Assembly (NCBI GenBank): GCA_002839855.1
Contig: PGYV01000014.1
Location: 1 to 46,012, forward strand
From: Candidatus Goldiibacteriota bacterium HGW-Goldbacteria-1
Lineage (GTDB): Bacteria > Oederibacteriota > PGYV01
Length of the DNA stretch: 46,012 nt
Direction of reading: 5' to 3'
Both the position numbers and the translations under genes were made by a program. This document shows positions 1 through 46,012 of the stretch, in pieces. How positions within the stretch are numbered: position 1 is the first letter of the stretch; the number at the start of each line of letters is the position of its first letter. Below the pieces are notes generated by a model. The model searched no databases and was not told the DNA's origin. It worked only from the letters and a program-made list of their open reading frames with translations.

Positions 1-14
1 CGCTGTGTTAACGT

Positions 15-178
15 CATTGGCAGCCGTGGGCTTGCGGCACATCCGAATCTGCCGGCGCGGCATTAAACAGTTCCTGCCGCATAGAAAATATACTTGCGCG
101 GCACGCACTTAAAAAATACACCCAACCCCTGTATTGTTTTTGTCCTTCTAATTTTCCAATTTCGAATTCTCGATGTTT
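15..178. repeat. 164-bp direct repeat, copy 1
   Basis: This segment starts CATTGGCAGCCGTGGGC and is repeated 299 bp downstream at 314-477 with six substitutions that I can count and no indels. The first 14 bases of the window resemble the sequence before copy 2 only loosely, so the true unit may begin outside the window. Confidence 0.9.
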
Positions 179-225
179 TATTTACTTCTTTCCCTCCGGC
201 CATCTGTACATCCGTCCCTTGGCTT

Positions 226-311
226 TACCGGGCTTGGGTATGTTTTTTCAGTACGCGCCGCAAATTGGTGTGCTTGTATTCAAACAAGTTTGAAGTCAGC
301 AGGTATGTTAA
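226..311. repeat. Dispersed repeat shared with the right window end
   Basis: The segment begins TACCGGGCTTGGGTAT, contains CAGTACGCGCCGCAAATTGG and ends GGTATGTTAA. It recurs in the same orientation at 45928-46012. This copy contains a perfect inverted repeat TTCAAAC-AA-GTTTGAA that is degraded in the right-hand copy. It leads directly into direct-repeat copy 2, so the larger unit is probably this segment plus the 164-bp repeat. Confidence 0.85.
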
Positions 312-313
312 TT

Positions 314-477
314 CATTGGCAGCCGTGGGCTTGCGGCACATCCGAATCTGCCGGCGCGGCATTAAACAGTTTCTGCCGCATAGAAAATATACTTGCGCGG
401 CACGCACTTAAAAAATACACCCAACCCCTGTATTATTTTTGTCCTTCCAATTTTCCAATTTCGAATTTTCAATATTT
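314..477. repeat. 164-bp direct repeat, copy 2
   Basis: Second copy of the repeat at 15-178, about 96% identical by eye. It includes the words TGCGGCACATCCGAATCTGC and CTTGCGCGGCACGCACTT. No open frame is preserved as a protein between the copies, which argues for a non-coding element. Confidence 0.9.
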
Positions 478-525
478 GTTTTATCGTTACTTCCGAACAT
501 CCGAGCCGCTGAGGTATTATTAGGG

Positions 526-554
526 TTGAATATACTTATTATATATAATAAAAT
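526..554 (+). promoter_or_regulatory. Candidate sigma-70 promoter for the MEMO gene
   Basis: TTGAAT at 526-531 and TAAAAT at 549-554 are separated by 17 bases in an AT-rich stretch about 85 bases before the start codon. Other TATAAT-like words overlap here, so the exact elements are uncertain. Confidence 0.35.
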
Positions 555-637
555 ATACATAATCTGGCGGTTGCGGGAGTTTAGGAGTTCGTTGAGAGTA
601 TATGAAAACTGCAAACCGTGTTGGTTGGGGGCTGTAA

Positions 638-1438
638 ATGCTTAGGGAACCTGTTGTTGCCGGAACGTTTTATGAAAAATCAAAAGAAGGCCTGCTTAAA
701 CAAATACTGGAATTAAAAAAGGACGCGCCTGTGGAAAAGGTGCTTGCCAAAGGGATTATGGTGCCTCATGCCGGATATATGTATTCCGGAAAAGTGGCTG
801 CGGAAACATTTAATTCTGTTGAGATTCCGGACACAGTAATAATACTTGGCCCTAATCATACAGGTGTGGGAGTGCCGGTTTCTATATACGGCGAGGGTGC
901 ATGGAAAACCCCTTTGGGTGATTTGCAGATAGATAAGAATATGGCTTCAGATATAATGAAAGCCGCGGGTATTACCCACCAGGACAGGACAGCACACGCC
1001 AGGGAACATTCAATAGAAGTACAGATACCTTTTCTTCAGCAGATAAACAGCAGTATTAAATTTGTACCCATATCGCTTGCGCAGCCTTCCAGGGATGAAC
1101 TTAAACTGCTTGCCAAAGCGCTGGCGCATGTATTGGATGACAGCCAGGCTTTAATAGTTGCCTCTTCAGATTTAACGCATTATGAACCTGCTGATGTTGT
1201 AAAGAAAAAAGATAAAATGGTTATTGACGCCATATTAAAACTTGATCCCGATGCAATGACAGATGCGGTTGAAAAAAATGATATTACCATGTGCGGCTGG
1301 ATGCCTGTTTATGTGATGCTTCTGGCATGCAAAGAACTTGGCGCTACAGAGGCAAAACTTGTCAGATATATGACTTCCGGCGACGTAACCGGCGAGACTG
1401 AACAGGTGGTAGGGTATGGAGGAATGATTATAACATGA
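638..1438 (+). CDS. MEMO1-family protein (AmmeMemoRadiSam system protein B)
   Basis: A 266-residue protein that matches the MEMO family along its whole length. It opens with REPVVAGTFY, followed by PHAGYMYSG (His44), GPNHTG (His74), EHSIEVQ (His124), SSDLTHYE (176-183) and CGW (Cys219). The two histidines and the cysteine correspond to the metal-binding positions described for human MEMO1, which is related to extradiol dioxygenases. No signal peptide or membrane segment is present. The usual partners, an AMMECR1-domain protein and a radical SAM protein, are not adjacent; the next gene overlaps by four bases (ATGA) and is an alcohol dehydrogenase. The in vivo reaction of bacterial members is unknown, so only family membership is claimed. 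Confidence 0.9.
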   Translation: MLREPVVAGTFYEKSKEGLLKQILELKKDAPVEKVLAKGIMVPHAGYMYSGKVAAETFNSVEIPDTVIILGPNHTGVGVPVSIYGEGAWKTPLGDLQIDKNMASDIMKAAGITHQDRTAHAREHSIEVQIPFLQQINSSIKFVPISLAQPSRDELKLLAKALAHVLDDSQALIVASSDLTHYEPADVVKKKDKMVIDAILKLDPDAMTDAVEKNDITMCGWMPVYVMLLACKELGATEAKLVRYMTSGDVTGETEQVVGYGGMIIT

Positions 1439-2553
1439 CAGGTTTTAACCTTCTTTTTCCCCCTGTTGTCCGTTTTGGCGAAGGGTCATTATCCCTGCTT
1501 GAAAAGGAAAATATACCCGGTGCCGCGGGTGTAATTATCACAGGCGGAAAATCCGCGAAAAAATCCGGCGCCCTGGACAGGGCGGCGGCATATCTTAGAA
1601 AAACCGGCAAAAAAATACATATTTATGACGGGGTGGAACCGGAAGTTTCTGTTGAAACGGTTGATAAAGCGGCGCGGTTCTGCAGAAGCGTAAAAGCCGG
1701 TTTTATAATAGGGCTTGGCGGGGGAAGCGCGCTGGACTGTGCCAAAGCGGCCGCCGGGTGCGCGGCGGATAAATACAGTGTTGTTGATTATCTTGAAAAT
1801 AAAGTAAAACTAAAAAATTCTCCGGTATATTTTATAGCAATCCCCACAACCGCGGGCACAGGTTCGGAATGCACAAAAAATTCTGTGCTTACATGGACGG
1901 ATAAAAAAATAAAAATAAGCCTGCGCGGCGATATGCTTGTACCGCGGCTGGTTCTGGCAGACCCGCAGCTTACATATTCAATGCCGCCGGATATTACGGC
2001 ATGGACGGGAATGGACGCTTTGACTCACGCTGTGGAATCATATTTCTCCTCCGGCGCTAACGAAGTGACAAAGGCGATGTCCGTGTCGGCAATTAAACTT
2101 ATTCAGGCAAATATTGTAAAAGCATATAAGAACGGCGGCAATAAAGAGGCCAGGCGCGCGATGCTGCTTGGAAGCTTAACCGCAGGTTTTGCTTTTGCAA
2201 ACGCGGGGTTAGGCGCTGTGCACGGGCTTGGGCATCCGGTGGGTGCAATTTGTAAAATGCCGCACGGGCTGGTAAACGCCATAATGCTGCCTTATGTTTT
2301 AAAATACAATAAAAAGGCGTGTTTAAAAGGGATGAAAGCCCTTGAAAAAGAGGCAGGAAATGACATAATAGAAACAGTTTCCGGTTTAAATAAAAAAATG
2401 AACATACCGGAAAAAATAAGTGATGTATGCAGCAAAGCCAAAGAACTGTCCGGACTGATTCTTTCAACCACCGCTTATTCAGGGTCAATGCAGTATAATC
2501 CCGTGAAAATGGATGCGGAGAAAACAGAAAAACTTTTAAAGAGGGTGTTGTGA
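1435..2553 (+). CDS. Iron-containing alcohol dehydrogenase (group III)
   Basis: A 372-residue cytoplasmic NAD(P)-dependent dehydrogenase. GLGGGSALDCAKA (93-105) is the nucleotide-binding loop and PTTAGTGSE follows at 137-145. Metal ligands are visible as Asp194 and His198 in GMDALTHAVE, His263 in AVHGLGHPVGA and His277 in MPHGLVNA; these positions match the FucO/AdhB pattern closely. Length is slightly below the typical 380-390 residues, the shortening being in the C-terminal helical domain. It overlaps the MEMO gene by ATGA and the next gene by GTGA, so the three are translationally coupled. Substrate cannot be deduced; a short-chain alcohol/aldehyde or diol is typical. Confidence 0.9.
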   Translation: MTGFNLLFPPVVRFGEGSLSLLEKENIPGAAGVIITGGKSAKKSGALDRAAAYLRKTGKKIHIYDGVEPEVSVETVDKAARFCRSVKAGFIIGLGGGSALDCAKAAAGCAADKYSVVDYLENKVKLKNSPVYFIAIPTTAGTGSECTKNSVLTWTDKKIKISLRGDMLVPRLVLADPQLTYSMPPDITAWTGMDALTHAVESYFSSGANEVTKAMSVSAIKLIQANIVKAYKNGGNKEARRAMLLGSLTAGFAFANAGLGAVHGLGHPVGAICKMPHGLVNAIMLPYVLKYNKKACLKGMKALEKEAGNDIIETVSGLNKKMNIPEKISDVCSKAKELSGLILSTTAYSGSMQYNPVKMDAEKTEKLLKRVL

Positions 2554-3899
2554 GTTCAGAAGAAAAAGTATTGTCTTTAAAAACCGTAATATTTTTCACT
2601 GTTATTATCTGCGTCTTTGCTTTGTTCAGGTTTTTCTTCGTTTATAATCCAATTGATTCCGCCGAAGGGGAACTTGCGTATTTTGGAAAGAACACGGGCA
2701 CGGAAACAATGTACGCGCAGAATGATACAAAACTGATGCCGTTGACTGCTTATGTTTACAGGGCGGCTTTTTCCTTTGCGGGTGAAAACCCGGAAGCCGT
2801 AAGAAAACTTGGAGTTATTTATTTTTTACTGACAGCAGCTCTTGTGTTTATGGCGGCAAGGACATATTTTGGGAATGTCTTATCCTTATTTGCGGTTTTT
2901 ATGTATGGTTTATATCAGAACACCCACGCCGGCGGCGGGCTTAACGCTTATCCTTCATATTTTTCGCAGATTTTTTTGCTTCTTTCTTTCCTTTTTGTGG
3001 CGGAACTGGAAGAAGGTTTTGAAAATGCCGACTACGCGCTTTCAGGTATTTTTATTGGCGCGGCATTTTTAACAATGGCACAGGCGGTGTTTTTTATTTT
3101 TGTGCCTTTATATTTTGTTCTTAAAAGAGAAAAAAGTAATGCACTAAAACATTTGCTGTTTCTGACGGCGGGTTTTTTTGCTGTTATTATTGCGGCATGT
3201 ATTTATATGATAAAAGAGGGAATGCTGGCGGGTTTTGGACGGGCAATTGCAGGGCAATTTTCTTTTTACGGTACTGCTGGAATAGCAGATGTGCTTTTGG
3301 TATATCTATTTGGAACGGCCGCATTTGTGATAAGTATTATTATTTTCTTGTTTAAAAAAGGGAAAACAGAAAGTTTTCCTGTTTTAGTATCAGGAATCTG
3401 CGCTATAATCTGCGGCCTGATTGCATCAATAGCCGGGGAAAAGGGGCCGTTTCTTACAGCGGTTCCATTTTTAGCTTTATCGTCAGCGCTGTTACTTCAA
3501 TGCTTGAAGTTGGATAAAGATACGGTAAAAAACGGCATTTATATATTCATACTGGCGCTTATAATTATACCTGCGCATTTTTACACTTCCGGTATGAAAA
3601 AATATATAGGTTCGGCAGGAGTAACAGAAGAAAAACAGTATGACTCTTTAAATGCGGCTGAAATAATAAAGACAAGCGGAGCAAAATCGCTTGCCGTAAC
3701 TGAAGGATGCCGGGAAATACTTTTTTTGTCAGGTATTAAGCCGGCAGGCAGAAACTTTTATGACGGTGATGCTGATATAAAATGTGTGGAACGTATTAAC
3801 GCGGAAAAAGAAACCGATCCAAAAGGGTACGGCCTTATGGCAGTCACAAAATATTATATGATTTACGGAAGGGGTGTACAGAATGAAAAAAATAAATGA
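2550..3899 (+). CDS. Polytopic membrane protein, GT-C (family 39/83)-like glycosyltransferase
   Basis: A 449-residue protein starting at a GTG that overlaps the previous stop. After a first hydrophobic helix (about 11-30) comes an acidic loop, PIDSAEGELAYFG, followed by DTKLMPLTAYVYRAAF and further helices. This matches the layout of ArnT/PMT-type lipid-dependent glycosyltransferases, where an acidic residue in the first outer loop is catalytic. About ten hydrophobic segments are visible, then a soluble C-terminal tail of roughly 100 residues. The match rests on layout, not strong motifs, so a generic membrane protein cannot be excluded. Cupin and TPR-membrane genes follow directly. Confidence 0.55.
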   Translation: MSSEEKVLSLKTVIFFTVIICVFALFRFFFVYNPIDSAEGELAYFGKNTGTETMYAQNDTKLMPLTAYVYRAAFSFAGENPEAVRKLGVIYFLLTAALVFMAARTYFGNVLSLFAVFMYGLYQNTHAGGGLNAYPSYFSQIFLLLSFLFVAELEEGFENADYALSGIFIGAAFLTMAQAVFFIFVPLYFVLKREKSNALKHLLFLTAGFFAVIIAACIYMIKEGMLAGFGRAIAGQFSFYGTAGIADVLLVYLFGTAAFVISIIIFLFKKGKTESFPVLVSGICAIICGLIASIAGEKGPFLTAVPFLALSSALLLQCLKLDKDTVKNGIYIFILALIIIPAHFYTSGMKKYIGSAGVTEEKQYDSLNAAEIIKTSGAKSLAVTEGCREILFLSGIKPAGRNFYDGDADIKCVERINAEKETDPKGYGLMAVTKYYMIYGRGVQNEKNK

Positions 3900-4197
3900 A
3901 AATGAAGTGCCCGCGAAGTTTGGCACATGGGGTTCGCGGTATCTTTTTAATGAACCTGATTTTTCTGCCGGAAGCGCTGAATTAATTCCCGGCAAAGAGA
4001 TAGCGGAGCATATGCATGATGATGAAAAAGAATTTTTTTATTTTATAAAAGGCACTCCGCTTTTTAAAGCGTGCGGAAAAGAATACAGGGTATCTGAAGG
4101 CGACGCTTTTCTTGTGGAAGAGGGCGAGTCGCATGCTTTAATAAATGACACCAACGGGGTTATAAAAATAAACTTTGTTAAAATGAAAATTAAATAA
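3883..4197 (+). CDS. Small single-domain cupin
   Basis: About 104 residues forming one beta-barrel cupin domain. The start is placed at ATG 3883, preceded by GGAAGGGG, rather than an in-frame GTG nine bases earlier; the gene overlaps the upstream one by 17 bases. Cupin motif 1 reads EHMHDDEKEFFYFIKG (two histidines plus a glutamate as likely metal ligands) and motif 2 is GDAFLVEEGESHALIN with a further histidine. Small cupins of this type serve as sugar isomerases/epimerases, metal-dependent oxygenases or binding proteins. The position between two membrane proteins with glycosyltransferase-like features suggests, but does not prove, a role with sugars. Confidence 0.75.
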   Translation: MKKINENEVPAKFGTWGSRYLFNEPDFSAGSAELIPGKEIAEHMHDDEKEFFYFIKGTPLFKACGKEYRVSEGDAFLVEEGESHALINDTNGVIKINFVKMKIK

Positions 4198-4200
4198 TAA

Positions 4201-4235
4201 AGCGGTTTAAAAACCCTGCGGTTTGTTAAACCGCT
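4201..4235. terminator. Inverted repeat between cupin and membrane-protein genes
   Basis: AGCGGTTTAA at 4201-4210 is an exact inverted copy of TTAAACCGCT at 4226-4235, with a 15-base loop. It directly follows the cupin stop codon. The downstream run is AAATTTAT rather than a strong T tract, so it may attenuate, act as a weak terminator or protect an mRNA end. Confidence 0.5.
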
Positions 4236-4260
4236 AAATTTATCCGTTTATGGAGGCAAT

Positions 4261-6087
4261 ATGCCGGAACAGGGACAGAAAAAACTTGTAGAATTGTTAA
4301 AATACGCGCTTTTATTCTTTTTTGCGCTTATTGTATTTTTTTGTGCGGCAGCGCCTGATAATCTAAATGATTACTTTGATAAGGCATCAAAAGGAAGGCA
4401 GATTGTAAGGTCAATGGAGCTTCCTGACAGCTATGATTTTTCATATACCGGCCAGCAGATGGTAAAGCCGGAAACCTGGATGTCTGACGTGTTGTTTTAT
4501 TCATTATCATATGTGACAGGGATAAAGTTTATGTTTGTACCTGTCTTTCTTGTGTATGCCCTGATATTTCTTGTACTTTTTGCAACGGTTTTCAGAAGGC
4601 AGCAGAGAAAATATATAAGCATTGTAATGCCGCTGTGCCTTTTTGGCGCTTTTCTCCTTATGCCGCAGCTTAATTCAGCAGGTGCTGTTGCCGGAATATT
4701 ATTTACATCATATTTTATTTATGTCATGGAATTAAGGCCTATACCGAAAAAATTATGGTTTTATGTGTCGCTTCCGGCAGCCGCGGTTTTATGGGCAAAT
4801 ACCTCCACCACCGCTTTGCTGGCTCCTGTAATTATGTTAATCTACGGTGGTTATTTCGTTCTTCAGATGAAAGAAAACGCGGAAAAGAAATACCTTTATA
4901 ACATCTACATATATATATTTTCACTGTGCACCGTTTCCGCGGCTATATTGCTGTCGCCAATGGACATAAATAGCCACATTGAATTTGTAAAAAGGCTTTT
5001 TTCCGGCGGGTTTCACAGGGGGTTTGGCTATTCGGGAGCAAATATTTTATACTATATTTTGTTTTATTTGTTTATTGTGATGGCTGCGGCGCTTGTAATT
5101 TTTGATACAAGGGAAAATTCTGATGCAGGAAGAAATTCCGAATTTATGAAAGACGTTGTGCTTATAATTTTGTTTCTTGGACTGGCGATGATAAACGCAG
5201 AATTTATACCATACCTGCTTGTGGTATTAATACCCATAGGGGCGTATTACCTGTATCTGGCGTTCAGGTGGGAAATAGTAATGCCAAAACAGTGGACGGA
5301 AAGCAGCCTTACGCGGGTAAAACTTCCTGTGTACGGGCTTATGCTGTTTTTTGCCCTGTTTGTGCTGATGTCATATTCCACAAACGCGGCAAAAGAAGCG
5401 TATTACCCCCGCGCTGCGGTGAAATATATTTCTGCAGAAGGCGTACCTGCCAATATTTTTAATGATCCTGCATGGGGCAATTTTATTGCTTACAGCCTGT
5501 ATCCGGCTGTCAGGCCTTTTATCAGTTATGATGAAAAAATACAGGCAGAGGCAAAAGAAATATTATCAGGTATTGATACAATTGATTCTTATATAGAAGG
5601 GTACAGCCTTAATTCCTTTTTAATAAAAAAAGAGTCCAAAGAACTGGCGTCAGCGCTGTATTTAAGGGGATACAAGGCGGCTTTTTTTGATGATGAAGTG
5701 ATGCTTCTTGTGAATCCTTTTAAGACGCAGAAGTATTTAAAATATGTTTTTCCGCACAGCCCGAAAGATATTTATGACAAAAAGAAAGCCGAGCCTGCAA
5801 TAGCGGAACTTGAGGAAATGATTGAAACCAGGCCGTCTGAAGACGCGGTAATAACTCTTTCAAGGATATACGCTGCGCAGGGCAGCGACAAAGCAATTGA
5901 TTTTCTGCAGGATGCCCTTGAAAGGTACCCGTTTAAGGAAAAGATAAAAAAAGAACTTGGGCTTCTGTTTTATAATGACGGTGATTATGAAAACGCCCTT
6001 GAAACCTGGGGCTTTTCAGCGTGGAGTGACAAAGAAATATATATAAAGGCGCGGGACGCCAGAAAAATGATGAAAAGGGCGGAATAA
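4261..6087 (+). CDS. Multi-pass membrane protein with C-terminal TPR-like region
   Basis: A 608-residue protein preceded by TGGAGG. The N-terminal 380 residues hold about ten transmembrane helices. The soluble part begins with PRAAVKYISAEGVPANIFND and continues AWGNFIAYSLYPAVRPFISYD. This layout, a GT-C-like membrane core followed by a 'wGnfi..lyP..rpfi.yD' segment and TPR-like helices (about 510-600), is common in unassigned membrane proteins of environmental bacteria annotated only as TPR-containing. I infer a role in cell-surface polymer or glycan handling from the neighbouring GT-C-like gene. No catalytic motif can be named with certainty. Confidence 0.55.
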   Translation: MPEQGQKKLVELLKYALLFFFALIVFFCAAAPDNLNDYFDKASKGRQIVRSMELPDSYDFSYTGQQMVKPETWMSDVLFYSLSYVTGIKFMFVPVFLVYALIFLVLFATVFRRQQRKYISIVMPLCLFGAFLLMPQLNSAGAVAGILFTSYFIYVMELRPIPKKLWFYVSLPAAAVLWANTSTTALLAPVIMLIYGGYFVLQMKENAEKKYLYNIYIYIFSLCTVSAAILLSPMDINSHIEFVKRLFSGGFHRGFGYSGANILYYILFYLFIVMAAALVIFDTRENSDAGRNSEFMKDVVLIILFLGLAMINAEFIPYLLVVLIPIGAYYLYLAFRWEIVMPKQWTESSLTRVKLPVYGLMLFFALFVLMSYSTNAAKEAYYPRAAVKYISAEGVPANIFNDPAWGNFIAYSLYPAVRPFISYDEKIQAEAKEILSGIDTIDSYIEGYSLNSFLIKKESKELASALYLRGYKAAFFDDEVMLLVNPFKTQKYLKYVFPHSPKDIYDKKKAEPAIAELEEMIETRPSEDAVITLSRIYAAQGSDKAIDFLQDALERYPFKEKIKKELGLLFYNDGDYENALETWGFSAWSDKEIYIKARDARKMMKRAE

Positions 6088-6096
6088 AGCACGATT

Positions 6097-6453
6097 ATGA
6101 TTACGGATGCCAAGTTAAAAATTCTGTCCGATAAAATAACCGCTCTTGGAATTAAAGACAGCGATATTATTGAAAAATTTATGACATCCGGCAATAAGGG
6201 CGGACAGAAGGCAAATAAAAGTTCCAACGCGGTTTATCTTAAACACCTGCCTACCGGGATTGAAGTTAAATGTAAAGAAACCCGCCACAGGGAGATTAAC
6301 CGTTTTCTGGCCAAAAGGCTGCTTGTTGATAAAATTGAAGAACTGCAGACCGGCCGCAGCACAAGGACGGACAGGGCGGATAAAATCAGAAAAGCCAAAA
6401 ACAGAAAGCAAAGAAAGGCCGCGGCAAAGAAATCAAAAGCCTTGATTGACTAA
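6097..6453 (+). CDS. Peptide chain release factor-like protein with GGQ motif
   Basis: A 118-residue protein with the RF-1 catalytic domain only. SGNKGGQKANKSSNAV contains the GGQ that triggers peptidyl-tRNA ester hydrolysis on the ribosome, followed by ETRHREINRFLAKRLL and a very basic C-terminal tail (KAKNRKQRKAAAKKSK). It lacks the codon-recognition domains of RF1/RF2. The layout resembles ArfB (YaeJ) and mitochondrial MTRFR-type proteins, which rescue stalled ribosomes, the basic tail entering the mRNA channel or contacting rRNA. It starts 9 bases after the preceding stop, with GGGCGG as the probable ribosome binding site. ArfB versus the wider release-factor-like family cannot be settled here. 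Confidence 0.85.
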   Translation: MITDAKLKILSDKITALGIKDSDIIEKFMTSGNKGGQKANKSSNAVYLKHLPTGIEVKCKETRHREINRFLAKRLLVDKIEELQTGRSTRTDRADKIRKAKNRKQRKAAAKKSKALID

Positions 6454-6532
6454 AATAAAGGCAACCTTTATAATCTCACATGCGTCAAATTTCAGGTTTT
6501 AACGTTAATCTCCAAAAAGCGGATGGTATTTT

Positions 6533-7768
6533 ATGAAAAAAACAGCGGTTGTAATGTTGCTTTTAATTTCTTTTTTTTCTTATTTGCGCGCGGAAAACAT
6601 ATCCCAATGCCTTCCCATAATTGAAAAGATAGTTTCCAACAGCCCCGCCGTGAAAAAAGCCGATGAAAATTTTAACAGGCAGAAGATGCTGTCATGGGCC
6701 GCGATAGGAAATATGCTTCCCGCGGTGTCTTTAAGGCACAACCGTTATTATCTTGCGGGCCGTGATAATATTGAAGACAACGGCTGGGATACTTACCTTA
6801 ACGCCAGAATGGTCCTGTTTTCGGGGTTGTCAAGAATCAACTATTACCTTGCGGGAACAAGCATGGAAGCTTCTTTTGAAAAAAGCGCGCAATATTCAAG
6901 GATGCTTGCGGAAGAAGAGGCAATATCGGTTTACTTTGAAGGCGCGTCTTTGGCGATGGAAACAGAAAATTATTCGGCATCATATAACCTTATGGAAAAG
7001 CGTTTAAAGGAATTAAAAAGAAGGGAAACGATAGGGAAAGCAAGAAAAAGCGAGGTTGCATCATCGGAAGTGCGGTATTATTCCTTAAACGCCCAGCTGA
7101 TACAGTATGAAAATAGCCTGCACAAAATAAAAGATGAAATAAGCCTTATGGCCGGCGCGGAAGCTGAAGAATTTATCCTTCCGCAGTGCATTAATATCCA
7201 AATTTCTAATTTTGACGCAGACAGCGCCGCTGAAAATAACCCCCTAATTCAATCGCAGAAAGAAAAATTCAATTACGCGCAGCGGTCCGCGTGGGCGCAG
7301 GCGGGAAGTTTTCTGCCTGTGGTAAGCTTATCCGCTTCGCATAAACTGGGTGAAGATAATTACAGGTACACGGGCCCTTCGGTTTCGCTTTTCGCGGAAT
7401 GGAGTATTTTTGAAGGCGGCGCCAGAATAGCGCAGACTGCGGCGGCGGTATCAGCTGCAAAAGCGGCGGAACAGGATTATGAAGACGCTAAAAGGTTCAT
7501 GAAGTTGAAAATCAGCGGGATATTTAATGACTATCAGGCTTCTTTAAAACGCAAAGAGGTATTAAAACTTGCTTATGAAGCTGCTGAAAAAAGCGCTAAA
7601 GAGCAGGAAAAAGATTATTATCTGGGAAATGTTTCAAACCTTGAAGTGCTGCAGGCAATGATGGATGTAACGGATTCAAAGCGCGCCTATGACAGGGAAA
7701 GCGCAATGCTGCTAAAATATTCAATGCTTCTGGATTTATACACAAAAGGCGCGGTGGAAAAAGAATGA
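6533..7768 (+). CDS. TolC-family outer membrane efflux protein
   Basis: A 411-residue protein with a signal peptide (MKKTAVVMLLLISFFSYLRA) and two internally related halves rich in long helices, as in TolC/OprM. The halves start near NSPAVKKADENF and NNPLIQSQKEKF; each has a beta-strand stretch (SLRHNRYYLAGR and SLSASHKLGEDN) followed by a GARIAQ-type return helix. It forms the outer-membrane channel of a tripartite exporter. It is shorter than E. coli TolC but in the normal OprM-like range. It overlaps the RND gene by four bases (ATGA), so the two are made together. Confidence 0.9.
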   Translation: MKKTAVVMLLLISFFSYLRAENISQCLPIIEKIVSNSPAVKKADENFNRQKMLSWAAIGNMLPAVSLRHNRYYLAGRDNIEDNGWDTYLNARMVLFSGLSRINYYLAGTSMEASFEKSAQYSRMLAEEEAISVYFEGASLAMETENYSASYNLMEKRLKELKRRETIGKARKSEVASSEVRYYSLNAQLIQYENSLHKIKDEISLMAGAEAEEFILPQCINIQISNFDADSAAENNPLIQSQKEKFNYAQRSAWAQAGSFLPVVSLSASHKLGEDNYRYTGPSVSLFAEWSIFEGGARIAQTAAAVSAAKAAEQDYEDAKRFMKLKISGIFNDYQASLKRKEVLKLAYEAAEKSAKEQEKDYYLGNVSNLEVLQAMMDVTDSKRAYDRESAMLLKYSMLLDLYTKGAVEKE

Positions 7769-10700
7769 CATTATCAGACCTTTCAATAAAAAATCCGGTT
7801 TTAGCATGGATGATTATGGCAGCTGTGGCGCTGTTTGGGCTTATCGCGTACAGCGGGCTTGGCGTAAGCCAGATGCCGGACGTGGACGCGCCCACGCTTA
7901 ACATTTCCACAGGATGGGAAGGCGCGGCGCCTGAGGTTATGGAAAAAGAAATAACCGATATTATAGAAGAAGCTTCTCTTGGCGTGGAAGGCGTGGAAGA
8001 AATTACATCTTCTTCGTCGCGCGGAAGGTCAAACGTAACTGTATTATTCAGCCTTGACCGCAATATTGACGCGGCGCTGCAGGACCTGCAGAGCGCGGTA
8101 AACAGGGTGGTAAGAAGGCTTCCGGATGACGCGGACATTCCGGTAATAACAAAAAGCAATCCGGAAGATATGCCTATTATGTGGCTTTCGGTTTCGGGAG
8201 AACGCGATAAAAAATTTATTATGGAATACACAAGGGACCACGTTAAAGACTCTTTTTCCACGATAAAAGGCGTTTCAGAAGTATCTCTTGGCGGATACCT
8301 TGACCCAAAGGTAAGGGTGTGGCTTGATACAAAAAAGATGGCTGCCAATGAAATAACGGCAGAAGACATAATAAGCGCGGTTGAACAGGGGCACAGGGAG
8401 TCACCGGCCGGGAACCTTGATAATGGGGCAAGGGAGACCAATATCAGGGTCATGGGAGAAGCGGGGACCGTTGACGAAATTGCTTCCATAATAATACCGG
8501 CAAGAAGAGGCTCGCCCATATGGAAAACCCTTAGAATTAAAGACGTGGCTGTGGTGGAAGACGGGTTGGAAGATATGACAAGGCTTGCAAGGACTGACGG
8601 GAAAGAATCCGTTGGGCTTGGAGTAAGAAAGCAGCGCGGAGAAAATTCTGTGCAGGTGGCGGAAAGGGTAAAAAAGAAAGTCGCGGAAATTAAAAAAACA
8701 CTGCCGGAAGGCCTTGAAATAGAAATACGTTCTGACGGGACAAGATTTATCAGGGAAGCCGCCGATGAAATGATATTTGTAATACTGTTATCCGTAATAC
8801 TTACTTCGCTTGTGTGCTGGCTGTTTTTGGGTTCGCTTCGTTCCGCTTTCAGCGTGTTTTTAACCATTCCAATGTCAATACTTGGGGCATTTTTCCTGAT
8901 GAGAATCATGGGTTTTACCCTTAATACTTTTACATTTCTTGCGGTTTCGCTTGTAATAGGTATTGTTGTGGATGACGCCATTATGGTTGCTGAAAATGTC
9001 ACGCGTCATTTTGAAAACGGCGAAAATAAAATAAGGGCTTCCATACGCGGGGCGCGTGAAATTACTTTTGCTGCGGTCGCGGCAACGGTTGCCATACTTG
9101 CGATTTTTATCCCGGTTATATTTATGGAAGGCGTAATTGGCAGGTACTTTTTTCAGTTTGGCGTGACTATTTCTGCCGCTGTTGCAATATCGCTTTTAGG
9201 AGCGCTTACACTGACTCCAATGCTAAGTTCGCAGCTTATGAAAAAGAACAAAGGCAGCATTATTGACAAACCGTTTAATGTTTTTAAGGGCTGGTATACC
9301 AAAACTCTTGAAGCTGCGCTGAATCATAGAAAAAAAGTTGTTTTTGGAGCTTTTTTTATTTTTGCTGTTTCTATTTTTCTGGGGCTGGCGGTTAAAAAGG
9401 AATTTTCTCCCGCTCAGGATATGGGGATTATGATAATACGAGCGCAGCTTGCACCGGGTTCCGCGCTGCAGGCAACGGATAAAGCCATGCTTGAAATTGA
9501 AGCAATTGTAACTTCAAGGCCGGAAGTGTCCGCGTATTTCGCCAATATCGGCGCGGGTTCGGCTTTTATGTTTGTATCTTTGTTTGACAAAAAAGAAAGG
9601 CCTGTTGACCCGGTTACAAAAAAGCGTTTAAGCCAGCAGCAGCTTGCAAATGTATTAAGGAAAGAGTTTAAAAAGGTAAAAGGAATAAGAAACGCCAATA
9701 TACAGGACCCTTCAGTTGTAAGCGTAGGCGCGGGAAGAAGGGGATATCCAGTTGAATTTGTAATAACAGGGCCTGAATGGGATAAACTTTCGGTTTACGC
9801 GTCGGCTCTGGCTGAAGAAATGGATAAAAGCGGCCTTATGACGGACGCGGACACGGATTACAGGACAGGCATGTCTGAATTAAGGATTGTTCCTGACAGA
9901 AAGAAAGCTTTTGACAGGGGAGTAAGCATAAGTTCAATAGGTACTGCCGTGGGAGCGGTTTACGGCGGAGTAAGCGCCGGCCAGTTTACAAGGGGCGGAA
10001 AAAGGTACGATATAATTGTTCAGTACAGAACCGAAGACAGAAAAAATGCCGATAAAATAAAAAACCTTATGATACGCAACAGCAGGGGGGAAATGGTAAA
10101 ACTTTCCGAAGTCGCGGAATTTAAGGAAGAAAAAACCCTTGTGTCCATAACAAGGCAGGACCGCGAACGCGCGGTAAGGGTTTACGCCAATGTGGCCACC
10201 GGCAGTTCACAGGGAGAAGCCATAGAATTTACTCAGGAAAAAGCAAAAGAAATAATTCCTGAAGGATATGCTCTTAAAGCGTCCGGCAGCACAAAAGGTT
10301 TCAGCGACACTTTTATAAGCCTTGCCATTGCGCTCTTTCTGGGAATATTAATTTCATATATGGTCTTAGCGTCGCAGTTTAACAGCCTTGTGCATCCGGT
10401 CACGGTTTTAATGGCGCTTCCTTTCAGCGTAACCGGCGCGCTGCTTGCCCTGTTTATTACCGGAAATACCATTAACATATACAGCGCAATCGGAATAATA
10501 CTTCTTATGGGTATAGTAAAAAAGAATTCCATTCTGCTTGTGGATTTTACAATTCACGCGCGCGAACAGGGTATGGATACCCGCGAAGCCATATTGCACG
10601 CCTGCCCGTTAAGGCTGCGCCCCATTATCATGACCTCTGTGGCCACCATAGCCGCGGCAATACCGCCGGCAATGGCTCTGGGGCCGGGCGCGGAATCAAG

Positions 10701-10851
10701 AATACCGATGTCTGTTGTAATCATAGGCGGAGTCATTGTGTCCACGCTGTTTACGCTTTTTGTTGTGCCTTTATTCTATAGCCTTCTGTCAGGGTTTGAA
10801 AACAAAGAACATTTCAGTGAAGTAAAAAAAGTTATGGAAGAATTCAAATAG
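7765..10851 (+). CDS. RND-family efflux pump, inner membrane subunit (HAE1/AcrB-like)
   Basis: A full-length 1028-residue RND transporter. The N-terminus (LSDLSIKNPVLAWMIM) is the first helix and GVSQMPDVDAPTL is the usual post-TM1 motif. In TM4, GIVVDDAIMVAENV holds the paired aspartates of the proton relay; in TM10, GIVKKNSILLVDF holds the matching lysine. Two large periplasmic loops are present. By family it exports hydrophobic or amphiphilic compounds using the proton gradient. No HlyD/AcrA-type adaptor gene occurs between it and tolC or directly after it, which is unusual for an HAE pump; the adaptor must be elsewhere or replaced. Confidence 0.93.
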   Translation: MTLSDLSIKNPVLAWMIMAAVALFGLIAYSGLGVSQMPDVDAPTLNISTGWEGAAPEVMEKEITDIIEEASLGVEGVEEITSSSSRGRSNVTVLFSLDRNIDAALQDLQSAVNRVVRRLPDDADIPVITKSNPEDMPIMWLSVSGERDKKFIMEYTRDHVKDSFSTIKGVSEVSLGGYLDPKVRVWLDTKKMAANEITAEDIISAVEQGHRESPAGNLDNGARETNIRVMGEAGTVDEIASIIIPARRGSPIWKTLRIKDVAVVEDGLEDMTRLARTDGKESVGLGVRKQRGENSVQVAERVKKKVAEIKKTLPEGLEIEIRSDGTRFIREAADEMIFVILLSVILTSLVCWLFLGSLRSAFSVFLTIPMSILGAFFLMRIMGFTLNTFTFLAVSLVIGIVVDDAIMVAENVTRHFENGENKIRASIRGAREITFAAVAATVAILAIFIPVIFMEGVIGRYFFQFGVTISAAVAISLLGALTLTPMLSSQLMKKNKGSIIDKPFNVFKGWYTKTLEAALNHRKKVVFGAFFIFAVSIFLGLAVKKEFSPAQDMGIMIIRAQLAPGSALQATDKAMLEIEAIVTSRPEVSAYFANIGAGSAFMFVSLFDKKERPVDPVTKKRLSQQQLANVLRKEFKKVKGIRNANIQDPSVVSVGAGRRGYPVEFVITGPEWDKLSVYASALAEEMDKSGLMTDADTDYRTGMSELRIVPDRKKAFDRGVSISSIGTAVGAVYGGVSAGQFTRGGKRYDIIVQYRTEDRKNADKIKNLMIRNSRGEMVKLSEVAEFKEEKTLVSITRQDRERAVRVYANVATGSSQGEAIEFTQEKAKEIIPEGYALKASGSTKGFSDTFISLAIALFLGILISYMVLASQFNSLVHPVTVLMALPFSVTGALLALFITGNTINIYSAIGIILLMGIVKKNSILLVDFTIHAREQGMDTREAILHACPLRLRPIIMTSVATIAAAIPPAMALGPGAESRIPMSVVIIGGVIVSTLFTLFVVPLFYSLLSGFENKEHFSEVKKVMEEFK

Positions 10852-10974
10852 CCCTGTTTGCGTGTCAATTATGTACAGGTATATGTTTTACGGTGAGAAA
10901 ACCCATCATTTTGTAAAGTTTTTTAGCAGAAAAAATGAATATAACAATTCAAAATAACTTTGAATCCCCCTTTC

Positions 10975-11003
10975 TTGACTTTAAGCATTTTTGTCTATAT
11001 AAT
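10975..11003 (+). promoter_or_regulatory. Sigma-70-type promoter of the diguanylate cyclase gene
   Basis: TTGACT at 10975-10980 and TATAAT at 10998-11003 with exactly 17 bases between them, 26 bases ahead of the start codon. A GGGGG ribosome binding site at 11016-11020 follows. No riboswitch-like fold was recognised in the short leader. Confidence 0.8.
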
Positions 11004-11029
11004 TGTTATTGCTTAAGGGGGCTTAAGTT

Positions 11030-11947
11030 ATGACTGAAACTAATTTTTCTATTAATTATAAAGCTGTTTTTGACAGCCTTAACACAGGCGTTTATTTTGT
11101 TGATAAAAACAGGGTTATCACATACTGGAATAACGCAGCTGAAAAAATAACCGGATATTTGTCCAAAGATGTCATTGGTAAACACTGCTGGGATAATACT
11201 GTTGCTCACCTTGATATGAAAGGCAGAAATCTCTGCAATGATCAGGATTGTCCTATTTTAAAGGCCATTCAGGATAACCGCCTTGTGCAGGAAGAAGTTT
11301 ACGTAAAGCACGCGGAGGGTTTCAGAATACCTGTTGATTCCAATATAAGCCCGATTGCGGATGAAAAAGGGGTAATAAACGGCGCAATTGAAATTTTCAC
11401 TGATAACCTTGCCAAAGTGGAAGCTTTCCAGAAATTTGAAAAACTAAAACAGCTTGTTTTTATAGATTCACTTACCGGGGTGGGCAACAGAAGATATACG
11501 GAAATAAAGGTGAATGTAAAGCTTCAGAAACTTTCTAAATACGCCTGGGAAAAAGATTTTGGGCTGCTGTTTGTGGATGTGGATGATTTTAAAAAAATTA
11601 ATGATGTGCACGGGCACGAAGCGGGCGACCGCGCTTTAAGAATGGTGGCAAGGACGTTTATTAATAATATACGCGAGCATGATTTTATCGGCAGGTGGGG
11701 CGGGGAAGAATTTATAGCGGTTATTTCTGATGTGGATAAAAAAGCGCTTTTTATAATTGCAGAAAAATTAAGGTCGCTTGTACAGGAAGCGGAAGTTGTG
11801 TACATGGATAAAAAAATAAAACTTACCATATCCATAGGCGCGACACTTGCGAAAAGAAATGAATCCATAGGTGATTTAATAAACAGGGCGGACGGGCTTA
11901 TGTATTACAGCAAACATTTGGAAAAAAACTGCGTTACAATTGGATAA
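11030..11947 (+). CDS. PAS-GGDEF diguanylate cyclase
   Basis: A 305-residue soluble protein. Residues 8-130 are a PAS domain (NTGVYFVDKNRVITYWNNAAEKITGY) with a cysteine/histidine-bearing loop, HCWDN...HLDMKGRNLCNDQDCP, seen in a frequent PAS subtype. Residues 140-303 form a GGDEF domain: DSLTGVGNRR, FVDVDDFKKINDVHGHEAGD, and the active-site loop GGEEF at 224-228. An inhibitory I-site RxxD (REHD, 215-218) sits exactly five residues upstream, so product feedback is expected. It makes c-di-GMP from two GTP in response to whatever the PAS domain senses. No membrane segment. It has its own strong promoter. Confidence 0.93.
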   Translation: MTETNFSINYKAVFDSLNTGVYFVDKNRVITYWNNAAEKITGYLSKDVIGKHCWDNTVAHLDMKGRNLCNDQDCPILKAIQDNRLVQEEVYVKHAEGFRIPVDSNISPIADEKGVINGAIEIFTDNLAKVEAFQKFEKLKQLVFIDSLTGVGNRRYTEIKVNVKLQKLSKYAWEKDFGLLFVDVDDFKKINDVHGHEAGDRALRMVARTFINNIREHDFIGRWGGEEFIAVISDVDKKALFIIAEKLRSLVQEAEVVYMDKKIKLTISIGATLAKRNESIGDLINRADGLMYYSKHLEKNCVTIG

Positions 11948-11993
11948 CACTCTGCCGGGAAGTCTTTTGAAAGCAGTACCGGAGGATTTTTGA

Positions 11994-13082
11994 ATGGGAT
12001 ATCTTGAAAACAGCCTTTTTGAAGCTATAATGAAAAAAGATCTTGAATCGGCCAGGTTACTTATTAAACAGGGTGCAAGTGTAAATTTCAGGGACAGAAA
12101 AGGCCGTTCTGCTGTTTATTTTGCGGTATATTCCGGAAGCAGGCCGTTAGCCGCCCTTATGTTAAAACACGCCACATACACAGAAAAGAAACGTTTTGGA
12201 AAACTGGCAACCGCAATAGCGCTTGGAAACAAACGTAAAATACGCAACATAATAAGTAATAACAGAAAAGAAATTTTTAAACAGGATTTTTTGGGTAATT
12301 CTGAACTTGCTTTTGCCGCCATATATAATGACTTTTATTCCGCTTCGCTTCTCCTGAAAAAAAACGCAAATCCTGATGTCAAAAACAGAAGCGGCAATAC
12401 TCCTTTAATGATAGCAGCTGAAAGGGGCGCGTTTGAAACCGTCAGGCTGCTTCTAAAAACAAAACCCATGCCGGATGTGAACGCGTCTGATAAAAGCGCA
12501 GAGACAGCGCTTTCGCTTGCAGCGATGAACGGCCATTCAAGAATAACAGAGCTTTTAATAAACGCGGGGGCGGAAATAAATACTGTGAATAAATACGGCA
12601 ATACGCCGCTTATTACTTCTGTCACCAATGGAAGGCTTAAATCAGTTAAGAAGCTTATAAAAGCAGGGGCGGATATAAACAGCAGGGGTTTTTGGAGAAA
12701 AGCCGCGATTCATATCTCTGTAATGAAAGGTTTTACCGGGATAACAGAGGCGCTTATAGCATCAGGTGCGGAAATAAACGTGAAAGACCAGCTTGGTGCG
12801 ACTCCTCTGGGGCTGGCTGCGGCTCAGGGAGATCATACAGCGGTATCCAAACTTTTAAAAGCCGGTGCTGATCCTGATGTAAAACTGGACGGTGGAAAAA
12901 CAGCTTTGATGGTTGCCGCAGAGTCCGGATACGCAAAAGTGGTTTCGTTATTGATTGAAGCAGGGGCTTCTTTGGATGCAAGGGATTATAGCGGCAAAAC
13001 TCCGCTGTGCTGTGCCGGCAGCGATAAAATAAAAAATATACTTGAAGAAGTGGAACTGGCGGAAACAGATGGCCAGGCGTGA
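11994..13082 (+). CDS. Ankyrin-repeat protein 1
   Basis: A 362-residue protein built almost wholly of about eleven ankyrin repeats. Typical units read NTPLMIAAERGAFETVRLLL, ETALSLAAMNGHSRITELLINAGAEIN and KTALMVAAESGYAKVVSLLIEAGASLD. There is no signal peptide, membrane segment or catalytic domain, so it should be a cytoplasmic binding scaffold. It has a GGAGG site before ATG. It is the first of a run of ankyrin genes. It shares an unusual GFW interruption (ADINSRGFWRKAA) with the next protein at the same place in the array, so the two look like tandem duplicates. Binding partner unknown. Confidence 0.9.
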   Translation: MGYLENSLFEAIMKKDLESARLLIKQGASVNFRDRKGRSAVYFAVYSGSRPLAALMLKHATYTEKKRFGKLATAIALGNKRKIRNIISNNRKEIFKQDFLGNSELAFAAIYNDFYSASLLLKKNANPDVKNRSGNTPLMIAAERGAFETVRLLLKTKPMPDVNASDKSAETALSLAAMNGHSRITELLINAGAEINTVNKYGNTPLITSVTNGRLKSVKKLIKAGADINSRGFWRKAAIHISVMKGFTGITEALIASGAEINVKDQLGATPLGLAAAQGDHTAVSKLLKAGADPDVKLDGGKTALMVAAESGYAKVVSLLIEAGASLDARDYSGKTPLCCAGSDKIKNILEEVELAETDGQA

Positions 13083-13098
13083 AAAAGGAGGTAAGAAA

Positions 13099-14193
13099 AT
13101 GAATGAGAAAAATATCCAGATTTTAATAGCCGTAAAGAACGGAAATATTTCAATGGTGGAAAAACTTCTGGAAGAAGGGGTAAGCCCGGATACCGAAGAT
13201 GAAAATGGAAATAATCTCCTGAAAATTGCGGCTTATACAGGGCGCAGCAGGATTGCCGATATTCTTGCTAAAAACGGGGCCAACTGCAAAATTAACGGGT
13301 TTTCAGAGATGATAATGGCTGCTATAACGGAAGATACCGCTAAAATTATTTTTATTGCAAGAAACAAAAAAGAGGCGCTGAAAGACACAGATACTTCAGG
13401 AAATACGCCTCTTGTATTTTCAATACTTAACTGGAACTATGAAGCGGCTGGAGAGATAATAGACGCAATGGAAAATGTTGACTCTGTAAATAAGTTTGGC
13501 AATACACCGCTTATTCTGGCTGCGGAACGGGGAAATACCAGGGTGGTAAGGAAACTGATTGCAAGAGGGGCAAAAGTAAATGCTTTAAATAAAGTTTCTG
13601 AAACAGCGCTTATTTATGCCTGCAGTAACGGCTATGCGGATATTGTCATGGAATTATTACATGCCGGCGCAAATCCTTCCATTAAAAATAAATATGAAGA
13701 CTGTGCTATGATATATGCGGCCTTATCCGGCAACAGCCTTATTATAAGAAGGCTTGCTTCAGTGGGTGCCGATGTCAACGTGCAGGGTTTCTGGGGAAAA
13801 ACCCCGCTTATGATTGCCGCGCTAAAAGGGCATCCGGAAGCGGTAAGGGAGCTTATAAATCTTGGTGCGGACGTGGAAATGAAAGACAGGTATGGATATA
13901 CAGCGCTTATGGAAGCGGTGGGAGAGGTAAATGTTGACGTGTTGAAAGTGTACGTGGATCAATGGAAAAAGAACGGGCATAACCATACTGAACATAATCT
14001 GCCTATTGAAGCGGCAAAAGAAGGCTATATTGAAACTGTAAAAGAACTGCTTGAAGCCGGCGCAGACACAAAAAATAAAGATGAGGGCGGACTGACGGCA
14101 TATGACCATGCCAGGGATGATGAAATGAGGGAAGCGCTTGAAAATAAAAGGAATACTAAAAAAGATATGGGAGGCATTCAAAGCGCTCACTGA
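13099..14193 (+). CDS. Ankyrin-repeat protein 2
   Basis: A 364-residue array of about eleven ankyrin repeats, for example NTPLILAAERGNTRVVRKLIARGAKVN and KTPLMIAALKGHPEAVRELINLGADVE. The start is set at ATG 13099 because a strong AAGGAGG lies just upstream; an earlier in-frame start at 13042 would overlap the previous gene and lacks such a site. Protein 1 has the same GFW insertion (ADVNVQGFWGKTP here) and the same NK(Y/F)GNTPLI boundary. Repeats 3 and 9 are degenerate. No export signal. Probably co-transcribed with ankyrin protein 1. Confidence 0.9.
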   Translation: MNEKNIQILIAVKNGNISMVEKLLEEGVSPDTEDENGNNLLKIAAYTGRSRIADILAKNGANCKINGFSEMIMAAITEDTAKIIFIARNKKEALKDTDTSGNTPLVFSILNWNYEAAGEIIDAMENVDSVNKFGNTPLILAAERGNTRVVRKLIARGAKVNALNKVSETALIYACSNGYADIVMELLHAGANPSIKNKYEDCAMIYAALSGNSLIIRRLASVGADVNVQGFWGKTPLMIAALKGHPEAVRELINLGADVEMKDRYGYTALMEAVGEVNVDVLKVYVDQWKKNGHNHTEHNLPIEAAKEGYIETVKELLEAGADTKNKDEGGLTAYDHARDDEMREALENKRNTKKDMGGIQSAH

Positions 14194-14235
14194 TATTTAA
14201 CACTTTTCAGTAATTGAATTTTGTATTTATAGGTG

Positions 14236-14264
14236 TTGAAATACACAGCCGGCAGATGTAAAAT
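14236..14264 (+). promoter_or_regulatory. Candidate promoter ahead of the 104-residue gene
   Basis: TTGAAA at 14236-14241 and TAAAAT at 14259-14264 are 17 bases apart and lie 25 bases before the start at 14289. Confidence 0.45.
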
Positions 14265-14288
14265 ATAAGAAAAGAATGAGGATGGAAA

Positions 14289-14603
14289 ATGGAAAAAAAT
14301 CAGGAAAAAAAAGTAGACCGTTCAGAAGTGGAAGTAGAACTTGACCTTTTTATTCTTCAACCCACCGAATTTCTTGTGCTTCCGGATACCCCTAACATTT
14401 ATTTATCTGAAAAAAAAGCCGAAAAGCTTTTAAATGACCTTAAAGCGGCGGTGGAAAATTCAAGAGACGGCGTCATAATAAAACTTAACGGACGTATTAA
14501 TCCCAGGATAAAAACGGAAGGCGAAGATGAAAGCATGTTTTTAACAAGGGAACTGAAAACAGGAAGGGTAAGGGAAAATAAGCATCTGGCAGCGGGAGCA
14601 TAA
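14289..14603 (+). CDS. Uncharacterised 104-residue soluble protein
   Basis: I do not recognise this protein. It is soluble and charged, with a central helix rich in Lys/Glu/Leu (SEKKAEKLLNDLKAAVENS) followed by GVIIKLNGRINPRIK and a basic tail. The N-terminus includes LFILQPTEFLVLPDTPNIYLS, which may form strands. It sits between ankyrin proteins; its stop codon abuts the ATG of the next ankyrin gene with no gap, so the two are translationally linked. It is a candidate partner of the ankyrin proteins, by inference from position only. Confidence 0.65.
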   Translation: MEKNQEKKVDRSEVEVELDLFILQPTEFLVLPDTPNIYLSEKKAEKLLNDLKAAVENSRDGVIIKLNGRINPRIKTEGEDESMFLTRELKTGRVRENKHLAAGA

Positions 14604-15134
14604 ATGGGAAAAGCATTGAACGAACAGCTTTTGATAGCGGTAAAACAGGGAGATTCAGAAAGGGCCGGTAATTTAATTGAATCCGGTGCGGATGTTAATA
14701 TCAAGGACAGTAACGGCTACTCTGCCCTTGACTGGGCAGCCGCCTACGCGGATAATTTAATGATGGAAACCCTTATGCTTGAAGGGGCGGATGATACAAA
14801 TGACATGATGTCCGGGTTTCTTGTATGCCAGTCCGCATTCAAGGATAAACTGTTCGGGTCGCTGGTATTTGCCGTTTCCAACGGGGATATTGTAATTGCG
14901 GAAGACCTTCTTAAAAAAGGCTTAAAAGTAACAGGCAAAGAAACGGTGGAAAGGGAAGCTCTTGCCGCAGCCATTGAAAGCGGGCTTAATGACGGCAGAA
15001 TAAAAGAAATATCACTGGAGCGTATTTCTTCATATCCGGGGATGAGATTTGTAATTTTAAAGGCTGTCAGCAAGGTAAAGCAGGCGGAAGCAAAGAAAAA
15101 AATTAAAAAAAACATCAGGAAGAAAAACAAATAA
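14604..15134 (+). CDS. Short ankyrin-repeat protein 3
   Basis: A 176-residue protein with about three recognisable ankyrin repeats in its first half (QLLIAVKQGDSERAGNLIESGADVN, YSALDWAAAYADNLMMETLMLEGAD, LVFAVSNGDIVIAEDLLKKG). The C-terminal 70 residues end in a very basic tract (KKKIKKNIRKKNK), which could bind nucleic acid or ribosomes. It starts immediately after the preceding stop codon with GGGAG as ribosome binding site. Confidence 0.85.
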   Translation: MGKALNEQLLIAVKQGDSERAGNLIESGADVNIKDSNGYSALDWAAAYADNLMMETLMLEGADDTNDMMSGFLVCQSAFKDKLFGSLVFAVSNGDIVIAEDLLKKGLKVTGKETVEREALAAAIESGLNDGRIKEISLERISSYPGMRFVILKAVSKVKQAEAKKKIKKNIRKKNK

Positions 15135-15167
15135 AAAATTTATGCCAAACGCAGGTTAAATTCCACT

Positions 15168-15869
15168 ATGAAAATTAAAGCGGCAGTTCTTATTCTCTTT
15201 CTTTTCTTTTCAAATGCTTATGCTGTTTCATATTCTGATGAAAAGTTCTCATTTGGCGGCGGGTATTCTGCTGCATTTCCCCTGTTTGATTCAGCCTACG
15301 CAGTAATTCATTCAGCGGATATAAAAACAAAATTTATTAATGACGGTTTTTTTATGGCGCCGTTTCTCTCTTTAAAGTTCGCGTCAGGCACTGCCGTAAA
15401 AAATGGCGATAAAGCCGGCGGTATGTATGGGGCAATTTATGACGCACCTTTATTTACTGCGGCAAAAGCCGGGTATTTTGGGGCGCAAGCCGGGGCCGGG
15501 TTTGGATTTTACCCGTCAGAATTATTTGATTTAAAACAATCGGCAGGGTTTTCTTTTTCAACTGTTTATGAAAATGAAAATATTGAAGGGTTACGGCAAA
15601 TATCAGGGATGGAAAAATACATTATCTCGGTTTTTGCGGGCAGTGAAATATACAGGCACGCCGGAATTGGCGCCGCGGAACTGTTAATTTCAGCTTCTTT
15701 TAACGGCAGGTATGACGGCGGTAAAACGGACGCTTTTTTTATATCAGCAGGGCTGTTCTTTGAAACAGAACCGGTTAATATTAATACTGATAATACGGAT
15801 TTATATGAATATAATTCCGAAGAACCGGAAAGGAAGGATAACGGGGAGAGTGGAGGAGTCTGGGAATAA
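15168..15869 (+). CDS. Secreted, probably outer-membrane protein of unknown function
   Basis: A 233-residue protein with a clear signal peptide (hydrophobic run from 4 to 17, cleavage likely after NAYA). The mature part is rich in Gly, Phe, Tyr and Ala in alternating patterns (FSFGGGYSAAF, AGYFGAQAGAGFGFYPSE, SASFNGRYDGG, FFISAGLFFE), as expected for beta strands of a small outer-membrane barrel. The final 30 residues are acidic and disordered. It overlaps the next gene by one base (TAATG). No family recognised. Confidence 0.65.
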   Translation: MKIKAAVLILFLFFSNAYAVSYSDEKFSFGGGYSAAFPLFDSAYAVIHSADIKTKFINDGFFMAPFLSLKFASGTAVKNGDKAGGMYGAIYDAPLFTAAKAGYFGAQAGAGFGFYPSELFDLKQSAGFSFSTVYENENIEGLRQISGMEKYIISVFAGSEIYRHAGIGAAELLISASFNGRYDGGKTDAFFISAGLFFETEPVNINTDNTDLYEYNSEEPERKDNGESGGVWE

Positions 15870-16396
15870 TGAAAGATGAAGTTTCTGATAAAGATTCTTT
15901 TAACCCTTCTGTATCAGGTGAAATAACCCTTGTTGAAGGCAGATTTTATTTGCTTATGCATTATTATCCTCAGGGCGAACCAATATCCGCAATGAGGCCG
16001 GTTATAAGCCTTTTATCATTCAATGGCCCGTCGGATGCTTTTAAATATCTTAAAGTTTATGTTTTACCCAATTGTGCGGAAAAAGAAAAAACAGAGTCCC
16101 TCTCTGAAACATTACTAAAAGCGATAGAAGCAAAAAATGCGGCAGATATAGAAGCCGCAGTTGACTGCTATAATAAAATAGTCGGAGAAAATAATGCAAA
16201 TATGCCTGCGATAGACAGAATAGGTAATCCTGCCGATATTATGTCTTCGCAGATTCTGCTTTCGGTGATAGGCAATAAACGTGTCAGGATAAAACACCCG
16301 GTGTTAAAAGCCCTGATGGATATAAAAAAGTTTGACGGAAAAAATCCGCAGCATCTGCATATGGCGGAAAAGTTTCTAAATCAGGTGCTAAGATAA
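15869..16396 (+). CDS. Uncharacterised 175-residue soluble protein
   Basis: I do not recognise this protein. No signal peptide or membrane segment is present. It has a strand-rich N-terminal third (GEITLVEGRFYLLMHYYPQG), then helical segments (ETLLKAIEAKNAADIEAAVDC) and a C-terminal helix. It starts inside the stop codon of the preceding secreted-protein gene with GGAGG 13 bases upstream, so the two are coupled. No catalytic motif is visible. Confidence 0.6.
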   Translation: MKDEVSDKDSFNPSVSGEITLVEGRFYLLMHYYPQGEPISAMRPVISLLSFNGPSDAFKYLKVYVLPNCAEKEKTESLSETLLKAIEAKNAADIEAAVDCYNKIVGENNANMPAIDRIGNPADIMSSQILLSVIGNKRVRIKHPVLKALMDIKKFDGKNPQHLHMAEKFLNQVLR

Positions 16397-16416
16397 TATT
16401 ATAATATGGAGGTTTT

Positions 16417-16857
16417 ATGAAATACGCGCAGGCAAAACAGGGAAGGACGTATCTGGTTAAATTTGAAAATAATGATGACTTTATTGAAGAAGTTAAAAGT
16501 TTTATAAAAAAAGAAAAGATAAAATGCGCGTTTTTTGTATTTCTTGGAGCGGTGGTGAAAGCAAAAATGGCGGCAGGGCCTAAGAAGGCCGTGATACCGC
16601 CGGTGGCAAATATGATATCTATAAATGACGGCTGGGAAGTATTCGGCACCGGTTCGGTTTTTTTAAACAAAAAAGGTGAGCCTCAGGTGCATATTCACGG
16701 CAACTTTGGGAAAGGCGAAAAGTCAAAAATGGGGTGTGTGCGCGCTGACGCGAAAATTTTTAATGTGATAGAGGCAATGGTGACAGAAATAACAGGGGTT
16801 AAAGTTTTTAAGGATATTGACACTGCTACCGGACTGAACATGATGCAGATAAAGTAG
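16417..16857 (+). CDS. PPC (DUF296) domain protein
   Basis: A 146-residue protein consisting of one PPC/DUF296 domain. Diagnostic features are YLVKFENNDDFIEEV near the start, CAFFVFLGAV and the metal-binding-like motif PQVHIHGNFGK with two histidines, then a C-terminal hydrophobic strand region. In plants the domain accompanies AT-hooks; bacterial stand-alone members form trimers and are often called DNA-binding without strong evidence. GGAGG precedes the ATG. It is the last plus-strand gene before a convergent minus-strand block, separated by a 37-base repeat fragment. Confidence 0.85.
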   Translation: MKYAQAKQGRTYLVKFENNDDFIEEVKSFIKKEKIKCAFFVFLGAVVKAKMAAGPKKAVIPPVANMISINDGWEVFGTGSVFLNKKGEPQVHIHGNFGKGEKSKMGCVRADAKIFNVIEAMVTEITGVKVFKDIDTATGLNMMQIK

Positions 16858-16893
16858 ATGCTTAGAGGCTTGGAAGGTTGGATGCTTGGAAAA
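16858..16893. repeat. GATGCTT-type dispersed repeat fragment
   Basis: A short run of variant words (GATGCTTAGAGGC, TTGGAAGG, TTGGATGCTTGG) fills the gap between two convergent stop codons. The same words recur at 17703-17745 and 42600-42640. Confidence 0.75.
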
Positions 16894-16894
16894 A

Positions 16895-17347
16895 CTATTT
16901 GTAAAGAAAAACCGTAAGCCCTTCAATTGAGCCAAGTTTGGATTCTATAAGCGGCTGTATCTGTTCAAATTTCATTTTACCTGCGCCGCAGCCAAGGGCG
17001 GGCATGGCAAGGGTTTTTATTTTATAAAGTTTTATCTGTTTTATAAGGTCATCAAGCCCCGTAAGTATAAGTTCTTCTGATGACGGTTCGCCGGGTTTTA
17101 CGCGCGTGGGAAAATTCAATATGTGCCATGCCCCGAACATATCTCCTTCGGTTGTGGAAAATATTTTACCGGGTTTAATTTTTCCTTCGGCGCAGGCTTT
17201 TTTGTACTTTTCTTCGTTTATCGGAAAACGTTTTGCAAACAGTTTATGCAGCGGGCCGTTGGGCGCGCCGGAACAGCATACGTCTGAAACTATGGCATCC
17301 GAACTGTCGTCGCATATAGTACCTTCGGTTTTTATTATAACCGGCAT
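16895..17347 (-). CDS. Macro-domain protein, DarG-like
   Basis: A 150-residue single macro domain. GAWHILNFPTRVKPGEPSS followed by GLDDLIKQIKLYKIKTLAMPALGCGAGK is the pattern of DarG-type macro domains, which remove ADP-ribose from nucleic acid or protein. The N-terminal substrate loop, usually VNxxGxMGxG, instead reads SDVCCSGAPNGPLHKLFAKRFP, so the binding pocket is altered. No DarT-like ADP-ribosyltransferase gene is next to it; the upstream neighbour is a small PC4-like protein. GGGGAAA precedes the start. It could be a housekeeping ADP-ribose hydrolase, a sensor, or an orphan antitoxin. Confidence 0.75.
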   Translation of the reverse strand: MPVIIKTEGTICDDSSDAIVSDVCCSGAPNGPLHKLFAKRFPINEEKYKKACAEGKIKPGKIFSTTEGDMFGAWHILNFPTRVKPGEPSSEELILTGLDDLIKQIKLYKIKTLAMPALGCGAGKMKFEQIQPLIESKLGSIEGLTVFLYK

Positions 17348-17371
17348 TATTTATTTCCCCTTTAAACCGTG

Positions 17372-17611
17372 TCAGCCTATTTCAATAGTATCCATATCAA
17401 GGCTGTTAAGTATTTCTTTAAGTTTTAGAACCTCATCTTTGCTTAATGTGATGCCTTTTCCCATTTTTTTATGCTCGCCGTCCCATGGCCTTATATCAAT
17501 TTTTGGCGCGCGTTCATTCCAGGAAACGATGTTAACTTCTTTTTTCCAGCCGCCGCTGCCTTCTCCTATAATTCCAAGTGTTTTTTTGACATCCCAGGTA
17601 ATTTCAGGCAT
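17372..17611 (-). CDS. PC4/YdbC-family ssDNA-binding protein
   Basis: A 79-residue protein matching the bacterial YdbC branch of the transcriptional coactivator PC4 family: GWKKEVNIVSWNERAPKIDIRPW, then KMGKGITLSKDEVLKLKEIL. The curved beta sheet plus C-terminal helix makes dimers that bind single-stranded DNA. A GGGAGGAC site lies 6 bases from the ATG. The macro-domain gene follows 24 bases downstream on the same strand, so they probably share a transcript and might act together at damaged or ADP-ribosylated DNA; that link is inference. Confidence 0.88.
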   Translation of the reverse strand: MPEITWDVKKTLGIIGEGSGGWKKEVNIVSWNERAPKIDIRPWDGEHKKMGKGITLSKDEVLKLKEILNSLDMDTIEIG

Positions 17612-17702
17612 GTTTGTCCTCCCTTCAAAGGTGTTGTTGTGCGCATAAACTTTAACACTTATATATTATAATATAGTAATTTTATTATCAAGGGGAATAA
17701 TA

Positions 17703-17905
17703 GAGGCTTGGATGCTTAGAGGTTTGGAGGCTCGGCAGGCTGGAAGAACAAAGATTAGATCTGGATCTGGTAGGCGCACCCTTCAGGGTGCGGCAGTTGA
17801 TTTAGATTTCTAAAATGTTTGTTTTTCTAAACATCCGAACTTCCATACTCCGTCCCTGAATTCTTTAATTTATGGAATATGGGATAAACGGTTATGGGAT
17901 AATTT
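17703..17905. repeat. Composite dispersed repeat (head, hairpin core, tail)
   Basis: Head: GGATGCTTAGAGG-type words at 17703-17745. Core: TAGGCGCACCC at 17771 opens a perfect stem, CGCACCC-TTCA-GGGTGCG (17775-17792), followed by GCAGTTGATTTAGATTT. Tail: CATCCGAACTTCC and CCGTCCCTGAATTC, then AATTTATGGAATATGGGATA and GGTTATGGGATAA. The core matches 45817-45887 and the tail matches 42649-42722. The tail runs into the 3' end of the exonuclease gene. Confidence 0.8.
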
Positions 17906-18410
17906 TTTTAAATATCTTATACAATTTCACCAGCACAATTGCGTCAAGGGCGGCGTATTGTATCATTCCTTCGGTAAGCGGCCTTGTTGTCCAGTCTGCG
18001 CGCTGGTATGATTTGTCCATTACTATGCCAAGCTCCCGAAAACTTACGTCTTTTAAATTGTGGCCGCCTGTTACCTGCCTGCCGCGAATTTTTCTTGAAT
18101 GCGTGCAGGTGTCATAGACGTTATGCAGTTCAATGCCAAAAGGCCTTAATACAGATCGTTCAAAGTTGGCAAAGTGAATGGCTTTTACTATTTTACGGTC
18201 TTCAAATATGTCCTTCAAAGGCGAAATATCATCAATGGCAAGCGGGTCTATAAGCCGGCAGCTTTCCTGCGCGGCAATCTGAATAAGGCATAAAGCCGGC
18301 GGATTTCCAAAAAGCCGCGTTTCGGTATCAACGCCAATTATGGTTTCGCTTTTCAGCTTCTGCACAACTTCCTTTAAACCGTCCTGTGTATCAATAATTT
18401 TTATGTCCAT
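17892..18410 (-). CDS. DEDDy 3'-5' exonuclease domain protein (RNase D-like)
   Basis: A 172-residue stand-alone exonuclease domain. Exo I is GVDTETRLFG (Asp and Glu metal ligands), Exo II is HFANFERSVL, and Exo III is YAALDAIVL, the YxxxD form that defines the DEDDy branch. In Exo II the usual aspartate region carries FE, a variant known in this subgroup. It lacks the HRDC domains of full RNase D. It should trim RNA or DNA 3' ends with two metal ions. The last codons and the stop (Ile-Ile-Pro-stop) lie in a dispersed repeat (GGTTATGGGATAA). Confidence 0.88.
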   Translation of the reverse strand: MDIKIIDTQDGLKEVVQKLKSETIIGVDTETRLFGNPPALCLIQIAAQESCRLIDPLAIDDISPLKDIFEDRKIVKAIHFANFERSVLRPFGIELHNVYDTCTHSRKIRGRQVTGGHNLKDVSFRELGIVMDKSYQRADWTTRPLTEGMIQYAALDAIVLVKLYKIFKKIIP

Positions 18411-18489
18411 GAAAAGAGTATAGCAAATAATTTATGGTGAATGTATAATAAACCCATTAGTAATTAAACTTTTTTAGGGCGGCAGGTTA

Positions 18490-19233
18490 ATGAAAAAAAT
18501 TGTTTTGGTTATTCTTATGTTTGCGGCCGCTGTTCCGGCAGGTGCCGCTGTTTTTATTGATTTATACGGCGGCTGGTCCGCTGCGCGTATGTCGCTTTAC
18601 AATGACGGGATGGACACGGTTCAGATTTATTATGAAAGTTGGGGATACGAAACAAAACTAAAAGGGATTAATTCAGATCTTAATCTTGGGATAGACGCGG
18701 GTGTTTTTTTTGACGGCGGTTGGGCGCCATATATCAGATCACAGTTTATATTTATGAAAGAAGACTACAATGAAGTTAATTACCCGGGCGGCGCGGCTCT
18801 TCTAAAAAATATGGTTAAGTATGACTGCGTTTATTCCGGTGTTGGATTAAGAAAATATTTTAAAGACCGGCTTTACGAACACGAATTTATATTTTACGCG
18901 GCGGCAGACGCCGGGATGTCGGTTTCTGTTGATAATTACGCGAAAACAAAGTGGTTTAATTCCGACGGTTCTCAGCTGGATTATGCAGATGTTAATTACA
19001 CAGGTATTATGTTCGGCGCCCATGCGGAAGCCGGGTGCGAGTATTATGTGGAAAAGAATCTTGGATTTGGTGTAAGAGCCGGATACAGGATGATGTCAGG
19101 CAGTGTATCGGGCATTATGAAAAGTGATATTATAAAAGAAGATGGTACGCCTGTTAACGGCACAAAAGACAGTCAGGAGCTGGATTATTCCGGTATTTAT
19201 ATAAACGCCGGAATTATAGTGTTAATACAGTAA
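18490..19233 (+). CDS. Outer-membrane beta-barrel protein (OmpA/OmpW-like size), function unknown
   Basis: A 247-residue protein with a signal peptide ending near VPAGAA and a mature region of alternating hydrophobic/polar residues with many Tyr and Gly (FIDLYGGWSAARMSLY, LDLNLGIDAGVFF-like segments, GVRAGYRMMSGSVSG). It ends with the hydrophobic strand GIYINAGIIVLIQ, in line with a C-terminal barrel strand. It is divergent from the exonuclease gene, with a TATAAT-like word near 18450 and GGGCGGCAGG before ATG. No specific family can be assigned. Confidence 0.7.
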   Translation: MKKIVLVILMFAAAVPAGAAVFIDLYGGWSAARMSLYNDGMDTVQIYYESWGYETKLKGINSDLNLGIDAGVFFDGGWAPYIRSQFIFMKEDYNEVNYPGGAALLKNMVKYDCVYSGVGLRKYFKDRLYEHEFIFYAAADAGMSVSVDNYAKTKWFNSDGSQLDYADVNYTGIMFGAHAEAGCEYYVEKNLGFGVRAGYRMMSGSVSGIMKSDIIKEDGTPVNGTKDSQELDYSGIYINAGIIVLIQ

Positions 19234-19251
19234 ACCATTACCTGCAAAAAC

Positions 19252-19280
19252 TTGCTAATTGATAAAACCCCTGATATAAT
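19252..19280 (+). promoter_or_regulatory. Candidate promoter of the 74-residue gene
   Basis: TTGCTA at 19252-19257 and TATAAT at 19275-19280 with a 17-base spacer, ending 27 bases before the start at 19308. Confidence 0.55.
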
Positions 19281-19307
19281 TCTATGTAATCAATAAGGGG
19301 GATTTTG

Positions 19308-19532
19308 ATGGCAAAGGAAATGTCTAAAAAACAGCTTCTTAACTCTCCGTGCAGAAAAGAAACCATTGAATCTGCCAAACAGTCGCTTCTTCAACTGATG
19401 GAGCCGGACAACAGGGTTTTATTTAACACGCTGACAGGCAGGCAGCAGGAAGAACTTATTCTGGAAATGGCTTTTGAACACCACGTGATAGAGATTAAAG
19501 AGCAGATTTCCGGCAGCACAAGGGCAAACTGA
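19308..19532 (+). CDS. Small uncharacterised soluble protein, 74 residues
   Basis: I do not recognise this protein. Start at ATG 19308 follows an AAGGGGGA site. The sequence is helical and mildly charged (ETIESAKQSLLQLM, TGRQQEELILEMAFEHHVIEIKEQI) with one cysteine and two adjacent histidines. It stands alone with its own promoter-like sequence. A regulatory or adaptor role is possible but unsupported. Confidence 0.6.
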   Translation: MAKEMSKKQLLNSPCRKETIESAKQSLLQLMEPDNRVLFNTLTGRQQEELILEMAFEHHVIEIKEQISGSTRAN

Positions 19533-19606
19533 TTTTTTACGCAAACCCCGGGTATTTCTTTTAAAAAATAAATTTAAACGATCAAACTGAAAAAAATAAA
19601 ATAATG

Positions 19607-19634
19607 TTGAAAAAAACTTTTAATATGCTACAAT
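19607..19634 (+). promoter_or_regulatory. Candidate promoter of the PUR-like gene
   Basis: TTGAAA at 19607-19612 and TACAAT at 19629-19634 with a 16-base spacer. The leader that follows contains the inverted repeat ATCACG (19668-19673) and CGTGAT (19695-19700), just upstream of the AAAAGGAGA ribosome binding site at 19706, so a leader hairpin could modulate translation. Confidence 0.5.
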
Positions 19635-19719
19635 AACTTCATCAAACATGGGAAAAATCTCATAAACATCACGTGACACAATAATTTTGGGGCCCGTGAT
19701 AATCAAAAGGAGACATTTA

Positions 19720-20346
19720 ATGTCCGCAGTTTACAGAAAGAAACCCGCCGGTCAGGCAGGAAGCAAAGATGCAGGCAACAGCAGGTACGTTGGGGGAAAT
19801 TCAGGCTACACTACAAGGTTAACGTCGCATGAAAGGCCCGCAATGGGCAATTCAAGAGACGGCGCTAAAAGATACGGTTCTACAGGTACGGGGTCAACAG
19901 GTTCATATTCCAGAAACACATCCGGATTTTCCCGCGATGGCAATACGGCAGGTTTTTCCCGTGACGGCAACACCGCAGGTTTTTCCCGCGACGGAGGCAA
20001 GAAAAAGTTTTTTAATGACAGAAAAAAAGATTTTGGAGCACAGGGAAAACCCCCTTATAAACCTTTTAACCAGCAGAAAAAACATAACGGACCGCCCAGG
20101 GATACTGTTGAACTGGGAAAATTTGACGCGGCCAAAAGGACGTATTCTTTTGGAATGCAGAAAACGGAAACAGGCGACAGCGCGCTTGTAATACTTCAGA
20201 CCCGCAATGATAACGGCAGGTTAAGGCAGGATACGGTTCTGGTGTTTGAAGACCACGTTGAAGGTTTCATAGAAGCCATTAATAAAGCCATGGTGGTTTT
20301 CAGGGAAAAGAAAGGTGATGGCGTAAAAGGGGAAAAAAGTGAGTAA
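19720..20346 (+). CDS. PUR-alpha-like nucleic-acid-binding protein with disordered Gly/Ser/Arg-rich N-terminus
   Basis: A 208-residue protein with start ATG 19720 after AAAAGGAGA. The first 130 residues are low-complexity (Gly, Ser, Arg, Asn, Lys) and include three tandem copies of GFSRDGNTA, encoded by 27-bp repeats at 19924-19998. The C-terminal 70 residues (FDAAKRTYSFGMQKTETG, LVILQTRNDNGRLRQDTVLVFEDHVEGFIEAINKA) resemble the PUR repeat of bacterial DUF3276/BpuR proteins, which bind single-stranded DNA or RNA. The combination of a disordered RGG-like arm and a PUR fold suggests an RNA-binding or condensate-forming protein. Family call is moderate. Confidence 0.6.
   Translation: MSAVYRKKPAGQAGSKDAGNSRYVGGNSGYTTRLTSHERPAMGNSRDGAKRYGSTGTGSTGSYSRNTSGFSRDGNTAGFSRDGNTAGFSRDGGKKKFFNDRKKDFGAQGKPPYKPFNQQKKHNGPPRDTVELGKFDAAKRTYSFGMQKTETGDSALVILQTRNDNGRLRQDTVLVFEDHVEGFIEAINKAMVVFREKKGDGVKGEKSE
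19924..19998 (+). repeat. 27-bp in-frame tandem repeat
   Basis: Two full units (19924-19950 and 19951-19977) and a partial third (19978-19998) encode GFSRDGNTA. Units differ mostly at third codon positions, so the peptide is conserved while the DNA has drifted. Confidence 0.85.
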
Positions 20347-20638
20347 TGATAAAGAGGGCGGCTGCGGAGGCTGTAAGAAGGATGAATCCGGCGCCTACCT
20401 TGCCAATGGCACCTTCATGGAAAGCTGCCCGGAAACCGCGATAACCAGGGAATTTGAACTTACAGACGGGATAAAAAACGGAAGTTACAGGGAACTTACA
20501 GGCGAAGAAGACAGGGTTTCCGTAACCGGTTCTTATAAAAACGGGCTGATGCACGGTGAATGGTCTTTTTACGGCACAGACGGAAAACTTTCCAAAGTAC
20601 AGATATTTAATGAAGGAAGGCTTATAGAAGAAAGATAA
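20339..20638 (+). CDS. MORN_2-like short repeat protein with Cys-rich N-terminus
   Basis: A 99-residue protein with a GTG start that overlaps the previous gene by 8 bases; GGGGAAA precedes it. The N-terminus has GGCGGCKKDE, a possible metal-binding CxxC. The C-terminal half has MORN_2-like units: SYKNGLMHGEWSFYGTDGKLSKVQIFNEGRLIEE. Such repeats occur in proteins loosely labelled YwqK-type. Function unknown; coupling to the PUR-like gene is the main clue. Confidence 0.6.
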   Translation: MSNDKEGGCGGCKKDESGAYLANGTFMESCPETAITREFELTDGIKNGSYRELTGEEDRVSVTGSYKNGLMHGEWSFYGTDGKLSKVQIFNEGRLIEER

Positions 20639-20693
20639 TTCCTGTATAAAAGCCGTGAAAAAATACCGGTTTTTTTTAAGGGGAACATAAAAA

Positions 20694-21227
20694 ATGCCCG
20701 CCCATAAACAGAAAAAGAAAATTGATAAAAAACCGCTTAAAATTTTCATTACTGCGTTTATTATTTTTTTTAGTATTGTATGTTTTGTATATATATTCAG
20801 ATTCAATAGCACCGCCGAAGACAGGTCTGTTGTTTATTCCTTTCCCATAGAAAAACAGGCAATAACCGCCACCGGGGAAAAAATAACATCTGATAAAAGG
20901 TCTTATGAATATTATGAATACGGGGATAACAGAAGCAAAAGGGGTGTCTATGTCCTTAAAGTAATAAACAAAGACGGCAGCGAAGACTACCGTTACACTT
21001 TAAAGCTTCCCGCTGAAATAGCTGATTATGATTTTGGGCCCGGGGTAAAAGCTTATGTCACGCTTGAAGATGATCCGGCACAGAAGGATACGGTTATTTT
21101 CAGGGTTTGGATGGATTCCGAAGAGTACAGAAAAAGTGTTGAAAACAGTTTAAGCGGCCTTTTCAGGCTTATTAAAAAACACAGGCCGGAAAGCACGGTA
21201 AGGGGAGAAATAAAGGTGAGGGAATGA
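20694..21227 (+). CDS. Bitopic membrane protein of unknown function (first of a pair)
   Basis: A 177-residue protein with a basic N-terminus (MPAHKQKKKIDKK), one transmembrane helix (about 16-38) and an outer domain of about 140 residues. By the positive-inside rule the C-terminal domain faces the periplasm. The domain contains YVLKVINKDGSEDYRYTLKLPAEIADYDF. AAGGGGA precedes the start. It overlaps the next gene by ATGA. The next protein has the same plan and an alignable segment (LKV...DG...Y.YK.P.E...Y.F), so they may be diverged paralogues. Confidence 0.65.
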   Translation: MPAHKQKKKIDKKPLKIFITAFIIFFSIVCFVYIFRFNSTAEDRSVVYSFPIEKQAITATGEKITSDKRSYEYYEYGDNRSKRGVYVLKVINKDGSEDYRYTLKLPAEIADYDFGPGVKAYVTLEDDPAQKDTVIFRVWMDSEEYRKSVENSLSGLFRLIKKHRPESTVRGEIKVRE

Positions 21228-21787
21228 GAAAAAAAGCGCGCAGGAATAAAAAAGCGGCAGCTGTTCAGATAAAAAAAGATAATTTTCTGCGTAATGCTGC
21301 AGCCTGGTTTACGGTGTTTGTAATTTTAGATTTTGCGGTTATAATGTCAACCATGAAAGACACAGCCGGCCCGATAACAACAGAAGCAATTCAATCCGAG
21401 GTTTTCACACAAAACATAAAATCCGAAAAAATGGCGGCATTTGAAGAAAAACTTGAATTTCAGCTTTACTACGACAGCGTCATAGGCCCTGCCACGGGAA
21501 TGCACAGTTTAAAGGTGTGCTGTCCGGACGGCCTTGTAAAAGAATATTACACATACAAAATGCCGTGGGAACTTATCCTGTATAAATTCAGCGCGACAAT
21601 ACCTACCGTGGCGCTTTTTGAAAAAAATGATGATAAAAAAGAGGGCAAAATAAAGATTTTAATACTTGATCCCAAAGTACAGTCCACCGACATAAAACAA
21701 AGCGATATTCTTATGTTTATCAAAAAAACCGGCGACTACCTGCCGGGATATTCCTGGCAGGCGGATGTATTTACAGAGGGGTTTTAA
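21224..21787 (+). CDS. Bitopic membrane protein of unknown function (second of a pair)
   Basis: A 187-residue protein with a strongly basic N-terminus (MRKKARRNKKAA), one transmembrane helix (about 26-44) and a soluble domain containing HSLKVCCPDGLVKEYYTYKMPWELILYKF. It resembles the preceding protein in topology and in this segment. Four-base overlap implies coupled translation. No known family recognised. Confidence 0.65.
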   Translation: MRKKARRNKKAAAVQIKKDNFLRNAAAWFTVFVILDFAVIMSTMKDTAGPITTEAIQSEVFTQNIKSEKMAAFEEKLEFQLYYDSVIGPATGMHSLKVCCPDGLVKEYYTYKMPWELILYKFSATIPTVALFEKNDDKKEGKIKILILDPKVQSTDIKQSDILMFIKKTGDYLPGYSWQADVFTEGF

Positions 21788-21808
21788 ATATAGTATAATC
21801 ATCCCGGC

Positions 21809-22042
21809 GTGAAAAATTTATATGGTGGTGCGTTATGGCGGATTGTCAGAATCTGGTTTTTTAATGACAGAATGGGAAACCTGCCGGCTACGGCAGAGAT
21901 TTTCAAGGAAAAATTCTGCAGAAGTGATTTTGAAAGATGCGCAAGGCTGATGGTATCAAAAAAACTGGAAAAAGAAAAAGTGCCTGTGGATTTACTTCCA
22001 AATCAGGCAGACAGGGCTCAGGCGATAATCGCGCAGGGGTAG
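21809..22042 (+). CDS. Small FCxxxFxxCAR / VPxDLLPNQ motif protein
   Basis: A 77-residue frame whose body reads FFNDRMGNLPATAEIFKEKFCRSDFERCARLMV and then EKVPVDLLPNQADRAQAII. This is the pattern of a widespread unnamed small protein, normally starting CPFFNDKM, with YCxxxYxxCARY and VPxDLxPN. Here the first cysteine is replaced by Trp. The start is uncertain: the only candidate in frame is GTG 21809, without a clear ribosome binding site. Two cysteines are retained. Function unknown. Confidence 0.6.
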   Translation: MKNLYGGALWRIVRIWFFNDRMGNLPATAEIFKEKFCRSDFERCARLMVSKKLEKEKVPVDLLPNQADRAQAIIAQG

Positions 22043-22070
22043 GCACTAATAAAAGATAAAGGATGCAAGT

Positions 22071-22445
22071 ATGGATATATTTGAAGCTGCAAAAGCAGGG
22101 GATGTTAACGCGTTAAAAGAGTGCGTTAAAAAGGGTATTGATGTCAATTCACGCGACCGTGATAAAATATCCCCAATAGTATGGGGTGCGTATCATAACC
22201 ACACAGGCGCGGTTAAATTTCTTATTTCGGTTAAAGCTGACCTTAATTCCCGCGGACTTGACGGAATTACCGCCGTTATGCGCGCCGTTGAAAATAAGAA
22301 CACTGAAATGATAAAAATGCTTATTGCCGCGCGCGCCGACCTTAACATTACGGATAAGTATAAAGGTACTGTCCTTACAAGGGCGGTTAATGAGATAAAA
22401 GATAAAACAATAGAAAACCTTTTAAAAAAATCCGGCGCAAAATAA
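22071..22445 (+). CDS. Ankyrin-repeat protein 4
   Basis: A 124-residue protein of four ankyrin repeats (DIFEAAKAGDVNALKECVKKGIDVN, SPIVWGAYHNHTGAVKFLISVKADLN, ITAVMRAVENKNTEMIKMLIAARADLN, then a capping repeat). It has no signal peptide. It lies 7 kb from the main ankyrin cluster and is likely another copy of the same expanded family. AAAGGATGC precedes the start. Confidence 0.85.
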   Translation: MDIFEAAKAGDVNALKECVKKGIDVNSRDRDKISPIVWGAYHNHTGAVKFLISVKADLNSRGLDGITAVMRAVENKNTEMIKMLIAARADLNITDKYKGTVLTRAVNEIKDKTIENLLKKSGAK

Positions 22446-22628
22446 ACAATCATATAGAAAACGGTATATGTTAAAATCCGTCAGGGTTCATATCAAACTG
22501 AAACTGATATAAAATGAATAAAAAACTTGTATTGCGGCTTCTATAATAATTGCTATAATCCGGATTGTAATTTTGTATTATACCGGCAGGTTTGTTTAAT
22601 GAACTATAAAAAATCAGGGAGAAATAGT

Positions 22629-23294
22629 ATGTGCGGTGAAATAAAAGAAGAATGCGGATGCACATGTGAAGATGAAAGGGAAGAATTTAAGGAAATGATT
22701 GGTTATACCCTTTCGGGGTATGGGATAGGGCTGGCGCTTGGCGCTGTCCTGGATTATTTGGGCATGCCGTTAAACGCCGTGGGCAACTGGCTGGTGCGGA
22801 CATTTTCCGGTGAAGGGGAAAGTATCTTTGAAGGAATATTCGCGATAAAGAAAAAAATTCAGGGCAAAGCAATGTCATTGGCGCAGGCATACGGATGGGG
22901 AAAATTTTTTGGAATGGCGCTTCCATGGATAATAGATTTTATAAGCAGGCTGATGGGTGTTGATATGCTTGGTGTGCAGGCTTTTTACATACCGTATTTT
23001 TACGCGCTGTCCGACCAGATGGGCGCAAGTGTTTCCGGATTTATGTATTTTTCCAAAAAAGAAGGTAATGTATCTAAAGGTTTCAAAGCGTATATAAAAA
23101 ACCCGGTTATGCTTGCGGGTCTGTTTATACTTGCAATAGTGCCTGCCGGGCTTTTGGGTGTAAGGCTGCTTGGGTTTAAACCGGACACGCAGATATTTTC
23201 GGCAATAGAGACCATAGCGGCAAACCTGTGCTGGATACCGCCGCTTATAGGAATTCTGTTAATGAAAAAGGAACAGCCTGATGCCAAAAGCTGA
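22629..23294 (+). CDS. Uncharacterised polytopic membrane protein with Cys-rich N-terminus
   Basis: About 221 residues. ATG 22629 is preferred because CAGGGAGAA lies just upstream; an earlier in-frame start at 22600 is possible. The cytoplasmic N-terminus is [18 protein letters not shown], with four closely spaced cysteines able to bind a metal. Four or so hydrophobic segments follow ([61 protein letters not shown]). It overlaps the MFS gene by 14 bases, so the two products may work together. I do not recognise a family. Confidence 0.6.
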
Positions 23295-24513
23295 AATGAC
23301 AGATGATTTAAAAAGGGCTTTTCAGCTTGTAATATTTTTTGGGTTTGTCAGCCTCTTGGGCGACATTATATATGAAGGCGCCAGAAGCGTAAACGGGCCT
23401 TATCTTAAGACACTTTCCGCAAATGCCGCAATGGTGGGTTTAATAGCCGGGATAGGCGAATTTGTAGGCTACGCGTTAAGGCTGGCATCCGGATATTTTG
23501 CGGATAAAACAAAAGGGTATTGGGTATTTACTTTTCTGGGCTACGGCCTTTTAATAACGGTACCCATGCTTGCGCTAACCGGTGTGTGGCAGATGGCTGC
23601 CGTGTTTATGGTATTGGAAAGGCTGGGTAAGGCGGTGCGCGCGCCGGCAAAGGATACTATTTTATCAAGCGCGGCAAAAAGAATAGGCACCGGAAAAGGT
23701 TTTGCTATTCAGGAAGTGCTTGACCAGTTTGGCGCGCTTTTAGGGCCTCTTATATTCGCGGGATATTTTGCGGCAACAGGCGGCGGGGTTAAGACCGCAA
23801 TTGATTACAGGCACGCGTACGGTATTTTTATTATTCCTTTTATACTGCTTATGATATTTGTTTGGATTGCCTATACAAAAGTGCCTGACCCGTCAAAATT
23901 GGAACCGCCAAAAAAAGACGGCGACCCGGAAACAATCACAAAGCTTTTCTGGATATATAATATTTTTTCTTTTATTACCGCTTTTGGTTTTATAAGTTAT
24001 GCAATCATGGGTTTTCATTTTAAGGCAGCCGGGGTTATATCAGACGTTATGATACCTTTGTTTTACGCCGCTGCCATGTTAGCGGACGGCGCCGCGGCTT
24101 ACGCTATGGGGCACTGGTATGATTATCTTAAAGAAAAATTAAACCATCACGGCGGCGGCCTTGTCACTTTGGCGGCAATGCCTGTATTAACGGCTTTAAT
24201 TCCGTTTCTGGCATTTACAAATAAACCATGGCTTGCTTTTGCGTCCGCCATATTATGGGGTGTTGTAATGGGAGCGCATGAAACAATTATGAAAGCGGGC
24301 ATAGCGGATATTACACCCATGAAAAAACGCGGCACCGGGTACGGTATTTTTAACTTCAATTACGGCATCGCGCTTTTTGCCGGCAGCTGGCTTGCGGGAA
24401 TCCTGTATGAAATTTCACTTCCTGTTTTGTGCTGGGGAATAGCCGGCGTGCAGGTGCTGGCGCTTGGCGTGTTTTTCTATATGCAAAAAGAAATTATAGC
24501 TGACAAAACTTAA
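23281..24513 (+). CDS. Major facilitator superfamily transporter
   Basis: A 410-residue protein with about twelve hydrophobic helices. The cytoplasmic loop motif [17 protein letters not shown] and [16 protein letters not shown] are typical of an MFS branch found widely in environmental bacteria. The second half carries [18 protein letters not shown] and [21 protein letters not shown]. Substrate cannot be inferred. It starts inside the end of the Cys-rich membrane protein gene and is followed by the promoter of the fur-like gene. Confidence 0.85.
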
Positions 24514-24523
24514 AAAAATCCTG

Positions 24524-24551
24524 TTGACAACCTGCGGATATTTTGTATAAT
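24524..24551 (+). promoter_or_regulatory. Sigma-70 promoter of the first Fur-family gene
   Basis: TTGACA at 24524-24529 and TATAAT at 24546-24551 with a 16-base spacer. The predicted transcription start falls inside the Fur-type box that follows. Confidence 0.85.
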
Positions 24552-24555
24552 GCTA

Positions 24556-24572
24556 TTGAGATTCAATATCAA
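24556..24572. promoter_or_regulatory. Fur-type operator (7-1-7) over the fur-family start site
   Basis: TTGAGATTCAATATCAA is a palindrome with 7 of 8 pairs matching around C24564. It has the TGAnAnTnAnTnTCA form of Fur-superfamily boxes and lies 4 bases after the -10, so binding would block transcription. Autoregulation is inferred. Confidence 0.75.
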
Positions 24573-24585
24573 AATGGAGCAGAAC

Positions 24586-25011
24586 ATGGATAAAGATAAA
24601 TCGTTCAGCAGTTTTCTGGAAAAGAAGTCCCTTAAGAAAACCCGGGGCAGGGACATAATTGTAAAAGCTGCCGCTTCTATTAAGGGTCACTTTGACGCGG
24701 AACAGCTGTTAGATGCGGTAAAAAAAATTGATGTTAAAACATCAAGGGCTTCTGTTTACCGTACCATCCCGCTTCTGGTAAAAGCTGAAATAGTGGAAGA
24801 AAGCATCCAGAAAGACGGGCGCAGGATATATGAATTTTCACAGGGAAACGGCCATCATGACCATATGATTTGCGTCAAATGCGGCGCCATACTGGAATTT
24901 CATGATAATGTGATTGAAAAGCATCAGGAACTTATAGCCAAAAAATATAATTTTAAGATGACCGGACACAGGCTGGAAATTAAAGGGCTGTGCAGCAGGT
25001 GTAAGAAGTAG
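24586..25011 (+). CDS. Fur-family metalloregulator 1
   Basis: About 141 residues, starting at ATG 24586 after TGGAG; an earlier in-frame ATG at 24550 overlaps the -10 element and is rejected. Winged-helix region: SRASVYRTIPLLVKAEIVEE. Metal-binding half: GHHDHMICVKCGAILEFHD, then CSRCKK at the end, forming the two CxxC pairs of the structural zinc site, with HHDH ligands for the regulatory metal. Located directly before feoA and feoB, it most likely represses iron uptake when iron is sufficient. Confidence 0.92.
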   Translation: MDKDKSFSSFLEKKSLKKTRGRDIIVKAAASIKGHFDAEQLLDAVKKIDVKTSRASVYRTIPLLVKAEIVEESIQKDGRRIYEFSQGNGHHDHMICVKCGAILEFHDNVIEKHQELIAKKYNFKMTGHRLEIKGLCSRCKK

Positions 25012-25027
25012 TTTTTTTATCTGTTAA

Positions 25028-25044
25028 ATGAGACTTAATCTCAA
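25028..25044. promoter_or_regulatory. Fur-type operator before feoA
   Basis: ATGAGACTTAATCTCAA matches the box at 24556 (TTGAGATTCAATATCAA) at 13 of 17 positions and keeps the palindromic arms TGAGA/TCTCA. It abuts the AAAGGAG ribosome binding site of feoA. Confidence 0.7.
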
Positions 25045-25055
25045 AGGAGCATGCT

Positions 25056-25334
25056 ATGAAGATGTCTGAACTTAAAGCCGGGGATAAAGCTGTAATTATA
25101 TCTGTGGATGCGAAAGGCGAAGTGGGACAAAGGCTTCTTGATATGGGGCTTGTAAAAGGGACTAAATTTAAAGCTGTAAGAAAGGCGCCTTTGGGCGACC
25201 CGTTAGAGATAAAGCTGCGAGGCTTTATTATGGCGCTGCGCGTTAAAGAAGCGGAACTTATAACCGTGGAGAAAACAGGTGAAAAAGGGGACGGTGTCCC
25301 TATGCGCTCCGGAAAGGAAAAACGCAATGCCTGA
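25056..25334 (+). CDS. feoA: FeoA-family protein
   Basis: A 92-residue SH3-like FeoA domain: SELKAGDKAVIISVDAKGEVGQRLLDMGLVKGTKFKAVRKAPLGDPLEIKLRGFIMALR-type pattern seen across residues 3-65. FeoA binds the cytoplasmic part of FeoB and supports ferrous iron import. The C-terminal 20 residues are an extension and may be functionally neutral. It overlaps feoB by 8 bases. AAAGGAG precedes ATG 25056. Confidence 0.92.
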   Translation: MKMSELKAGDKAVIISVDAKGEVGQRLLDMGLVKGTKFKAVRKAPLGDPLEIKLRGFIMALRVKEAELITVEKTGEKGDGVPMRSGKEKRNA

Positions 25335-27471
25335 TAAAAAAATAATAAAAGTGGCTTTTGCCGGAAACCCTAATTCCGGAAAGACCTCGCTTTTTAACGC
25401 TATAGCCGGAACCAACCTTAAGGTGGGCAACTGGTCCGGGGTTACGGTTGAAAAGTATGAAGCAGAGATGGAATATGGTGATTATATATTAAGTTTTGTT
25501 GACCTTCCCGGAACGTATTCGCTTACCGCGTATTCACCTGAAGAAACGGTGGCAAGGGATTTTATAGAATCCAAAGCTGCCGATGTAATTGTGAACGTGG
25601 CAGACGGCACAAACCTTTCACGCAGCCTGTATCTTTCCGTGCAGCTTCTGGAAATGGAACCAAAGATGATAATGGCGCTTAATATGTATGATGAAGTGGA
25701 AGAGAAAGGCATAAAAATTGAATTTAAAATGCTGCAGCAGCTTTTAGGTAGTCATGTAATACCTGTGTCTGCCGCTAAAAAAACAGGTATTGAATCGCTC
25801 TTAAGCCATATAGTAAGGCTGTACGAAGGAAAAATTACGCCGCCGGACGGAAAAATTACTTACAGCCAGGAAGTGGAAGAAGCGGTTTTAAAAATTCAGA
25901 CAATAATAGAATCGGACCCGTTTATGTCATCTAAAGCGAAACCAAGGCTTGCGTCAATTAAACTTCTGGAAAATGACGCCAATATGTACAAACTGGCGCG
26001 TCATAGCCCGGCATGGATAAGGCTTGAATCCGCGCTTCCAGTTATCATGAACGGCCTTGAAGCAGCTGTTAAGACGTCAATTCAGAAAAAAATCGCGGAA
26101 GACAGGTACGCGTTTGTGCGCGGCGCGTTTAAAGAAACGGTTGTTGAAAAAGAAGAGGAAAAAAAGAGCGCGACAGATATTATTGATTCCCTGCTTATTA
26201 ACAGAATCCTGGGGCTGCCTGTGTTTTTTGTAATAATGTGGCTTATTTTTCAGATGACATTTACTCTTGGCGAAGTGCCCATGAAGTGGATTGAAATTGT
26301 TTTTTCAAAATTAGGAGAAGCAGCCGGCGCCGGAATAAAAAACAATTTACTGCGCTCTGTCATCGTTGACGGCGTGCTGGCGGGTGTCGGCGGAGTGCTT
26401 GCATTTGTCCCCAACATACTGCTTTTGTTTTTAGGGCTGTCTTTTTTAGAGGCTACCGGTTACATGGCGCGCGCCGCTTTTGTGGTGGACAAAGCTTTTC
26501 ATAAGATAGGGCTTCATGGTAAATCTTTTATTCCCATGGTAACCGGGTTTGGCTGCTCGGTGCCCGCGTTTATGGCGTGCCGCACGTTAAAAAACCGCGG
26601 CGACCGCCTGGCCACCATGATGGTAATTCCGTTTATGAGCTGCGGCGCAAAACTTCCGGTATACATTCTTTTAATAGGGGCGTTTTTTCCGGAAAATGCC
26701 GCGGGAAATATTCTTTTCGGCGTATACCTGTTTGGAATACTTGTGGCTGTCGCGTCCGCCAAACTGTTTAAGTCAACCGTGTTTAAAGGGCAAAGCGAGC
26801 CTTTTGTAATGGAACTGCCTGTTTACAGGCTGCCGTCGCTGGAATCGGTCTTTGCGCAGATGTGGCTTAAGGCGTGGATGTATATAAAAAAAGCCGGTAC
26901 CACAATACTTGCGGCTTCTTTAATAATATGGTTTGTTTCCAATTACCCTGTAAACCATAAACTGGCAGCGCAGTACGGCGAAAAAATTACAGCTGTTGAA
27001 ATATCTGAAAATGTATCAGCAGATAAAAAGAAAGAAGAAATATTAAAACTTAAAAATGAACTTGCCGCGGGCGAACTTGAATATTCATTCGCCGGAAAAT
27101 TCGGAAAATTTATAGAGCCCGTAATAAGGCCGCTGGGTTTTGACTGGCGTATAGGGGTGGCATTAACTGCCGGACTTGCGGCAAAAGAAATTGTGGTGTC
27201 CACAATGGGAACCATATATTCGCTTGGTGATTCCGCTGATGATTCATCGTCTTTAAAAGAAAGGCTGCGCAGCGACCCTTCTTACAGCCCTGCCGCGGCA
27301 CTTTCGCTTGTTATTTTTGTGCTTTTATATATTCCGTGCCTTGCCGCGACAGCAGTGTTTCATAAGGAAATAGGGCAGCTTAAAGTAACCCTGTTTTATA
27401 TAGGTTATTCTATGTCTGTAGCATGGATTTTATCTTTTGTGGTTTACCGCGCCGCACTTTTGGTGATGTAA
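25327..27471 (+). CDS. feoB: Ferrous iron transporter FeoB
   Basis: A 714-residue protein starting at ATG 25327 (AAAGGAA upstream). The GTPase domain has G1 GNPNSGKT (13-20), G3 DLPGTYS, G4 NMYD and G5 VSA. The membrane part has paired gate domains with GYMARAAFVVDKAFHKIGLHGKS and GFGCSVPAFMACRT, and the second gate MSCGAKLPVY, each carrying the conserved cysteine. It imports Fe(II). Length is normal for the family. Co-directional with feoA and the Fur-like regulator, so iron control through the Fur boxes is expected. Confidence 0.96.
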   Translation: MPDKKIIKVAFAGNPNSGKTSLFNAIAGTNLKVGNWSGVTVEKYEAEMEYGDYILSFVDLPGTYSLTAYSPEETVARDFIESKAADVIVNVADGTNLSRSLYLSVQLLEMEPKMIMALNMYDEVEEKGIKIEFKMLQQLLGSHVIPVSAAKKTGIESLLSHIVRLYEGKITPPDGKITYSQEVEEAVLKIQTIIESDPFMSSKAKPRLASIKLLENDANMYKLARHSPAWIRLESALPVIMNGLEAAVKTSIQKKIAEDRYAFVRGAFKETVVEKEEEKKSATDIIDSLLINRILGLPVFFVIMWLIFQMTFTLGEVPMKWIEIVFSKLGEAAGAGIKNNLLRSVIVDGVLAGVGGVLAFVPNILLLFLGLSFLEATGYMARAAFVVDKAFHKIGLHGKSFIPMVTGFGCSVPAFMACRTLKNRGDRLATMMVIPFMSCGAKLPVYILLIGAFFPENAAGNILFGVYLFGILVAVASAKLFKSTVFKGQSEPFVMELPVYRLPSLESVFAQMWLKAWMYIKKAGTTILAASLIIWFVSNYPVNHKLAAQYGEKITAVEISENVSADKKKEEILKLKNELAAGELEYSFAGKFGKFIEPVIRPLGFDWRIGVALTAGLAAKEIVVSTMGTIYSLGDSADDSSSLKERLRSDPSYSPAAALSLVIFVLLYIPCLAATAVFHKEIGQLKVTLFYIGYSMSVAWILSFVVYRAALLVM

Positions 27472-27472
27472 T

Positions 27473-28261
27473 ATGGAAACAAACATACTTTTTGCCCTTT
27501 CAATGTCAGTAATAGCCGGAATGTCAACCGCCATCGGCGCTGCCATTGCTTTTATTTCCGGAAGCAGGGGCGGAAAATCTTTGTCTTTCGGGCTGGGGCT
27601 GTCCGCGGGCGTTATGGTATATGTTTCTTTTATGGAAATGCTTCCGCATTCTGCGCGGGTATCCGGGCCGTGGATATCTTTAGCCGCGTTTTTTGGGGGG
27701 ATGGCGCTTACCGCAATAATAGACAGGATAATACCCCAAGCGCAGAACCCGCACGAAGTAAGGTCAGACGCAAGTGTAAAAGAACTTAAAATAAGCGGAA
27801 AGCATTCAAAACATAAACTTATGCGTACCGGGCTTTTTACAGCGGCGGCAATTACCGTACACAATTTTCCGGAAGGATTTGCAACTTTTGCGGCTGCCGC
27901 AAGCGATGTACAGCTGGGCATTACAATTGCAGCTGCTGTGGCTATTCATAATATACCCGAAGGCATTTCTGTGTCTGTTCCCATTTACGCGGCCACAGGT
28001 GATAAAAAAAAGGCATTTCTATACGCTTCGTTATCAGGCCTGGCAGAGCCGGCAGGCGCGATTATCGGCTGGCTTATACTGGCGCCGTTTCTTACACCGC
28101 AGTTTCTGGGAATTATTTTGGGGGCTGTCGCGGGAATAATGATATATATTTCTTTTGATGAACTTTTACCCACGGCGCGTGAATACGGGGAAGGGCACAC
28201 CGAAATAGCGGGTATTGCCGCGGGCATGGCAATAATGGCGGTAAGCCTTAATCTGCTTTAA
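27473..28261 (+). CDS. zupT: ZIP-family metal transporter (ZupT-like)
   Basis: A 262-residue protein with eight hydrophobic segments. The metal path motifs are HNFPEGFATF in TM4 and HNIPEGISV in TM5, exactly as in ZupT. ZupT takes up Zn(II) and also Fe(II) and Mn(II). The central cytoplasmic loop is short with KHSKHK. It begins one base after the feoB stop, so it is part of the iron operon. The last 45 bases are repeated with synonymous changes downstream of the catalase gene at 30228-30272. Confidence 0.93.
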   Translation: METNILFALSMSVIAGMSTAIGAAIAFISGSRGGKSLSFGLGLSAGVMVYVSFMEMLPHSARVSGPWISLAAFFGGMALTAIIDRIIPQAQNPHEVRSDASVKELKISGKHSKHKLMRTGLFTAAAITVHNFPEGFATFAAAASDVQLGITIAAAVAIHNIPEGISVSVPIYAATGDKKKAFLYASLSGLAEPAGAIIGWLILAPFLTPQFLGIILGAVAGIMIYISFDELLPTAREYGEGHTEIAGIAAGMAIMAVSLNLL

Positions 28262-28301
28262 GATATAAAGTACCTGCTTGATTATTGGGAAAATTGAGGG
28301 T

Positions 28302-28724
28302 ATGCTTTTAGCAGGTAAAAAAGGGGATATTAAAATTAAAAAATTCGGAAATATTCTGTTTATAGCAACCGGCCATGTTTCTTTGGCTTTTGGTGTTGCG
28401 GGTATATTTCTGCCTGTCCTTCCAACCACTCCTTTTCTGCTTTTGTCGGCCGCCTGCTACGCTAAGGGTTCAAAAACATTTTATGACCGGCTTACGCGGC
28501 ATAAAACTTTTGGACCGTATATAAACGGCTATCTTAACGGCAAAGGCATGGCAATAAAGGCAAAAATATGTTCTATAAGTTTTATGTGGATTTTTATGAC
28601 TGTTTCAGCTTTATTTTTTGTGCCGGTTTTAGGCTTTAAAATCGCGTTGTTTATAATTGCGGCCGCAGTTACGGTTTACATTATTAGACAGCCGGTAAAA
28701 AAGGGGGAAATAAATGGGGAATGA
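28302..28724 (+). CDS. DUF454 (YbaN-like) inner membrane protein
   Basis: About 140 residues if ATG 28302 is used; the start is uncertain because GAGGG is only one base away and an in-frame TTG exists at 28278. Family pattern: [34 protein letters not shown], then [20 protein letters not shown] and two final helices. DUF454 proteins are small membrane proteins often near iron or heme genes; their role is unknown. It overlaps the catalase start by 11 bases. Confidence 0.85.
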
Positions 28725-30189
28725 AAAAAAGGATGAAAAAAAACTGACTACTGCAGCGGGCGCGCCTGTTGCTGACAATCAGAATGTAATGACGGCAGGC
28801 AAACGAGGGCCTCAGCTTCTTCAGGATGTATGGTTTCTGGAAAAGCTGGCGCACTTTGACAGGGAAGTGATACCGGAACGGCGTATGCACGCGAAGGGTT
28901 CCGGCGCTTTCGGCACATTCACGGTAACTAATGATATATCAAAGTACACAAAGGCAAAAATATTTTCCGAAGCAGGCAAGAAAACAGAAATGTTCGTGCG
29001 TTTTTCAATTGTTGCGGGTGAACGGGGCGCGGCAGACGCGGAGCGCGACATACGCGGTTTTGCGATGAAGTTTTATACGGAAGAAGGAAACTGGGACTTA
29101 GTTGGAAACAATACGCCGGTATTTTTCATGCGCGATCCGCTGAAATTTCCGGATCTTAACCACGCCATAAAGAGGGACCCGAGGACAAATTTAAGAAGCG
29201 CCCTTAATAACTGGGATTTCTGGACATCATTGCCTGAAGCCCTTCATCAGGTGACAATAACTATGAGCGACCGTGGAATTCCGCTAAGCTACAGGCACAT
29301 GCACGGATTTGGCAGCCATACCTTCAGTATGATAAACGCAAAAAATGAAAGGGTATGGGTGAAATTTTCTATTAAAACACAGCAGGGAATAAAGAATATG
29401 ACAGATCAGGAAGCCGAAGCCGCAATAGGAAAAGACCGTGAAACTCACCAGCGTGATTTGTATGACGCGATAGAAAAAAAGGATTTTCCAAAATGGACAA
29501 TGTATATCCAGGTTATGACCGAAGAACAGGCTGTAAAGTCGCCATATCACCCGTTTGATTTGACAAAAGTATGGCCGCACGGCGATTACCCGCTTATTGA
29601 AGCCGGTGTTATAGAACTTAATAAAAATCCGGAAAATTACTTTGCCGATGTTGAACAGTCCGCGTTTAATCCCGCTAATATTGTGCCGGGTATTGGTTTT
29701 TCGCCCGATAAAATGCTTCAGGGCAGGCTGTTTTCTTACGGCGACGCTCAGCGTTACAGGCTTGGAGTAAACCATAATCAGATACCTGTCAACAAATCCA
29801 GGTGCCCGTTTCTTAATATGTTTCACCGCGACGGGCAGATGCGTGTTGACGGAAATTATGGCGGCACCCCCGGCTATGAACCAAACAGTTTTGGCCACTG
29901 GCAGGAGCAGAAAGAATTTAAAGAACCCGCGCTTGAGCTTTACGGCGCCGCGGACCACTGGGACCACAGGGAAGACACAGATTATTACAGCCAGACAAGG
30001 GCGCTTTTTAAACTTATGAACAGTGAACAGAAAAAAGCGCTTTTTGAAAATACAGCCCGTTCTGTCGGAGGCGCGCCAAAATTTATCCAGCTTCGCCATA
30101 TTGGCAACTGCCTGAAAGCAGACCTTGAATACGGCAAAGGCGTTGCAAAAGCGCTGGGGATACAGGAAAGCGAACTTCCAAAAGTTTAA
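28714..30189 (+). CDS. katA: Monofunctional heme catalase
   Basis: A 491-residue small-subunit catalase. Catalytic distal His59 lies in [11 protein letters not shown]; the distal asparagine is in [17 protein letters not shown]; the proximal heme tyrosine lies in [14 protein letters not shown], followed by NHNQIPVN. It splits hydrogen peroxide into water and oxygen in the cytoplasm. No signal peptide. GGGGGAAA precedes ATG. Its place after Fur, Feo and ZupT ties peroxide defence to iron control. Its presence suggests the organism meets oxygen. Confidence 0.95.
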
Positions 30190-30199
30190 CGCGCAGGGC

Positions 30200-30232
30200 G
30201 CGGCCGTACAGATAAAAAGCCTGTACAGCCGC
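30200..30232. terminator. Hairpin downstream of katA
   Basis: GCGGCCGTACAG (30200-30211) and CTGTACAGCCGC (30221-30232) form a 12-bp stem with one mismatch and a 9-base loop, 10 bases after the katA stop. There is no T tract, so termination is only possible. The right arm overlaps the zupT-like relic. Confidence 0.5.
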
Positions 30233-30272
30233 GGGTATGGCGATAATGGCCGTAAGCCTTAATCTGTTTTAA
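30228..30272 (+). pseudogene. Relic of a second zupT 3' end
   Basis: These 45 bases match the last 45 bases of zupT (28217-28261) with four substitutions and no gaps. Translated in the matching frame they give AAGMAIMAVSLNLF and a stop, versus AAGMAIMAVSLNLL in zupT; three of the four changes are silent. The upstream coding part is missing. This looks like the tail of a diverged zupT paralogue left after deletion or insertion around katA. Confidence 0.7.
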
Positions 30273-30294
30273 TTCCTTTATTTAAAAAATAATG

Positions 30295-30344
30295 TTGACA
30301 AAAGCGTCCGGCCTGCTATAATTAAATATACAGATATACGTATA
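30295..30344 (+). promoter_or_regulatory. Promoter with palindrome before the ferredoxin operon
   Basis: TTGACA at 30295-30300 and TATAAT at 30317-30322 have a 16-base spacer. Downstream, TATACGTATA (30335-30344) is a perfect palindrome placed where a repressor would block elongation, next to a partial copy TATACAGA. It does not resemble the Fur boxes, so a different regulator is suggested. Confidence 0.7.
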
Positions 30345-30369
30345 ATTGAATAATAGGAGGAAACGGAAA

Positions 30370-30585
30370 ATGGAAAAGAAAGTGGAAATAAGCGAAAGCC
30401 TGTGCACGGGGTGCGGCGCGTGCGTATCTATGTGCCCGGCGCGGATACTTAAGATGGAAAAAGGAAAGGCAAAAGTCACGGACCATGAATCTTGCGATAT
30501 GCTGGCAGGATGCATGTATGCGTGCCCCACAGGCGCAATTAAAGTTAACAGAAAAGCGAAAGTTGCAAGTTTTTTTGGATTCTAA
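30370..30585 (+). CDS. Small ferredoxin with an incomplete second cluster motif
   Basis: A 71-residue ferredoxin beginning at ATG 30370 after AGGAGG. Motif 1 is complete: CTGCGACVSMCP. Motif 2 reads CDMLAGCMYACP, where the middle cysteine of CxxCxxCxxxCP is a leucine (30502-30504). It should therefore hold one ordinary [4Fe-4S] cluster and either a [3Fe-4S] cluster or a site-differentiated second cluster. It heads a run of thioredoxin, DUF2892 and DsrE genes, so it may pass electrons in a thiol or sulfur pathway; partner unknown. Confidence 0.88.
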   Translation: MEKKVEISESLCTGCGACVSMCPARILKMEKGKAKVTDHESCDMLAGCMYACPTGAIKVNRKAKVASFFGF

Positions 30586-30609
30586 ATAATATCCTTAAAG
30601 GAGGATGCT

Positions 30610-30933
30610 ATGGAAATCAACGTAAATTCAGGCAGTTTTAAGAAACAGGTAATAGAATCAAAAGAACCGGTGCTTGTGGACTTCTGGGCGGAATGGTGTA
30701 TGCCGTGTAAAATGGTGGCGCCCGCGCTGTCCCAGATAGCAAAGGAATATAACGGAAAATTAACAGTGGCAAAAGTAAACGTGGATGATTCACCGGAGCT
30801 TGCCGGAATGTACGGTGTTTCAGGCATACCCACGATGGCAATTTTTAAAGACGGAAAGATAGTGGACCGTATAGTGGGCGCGCTGCCAAAGCAGCACATA
30901 ATTCAGGCAATAAAACCGCACTTAGCGGCTTAA
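30610..30933 (+). CDS. trxA: Thioredoxin with WCMPC active site
   Basis: A 107-residue single thioredoxin domain: VLVDFWAEWCMPCKMVAPALSQIA, then KVNVDDSPELAGMYGVSGIPTMAIFKDG with the cis-proline. The active site is WCMPC instead of the common WCGPC, which should shift its redox potential or partner choice. No signal peptide, so cytoplasmic. AAAGGAGG precedes the start. It sits between ferredoxin and small membrane proteins in the putative sulfur operon. No thioredoxin reductase is present in the window. Confidence 0.94.
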   Translation: MEINVNSGSFKKQVIESKEPVLVDFWAEWCMPCKMVAPALSQIAKEYNGKLTVAKVNVDDSPELAGMYGVSGIPTMAIFKDGKIVDRIVGALPKQHIIQAIKPHLAA

Positions 30934-30946
30934 AAGGAGAATGATA

Positions 30947-31114
30947 ATGGAAACTGTATTAAAGTTTGTAAGGGGCGGCGCCGGCGGAGCGCTTGTGGCC
31001 GCGGGATTTTATTCTGCCGCTCCCCGTTCGTATGTTCTTTGGATACTTGGGACAGTGCTGCTTTTATCGGTAACCGGGCTCTGTGGAATAGGTAATATCT
31101 GCGAAAGGAAGTAA
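30947..31114 (+). CDS. Tiny membrane protein, DUF2892-like
   Basis: A 55-residue protein with start ATG 30947, placed about 8 bases after AAAAGGAGA; another in-frame ATG at 30941 is too close. It has two hydrophobic stretches (GGALVAAGFYSAA and YVLWILGTVLLLSVTGLCGIG) and ends CGIGNICERK with two cysteines. Size and plan match DUF2892/YgaP-tail proteins, which often accompany rhodaneses and sulfur genes. The next gene is a clear DUF2892 member. Confidence 0.65.
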   Translation: METVLKFVRGGAGGALVAAGFYSAAPRSYVLWILGTVLLLSVTGLCGIGNICERK

Positions 31115-31163
31115 AAGCGTGTATACTTGTTATAAGGGAAATTAAATTTACGGGAGGTGTTTA

Positions 31164-31370
31164 ATGTTTAAACCAAATGAAGGAAAGACAGACAGGATTG
31201 TAAGGGTGGTGCTTGGCGTAGGGCTTGTGGCAGCAGGTTTTCTTATGACCGGTCCTGCTGCAATTGTATTGTGGGTGTTAGGGGCAATATCGCTTATAAC
31301 CGGGGCAATTGGTTTCTGCGGCCTATACGCGCTGCTGGGAATAAATACCTGCCCAATAAATAAAAAATAA
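31164..31370 (+). CDS. DUF2892 small inner membrane protein
   Basis: A 68-residue protein: NEGKTDRIVRVVLGVGLVAAGFL, then VLWVLGAISLITGAIGFCGLYALLGINTCP. This is the DUF2892 pattern (basic DRxxRxxxG start, two helices, GxCxLYxLLGxxTC end). The same domain forms the membrane anchor of the E. coli rhodanese YgaP. The two cysteines near the second helix are conserved in the family. GGGAGGTG precedes ATG. Confidence 0.9.
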   Translation: MFKPNEGKTDRIVRVVLGVGLVAAGFLMTGPAAIVLWVLGAISLITGAIGFCGLYALLGINTCPINKK

Positions 31371-31371
31371 A

Positions 31372-31686
31372 ATGGCACCGTCAAGGGAAGTACTGGCCAA
31401 GGCGGAGTTTATTGTTATAAACAGCGCTGAACCCGATTTAAGGGCGTTTTTGGGTGATTATTATATTATAAAAAATCCAAAAGACATTTTTAATTCAGGT
31501 TCAGCGCTGTATTATTCGGACGAACTGACAATAAACGAGGTTCAGGGAAATCCCTGTATGATGTTCTGGAGTAAAAAAATTGTCTCCTCCCAAATCAGGG
31601 ATATAATAGGAAAAAGAACTTTAATAGAAGGCAGGGGCATCAGGGAAGACTATTTTATGCATTTTCTTTCTATGTGCGGCGCATGA
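31372..31686 (+). CDS. Uncharacterised 104-residue protein in the DsrE operon
   Basis: I do not recognise this protein. It starts one base after the DUF2892 stop with no ribosome binding site of its own, so it relies on coupling. It is soluble, with strands and short helices (EFIVINSAEPDLRAFLGDYYIIK, NPCMMFWSKKIVSSQIRDIIGKRT) and two cysteines, one four residues from the C-terminus (MCGA). Position among thioredoxin, DUF2892 and DsrE hints at thiol chemistry, by inference only. Confidence 0.6.
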   Translation: MAPSREVLAKAEFIVINSAEPDLRAFLGDYYIIKNPKDIFNSGSALYYSDELTINEVQGNPCMMFWSKKIVSSQIRDIIGKRTLIEGRGIREDYFMHFLSMCGA

Positions 31687-31714
31687 AAATTATACAGAAG
31701 AAAAGGAGAATGCA

Positions 31715-32035
31715 ATGAAAATTGGAATTGTAATCGCTTCAAATGACGCGGAGACTTGCTGGAACGCAATCAGGTATGGTAATTTCTGCCTTGGAAAAAA
31801 AGAAGAGGTAAAGATTTTTTTTATGGGCAAAGGCGTGGAGTATCAGAAAATAAGCACGGATAAATTTAACACGGTTGAACAGGCAGAAAAGTTTCTGGCA
31901 TCCGGCGGAAAAATATTTGCCTGCGGTACCTGCATGAAATCGCGCGAGCAGGAAAGTTCTGATGCATGCCCGTTGTCCACAATGCAGGATATGTATGATA
32001 TTGTAAAAGAAAGCGATAAAGTTGTCAGCTTTTAA
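31715..32035 (+). CDS. DsrE-family protein
   Basis: A 106-residue DsrE-like domain. Pattern: VIASNDAETCWNAIRYGNFCLGKKEEVKIFFMGKGVEY, then FACGTCMKSREQESSDACPLSTMQDMYDIVKESDKVVSF. The cysteine in CGTCMKSR is the conserved site that can carry a persulfide in sulfur-relay members such as DsrE/TusD. Start follows AAAAGGAG. No DsrF/H or TusBC partners are nearby, so it is a stand-alone member with a likely sulfur-carrier role in this operon. Confidence 0.9.
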   Translation: MKIGIVIASNDAETCWNAIRYGNFCLGKKEEVKIFFMGKGVEYQKISTDKFNTVEQAEKFLASGGKIFACGTCMKSREQESSDACPLSTMQDMYDIVKESDKVVSF

Positions 32036-32055
32036 TATAAAAATACACAAGCATG

Positions 32056-32084
32056 TTGACACAAAGATAATTATTATGTATAAT
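32056..32084 (+). promoter_or_regulatory. Sigma-70 promoter of the second Fur-family gene
   Basis: TTGACA at 32056-32061 and TATAAT at 32079-32084 with an ideal 17-base spacer. The -10 is itself inside the left outer arm of the 41-bp palindrome. Confidence 0.9.
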
Positions 32085-32118
32085 CCTTATTGAAAATCAT
32101 TTTCAACAAGGATTATAC
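32078..32118. promoter_or_regulatory. 41-bp near-perfect palindromic operator
   Basis: The sequence is symmetric around C32098 with 19 of 20 base pairs matching. The core TTGAAAATCATTTTCAA (32090-32106) is a perfect Fur/PerR-type 7-1-7 box. The outer arms GTATAATCCTT and AAGGATTATAC carry the -10 element and the ribosome binding site (AAGGA, 32108-32112). Binding would block both RNA polymerase and the leader. Confidence 0.9.
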
Positions 32119-32119
32119 A

Positions 32120-32581
32120 ATGGCAGAAAACAGGTGCAAAAGGCAGGGCGCGCTTCACGGAAAGTTTAAAGGGTGCGGTTACAGGATGACAACGGCAAGG
32201 CAGGCTGTACTGGACGTGCTGTCTGAATCAAAAGAACACTTAAGTGCCGAAGAAATATTCACCTTGGCAAAAAAGAAAAACTCCGATATAGGGCTTACCA
32301 CTATATACAGGACAACCGAACTGCTTTCAGCCCAGGGACTTATTCACAGGTTTGATTTTGGCGACAAAAGGGCGCGTTTTGAACTTGCGGATTCCTCCAA
32401 AGGGCACCACCATCACCTTGTCTGTACTTCATGCAATAAAATTATTGATTATGACGATTTTATTGATGAAGAAGTTAAGCTTCTTAAAGAAACAGAGGCA
32501 AAGCTGGGAAAAAAATACGCATTTAAGATAGAAGGCCACCTTATACAGTTTCACGGCAAATGCAAAAAGTGCGCTGAATAA
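32120..32581 (+). CDS. Fur-family metalloregulator 2 (PerR/Fur-like)
   Basis: A 153-residue protein starting at ATG 32120, 7 bases after AAGGA; the longer frame from 32090 would translate the operator. Helix-turn-helix region: MTTARQAVLDVLSESKEHLSAEEIFTLAK and GLTTIYRTTELLSAQGLIHRFDFGDKRARFEL. Metal region: HHHHLVCTSCNKIIDYDDF and CKKCAE. The N-terminal extension has two cysteines (NRCKRQG, KGCGYRM). It is probably a peroxide or iron sensor controlling itself and neighbouring redox genes. Fur versus PerR cannot be settled without the key Asp/His test. Confidence 0.9.
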   Translation: MAENRCKRQGALHGKFKGCGYRMTTARQAVLDVLSESKEHLSAEEIFTLAKKKNSDIGLTTIYRTTELLSAQGLIHRFDFGDKRARFELADSSKGHHHHLVCTSCNKIIDYDDFIDEEVKLLKETEAKLGKKYAFKIEGHLIQFHGKCKKCAE

Positions 32582-32595
32582 AAAAGGAGAACTAT

Positions 32596-32964
32596 ATGAA
32601 AATCTGTGTTCCGTCCGAGGGTAATCAGGGTTTAAAATCAGAAGTGTACGGTCATTTTGGAAGCGCTCCATTCTTTATAACTTATGATACAGAAAGTAAA
32701 AAGACAGAGATAATAATAAATTCTAACGAGCATCATGAACATGGCTCCTGCAATCCGGTTGCCGCCATAGCAGGAAAAGGCGTGGATGCAGTTGTATGCG
32801 CGGGTATAGGGGCAGGCGCAATGCATAAACTTAATGCCGCGGGAATTAAAGTTTATTGCGGCGATTATAAGCTTGCAGAAGACTGCGTTAACGCGGTTAT
32901 TAATAAAGAAGCTGTTGAAATGACGGCAGATAAAGCCTGCGGCGGGCACAGCTGCGGTCATTAA
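32596..32964 (+). CDS. NifX/NifB-C-terminal-like (dinitrogenase iron-molybdenum cofactor family) protein
   Basis: A 122-residue protein with the family pattern MKICVPSEGNQGLKSEVYGHFGSAPFFITYD and GSCNPVAAIAGKGVDAVVCAGIGAGAMHKLNAAGIKVY. The tail is rich in Cys/His (CGGHSCGH), as in many stand-alone relatives. Such proteins bind Fe-S or metal clusters and often lie beside Mrp ATPases, as here. No nif structural genes are present, so nitrogen fixation is not implied. AAAAAGGAGA precedes the start. Confidence 0.92.
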   Translation: MKICVPSEGNQGLKSEVYGHFGSAPFFITYDTESKKTEIIINSNEHHEHGSCNPVAAIAGKGVDAVVCAGIGAGAMHKLNAAGIKVYCGDYKLAEDCVNAVINKEAVEMTADKACGGHSCGH

Positions 32965-33002
32965 TAAATAATAGTTATAAAATAATATAACAAGGAGTGA
33001 CA

Positions 33003-33785
33003 ATGAGCGTAATTGATGATATTAAGAACGGCGCAAAAGGAATCAAAAACATCGTGGCGGTTGCAAGCGGCAAGGGCGGTGTGGGTAAATCTACGGTTAC
33101 GGCAAATCTGGCGATTGCACTTGCAAAACAGGGGTATAAGACAGCGGTGGTTGATGCTGATGTTTACGGGCCAACCATGCCTTCATTTTTTGGAATATAT
33201 CAAAGGCCTGTAATGAAAGATAATAAATTAATACCTGTTGAAAAAAACGGGGTTAAGATAATGTCAATAGGATTTATGCTGGACGACTACTCTGCCGTTA
33301 TCTGGCGCGGGCCAATGATTATGGGGGCGATTAAACAGTTTATAGCCGATACAGAGTGGGGAGATATTGACATAATGTTAATTGACCTTCCGCCCGGCAC
33401 AGGCGACGCGCCTTTGACAATATGCCAGGCGCTGCCTTTAAAAGGCGGGCTTATTGTTTCCACCCCGCAGGCTACCGCTGCAAAAACGGCTGCCCGCGCC
33501 GCTGATTTGTTCAGGCAGATGGCAGTTCCAATACTTGGGGCTGTCCTTAATATGTCATATTTAATATGTGAATCGTGCGGGAAAAAAAATACGGTGTTCC
33601 CGGCAAGCGGCGCGGCGCTTCTTAAAAACGAAGCAGGGCTTGATATTATAGCCGAACTTCCTTTTTATGACGGTTTTATGGAAGAAACAGTTCCCGGTGA
33701 AATCAGCCATATTGAAAATAACAAAGCTGCGGCGCAGGCTTTTGATGAACTTGCAAAAAAAGTGGTAAAGGCGTGCGTATTATAA
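33003..33785 (+). CDS. Mrp/NBP35-family Fe-S cluster carrier ATPase
   Basis: A 260-residue P-loop protein starting at ATG 33003 after AAGGAG. Deviant Walker A: ASGKGGVGKST; then DADVYGPTMPSFFG, IDLPPGTGDAPLTICQ and the CESCGKKNTVFPASG pair of cysteines that binds a bridging cluster at the dimer interface. It delivers Fe-S clusters to target proteins. It lacks the N-terminal DUF59 domain of E. coli Mrp, as is usual in this group. The NifX-like gene upstream is a frequent partner. Confidence 0.94.
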   Translation: MSVIDDIKNGAKGIKNIVAVASGKGGVGKSTVTANLAIALAKQGYKTAVVDADVYGPTMPSFFGIYQRPVMKDNKLIPVEKNGVKIMSIGFMLDDYSAVIWRGPMIMGAIKQFIADTEWGDIDIMLIDLPPGTGDAPLTICQALPLKGGLIVSTPQATAAKTAARAADLFRQMAVPILGAVLNMSYLICESCGKKNTVFPASGAALLKNEAGLDIIAELPFYDGFMEETVPGEISHIENNKAAAQAFDELAKKVVKACVL

Positions 33786-33786
33786 T

Positions 33787-34494
33787 ATGAAGATAAAGGT
33801 TATAGCTGAAGGTTCCACGCCCGCGCAGCGCGCAAGGGAAGAATGGGGGCTGTCGTTTTTAATAAACAATACAGTCCTGTTTGACGTTTTTGGGCATAAA
33901 GCCGTTTTTAGAAAAAACATAAAGAAACTTAAAGTGGCGGTAAAGGCGGTTGAAAATATAATCATATCGCACTGCCACTGGGATCACATAGCGGGGCTGG
34001 AACACGTGCTGTTTGCGGGCGGTAATCCCGTGGTATATCTGCCGGAAAAAGAATGGCGCCTTGAAGAGATACTAAAAAGGTATTCGGCAGCTTATACTAT
34101 TGCAGGTAATAATAGCGTGTCAGAAGATGGTTTTATCCTTACCGGTGCAATAAAAGGAAAACTTGGAAAAGAAACGGTAATGGAACAGGCGGCTGTCTTT
34201 AAGGGCAAAAAAGGTTATGTCCTTGTAACGGGGTGTTCGCATCCGGGGATAGTTAAAATGGTAAAAGCGGCTGAAAAAAAGTCCGGTAAAAAAATATACG
34301 CGGTTGTGGGCGGGCTTCATCTTAAGGACAGTTCTGATGATGATATAATGAAAACGGTGCTGGAGCTTAAAAAAACAGGGGTAAAAAAAGTTATTGCAGG
34401 CCATTGCACAGGGGCAAGGGCTTGTGGTATTCTTAAAAAAGTATTTAAAACCGCTTTTACAAAGTTAAAAACAGGCGATAAATATTCGTTATAA
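33787..34494 (+). CDS. Metallo-beta-lactamase-fold hydrolase
   Basis: A 235-residue protein of the branch resembling archaeal 7,8-dihydropterin-6-methyl-ribofuranosylaminobenzene phosphate synthase. Motif ISHCHWDHIAGLE (HxHxDH), TGCSHPGIVKMVKAA, GGLHL and IAGHCTGARA supply the metal ligands. It may hydrolyse a phosphate or thioester substrate; neighbours point to thiol or cofactor metabolism. It starts one base after the Mrp stop. No signal peptide. Confidence 0.88.
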   Translation: MKIKVIAEGSTPAQRAREEWGLSFLINNTVLFDVFGHKAVFRKNIKKLKVAVKAVENIIISHCHWDHIAGLEHVLFAGGNPVVYLPEKEWRLEEILKRYSAAYTIAGNNSVSEDGFILTGAIKGKLGKETVMEQAAVFKGKKGYVLVTGCSHPGIVKMVKAAEKKSGKKIYAVVGGLHLKDSSDDDIMKTVLELKKTGVKKVIAGHCTGARACGILKKVFKTAFTKLKTGDKYSL

Positions 34495-34508
34495 AAAAGA
34501 GGTATAAA

Positions 34509-34880
34509 ATGGGAGCAAAAGAAAAAGTAGTGGTCATAGGCGCCAGTCATAAGCCGGAAAGGTATTCATATAAGGCAATACAGGCGCTGTTAAACAGCGG
34601 GCATGAAGTAATACCAGTAAATCCGGGGTTAAAAGAGGTGCTGGGGCTTCAGGTGGTAAACAGCATTGCGGATATAAAAGGAAGCGTTGATACAGTAACT
34701 CTTTACGTGGGCTCTGAAAGGCTTGTTCAGATGGCGGATGAAATAATAGCTTTAAAACCAAAACGTATTATTGCAAATCCCGGCGCTGAATCGGAAGTTA
34801 TGCGTAAAGCTGCTGAAAAAAACGGTATTGATTATGAAGAAGCGTGTACGCTTGTGCTTCTTTCGACGGGGCAGTTTTAA
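34509..34880 (+). CDS. CoA-binding (YccU-like) Rossmann protein
   Basis: A 123-residue single CoA-binding domain: VVVIGASHKPERYSYKAIQALLNSGHEVIPVNP, then DTVTLYVGSERLVQMADEII and RIIANPGAESEVMRKAAEKNGIDYEEACTLVLLSTGQF. This is the short YccU type that binds CoA or a nucleotide. Enzymatic role unknown. It is preceded by AAAAAGAGG and lies between the hydrolase and the rhodanese gene. Confidence 0.9.
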   Translation: MGAKEKVVVIGASHKPERYSYKAIQALLNSGHEVIPVNPGLKEVLGLQVVNSIADIKGSVDTVTLYVGSERLVQMADEIIALKPKRIIANPGAESEVMRKAAEKNGIDYEEACTLVLLSTGQF

Positions 34881-34911
34881 AAAGGTTAAAAAACATGAAA
34901 GGGGAAAACAA

Positions 34912-35955
34912 ATGGCAAAAAAAACAGCAAAAAAGAAAGCAAAAAAAGCGGTAAAAAAATCAGCAGTAAAGCCCGTGGTTATACCCACGGATAAAAAATT
35001 TAAATACTTTGAATTTATAAAGGATATGGTTATAAAAGCGGCTGTAATAAGCGCGGCGGCTTTGTTAATTGCCCTTTTATATACCGGTATTAGGGCGCTG
35101 ATACCGGCAAAAAAAGCCGCAGCAGAGCCGGTAATTGAAGCGCAGGCAGAAGCTGTAAAACCGGCCGAGACAAAAGCGCTGCCGGGCAAATTCAGATACC
35201 TTTTAAAAAAATCAACAAGCAAAGAAAAAATACCAAAGATACACATAGAAGAGGCAAAGGCGCTTATGGACAGCGGTAAAGCGGTGTTTGTGGACACAAG
35301 AAGCGCTTCAATGTATGACGACGCGCATATAAAAGGCGCAATTTTAATTCCCGCGGGTTCGCCTCCTGAAAAATATAAAGAACACGAACAGGCCTTAAAA
35401 GATAAAGTGATTGTAACTTATTGTCACGGTGTGGGATGCCACCTTGCGGATAAAGTGGCAAACTCGTTGTTTGATATGGGATACAAAAAGGTAGCGATAT
35501 TTTTTAGCGGATGGAATGAATGGACGCAGGCGGGATATCCTGTTGAAAAATACGAACCGCCCGCGGAATTCAAACGCCTTTTTGAAGAGGCCGCGTCAAT
35601 AAATGAAATACCAAAAATTACCCTTGCAGAAGCATATTTTCTTTATGAAAGGCAAAAAGCCAATTTTGTTGACGCTGGAAGAAAAGACCAGTATATAGAC
35701 AGGCATATTAAAAGCGCGATTACAATTCCGGCTGACGGCATAAGTGAAGTGCTGCCGCGTTACTTGGGTTCTCTTATGCAGAAGCCCACGGTTATTTACT
35801 GCCACGGCAAAGGCGGCAACGCCCGTAACCTTGCGGCAAAACTTTATGAAGGCGGCAATAAAAAAGTGCTTCTGTTTATGGACGCGCTGCCGCAATGGGA
35901 AAAAGCGGGTTATCCTGTATTTAAAAATCCCGCGCTTAAAGGGGAAACAAAATGA
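34912..35955 (+). CDS. Membrane-anchored tandem rhodanese with Lys/Ala-rich N-terminus
   Basis: A 347-residue protein with start ATG 34912 (AAAGGGG upstream). Residues 1-25 are histone-like (AKKTAKKKAKKAVKKS), followed by one transmembrane helix (about 43-63). By the positive-inside rule the rest is periplasmic. Two rhodanese domains follow: one with VFVDTRSASMYDDAHIKGA and YCHGVGCHLA, the other with NFVDAGRKDQYIDRHIKSA and YCHGKGGNAR. Both keep the catalytic cysteine, so both could carry persulfide sulfur. It overlaps the MauE-like gene by ATGA. Confidence 0.88.
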   Translation: MAKKTAKKKAKKAVKKSAVKPVVIPTDKKFKYFEFIKDMVIKAAVISAAALLIALLYTGIRALIPAKKAAAEPVIEAQAEAVKPAETKALPGKFRYLLKKSTSKEKIPKIHIEEAKALMDSGKAVFVDTRSASMYDDAHIKGAILIPAGSPPEKYKEHEQALKDKVIVTYCHGVGCHLADKVANSLFDMGYKKVAIFFSGWNEWTQAGYPVEKYEPPAEFKRLFEEAASINEIPKITLAEAYFLYERQKANFVDAGRKDQYIDRHIKSAITIPADGISEVLPRYLGSLMQKPTVIYCHGKGGNARNLAAKLYEGGNKKVLLFMDALPQWEKAGYPVFKNPALKGETK

Positions 35956-36416
35956 ATAAAATAAAAGAGATTTTTTCAAATAAATACCTGTTATATTTTT
36001 TAAAACTTGCGCTTGGTTTTATTTTTGTCGTGGCAAGCGTGGGAAAGATTATAGACCCTGCCGGTTTTGCCAATGACGTGTATTCGTACGTTATTCTGCC
36101 GTCGGTATTTGTTCCGTTTTTCGCCTCTGTGGCGCCATGGGTGGAATTTATCGCGGGTATTTTACTTATGCTGGATATAATGCCAAGAAGCAACGCGCTT
36201 ATAATAAACGCAATGCTTGTTGCTTTTATAGCGGCAATTGCCATTGATATTTATAGGGGCATAGAAATATCCTGCGGGTGTTTTGACTTTCTTTTCCCGG
36301 AAGAGGAAATAGGAATTAACACCATTATAAGGGATATTATAATGCTTGCAGGCGGGGTTATTGTGATGTTCTTTGACCATAACGAGGTAAAGATGTACGG
36401 TATGTTAAAAAAATAA
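35952..36416 (+). CDS. MauE/DoxX-family membrane protein
   Basis: A 154-residue protein with four hydrophobic helices. Pattern: LGFIFVVASVGKIIDPAGFANDVYSYVILP, VAPWVEFIAGILLML and EISCGCFDFLFPEEEIGINTIIRDIIMLAGG. The CGCF motif and DPxxF are typical of MauE/DoxX proteins that act with periplasmic thiol-disulfide chemistry. Co-translation with the double rhodanese suggests a joint role in handling sulfur or disulfides at the membrane. Confidence 0.88.
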   Translation: MNKIKEIFSNKYLLYFLKLALGFIFVVASVGKIIDPAGFANDVYSYVILPSVFVPFFASVAPWVEFIAGILLMLDIMPRSNALIINAMLVAFIAAIAIDIYRGIEISCGCFDFLFPEEEIGINTIIRDIIMLAGGVIVMFFDHNEVKMYGMLKK

Positions 36417-36440
36417 AAACTGGTAAAGTAATATAATTTT

Positions 36441-36479
36441 AAACGCCCTGTCTGGGGCCAGATCCCGGACAGGGCGTTT
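36441..36479 (+). terminator. Strong GC-rich hairpin, copy 1
   Basis: AAACGCCCTGTCTGGG and CCCGGACAGGGCGTTT form a 16-bp stem with one G-T wobble and a 7-base loop (GCCAGAT), followed by GCTTTTTAATTT. Location after the rhodanese-MauE pair fits a terminator. Confidence 0.8.
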
Positions 36480-36531
36480 GCTTTTTAATTTGTGGAAGAC
36501 ATATTTTGATCCGATTATGGTTGATGTTGAT

Positions 36532-36564
36532 CCTGTCCGGGGCCAGATCCCGGACAGGGCGTTT
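36532..36564. repeat. GC-rich hairpin, copy 2
   Basis: CCTGTCCGGG (36532-36541) pairs perfectly with CCCGGACAGG (36549-36558) across the same GCCAGAT loop, and the right side continues GCGTTT as in copy 1. Only the left flank is different. The two hairpins are 91 bases apart by their loops. Confidence 0.85.
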
Positions 36565-36621
36565 AAGAAACTATAAAATTCTAAATATACCCCTTGAAAC
36601 ACCCCCCTTTTATATGTTATC

Positions 36622-36650
36622 TTATCAATACTTTATAAAAGCGGTATGAT
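36622..36650 (+). promoter_or_regulatory. Candidate promoter of gatCAB
   Basis: TTATCA at 36622-36627 and TATGAT at 36645-36650 with a 17-base spacer, 35 bases before gatC. Confidence 0.4.
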
Positions 36651-36684
36651 TTTTGCTTGCTGACCATAAAAGGAGCGGTTTATT

Positions 36685-36969
36685 ATGGCTATTACCATTA
36701 AAGATGTAGAATACATAGCGCACCTTTCCAGGCTGGAAATAACCGAAGAGGAAAAGGTGCAGTTTGCGAAAGAACTCTCTGATATCTTAGAGCATGTAAA
36801 CAGGCTGTCCAAAATTAACACAGATAACGTGGAACCCACTTACTTTGCGGTGGATACCAAGAATGTTTACAGGGAAGATGTAATAAAACCTTCCATTAAC
36901 AGGGAAGATGTTTTTGCGGCGGCGCCTTCAATAGAAAACGGCGGGTTTAAAGTCCCGAAGATAATATAA
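36685..36969 (+). CDS. gatC: Aspartyl/glutamyl-tRNA amidotransferase subunit C
   Basis: A 94-residue GatC: VEYIAHLSRLEITEEEKVQFAKELSDILEHVNRLSKINTDNVEP-type pattern, then YREDVIKPSINREDVFAAAPSIENGGFKVPKII. GatC clamps GatA to GatB in the enzyme that converts Glu-tRNA(Gln) or Asp-tRNA(Asn) to the amide. AAAAGGAG precedes the start. First gene of gatC-gatA-zinc ribbon-gatB. Confidence 0.96.
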   Translation: MAITIKDVEYIAHLSRLEITEEEKVQFAKELSDILEHVNRLSKINTDNVEPTYFAVDTKNVYREDVIKPSINREDVFAAAPSIENGGFKVPKII

Positions 36970-36984
36970 GGAAAACGGAGAATT

Positions 36985-38448
36985 ATGGAACTGCATTATG
37001 ACACAATAGAGAACCTTCACAAGAGGTTGATAAAAAAAGAGATTAAACCTTCTGACATACTTGATTCTGTCTTTAAAAGGATTGAATCAGTTGACCCAAA
37101 GGTGCATGCATATCTTAAACTTACCAAAGAGCGCGCTTATGAAATGGCGAAAGCGGCCGAAGAGCGGATAATAAAGAATGATAACGTCACAGAGCTTACA
37201 GGCATACCGCTTGGCATAAAGGACAACATGGTTTTAAAAGGTATTGATACAACCTGCGCGGCAAAGATGCTTGAAGGTTATAAACCGCCGTACACGGCGA
37301 CAGTGTTAACAAAACTTGAAAAAGCCGGCGCGGTTTTTACCGGTAAATTAAATATGGATGAATACGCGTTCGGCTCGTCCACTGAAAATTCCGCTTTTGG
37401 CCCGACCAGAAATCCGTGGGACTTGCAGCGTGTTCCCGGCGGATCCAGCGGCGGCTCTGCGGCTTCCGTGGCCGCGGGATTATGCATCGGCTCGCTTGGT
37501 TCTGACACAGGCGGTTCCATTAAACAGCCAGCGTCATTATGCGGCGTGACAGGAATTAAACCCACATACGGAAGGGTATCGCGCTACGGCCTTATTGCAT
37601 TCGGCTCCTCGCTTGACCAGATAGGCCCCATAACAAGGACAGCAGCAGACAACGCTATTATATTAAAACACATAGCCGGACACGATGAAAATGACGCGAC
37701 ATCCGCAAATATTGATGTTCCGGATTATTCGGCTTTATTAAAGGACAGCGTAAAAGGAAAAGTATTCGGGCTGCCGAAAGAATATTTCATTGAAGGGCTT
37801 GACCCGGAAGTAAAACAGAAAGTAATGGACGCGGTTGCGGTTTTTGAAAAACTTGGCGCAAAGATAGAGCAGATATCGCTTCCAAATACCGAATATGCCA
37901 TTGACGTATATTACGTGGTGGCGCCGGCGGAAGTTTCCAGTAATCTGGCGCGCTTTGACGGCGTGCGTTACGGGCTGCGCGACAAAGACGCGGAAAACAT
38001 GATAGACATGTATAAGAAAAGCAGGCAGAAAGGTTTTGGGCGGGAGACAAAAAGAAGGATAATGCTGGGGACATACGTTCTTTCCTCCGGTTATTATGAC
38101 GCTTATTATAAGAAAGCGCAGAAAGTAAGGACGCTTATAAAAAATGATTTTGACAGGGCTTTTGAAAAAGTGGACGCGATATTAACGCCCACTTCGCCGA
38201 CCACCGCTTTTAAAATAGGCGAAAAAGCCGCAGACCCTTTAACCATGTACCTGTCCGATATATTTACCATTGCGCCCAATCTTGCCGGTCTTCCGGGAAT
38301 GTCAGTGCCCGCGGGCAATGATTCAAAAAAGCTTCCGGTGGGGCTTCAGATACTGGGCAAGTGGTTTAAAGAACAGGATATTTTTGACATCGCGCATACA
38401 TTCCAAAAAAACACGGACTGGCACACAAAGATGCCGTCCATAGACTAA
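36985..38448 (+). CDS. gatA: Aspartyl/glutamyl-tRNA amidotransferase subunit A
   Basis: A 487-residue amidase-signature protein. The Ser-cisSer-Lys triad is visible as the lysine in GIPLGIKDNM, the glycine/serine stretch VPGGSSGGSAASVA and GSDTGGSIKQPASLCG. It releases ammonia from glutamine and channels it to GatB. AAACGGAG precedes the ATG. Full length for the family. Confidence 0.97.
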   Translation: MELHYDTIENLHKRLIKKEIKPSDILDSVFKRIESVDPKVHAYLKLTKERAYEMAKAAEERIIKNDNVTELTGIPLGIKDNMVLKGIDTTCAAKMLEGYKPPYTATVLTKLEKAGAVFTGKLNMDEYAFGSSTENSAFGPTRNPWDLQRVPGGSSGGSAASVAAGLCIGSLGSDTGGSIKQPASLCGVTGIKPTYGRVSRYGLIAFGSSLDQIGPITRTAADNAIILKHIAGHDENDATSANIDVPDYSALLKDSVKGKVFGLPKEYFIEGLDPEVKQKVMDAVAVFEKLGAKIEQISLPNTEYAIDVYYVVAPAEVSSNLARFDGVRYGLRDKDAENMIDMYKKSRQKGFGRETKRRIMLGTYVLSSGYYDAYYKKAQKVRTLIKNDFDRAFEKVDAILTPTSPTTAFKIGEKAADPLTMYLSDIFTIAPNLAGLPGMSVPAGNDSKKLPVGLQILGKWFKEQDIFDIAHTFQKNTDWHTKMPSID

Positions 38449-38460
38449 GGAGGAAATATT

Positions 38461-38751
38461 ATGAAATGCAACAAATGCGGAAACAACGGCGGGTTTTATG
38501 TGAACGTCACAGATTACAAACCACTTGAAATGTGGGAATTCAGCGAAGGAAGCATGACACGCTACTGCCAGAAGGATGCCGGGGATAATGAAATGGATGT
38601 TGTTTGCGCCACCTGCGGCGGTGATGATGTTGATTTTGAAGGTTTTGACAAAGAAAATTACACAGACAGGCCGCTTGTAATTCTGTCCGACGATGAATGG
38701 GACGGTAAAGTGGCGGAAAATAAAACAGAAGAAAAAAGTACAGAGGAGTAA
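38461..38751 (+). CDS. Small zinc-ribbon protein between gatA and gatB
   Basis: A 96-residue protein with two cysteine pairs: MKCNKCGNNGGFYV and VVCATCGGDDVDF, a likely zinc ribbon. The linker has another cysteine (RYCQKDAG). The C-terminal 40 residues are very acidic (DDEWDGKVAENKTEEKSTEE). AAGGAGG lies 8 bases before the ATG. It separates gatA from gatB, which are normally adjacent. No known Gat subunit looks like this; it may bind tRNA, the complex or simply be carried in the operon. Confidence 0.75.
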   Translation: MKCNKCGNNGGFYVNVTDYKPLEMWEFSEGSMTRYCQKDAGDNEMDVVCATCGGDDVDFEGFDKENYTDRPLVILSDDEWDGKVAENKTEEKSTEE

Positions 38752-38760
38752 TTTTAATAC

Positions 38761-40224
38761 ATGAGCATGGCTGAAAAATACGAAGTCGTAATAGGGCTTG
38801 AAGTGCATGTGGAACTTTCCACTGCCACCAAGATCTTCTGCGGCTGCAAAAATAAGTTTGGCGGAGAGCCGAATACAAACATCTGCCCTGTATGCCTTGG
38901 GCTGCCGGGTTCGCTTCCTGTTGTAAACAGGGAAGTGGTGCGCCGCGCGGTTAAGACAGGGCTTGCGCTTGGCTGCAAGATAGCCGCGTATACAAAGTTT
39001 GACAGAAAAAATTATTATTATCCCGACCTGCCTAAAGCATATCAGATTTCACAGTTTGACATGCCTATTGCAGAACACGGGCGCATAACCATTGTGGACA
39101 AAGAAGGCAAACGAAAAGAAATAGGCATAACCAGGGCACATATGGAAGAAGACGCGGGGAAGCTTCTGCACCTGACAAAAACCGGACAGATAGCCGATGC
39201 GGAAGAATCACTTGTGGATTATAACAGGGGCGGCGTTCCGCTTATAGAAATAGTAAGCGAGCCCGACATGCGTTCTTCCGAAGAGGCGTATAATTATTTA
39301 ATCACCTTAAAATCAATTTTAAAATACATTGATGTATCCGACTGTAACATGGAAGAGGGAAGCCTGCGCTGCGACGCCAACGTGTCAATAAGGCCGTGGG
39401 GCCGGAAGGAATTCGGCACCAAAGTTGAAATTAAAAACATGAACTCTTTTAATAACGTGCGCAAGGCGATAGATTATGAAATAGAACGCCAGGTGAAAAT
39501 GACAGAAGCGGGCGAAGTAATAACGCAGGAAACAAGGTTATGGGACGGCGGAAAAGCGAAGACTTTTTCCATGCGCAGCAAGGAAGGGTCGCACGATTAC
39601 AGGTACTTCCCGGAACCCGACCTTCCGCCTTTTGTACTGGAACAGTCATTTATGGATGAAGTTAAAAAGGAAATACCAGAACTGCCGGTGCAGAAAATGG
39701 ACCGCTTTACGGAAAAATACAGCCTGCCTCTTTACGACGCGGGAGTGCTGACACAGTCAATAGAAACGGCGGACTTTTTTGAAGAAGCCGCGTCAAAATG
39801 CAGCGAACCAAAACTTGTAAGCAACTGGATGATGACCGAACTGCTGGGAAGAATGAATGAAGCGGGGATAGAGTCCATATCAAAAACTAATATCACCACT
39901 GACAGCCTTACAAAGATGATAGCCCTTATACAGAAAGGCACAATAAGCGGCAAGATAGCAAAGACCGTTTTTGACGTAATGTTTAAAGAAGGCGGGGATC
40001 CGGAAAAAATAGTGGCGGAAAAAGGGCTTGTGCAGATTTCAGACACAGGCGCCATTGAAGCTGCCGTGGATAAAATACTTGCAGATAACCCAAAAGCTGT
40101 GGAAGACATTAAGGGCGGAAAACCGCAGGGCATGGGCTTTCTTGTCGGGCAGATAATGAAAGAGACAAAAGGCAAGGCCAACCCGCAGATGGTAAACGAA
40201 ATTTTAAAAAAGAAACTGGGATAA
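38761..40224 (+). CDS. gatB: Aspartyl/glutamyl-tRNA amidotransferase subunit B
   Basis: A 487-residue GatB. Pattern: YEVVIGLEVHVELSTATKIFCGCKN, ICPVCLGLPGSLPVVN (Cys pairs of the zinc site), FDRKNYYYPDLPKAYQISQ and the GatB/YqeY C-terminal domain ending MGFLVGQIMKETKGKANPQMVNEILKKKL. It phosphorylates the tRNA-bound glutamate or aspartate and transfers ammonia. GAGGAG lies 13 bases upstream of ATG 38761; ATG 38767 is an alternative start. Confidence 0.97.
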   Translation: MSMAEKYEVVIGLEVHVELSTATKIFCGCKNKFGGEPNTNICPVCLGLPGSLPVVNREVVRRAVKTGLALGCKIAAYTKFDRKNYYYPDLPKAYQISQFDMPIAEHGRITIVDKEGKRKEIGITRAHMEEDAGKLLHLTKTGQIADAEESLVDYNRGGVPLIEIVSEPDMRSSEEAYNYLITLKSILKYIDVSDCNMEEGSLRCDANVSIRPWGRKEFGTKVEIKNMNSFNNVRKAIDYEIERQVKMTEAGEVITQETRLWDGGKAKTFSMRSKEGSHDYRYFPEPDLPPFVLEQSFMDEVKKEIPELPVQKMDRFTEKYSLPLYDAGVLTQSIETADFFEEAASKCSEPKLVSNWMMTELLGRMNEAGIESISKTNITTDSLTKMIALIQKGTISGKIAKTVFDVMFKEGGDPEKIVAEKGLVQISDTGAIEAAVDKILADNPKAVEDIKGGKPQGMGFLVGQIMKETKGKANPQMVNEILKKKLG

Positions 40225-40248
40225 ATATTAATTTTTTTATTTTTGTAG

Positions 40249-40294
40249 GGACAGCTGCTTGAATGCGGGCATTGCCTCGGCATTCACGCTGTCC
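40249..40294. repeat. Nested intergenic hairpin
   Basis: Outer arms GGACAGC/GCTGTCC and inner arms GAATGC (40261-40266)/GCATTC (40280-40285) pair in register. GTAGG precedes it, as in the hairpin core at 17770. Confidence 0.7.
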
Positions 40295-40330
40295 GTGTAG
40301 TTGAAATTAGAAGTGAAAAGAACAAAGGCC

Positions 40331-40352
40331 GGACAGCGCGGGAGCGCTGTCC
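40331..40352. repeat. Perfect 9-bp hairpin with GGGA loop
   Basis: GGACAGCGC (40331-40339) and GCGCTGTCC (40344-40352) are exact inverted copies with a 4-base loop. No T tract follows. Confidence 0.8.
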
Positions 40353-40458
40353 ATACCAGTGCAAATACAGAAAGACTTTGAAATAATTTTAATAACACAA
40401 ATGCCTGTCGCAAAAGGCAAAATAAAAAAGCGTTTTTCAGAGCTGACATTTTTTCGCG

Positions 40459-40492
40459 GCAGGTAAAGCATTTAGCTTAAGCCTGCTTTTTT
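40459..40492 (+). terminator. Rho-independent terminator
   Basis: GCAGG (40459-40463) pairs with CCTGC (40482-40486), with TAAAGC and GCTTA extending the stem; TTTTTT follows at once. It stands just before the toxin promoter and would insulate it from gatB transcription. Confidence 0.7.
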
Positions 40493-40497
40493 GTTTA

Positions 40498-40526
40498 TTG
40501 ACATTACAACTTACAAGTTGTATACT
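40498..40526 (+). promoter_or_regulatory. Promoter of the toxin-antitoxin pair with palindromic operator in the spacer
   Basis: TTGACA at 40498-40503 and TATACT at 40521-40526 with a 17-base spacer. Inside the spacer TACAACTT (40505-40512) and AAGTTGTA (40515-40522) form a perfect inverted repeat reaching into the -10. An antitoxin dimer bound here would block polymerase, the classic autoregulation of HigBA/RelBE systems. Confidence 0.85.
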
Positions 40527-40552
40527 TACCTTACATAGAGGGGGTGAGCGGT

Positions 40553-40891
40553 GTGTATTTAATATCGTTTTATAAAAAGAACGGTAAGTGCCCTGTAGTG
40601 GATTATGTCCTTGAAAAAGAACCAAAACACGCGGGTAAAATTAAGTATTATTTTGAAATGCTTGAACAAAAAGGTCCGTCTTTAAGGGAACCTTTTGTAA
40701 AAAAACTAACCGCATCCGGAATTTACGAATTACGGCCAAGTTTTGCAAGGTTTGAATTCAGACTGTTATATTTCTGGAGAGGAAAGGAAGCTGTCTTTGT
40801 ACATGCTGCGGATAAAAAATCGGACAAGCTCAGAAAATCCGACATTGAAACGGCTGAAAACAGGATGAAAGAAATAAAAGGAGGATTGTGA
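40553..40891 (+). CDS. RelE/HigB-superfamily toxin (Gp49-like)
   Basis: About 112 residues. GTG 40553 is preferred because AGAGGGGG lies 8 bases upstream; the GTG at 40544 is inside that site. Pattern: YLISFYKKNGKCPVVDYVLEKE, FVKKLTASGIYELRPSFARFEFRLLYFWRGKEAVFVHAADKKSDK. This is the Gp49/HigB-like branch of ribosome-dependent mRNA interferases, with the characteristic ELR...RLLYF strand and basic residues. It overlaps the antitoxin gene by one base. Toxin first, antitoxin second is the HigBA order. Confidence 0.9.
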   Translation: MYLISFYKKNGKCPVVDYVLEKEPKHAGKIKYYFEMLEQKGPSLREPFVKKLTASGIYELRPSFARFEFRLLYFWRGKEAVFVHAADKKSDKLRKSDIETAENRMKEIKGGL

Positions 40892-41205
40892 TGAAAAAGA
40901 AAAAAGCATCAGTGGATTCAAAAATATATAAAACAATGTTTGATAAGGTGAAAAAAGACCCGGAATATATAAGCTCATATAACACCGAAAAAACTCTGCA
41001 TGAATTTGCTTTTGCGCTGCATGAAGAACGCGAAAGGCTTCATATGTCACAGAAGGACATAGCCAAAAAAATTGGAATGAAACAGCAGGTGGTATCACGT
41101 CTGGAAAACGGAGTTAAAGACGCAAAACTTAGCACCCTTATAAAAATAGCTTCTGTTTTTAATAAAGAGCTGGTAATAGGCCTAAAACAGGCAAAAGGCA
41201 GGTAA
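40891..41205 (+). CDS. Xre-family antitoxin (HigA-like)
   Basis: A 104-residue protein with start ATG 40891 after AAGGAGG. The HTH is ERLHMSQKDIAKKIGMKQQVVSRLENGVKDAKLSTLIKIASVFNKELVIGLK. The first 45 residues are basic and helical and may wrap the toxin. It should neutralise the toxin and repress the operon by binding the palindrome at 40505-40522. Confidence 0.92.
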   Translation: MKKKKASVDSKIYKTMFDKVKKDPEYISSYNTEKTLHEFAFALHEERERLHMSQKDIAKKIGMKQQVVSRLENGVKDAKLSTLIKIASVFNKELVIGLKQAKGR

Positions 41206-41207
41206 TA

Positions 41208-42599
41208 ATGGAAGAAAACAGAAAAAAGAATAATGTAACCCCCCCTGTAAGACCGGGGCAGAAAGTGGAACTGGAAATAACAGATTTGGCTTACGGCGGG
41301 AACGGCGTGGCAAAGTACGAGAATTTTACGATATTTGTCCCGCTGGGGCTGCCGGGTTCTAAAATTACCGCTTCCATAACCGAAGTGAAAAAGAATTATG
41401 CCATGGCTAACATGAATAAAATACTTGTGGAATCACCGCACTTTGTAAAACCCGTATGCCCGCTTTTTTCCGTATGCGGCGGATGCCAGTGGCTTCATAT
41501 TGATTATGCCGGCCAGATGAAATACAAAAAGAAATTTATTGAATACGCGCTTAAAACCCATTCCGGTGTGGATAACCCAAATTTAAATGAAGTGATTGGT
41601 TATACAGAACCGCTGTATTACCGTGACCGCGCGCAGTATAAGCCGGGGGTTGATAAAGGCGTTCCTGTGCTGGGTTTCTACAGGGCAAATTCCCACGATG
41701 TGGTAAAAGTAAACGAATGTTTTATTGTAAATAAAAAGATAAACGAGATTGCCTCAATCATTTCCGCTATTCTTGAAAAGGAAAAGAAAAAAGTCACCGT
41801 CTATGATGAAAAAACAAACGACGGCTATCTGCGCCACGTGGCAATAAGGGTAAATTCCAAAGGCGAATCGCTTGTGGCTTTTGTGGTAACAGAGAGCATA
41901 GCAAGGGATTATATAGATGAAGCCGCGAAAGAACTTAGTGAAAAAGTGGAAGGTATTCATGGTATCGTTTTAAATATGAATAAAAATAAAGGCAACAGGG
42001 TTTTTGGCGACAGCGAAAAAATTATTTGGGGAGATAATTTTATTAAGGAACAGATAAACGGAATAGAGTTCATGCTGGAAGCGGATACATTCTTCCAGAT
42101 AAATACGGGCATGCTTTCGCACATGTTAAGTTTTGTTGAAAGCCACGTTAAACAGGGAGCCAGGGTTTTAGATCTGTACGGCGGCACAGGCGCATTATCC
42201 CTGCCGCTATACAAGAAAGCGTCCGAAATAACAGTGGTGGAAATTAATCCGCACAGCATTGAACTCTTTAAAAAGGTACTTGCCAATAATAATATAACAA
42301 ATGCGTTTGCGGTCGCGGGAGACGCGGAAACAGAGGCGTCCGCCATCATTAAAGAAAAACAGCCCGATGTCATAATTCTTGACCCGCCAAGAAAGGGAGT
42401 TCACGCGGATGTGTTAAAGAGCGTGATTGAAAACAATATACCGGAAATTATCTATATCTCCTGCAATCCCATGACATTTGCCAGGGACGTAAAAGAATTA
42501 AAGGAACATTATGAACTTGTGGAGACAATACCGGTTGACCTTTTTCCGCAGACGTACCATGTGGAGACGATGGGATATTTTAGGATAATAAAGCGTTAA
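41208..42599 (+). CDS. RlmD/RumA-type 23S rRNA (uracil-5)-methyltransferase
   Basis: A 463-residue protein with an N-terminal TRAM domain (VELEITDLAYGGNGVAKYENFTIFVP), the Fe-S cluster cysteines CPLFSVCGGCQWLHIDY, SAM-binding VLDLYGGTGALSLPLY, ILDPPRKGVH and the catalytic cysteine in YISCNPMTFARDV. It methylates C5 of a uridine in rRNA or tRNA. RlmD versus the RlmCD or TrmA branch is not certain from sequence inspection. It starts two bases after the antitoxin stop, but coupling to the toxin-antitoxin pair is probably incidental. Confidence 0.93.
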   Translation: MEENRKKNNVTPPVRPGQKVELEITDLAYGGNGVAKYENFTIFVPLGLPGSKITASITEVKKNYAMANMNKILVESPHFVKPVCPLFSVCGGCQWLHIDYAGQMKYKKKFIEYALKTHSGVDNPNLNEVIGYTEPLYYRDRAQYKPGVDKGVPVLGFYRANSHDVVKVNECFIVNKKINEIASIISAILEKEKKKVTVYDEKTNDGYLRHVAIRVNSKGESLVAFVVTESIARDYIDEAAKELSEKVEGIHGIVLNMNKNKGNRVFGDSEKIIWGDNFIKEQINGIEFMLEADTFFQINTGMLSHMLSFVESHVKQGARVLDLYGGTGALSLPLYKKASEITVVEINPHSIELFKKVLANNNITNAFAVAGDAETEASAIIKEKQPDVIILDPPRKGVHADVLKSVIENNIPEIIYISCNPMTFARDVKELKEHYELVETIPVDLFPQTYHVETMGYFRIIKR

Positions 42600-42722
42600 G
42601 ATGGTTAGATGCTTGGAAGGTTGGATGCTTAGACGGTTGGTTTCAGCCGAACATCTGTGCATCCGTGCATCTGTCCCTCGGATTTTTTATTTATGGGATA
42701 TGGGATAACAGTTTATGGGATA
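42600..42722. repeat. Composite dispersed repeat upstream of miaB
   Basis: Head words GATGGTTAGATGCTTGG and GGTTGGATGCTTAGACGG run to about 42641. They are followed by tail words ACATCTGTGCATCCGTGC and CTGTCCCTCGGATTTT, then TTTATGGGATATGGGATA and GTTTATGGGATAG. Head and tail match the elements at 16858-16893 and 17703-17905. Confidence 0.8.
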
Positions 42723-42748
42723 GAATTCTGATTTTTAAGGAGTTCGAT

Positions 42749-44020
42749 TTGAAAGTATACATACACACCTTCGGGTGCCAGATGAATGAGTACGACTCCG
42801 AAAGAATGGCAGGAGTGCTGGAGCTTGCAGGCCATGAAATGGTGGCAAGCGAGGCTGAAGCTGACGCTATTATTATAAACACATGCACCGTGCGCAATCT
42901 TGCCGAAGAAAAAGCGTATTCATACGCGGGACGGTTTGTTACGGATAAAAAGGTCATCATAACCGGATGCCTTGCGGAGATAAAAAAAGAAGAACTTATA
43001 AAAAAATTTCCCACGCTGCACGCGGTATTAGGGACATATAATTTTGCCAATATAGGAAAAATAATTACCGCCAGAAAAGGCAAAGTGCTTTCCGGCACCG
43101 CCGAAGAAGGCTACAGCACAGATGTTAAAAGGCCGGGCGGGGTGTCGGGTTATCTTGCAATAATGCAGGGGTGTGACAACTTTTGTTCTTACTGTATCGT
43201 CCCATATGCAAGAGGAAGGGAAAGAAGCAGAAGCGTTAAAAGTATTATCGCGGAACTTAAAAAGATGGCTTCTGACGGTTTTTCAGAAGCGATACTTTTG
43301 GGGCAGAACGTGAATTCGTATAAAGACCCTGAAACAGGCATTAATTTTTCCGGTCTGCTTAAAGAAGCGGCAAAAACAGAGGGCATTGAAAGGATAAGGT
43401 TTATGACCCCGCATCCAAAGGATATAAGCAGGGAGCTTGCGGAAACCGTGGCGTCTGTTGACAAAGTATGCAGCCATATTCACCTTCCGGTACAGGCGGG
43501 TTCCGATAAAATTTTAAAGGCGATGAACAGAAAGTATACAAGGGCAGAGTACCTTGAAAAACTTGGCATGATACGTGAAATAATTCCGGGCGTGTGCGTA
43601 ACAACGGACGTTATGGTGGGTTTTCCCGGGGAAACAGAGGCGGATTTTCAGGATACTGTAACACTGCTTGAAAAAGCACGGTTTGATTCGGCATATATGT
43701 TCAAATATTCGCCCAGGGCAGGTACCGCCTCTTATAAAATGAATGATGACGTAAGTAAAGAAGAAAAAGCCCGCAGAATTAATTATGTGCTTGAATTACA
43801 GAAATATATAAGCGAAAATATAAATAGCGCTGAAATAGGCAAAGAAATGACGGCGCTGGGGATTACCACGGCAGACAGGTATGAAGGCGAAATAGAGGCC
43901 ACCCTTGAAAGCGGAAAAAAGGTATTCTGCCCGGGAGACAGAAACCTTATAGGCAAAGTATTTAAGGTGAAGCTTACGGGATTAAAGGGAATGTCATTTT
44001 CAGGAGAAACGGTAAAATGA
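42749..44020 (+). CDS. miaB: tRNA-2-methylthio-N6-dimethylallyladenosine synthase
   Basis: A 423-residue radical SAM methylthiotransferase. A TTG start at 42749 is chosen because AAGGAG lies 6 bases upstream and the protein then begins LKVYIHTFGCQMNEYDSERM, as in the family; an earlier ATG at 42665 would add repeat-derived residues. The UPF0004 domain cysteines, the radical SAM motif GCDNFCSYCIVPYARGRERS and the C-terminal TRAM domain (EMTALGITTADRYEGEIEATLESGKKVFCPGDRN region) are present. It adds a methylthio group to i6A37 of tRNAs. MiaA is not in the window. Confidence 0.94.
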   Translation: MKVYIHTFGCQMNEYDSERMAGVLELAGHEMVASEAEADAIIINTCTVRNLAEEKAYSYAGRFVTDKKVIITGCLAEIKKEELIKKFPTLHAVLGTYNFANIGKIITARKGKVLSGTAEEGYSTDVKRPGGVSGYLAIMQGCDNFCSYCIVPYARGRERSRSVKSIIAELKKMASDGFSEAILLGQNVNSYKDPETGINFSGLLKEAAKTEGIERIRFMTPHPKDISRELAETVASVDKVCSHIHLPVQAGSDKILKAMNRKYTRAEYLEKLGMIREIIPGVCVTTDVMVGFPGETEADFQDTVTLLEKARFDSAYMFKYSPRAGTASYKMNDDVSKEEKARRINYVLELQKYISENINSAEIGKEMTALGITTADRYEGEIEATLESGKKVFCPGDRNLIGKVFKVKLTGLKGMSFSGETVK

Positions 44021-45051
44021 AAAAATTTGTTTTAACGGCAGTAATAGCGCTTGCGGTATCTTCGTGCACGTTCGCGAAACCGTCTGAAGATGACGTCTTT
44101 TTAAAAGCGATGACCCTTTATAATTCCAAAGAATATAAAAATGCCTCCGCGGCGTTTGACAGTTTCCTTAAAGAATTTCCTTCCAGCAGGTATAAACCGT
44201 CCGCGCTAATGAAAATAGCGGAAGCGGAAGAAAATGTGGATAAAAAGAAAGACATTTATGAAAGAATCATAAAAGAATACCCTAAGACGGAATATGAAGC
44301 AGAAGCCGTTTATTCGCTTGGCAGAATGTATTACGCCATGGCAGAGGATAAAAAAGCCGAAGAGTATCTTGGCGCGGTTATGGGAAGGTTTCCCAATACA
44401 GTCTGGATAGAGCCGGCTTACTATTATATGATTCTTTCCCTTGACGGGCAGGGGCGCCAGGAAGAGGCAAAAAAACTTTACGCGGATTATAACGGCGGCA
44501 AAGGGTATTATATGTATAAGAACAGGATAGAGCTGGCGTACGCCAACATCCTGTTTAAACAGGCAAAATTCGGCGAGGCGGTATTTTCATATCAGAACGT
44601 AATAGACAAAACAGAGGACACTGAAAAATATATTTACCTGCCTGATGTTTACCGGAAACTTGCGGAATCTTACAGAAAATCCGGAAACGTGGAAAAAGCA
44701 AAAGACGCAGAATCCGCTATGTTAAAAAGGTTTCCTTCTGCTGACCTGCCCGAAGAATCCGTAAAGACGGGAGCCGTGACAGCGGTTAATACTGTCACCG
44801 GCACAACTCCGGCTGAAGTTCAACCAACAGCGGTTATTGAATATTTCACGGTACAGGTGGGGGCTTTTTCGCTTGAAAAAAACGCGGAGCGTGAAAAAGA
44901 AAGCCTGGCAAAAAAAGGGGTTAAAGCAGAAATTGTTAAAGACGGAAATTTCTTTAAGCTAAAAACCGGAAAATTCAGGACCAAAGCGGAAGCTGAAAGC
45001 TTTGCGCTTGGAAAGGGTTTAAAGAATTACCTTGCAAGGAAAGATTTTTAA
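44017..45051 (+). CDS. Exported TPR protein with C-terminal SPOR domain
   Basis: A 344-residue protein with a signal peptide; AVSSC may be a lipobox (Cys17), though cleavage after TFA is also possible. Residues 25-245 are TPR-like helices resembling BamD/YbgF (ALYNSKEYKNASAAFDSFLKEFPSSRY, EKAEEYLGAVMGRFPNTV-type units). The last 75 residues are a SPOR domain (YFTVQVGAFSLEKNAEREKESLAKKGV, FKLKTGKFRTKAEAESFA), which binds denuded peptidoglycan. It likely works in the envelope, perhaps at division sites. It overlaps miaB by ATGA. Confidence 0.88.
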   Translation: MKKFVLTAVIALAVSSCTFAKPSEDDVFLKAMTLYNSKEYKNASAAFDSFLKEFPSSRYKPSALMKIAEAEENVDKKKDIYERIIKEYPKTEYEAEAVYSLGRMYYAMAEDKKAEEYLGAVMGRFPNTVWIEPAYYYMILSLDGQGRQEEAKKLYADYNGGKGYYMYKNRIELAYANILFKQAKFGEAVFSYQNVIDKTEDTEKYIYLPDVYRKLAESYRKSGNVEKAKDAESAMLKRFPSADLPEESVKTGAVTAVNTVTGTTPAEVQPTAVIEYFTVQVGAFSLEKNAEREKESLAKKGVKAEIVKDGNFFKLKTGKFRTKAEAESFALGKGLKNYLARKDF

Positions 45052-45078
45052 ATAAAAGGTAAAAAGGGAGGGACAGTG

Positions 45079-45759
45079 ATGGCTGAACAGAAAAAAACAA
45101 ATCTTGAAATGGTGCAAAAGACATCAATCCTGGGAACTGACAAAGAGGGAAACACAACTTATAAATTAAGTTTTTATATTGATGACACCCCGATAAAATC
45201 AAAAACTGCCGGAATAGAAGTGTATGCCATTGAAGTTATTAATAAAGAAGGTACACTTGTGCGATATGAATTGTACGGGGATATCCCTGACGGCAGGGTT
45301 GTGGAATACTACGAGACAGGCGAAATAATGATGGAAAAAAATTATTTCAACGGCCAAAAGACCGGGCTGTATAAGCTTTATTACCCTTCGGGCAATGTGT
45401 GGAAAGAAGGCAAGTTTGCGGGGGATAATATAATAAGGTTAAAGACGTTTGCGGAAAACGGCAGGCTTATATCAGAAAAAGTGTATTCTGAAATTGTGTC
45501 CATAAGAACCGGCGAGACTGAAGTGTTTTACAAACTTGGCCGCGAAATCGCCCGCTGGGTGCACGGATCTGACGGCATGATAAAAAAGTACGGCGAGACA
45601 ATAGACGGGGTTGTAAAGTATTATCACGACAAACGGTTAAAAGAAGAGCACATGTACGACGAAGGCGTGCTGACCAGCATCAAGAAATACACAAAAGAAG
45701 GCAAAGTGTTATCGGAACAGAAATTCGGTGAAACGGATTATTATAAGAATACAAAATAA
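45079..45759 (+). CDS. MORN_2/YwqK-like repeat protein
   Basis: About 226 residues starting at ATG 45079 (GGGAGGGA upstream; a GTG one codon earlier is less likely). Repeats: GRVVEYYETGEIMMEKNYFNGQKTGLYKLYYPSGNVWKEGKF, then GVVKYYHDKRLKEEHMYDEGV and further copies. This is the MORN_2 'toxin-antitoxin YwqK-type' repeat; most such proteins have no demonstrated toxin link. No signal peptide. A shorter relative lies at 20339-20638. Confidence 0.8.
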   Translation: MAEQKKTNLEMVQKTSILGTDKEGNTTYKLSFYIDDTPIKSKTAGIEVYAIEVINKEGTLVRYELYGDIPDGRVVEYYETGEIMMEKNYFNGQKTGLYKLYYPSGNVWKEGKFAGDNIIRLKTFAENGRLISEKVYSEIVSIRTGETEVFYKLGREIARWVHGSDGMIKKYGETIDGVVKYYHDKRLKEEHMYDEGVLTSIKKYTKEGKVLSEQKFGETDYYKNTK

Positions 45760-45762
45760 ACC

Positions 45763-45924
45763 CGGCAGCTCGGCAGCTAAGCAGCTAAGCAGCTGGGCAA
45801 AAGGGTTTGGTATTGGTAGGCGCGCCTTTTAATACCGAGCCTATAATAAAATTGCTCGGTATTATGTGCGGCAGTAGATTTGGATTTGCTCTTACTTCCC
45901 ATCCGCCTAGCTGCCCAGCCGCGG
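45763..45924. repeat. Composite dispersed repeat (CAGCT words, hairpin core, tail)
   Basis: Head: CGGCAGCT and AAGCAGCT words at 45763-45798. Core: TAGGCGCGCC, then AATACCGAGC (45831-45840) and GCTCGGTATT (45854-45863) as a perfect 10-bp stem with 13-base loop, then GTGCGGCAGTAGATTTGG. Tail: CCTAGCTGCCCAGCCGCGG (45906-45924), whose AGCTGCCCAGC is an inverted echo of the head. The core parallels 17771-17809. Confidence 0.8.
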
Positions 45925-45927
45925 TTC

Positions 45928-46012
45928 TACCGGGCTTGGGTATATTTTTTCAGTACGCGCCGCAAATTGGTATTCTTGCATCCAAACAAACTTGAAATTA
46001 CCGGTATGTTAA
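45928..46012. repeat. Dispersed repeat, right window-end copy
   Basis: Same segment as 226-311 (TACCGGGCTTGGGTAT to GGTATGTTAA), same orientation, with about a dozen differences concentrated in the second half. It is cut by the window end and probably continues into a further copy of the 164-bp repeat. Confidence 0.85.

Follow-up and report, generated by a model that had tools for sequence, protein, structure and literature searches.

Word arrays with class-matched inverted arms at gene ends of a Goldbacteria genome

Three intergenic loci at 17703-17905, 42600-42722 and 45763-45924 of the window, the whole stretch of 46,012 nucleotides analysed here (contig C14, 1-46012, of a genome of 2.86 Mb in 18 contigs), raise the question of what kind of element combines iterated short head words, a hairpin core and an inverted tail. 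The sequence-only reading took them for a single composite family without a named counterpart, in which each locus uses its own word and the two arms change together. Direct reading of the sequence confirmed the words, cores and inverted words at all three loci, and the common plan of head words, an optional hairpin core and an inverted tail is seen there. We sampled about 0.85 Mb of the genome of the window (G000), i.e. approximately 30% of it, 0.89 Mb of the congener G001 and 0.37 Mb of the congener G002. Genes were called mechanically by a simple codon-score caller and the intergenic DNA was then analysed; the word classes were first set by eye and tested afterwards.

Word arrays and hairpins in the window

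The first locus opens with a W1-type array, GAGGCTTGGATGCTTAGAGGTTTGGAGGCTCGG (17701-17746, plus strand; words GATGCTTAGAGG), which is the tail arm for the minus-strand gene 17892-18410. It is followed by a GTAG-tagged REP-like hairpin, GGTAGGCGCACCCTTCAGGGTGCGGCAGTTGATTT (17769-17804, plus strand), with the core GTAGGCGC at 17770, by the W1/W3-type words CAGGGACGGAGTATGGAAGTTCGGATGTTTAG (17829-17859, minus strand), which form the inner head of the same gene, and by the period-7 word TATCCCA (17870-17901, minus strand), which abuts and slightly overlaps the 3' end of this gene. At the second locus, a W1 head array with words beginning GATGGTTAGATGCTTGG (42600-42640, plus strand) immediately follows the stop codon of the 41208-42599 gene and precedes a W3 inverted tail (42647-42682, minus strand) and period-7 TATCCCA words that read TATGGGATATGGGATAACAGTTTATGGGATA on the plus strand (42690-42722, minus strand). 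The third locus consists of a W2 head array with words CAGCTAAGCAGCTAAG (45764-45799, plus strand), 4 nt past the stop codon of the 45076-45759 gene, a variant of the GTAG REP-like hairpin with an enlarged loop (TTTAATACCGAGC..GCTCGGTATTA; 45815-45875, plus strand) and a W2 inverted tail (45895-45923, minus strand). The core GTAGGCGC recurs in this variant at 45816, so that it is present in two of the three loci, as had been claimed. A fourth element, missed by the earlier reading, is a W1 array at 16858-16890 (plus strand), which starts right after the stop codon of gene 16417-16857, reaches near that of the convergent gene 16895-17347 and thus fills the gap between the two. No Rfam family was matched at gathering score across the whole window, and a known RNA family was therefore rejected as the identity of these elements. 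The window also contains a MITE-like dispersed repeat of ~250 bp, with pieces at 14-184, 313-483, 221-294 and 45923-46012 and ends resembling GGGGTTGGGTGTGTTTTTTCAGTGCGTGCCGC and its inverse; both ends of the contig seem to fall inside copies of this repeat.

The intergenic DNA exhibits self-similarity at periods 8 and 7. The words fall into the 8-nt classes W1 (GSTTRGAN), W2 (GCTNRGCR) and W3 (GGWCRGAN), which repeat with period 8, and the 7-nt class W5 (ACARSTT); period 7 is confined to W5 and TATCCCA. Additional words outside these classes are TATCCCA itself, one beginning AAGCTATA, and TTCGAATTT. The consensus words of W1 and W2 contain no GGG tracts. In 75 kb of intergenic DNA, 51, 48, 46 and 19 arrays of W1, W2, W3 and W5, respectively, were found at a score of at least 28, as against 0-0.3 per dinucleotide shuffle, and the arrays are thus far in excess of what shuffled intergenic sequence yields. 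Junctions between classes within one array are almost absent, and a gradual conversion of one class to another along an array was rejected on this ground. The claim that each locus uses its own word therefore has to be restated: the genome holds a few classes (about four) that occur genome-wide, and no locus-specific words.

The hairpin core is a matter of its own. GTAG-tagged REPs are characterized by an unpaired GTAG, a palindromic stem, many intergenic copies and inverted dimers (PMC3733652). In the predicted fold of 17766-17802, the GTAG is unpaired and is followed by a 7-bp stem; the pattern GGTAGGCGC occurs 116 times genome-wide as against 24 times for the reversed pattern, and the core has a high intergenic copy number and forms facing pairs or inverted dimers. 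In its form, the GTAGGCGC core fits a GTAG-tagged REP hairpin and is one of several families in the genome, where sister hairpin types (GTAGACGC, GTAGCCGC and GTAGAGACGC) are also present. This likeness is limited to the core and excludes the word arrays. The exact core was also found in the relative MAG USDV_metabat.159, and in the genome studied here the core occurs without arrays as well. The intergenic DNA combines two distinct components in a mosaic, degenerate word arrays and REP-like hairpins, and the proposed single composite family was thus not upheld: the two are independent modules, and the hairpins do not abut stop codons.

Position, polarity and pairing of the arms

The word arrays have a fixed position and polarity. 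Sense arrays start within 5 nt of the stop codon of the upstream gene in 34 of 51 cases in G000, 28 of 44 in G001 and 14 of 20 in G002, whereas the corresponding figures for antisense arrays are 1/68, 0/47 and 0/20, and for REP-like hairpins in the same gaps 0/110, 0/70 and 0/32. Where arrays on opposite strands are neighbours, the order is head followed by inverted tail 49 times and the reverse only once. That stop codons are touched in the sense orientation only is accounted for by an inverted pair whose outer end is fixed. W1 was found after stop codons in other families of the phylum as well, and some arrays include the stop codon itself. In L093 and L094 (another family), near position 1500, the array encloses the stop codon TAG, and the C-terminal residues of the protein are therefore specified by repeat words and are not the same in the two related species.

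The arms match by class, not word for word. Head and tail belong to the same class at 32 of 49 loci, where 20.6 would be expected by chance (p=0.0003); for the tandem loci alone, the agreement (20/36, p=0.10) is not significant. The predicted duplex energy of a class-matched head is -44.9 with its own tail, -42.2 with foreign tails of the same class and -22.7 with tails of other classes, and the own tail does not rank significantly better among same-class tails (mean rank 0.56, p=0.43). The within-locus match that the sequence-only reading had expected thus exists at the level of class, the only level at which a locus has its own word, and the idea that one arm was copied word for word from its partner was rejected on the same grounds. 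Since 28 of 45 heads have no recognised tail, pairing of the arms cannot be a general requirement. Some elements have predicted folds clearly better than those of shuffled sequences, others only mildly so. As regards a comparison with MITEs, which have fixed terminal inverted repeats and target-site duplications, the arms are inverted and the word order is variable, and no clear target duplication was seen in exchanged loci.

These properties are best accounted for, with about an even chance in our estimate, by non-coding cassettes of degenerate tandem words that form an inverted pair with class-matched arms and are exchanged whole at gene-end slots. In such a cassette, G-rich words read inward from an outer end lying flush with the stop codon of the gene, and their reverse complement stands at the opposite end. 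The arms may pair with each other as single strands, either at the mRNA 3' end or in displaced DNA. As any word of a class can pair with any tail word of the same class, pairing would survive the gain and loss of words, and only the class would have to match. REP-like hairpins would be separate passengers of the same slots. Arrays that occur in divergent gaps, where no stop codon is adjacent, count against this explanation, as do the heads without a tail, the elements with folds only mildly better than shuffles and the non-significant class match at tandem loci.

The flush position and the class-matched arms could also arise without any need of function if hairpin-prone words, as purely mutational or selfish repeats, expanded through slippage and template switching up to DNA that cannot be changed, the limits being set by the stop codon and, at the far end, by the next promoter. 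The variable array length and word order, the foreign tails that pair as well as own tails, the common tail-less heads, the arrays extending over a stop codon and the missing link of arrays to terminators all agree with this reading. The words belong to a few discrete classes, common to loci and even to families, which is unlike random local seeds, and the near-absence of class junctions counts against it as well. We regard it as possible, if on the unlikely side.

The cassettes might instead be intrinsic terminators built of words, whose classes are interchangeable because a GC-rich hairpin and a U-tract suffice. The sequence at tail ends is indeed T-rich (48-53% T over the next 5 nt), a T-tract lies within 20 nt in 16 of 68 cases against 8.5 expected, and several tails have the form CCGTCCCTCGG-TTTT. 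However, terminator-like sites are equally common at ends with heads (13/45) and without them (52/167), there is no complementarity between cassettes and ordinary terminator-like sites, an ordinary terminator follows some heads in both species (C1|101630), and most heads lack a tail. A terminator role was considered too weak on these counts to be the whole explanation and is improbable.

Orthologous gene ends and class exchange

The presence of an array at a gene end is conserved between species. Among orthologous ends of G000 and G001, 13 carry an array in both genomes, 6 in one and 72 in neither (p=1e-10); for G000 and G002 the numbers are 9, 6 and 61 (p=2e-7). The array class differs at 6 of the 13 and 6 of the 9 shared ends, respectively, although these counts are small. 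Identity over the first 45 nt is bimodal: where the class is the same, it mostly amounts to 76-100%, and where the class differs, the sequences are no more similar than random pairs. The suggestion that the arms change together was borne out at orthologous loci of the sister species, where both arms were switched jointly between conserved flanks (C4|44982, C1|106899 and the convergent pair C4|317863/318471). The 17703 locus itself was exchanged in G002, in which a compact hairpin with a W1 head and a W3 tail, and then the same flank, come after the ortholog of gene 17892-18410. At 42600-42748, the word element occupies the place of an ABC-ATPase gene, absent there in G000, which in G001 and G002 lies in a tight operon between a tRNA-uracil methyltransferase-like and a MiaB-like radical-SAM gene.

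The cassettes at C4|58948 and C4|308595 hardly differ between species with proteins only 81-82% alike, which speaks against purely mutational expansion. Under the cassette explanation, other copies would serve as the source from which whole cassettes are exchanged, through either recombination or template switching; the vocabulary would shift in each lineage, and a slot would persist since a structured 3' end at that place is tolerated or brings a benefit. The genomes examined yielded no donor copy, no intermediate of an exchange and no responsible enzyme, which counts against this explanation. A further proposal, which we consider unlikely, is that the sequence of gene-end slots is free and only the pairing of the arms is kept; the word classes would then be functionally equal mRNA 3' ends, selection would see the pairing class, and each lineage would exchange its own vocabulary slot by slot.

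The densities per 100 kb differ between the genomes: W1 4.7, W3 4.5 and W2 3.2 in G000, W3 5.4, W1 2.9 and W2 0.7 in G001, and W3 8.2, W1 1.1 and W2 0.5 in G002. The W1 triple word is present in the genus and, within the phylum, also in two other families (4 genomes of f16 and several of f8), and it is absent from all 11 same-order relatives searched; W3 is restricted almost wholly to the genus. These same-order relatives live without the words, which counts against the cassette explanation as well.

The words might be written or moved by a dedicated enzyme, either a reverse transcriptase, telomerase-like or of another kind, or a Y1 (REP-type) transposase acting at stop-adjacent sites. The repeats are degenerate, 7-8 nt long and G-rich, as this would predict, and the genome contains two Y1 transposase genes. 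No RVT_1 reverse transcriptase was found in G000, G001, G002 or any of the four f16 genomes that carry the words, which excludes a reverse-transcriptase or telomerase-like origin at the RVT_1 level in the genus and f16. Neither words nor GTAG REPs flank either Y1 gene in the stretches read, and mobilisation of the words by the resident transposases was rejected because the flanks do not match. A dedicated enzyme is thus very improbable. REPs without a RAYT exist. One Y1 gene (L079:1340-2500) is bounded by its own terminal inverted repeats, ACACCGTGCCTTGACTCATGACATT, and the other (L078:1000-2000) has next to it a CCTGTCTGGGGTCAGACCCCAGACAGG palindrome, to which the repeat at window 36439-36566 is related.

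The viral contigs L182 (7467-7490) and L183 (5253-5276) carry one perfect (GCTTGGAT)4 run. Spread of the words by phage was rejected, the viral run being unlike a post-stop cassette.

Known repeat systems and significance

The statement that no named family has such a plan did not stand, since close precedents exist in GTAG REPs, GGGAATC/GGGGAYT heptamers and the repeat classes of trnL P6b; a literature search in general terms yielded none beyond the systems named in this text. A REP-flanked Y1 transposase (RAYT), which can accompany GTAG-tagged REPs, was not found in the stretches read here. The GGGAATC and GGGGA(C/T)T heptamers of Xanthomonas and Nostoc, with one 7-nt G4-forming word per genome and a G-quadruplex of about four units for the GGGAATC type (PMC4692102), resemble the arrays in being dispersed, intergenic, short G-rich tandem words that can occur as inverted pairs and have neighbouring genes of every kind, with G-rich coding-strand words close behind stop codons and the other strand upstream of genes. 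They differ in that several degenerate 8-nt classes are present here, which start mostly 0-5 nt from the stop codon, have class-matched inverted tails and replace each other at orthologous ends. In the P6b stem of the Nostoc trnL group I intron, two classes of degenerate 7-nt repeats, Class I (TDNGATT) and Class II (NNTGAGT), replace each other at one site with similar folds (PMC4476775). This is analogous to our findings in that degenerate short repeats stand on both sides of a stem and classes are replaced wholesale in both arms, but the words described here are 8 nt long and occupy many gene ends instead of one intron site, the window giving no Rfam match to a group I intron. The TAACTGA heptamers of Beggiatoaceae, where a single heptamer lies mostly just upstream of start codons and has hardly any inverted partner (PMC4679880), are likewise short direct repeats, spread between genes across the genome, that keep a fixed position with respect to them and show a patchy phylogeny; the arrays in our genomes are post-stop, of several classes and provided with inverted tails. 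Compared with the GGGAATC heptamers and trnL P6b as described in those papers, what is new is that a single genome carries several 8-nt classes, exchangeable with one another, at the ends of many of its genes.

These findings join post-stop G-rich heptamers, P6b repeat classes and cyanobacterial tandem repeats into one pattern. The orthologous gene ends of three species reveal that the site and the word class evolve separately. The process by which bacteria exchange whole repeat cassettes thereby becomes testable, as does the question of whether a structured element right after the stop codon serves the gene.
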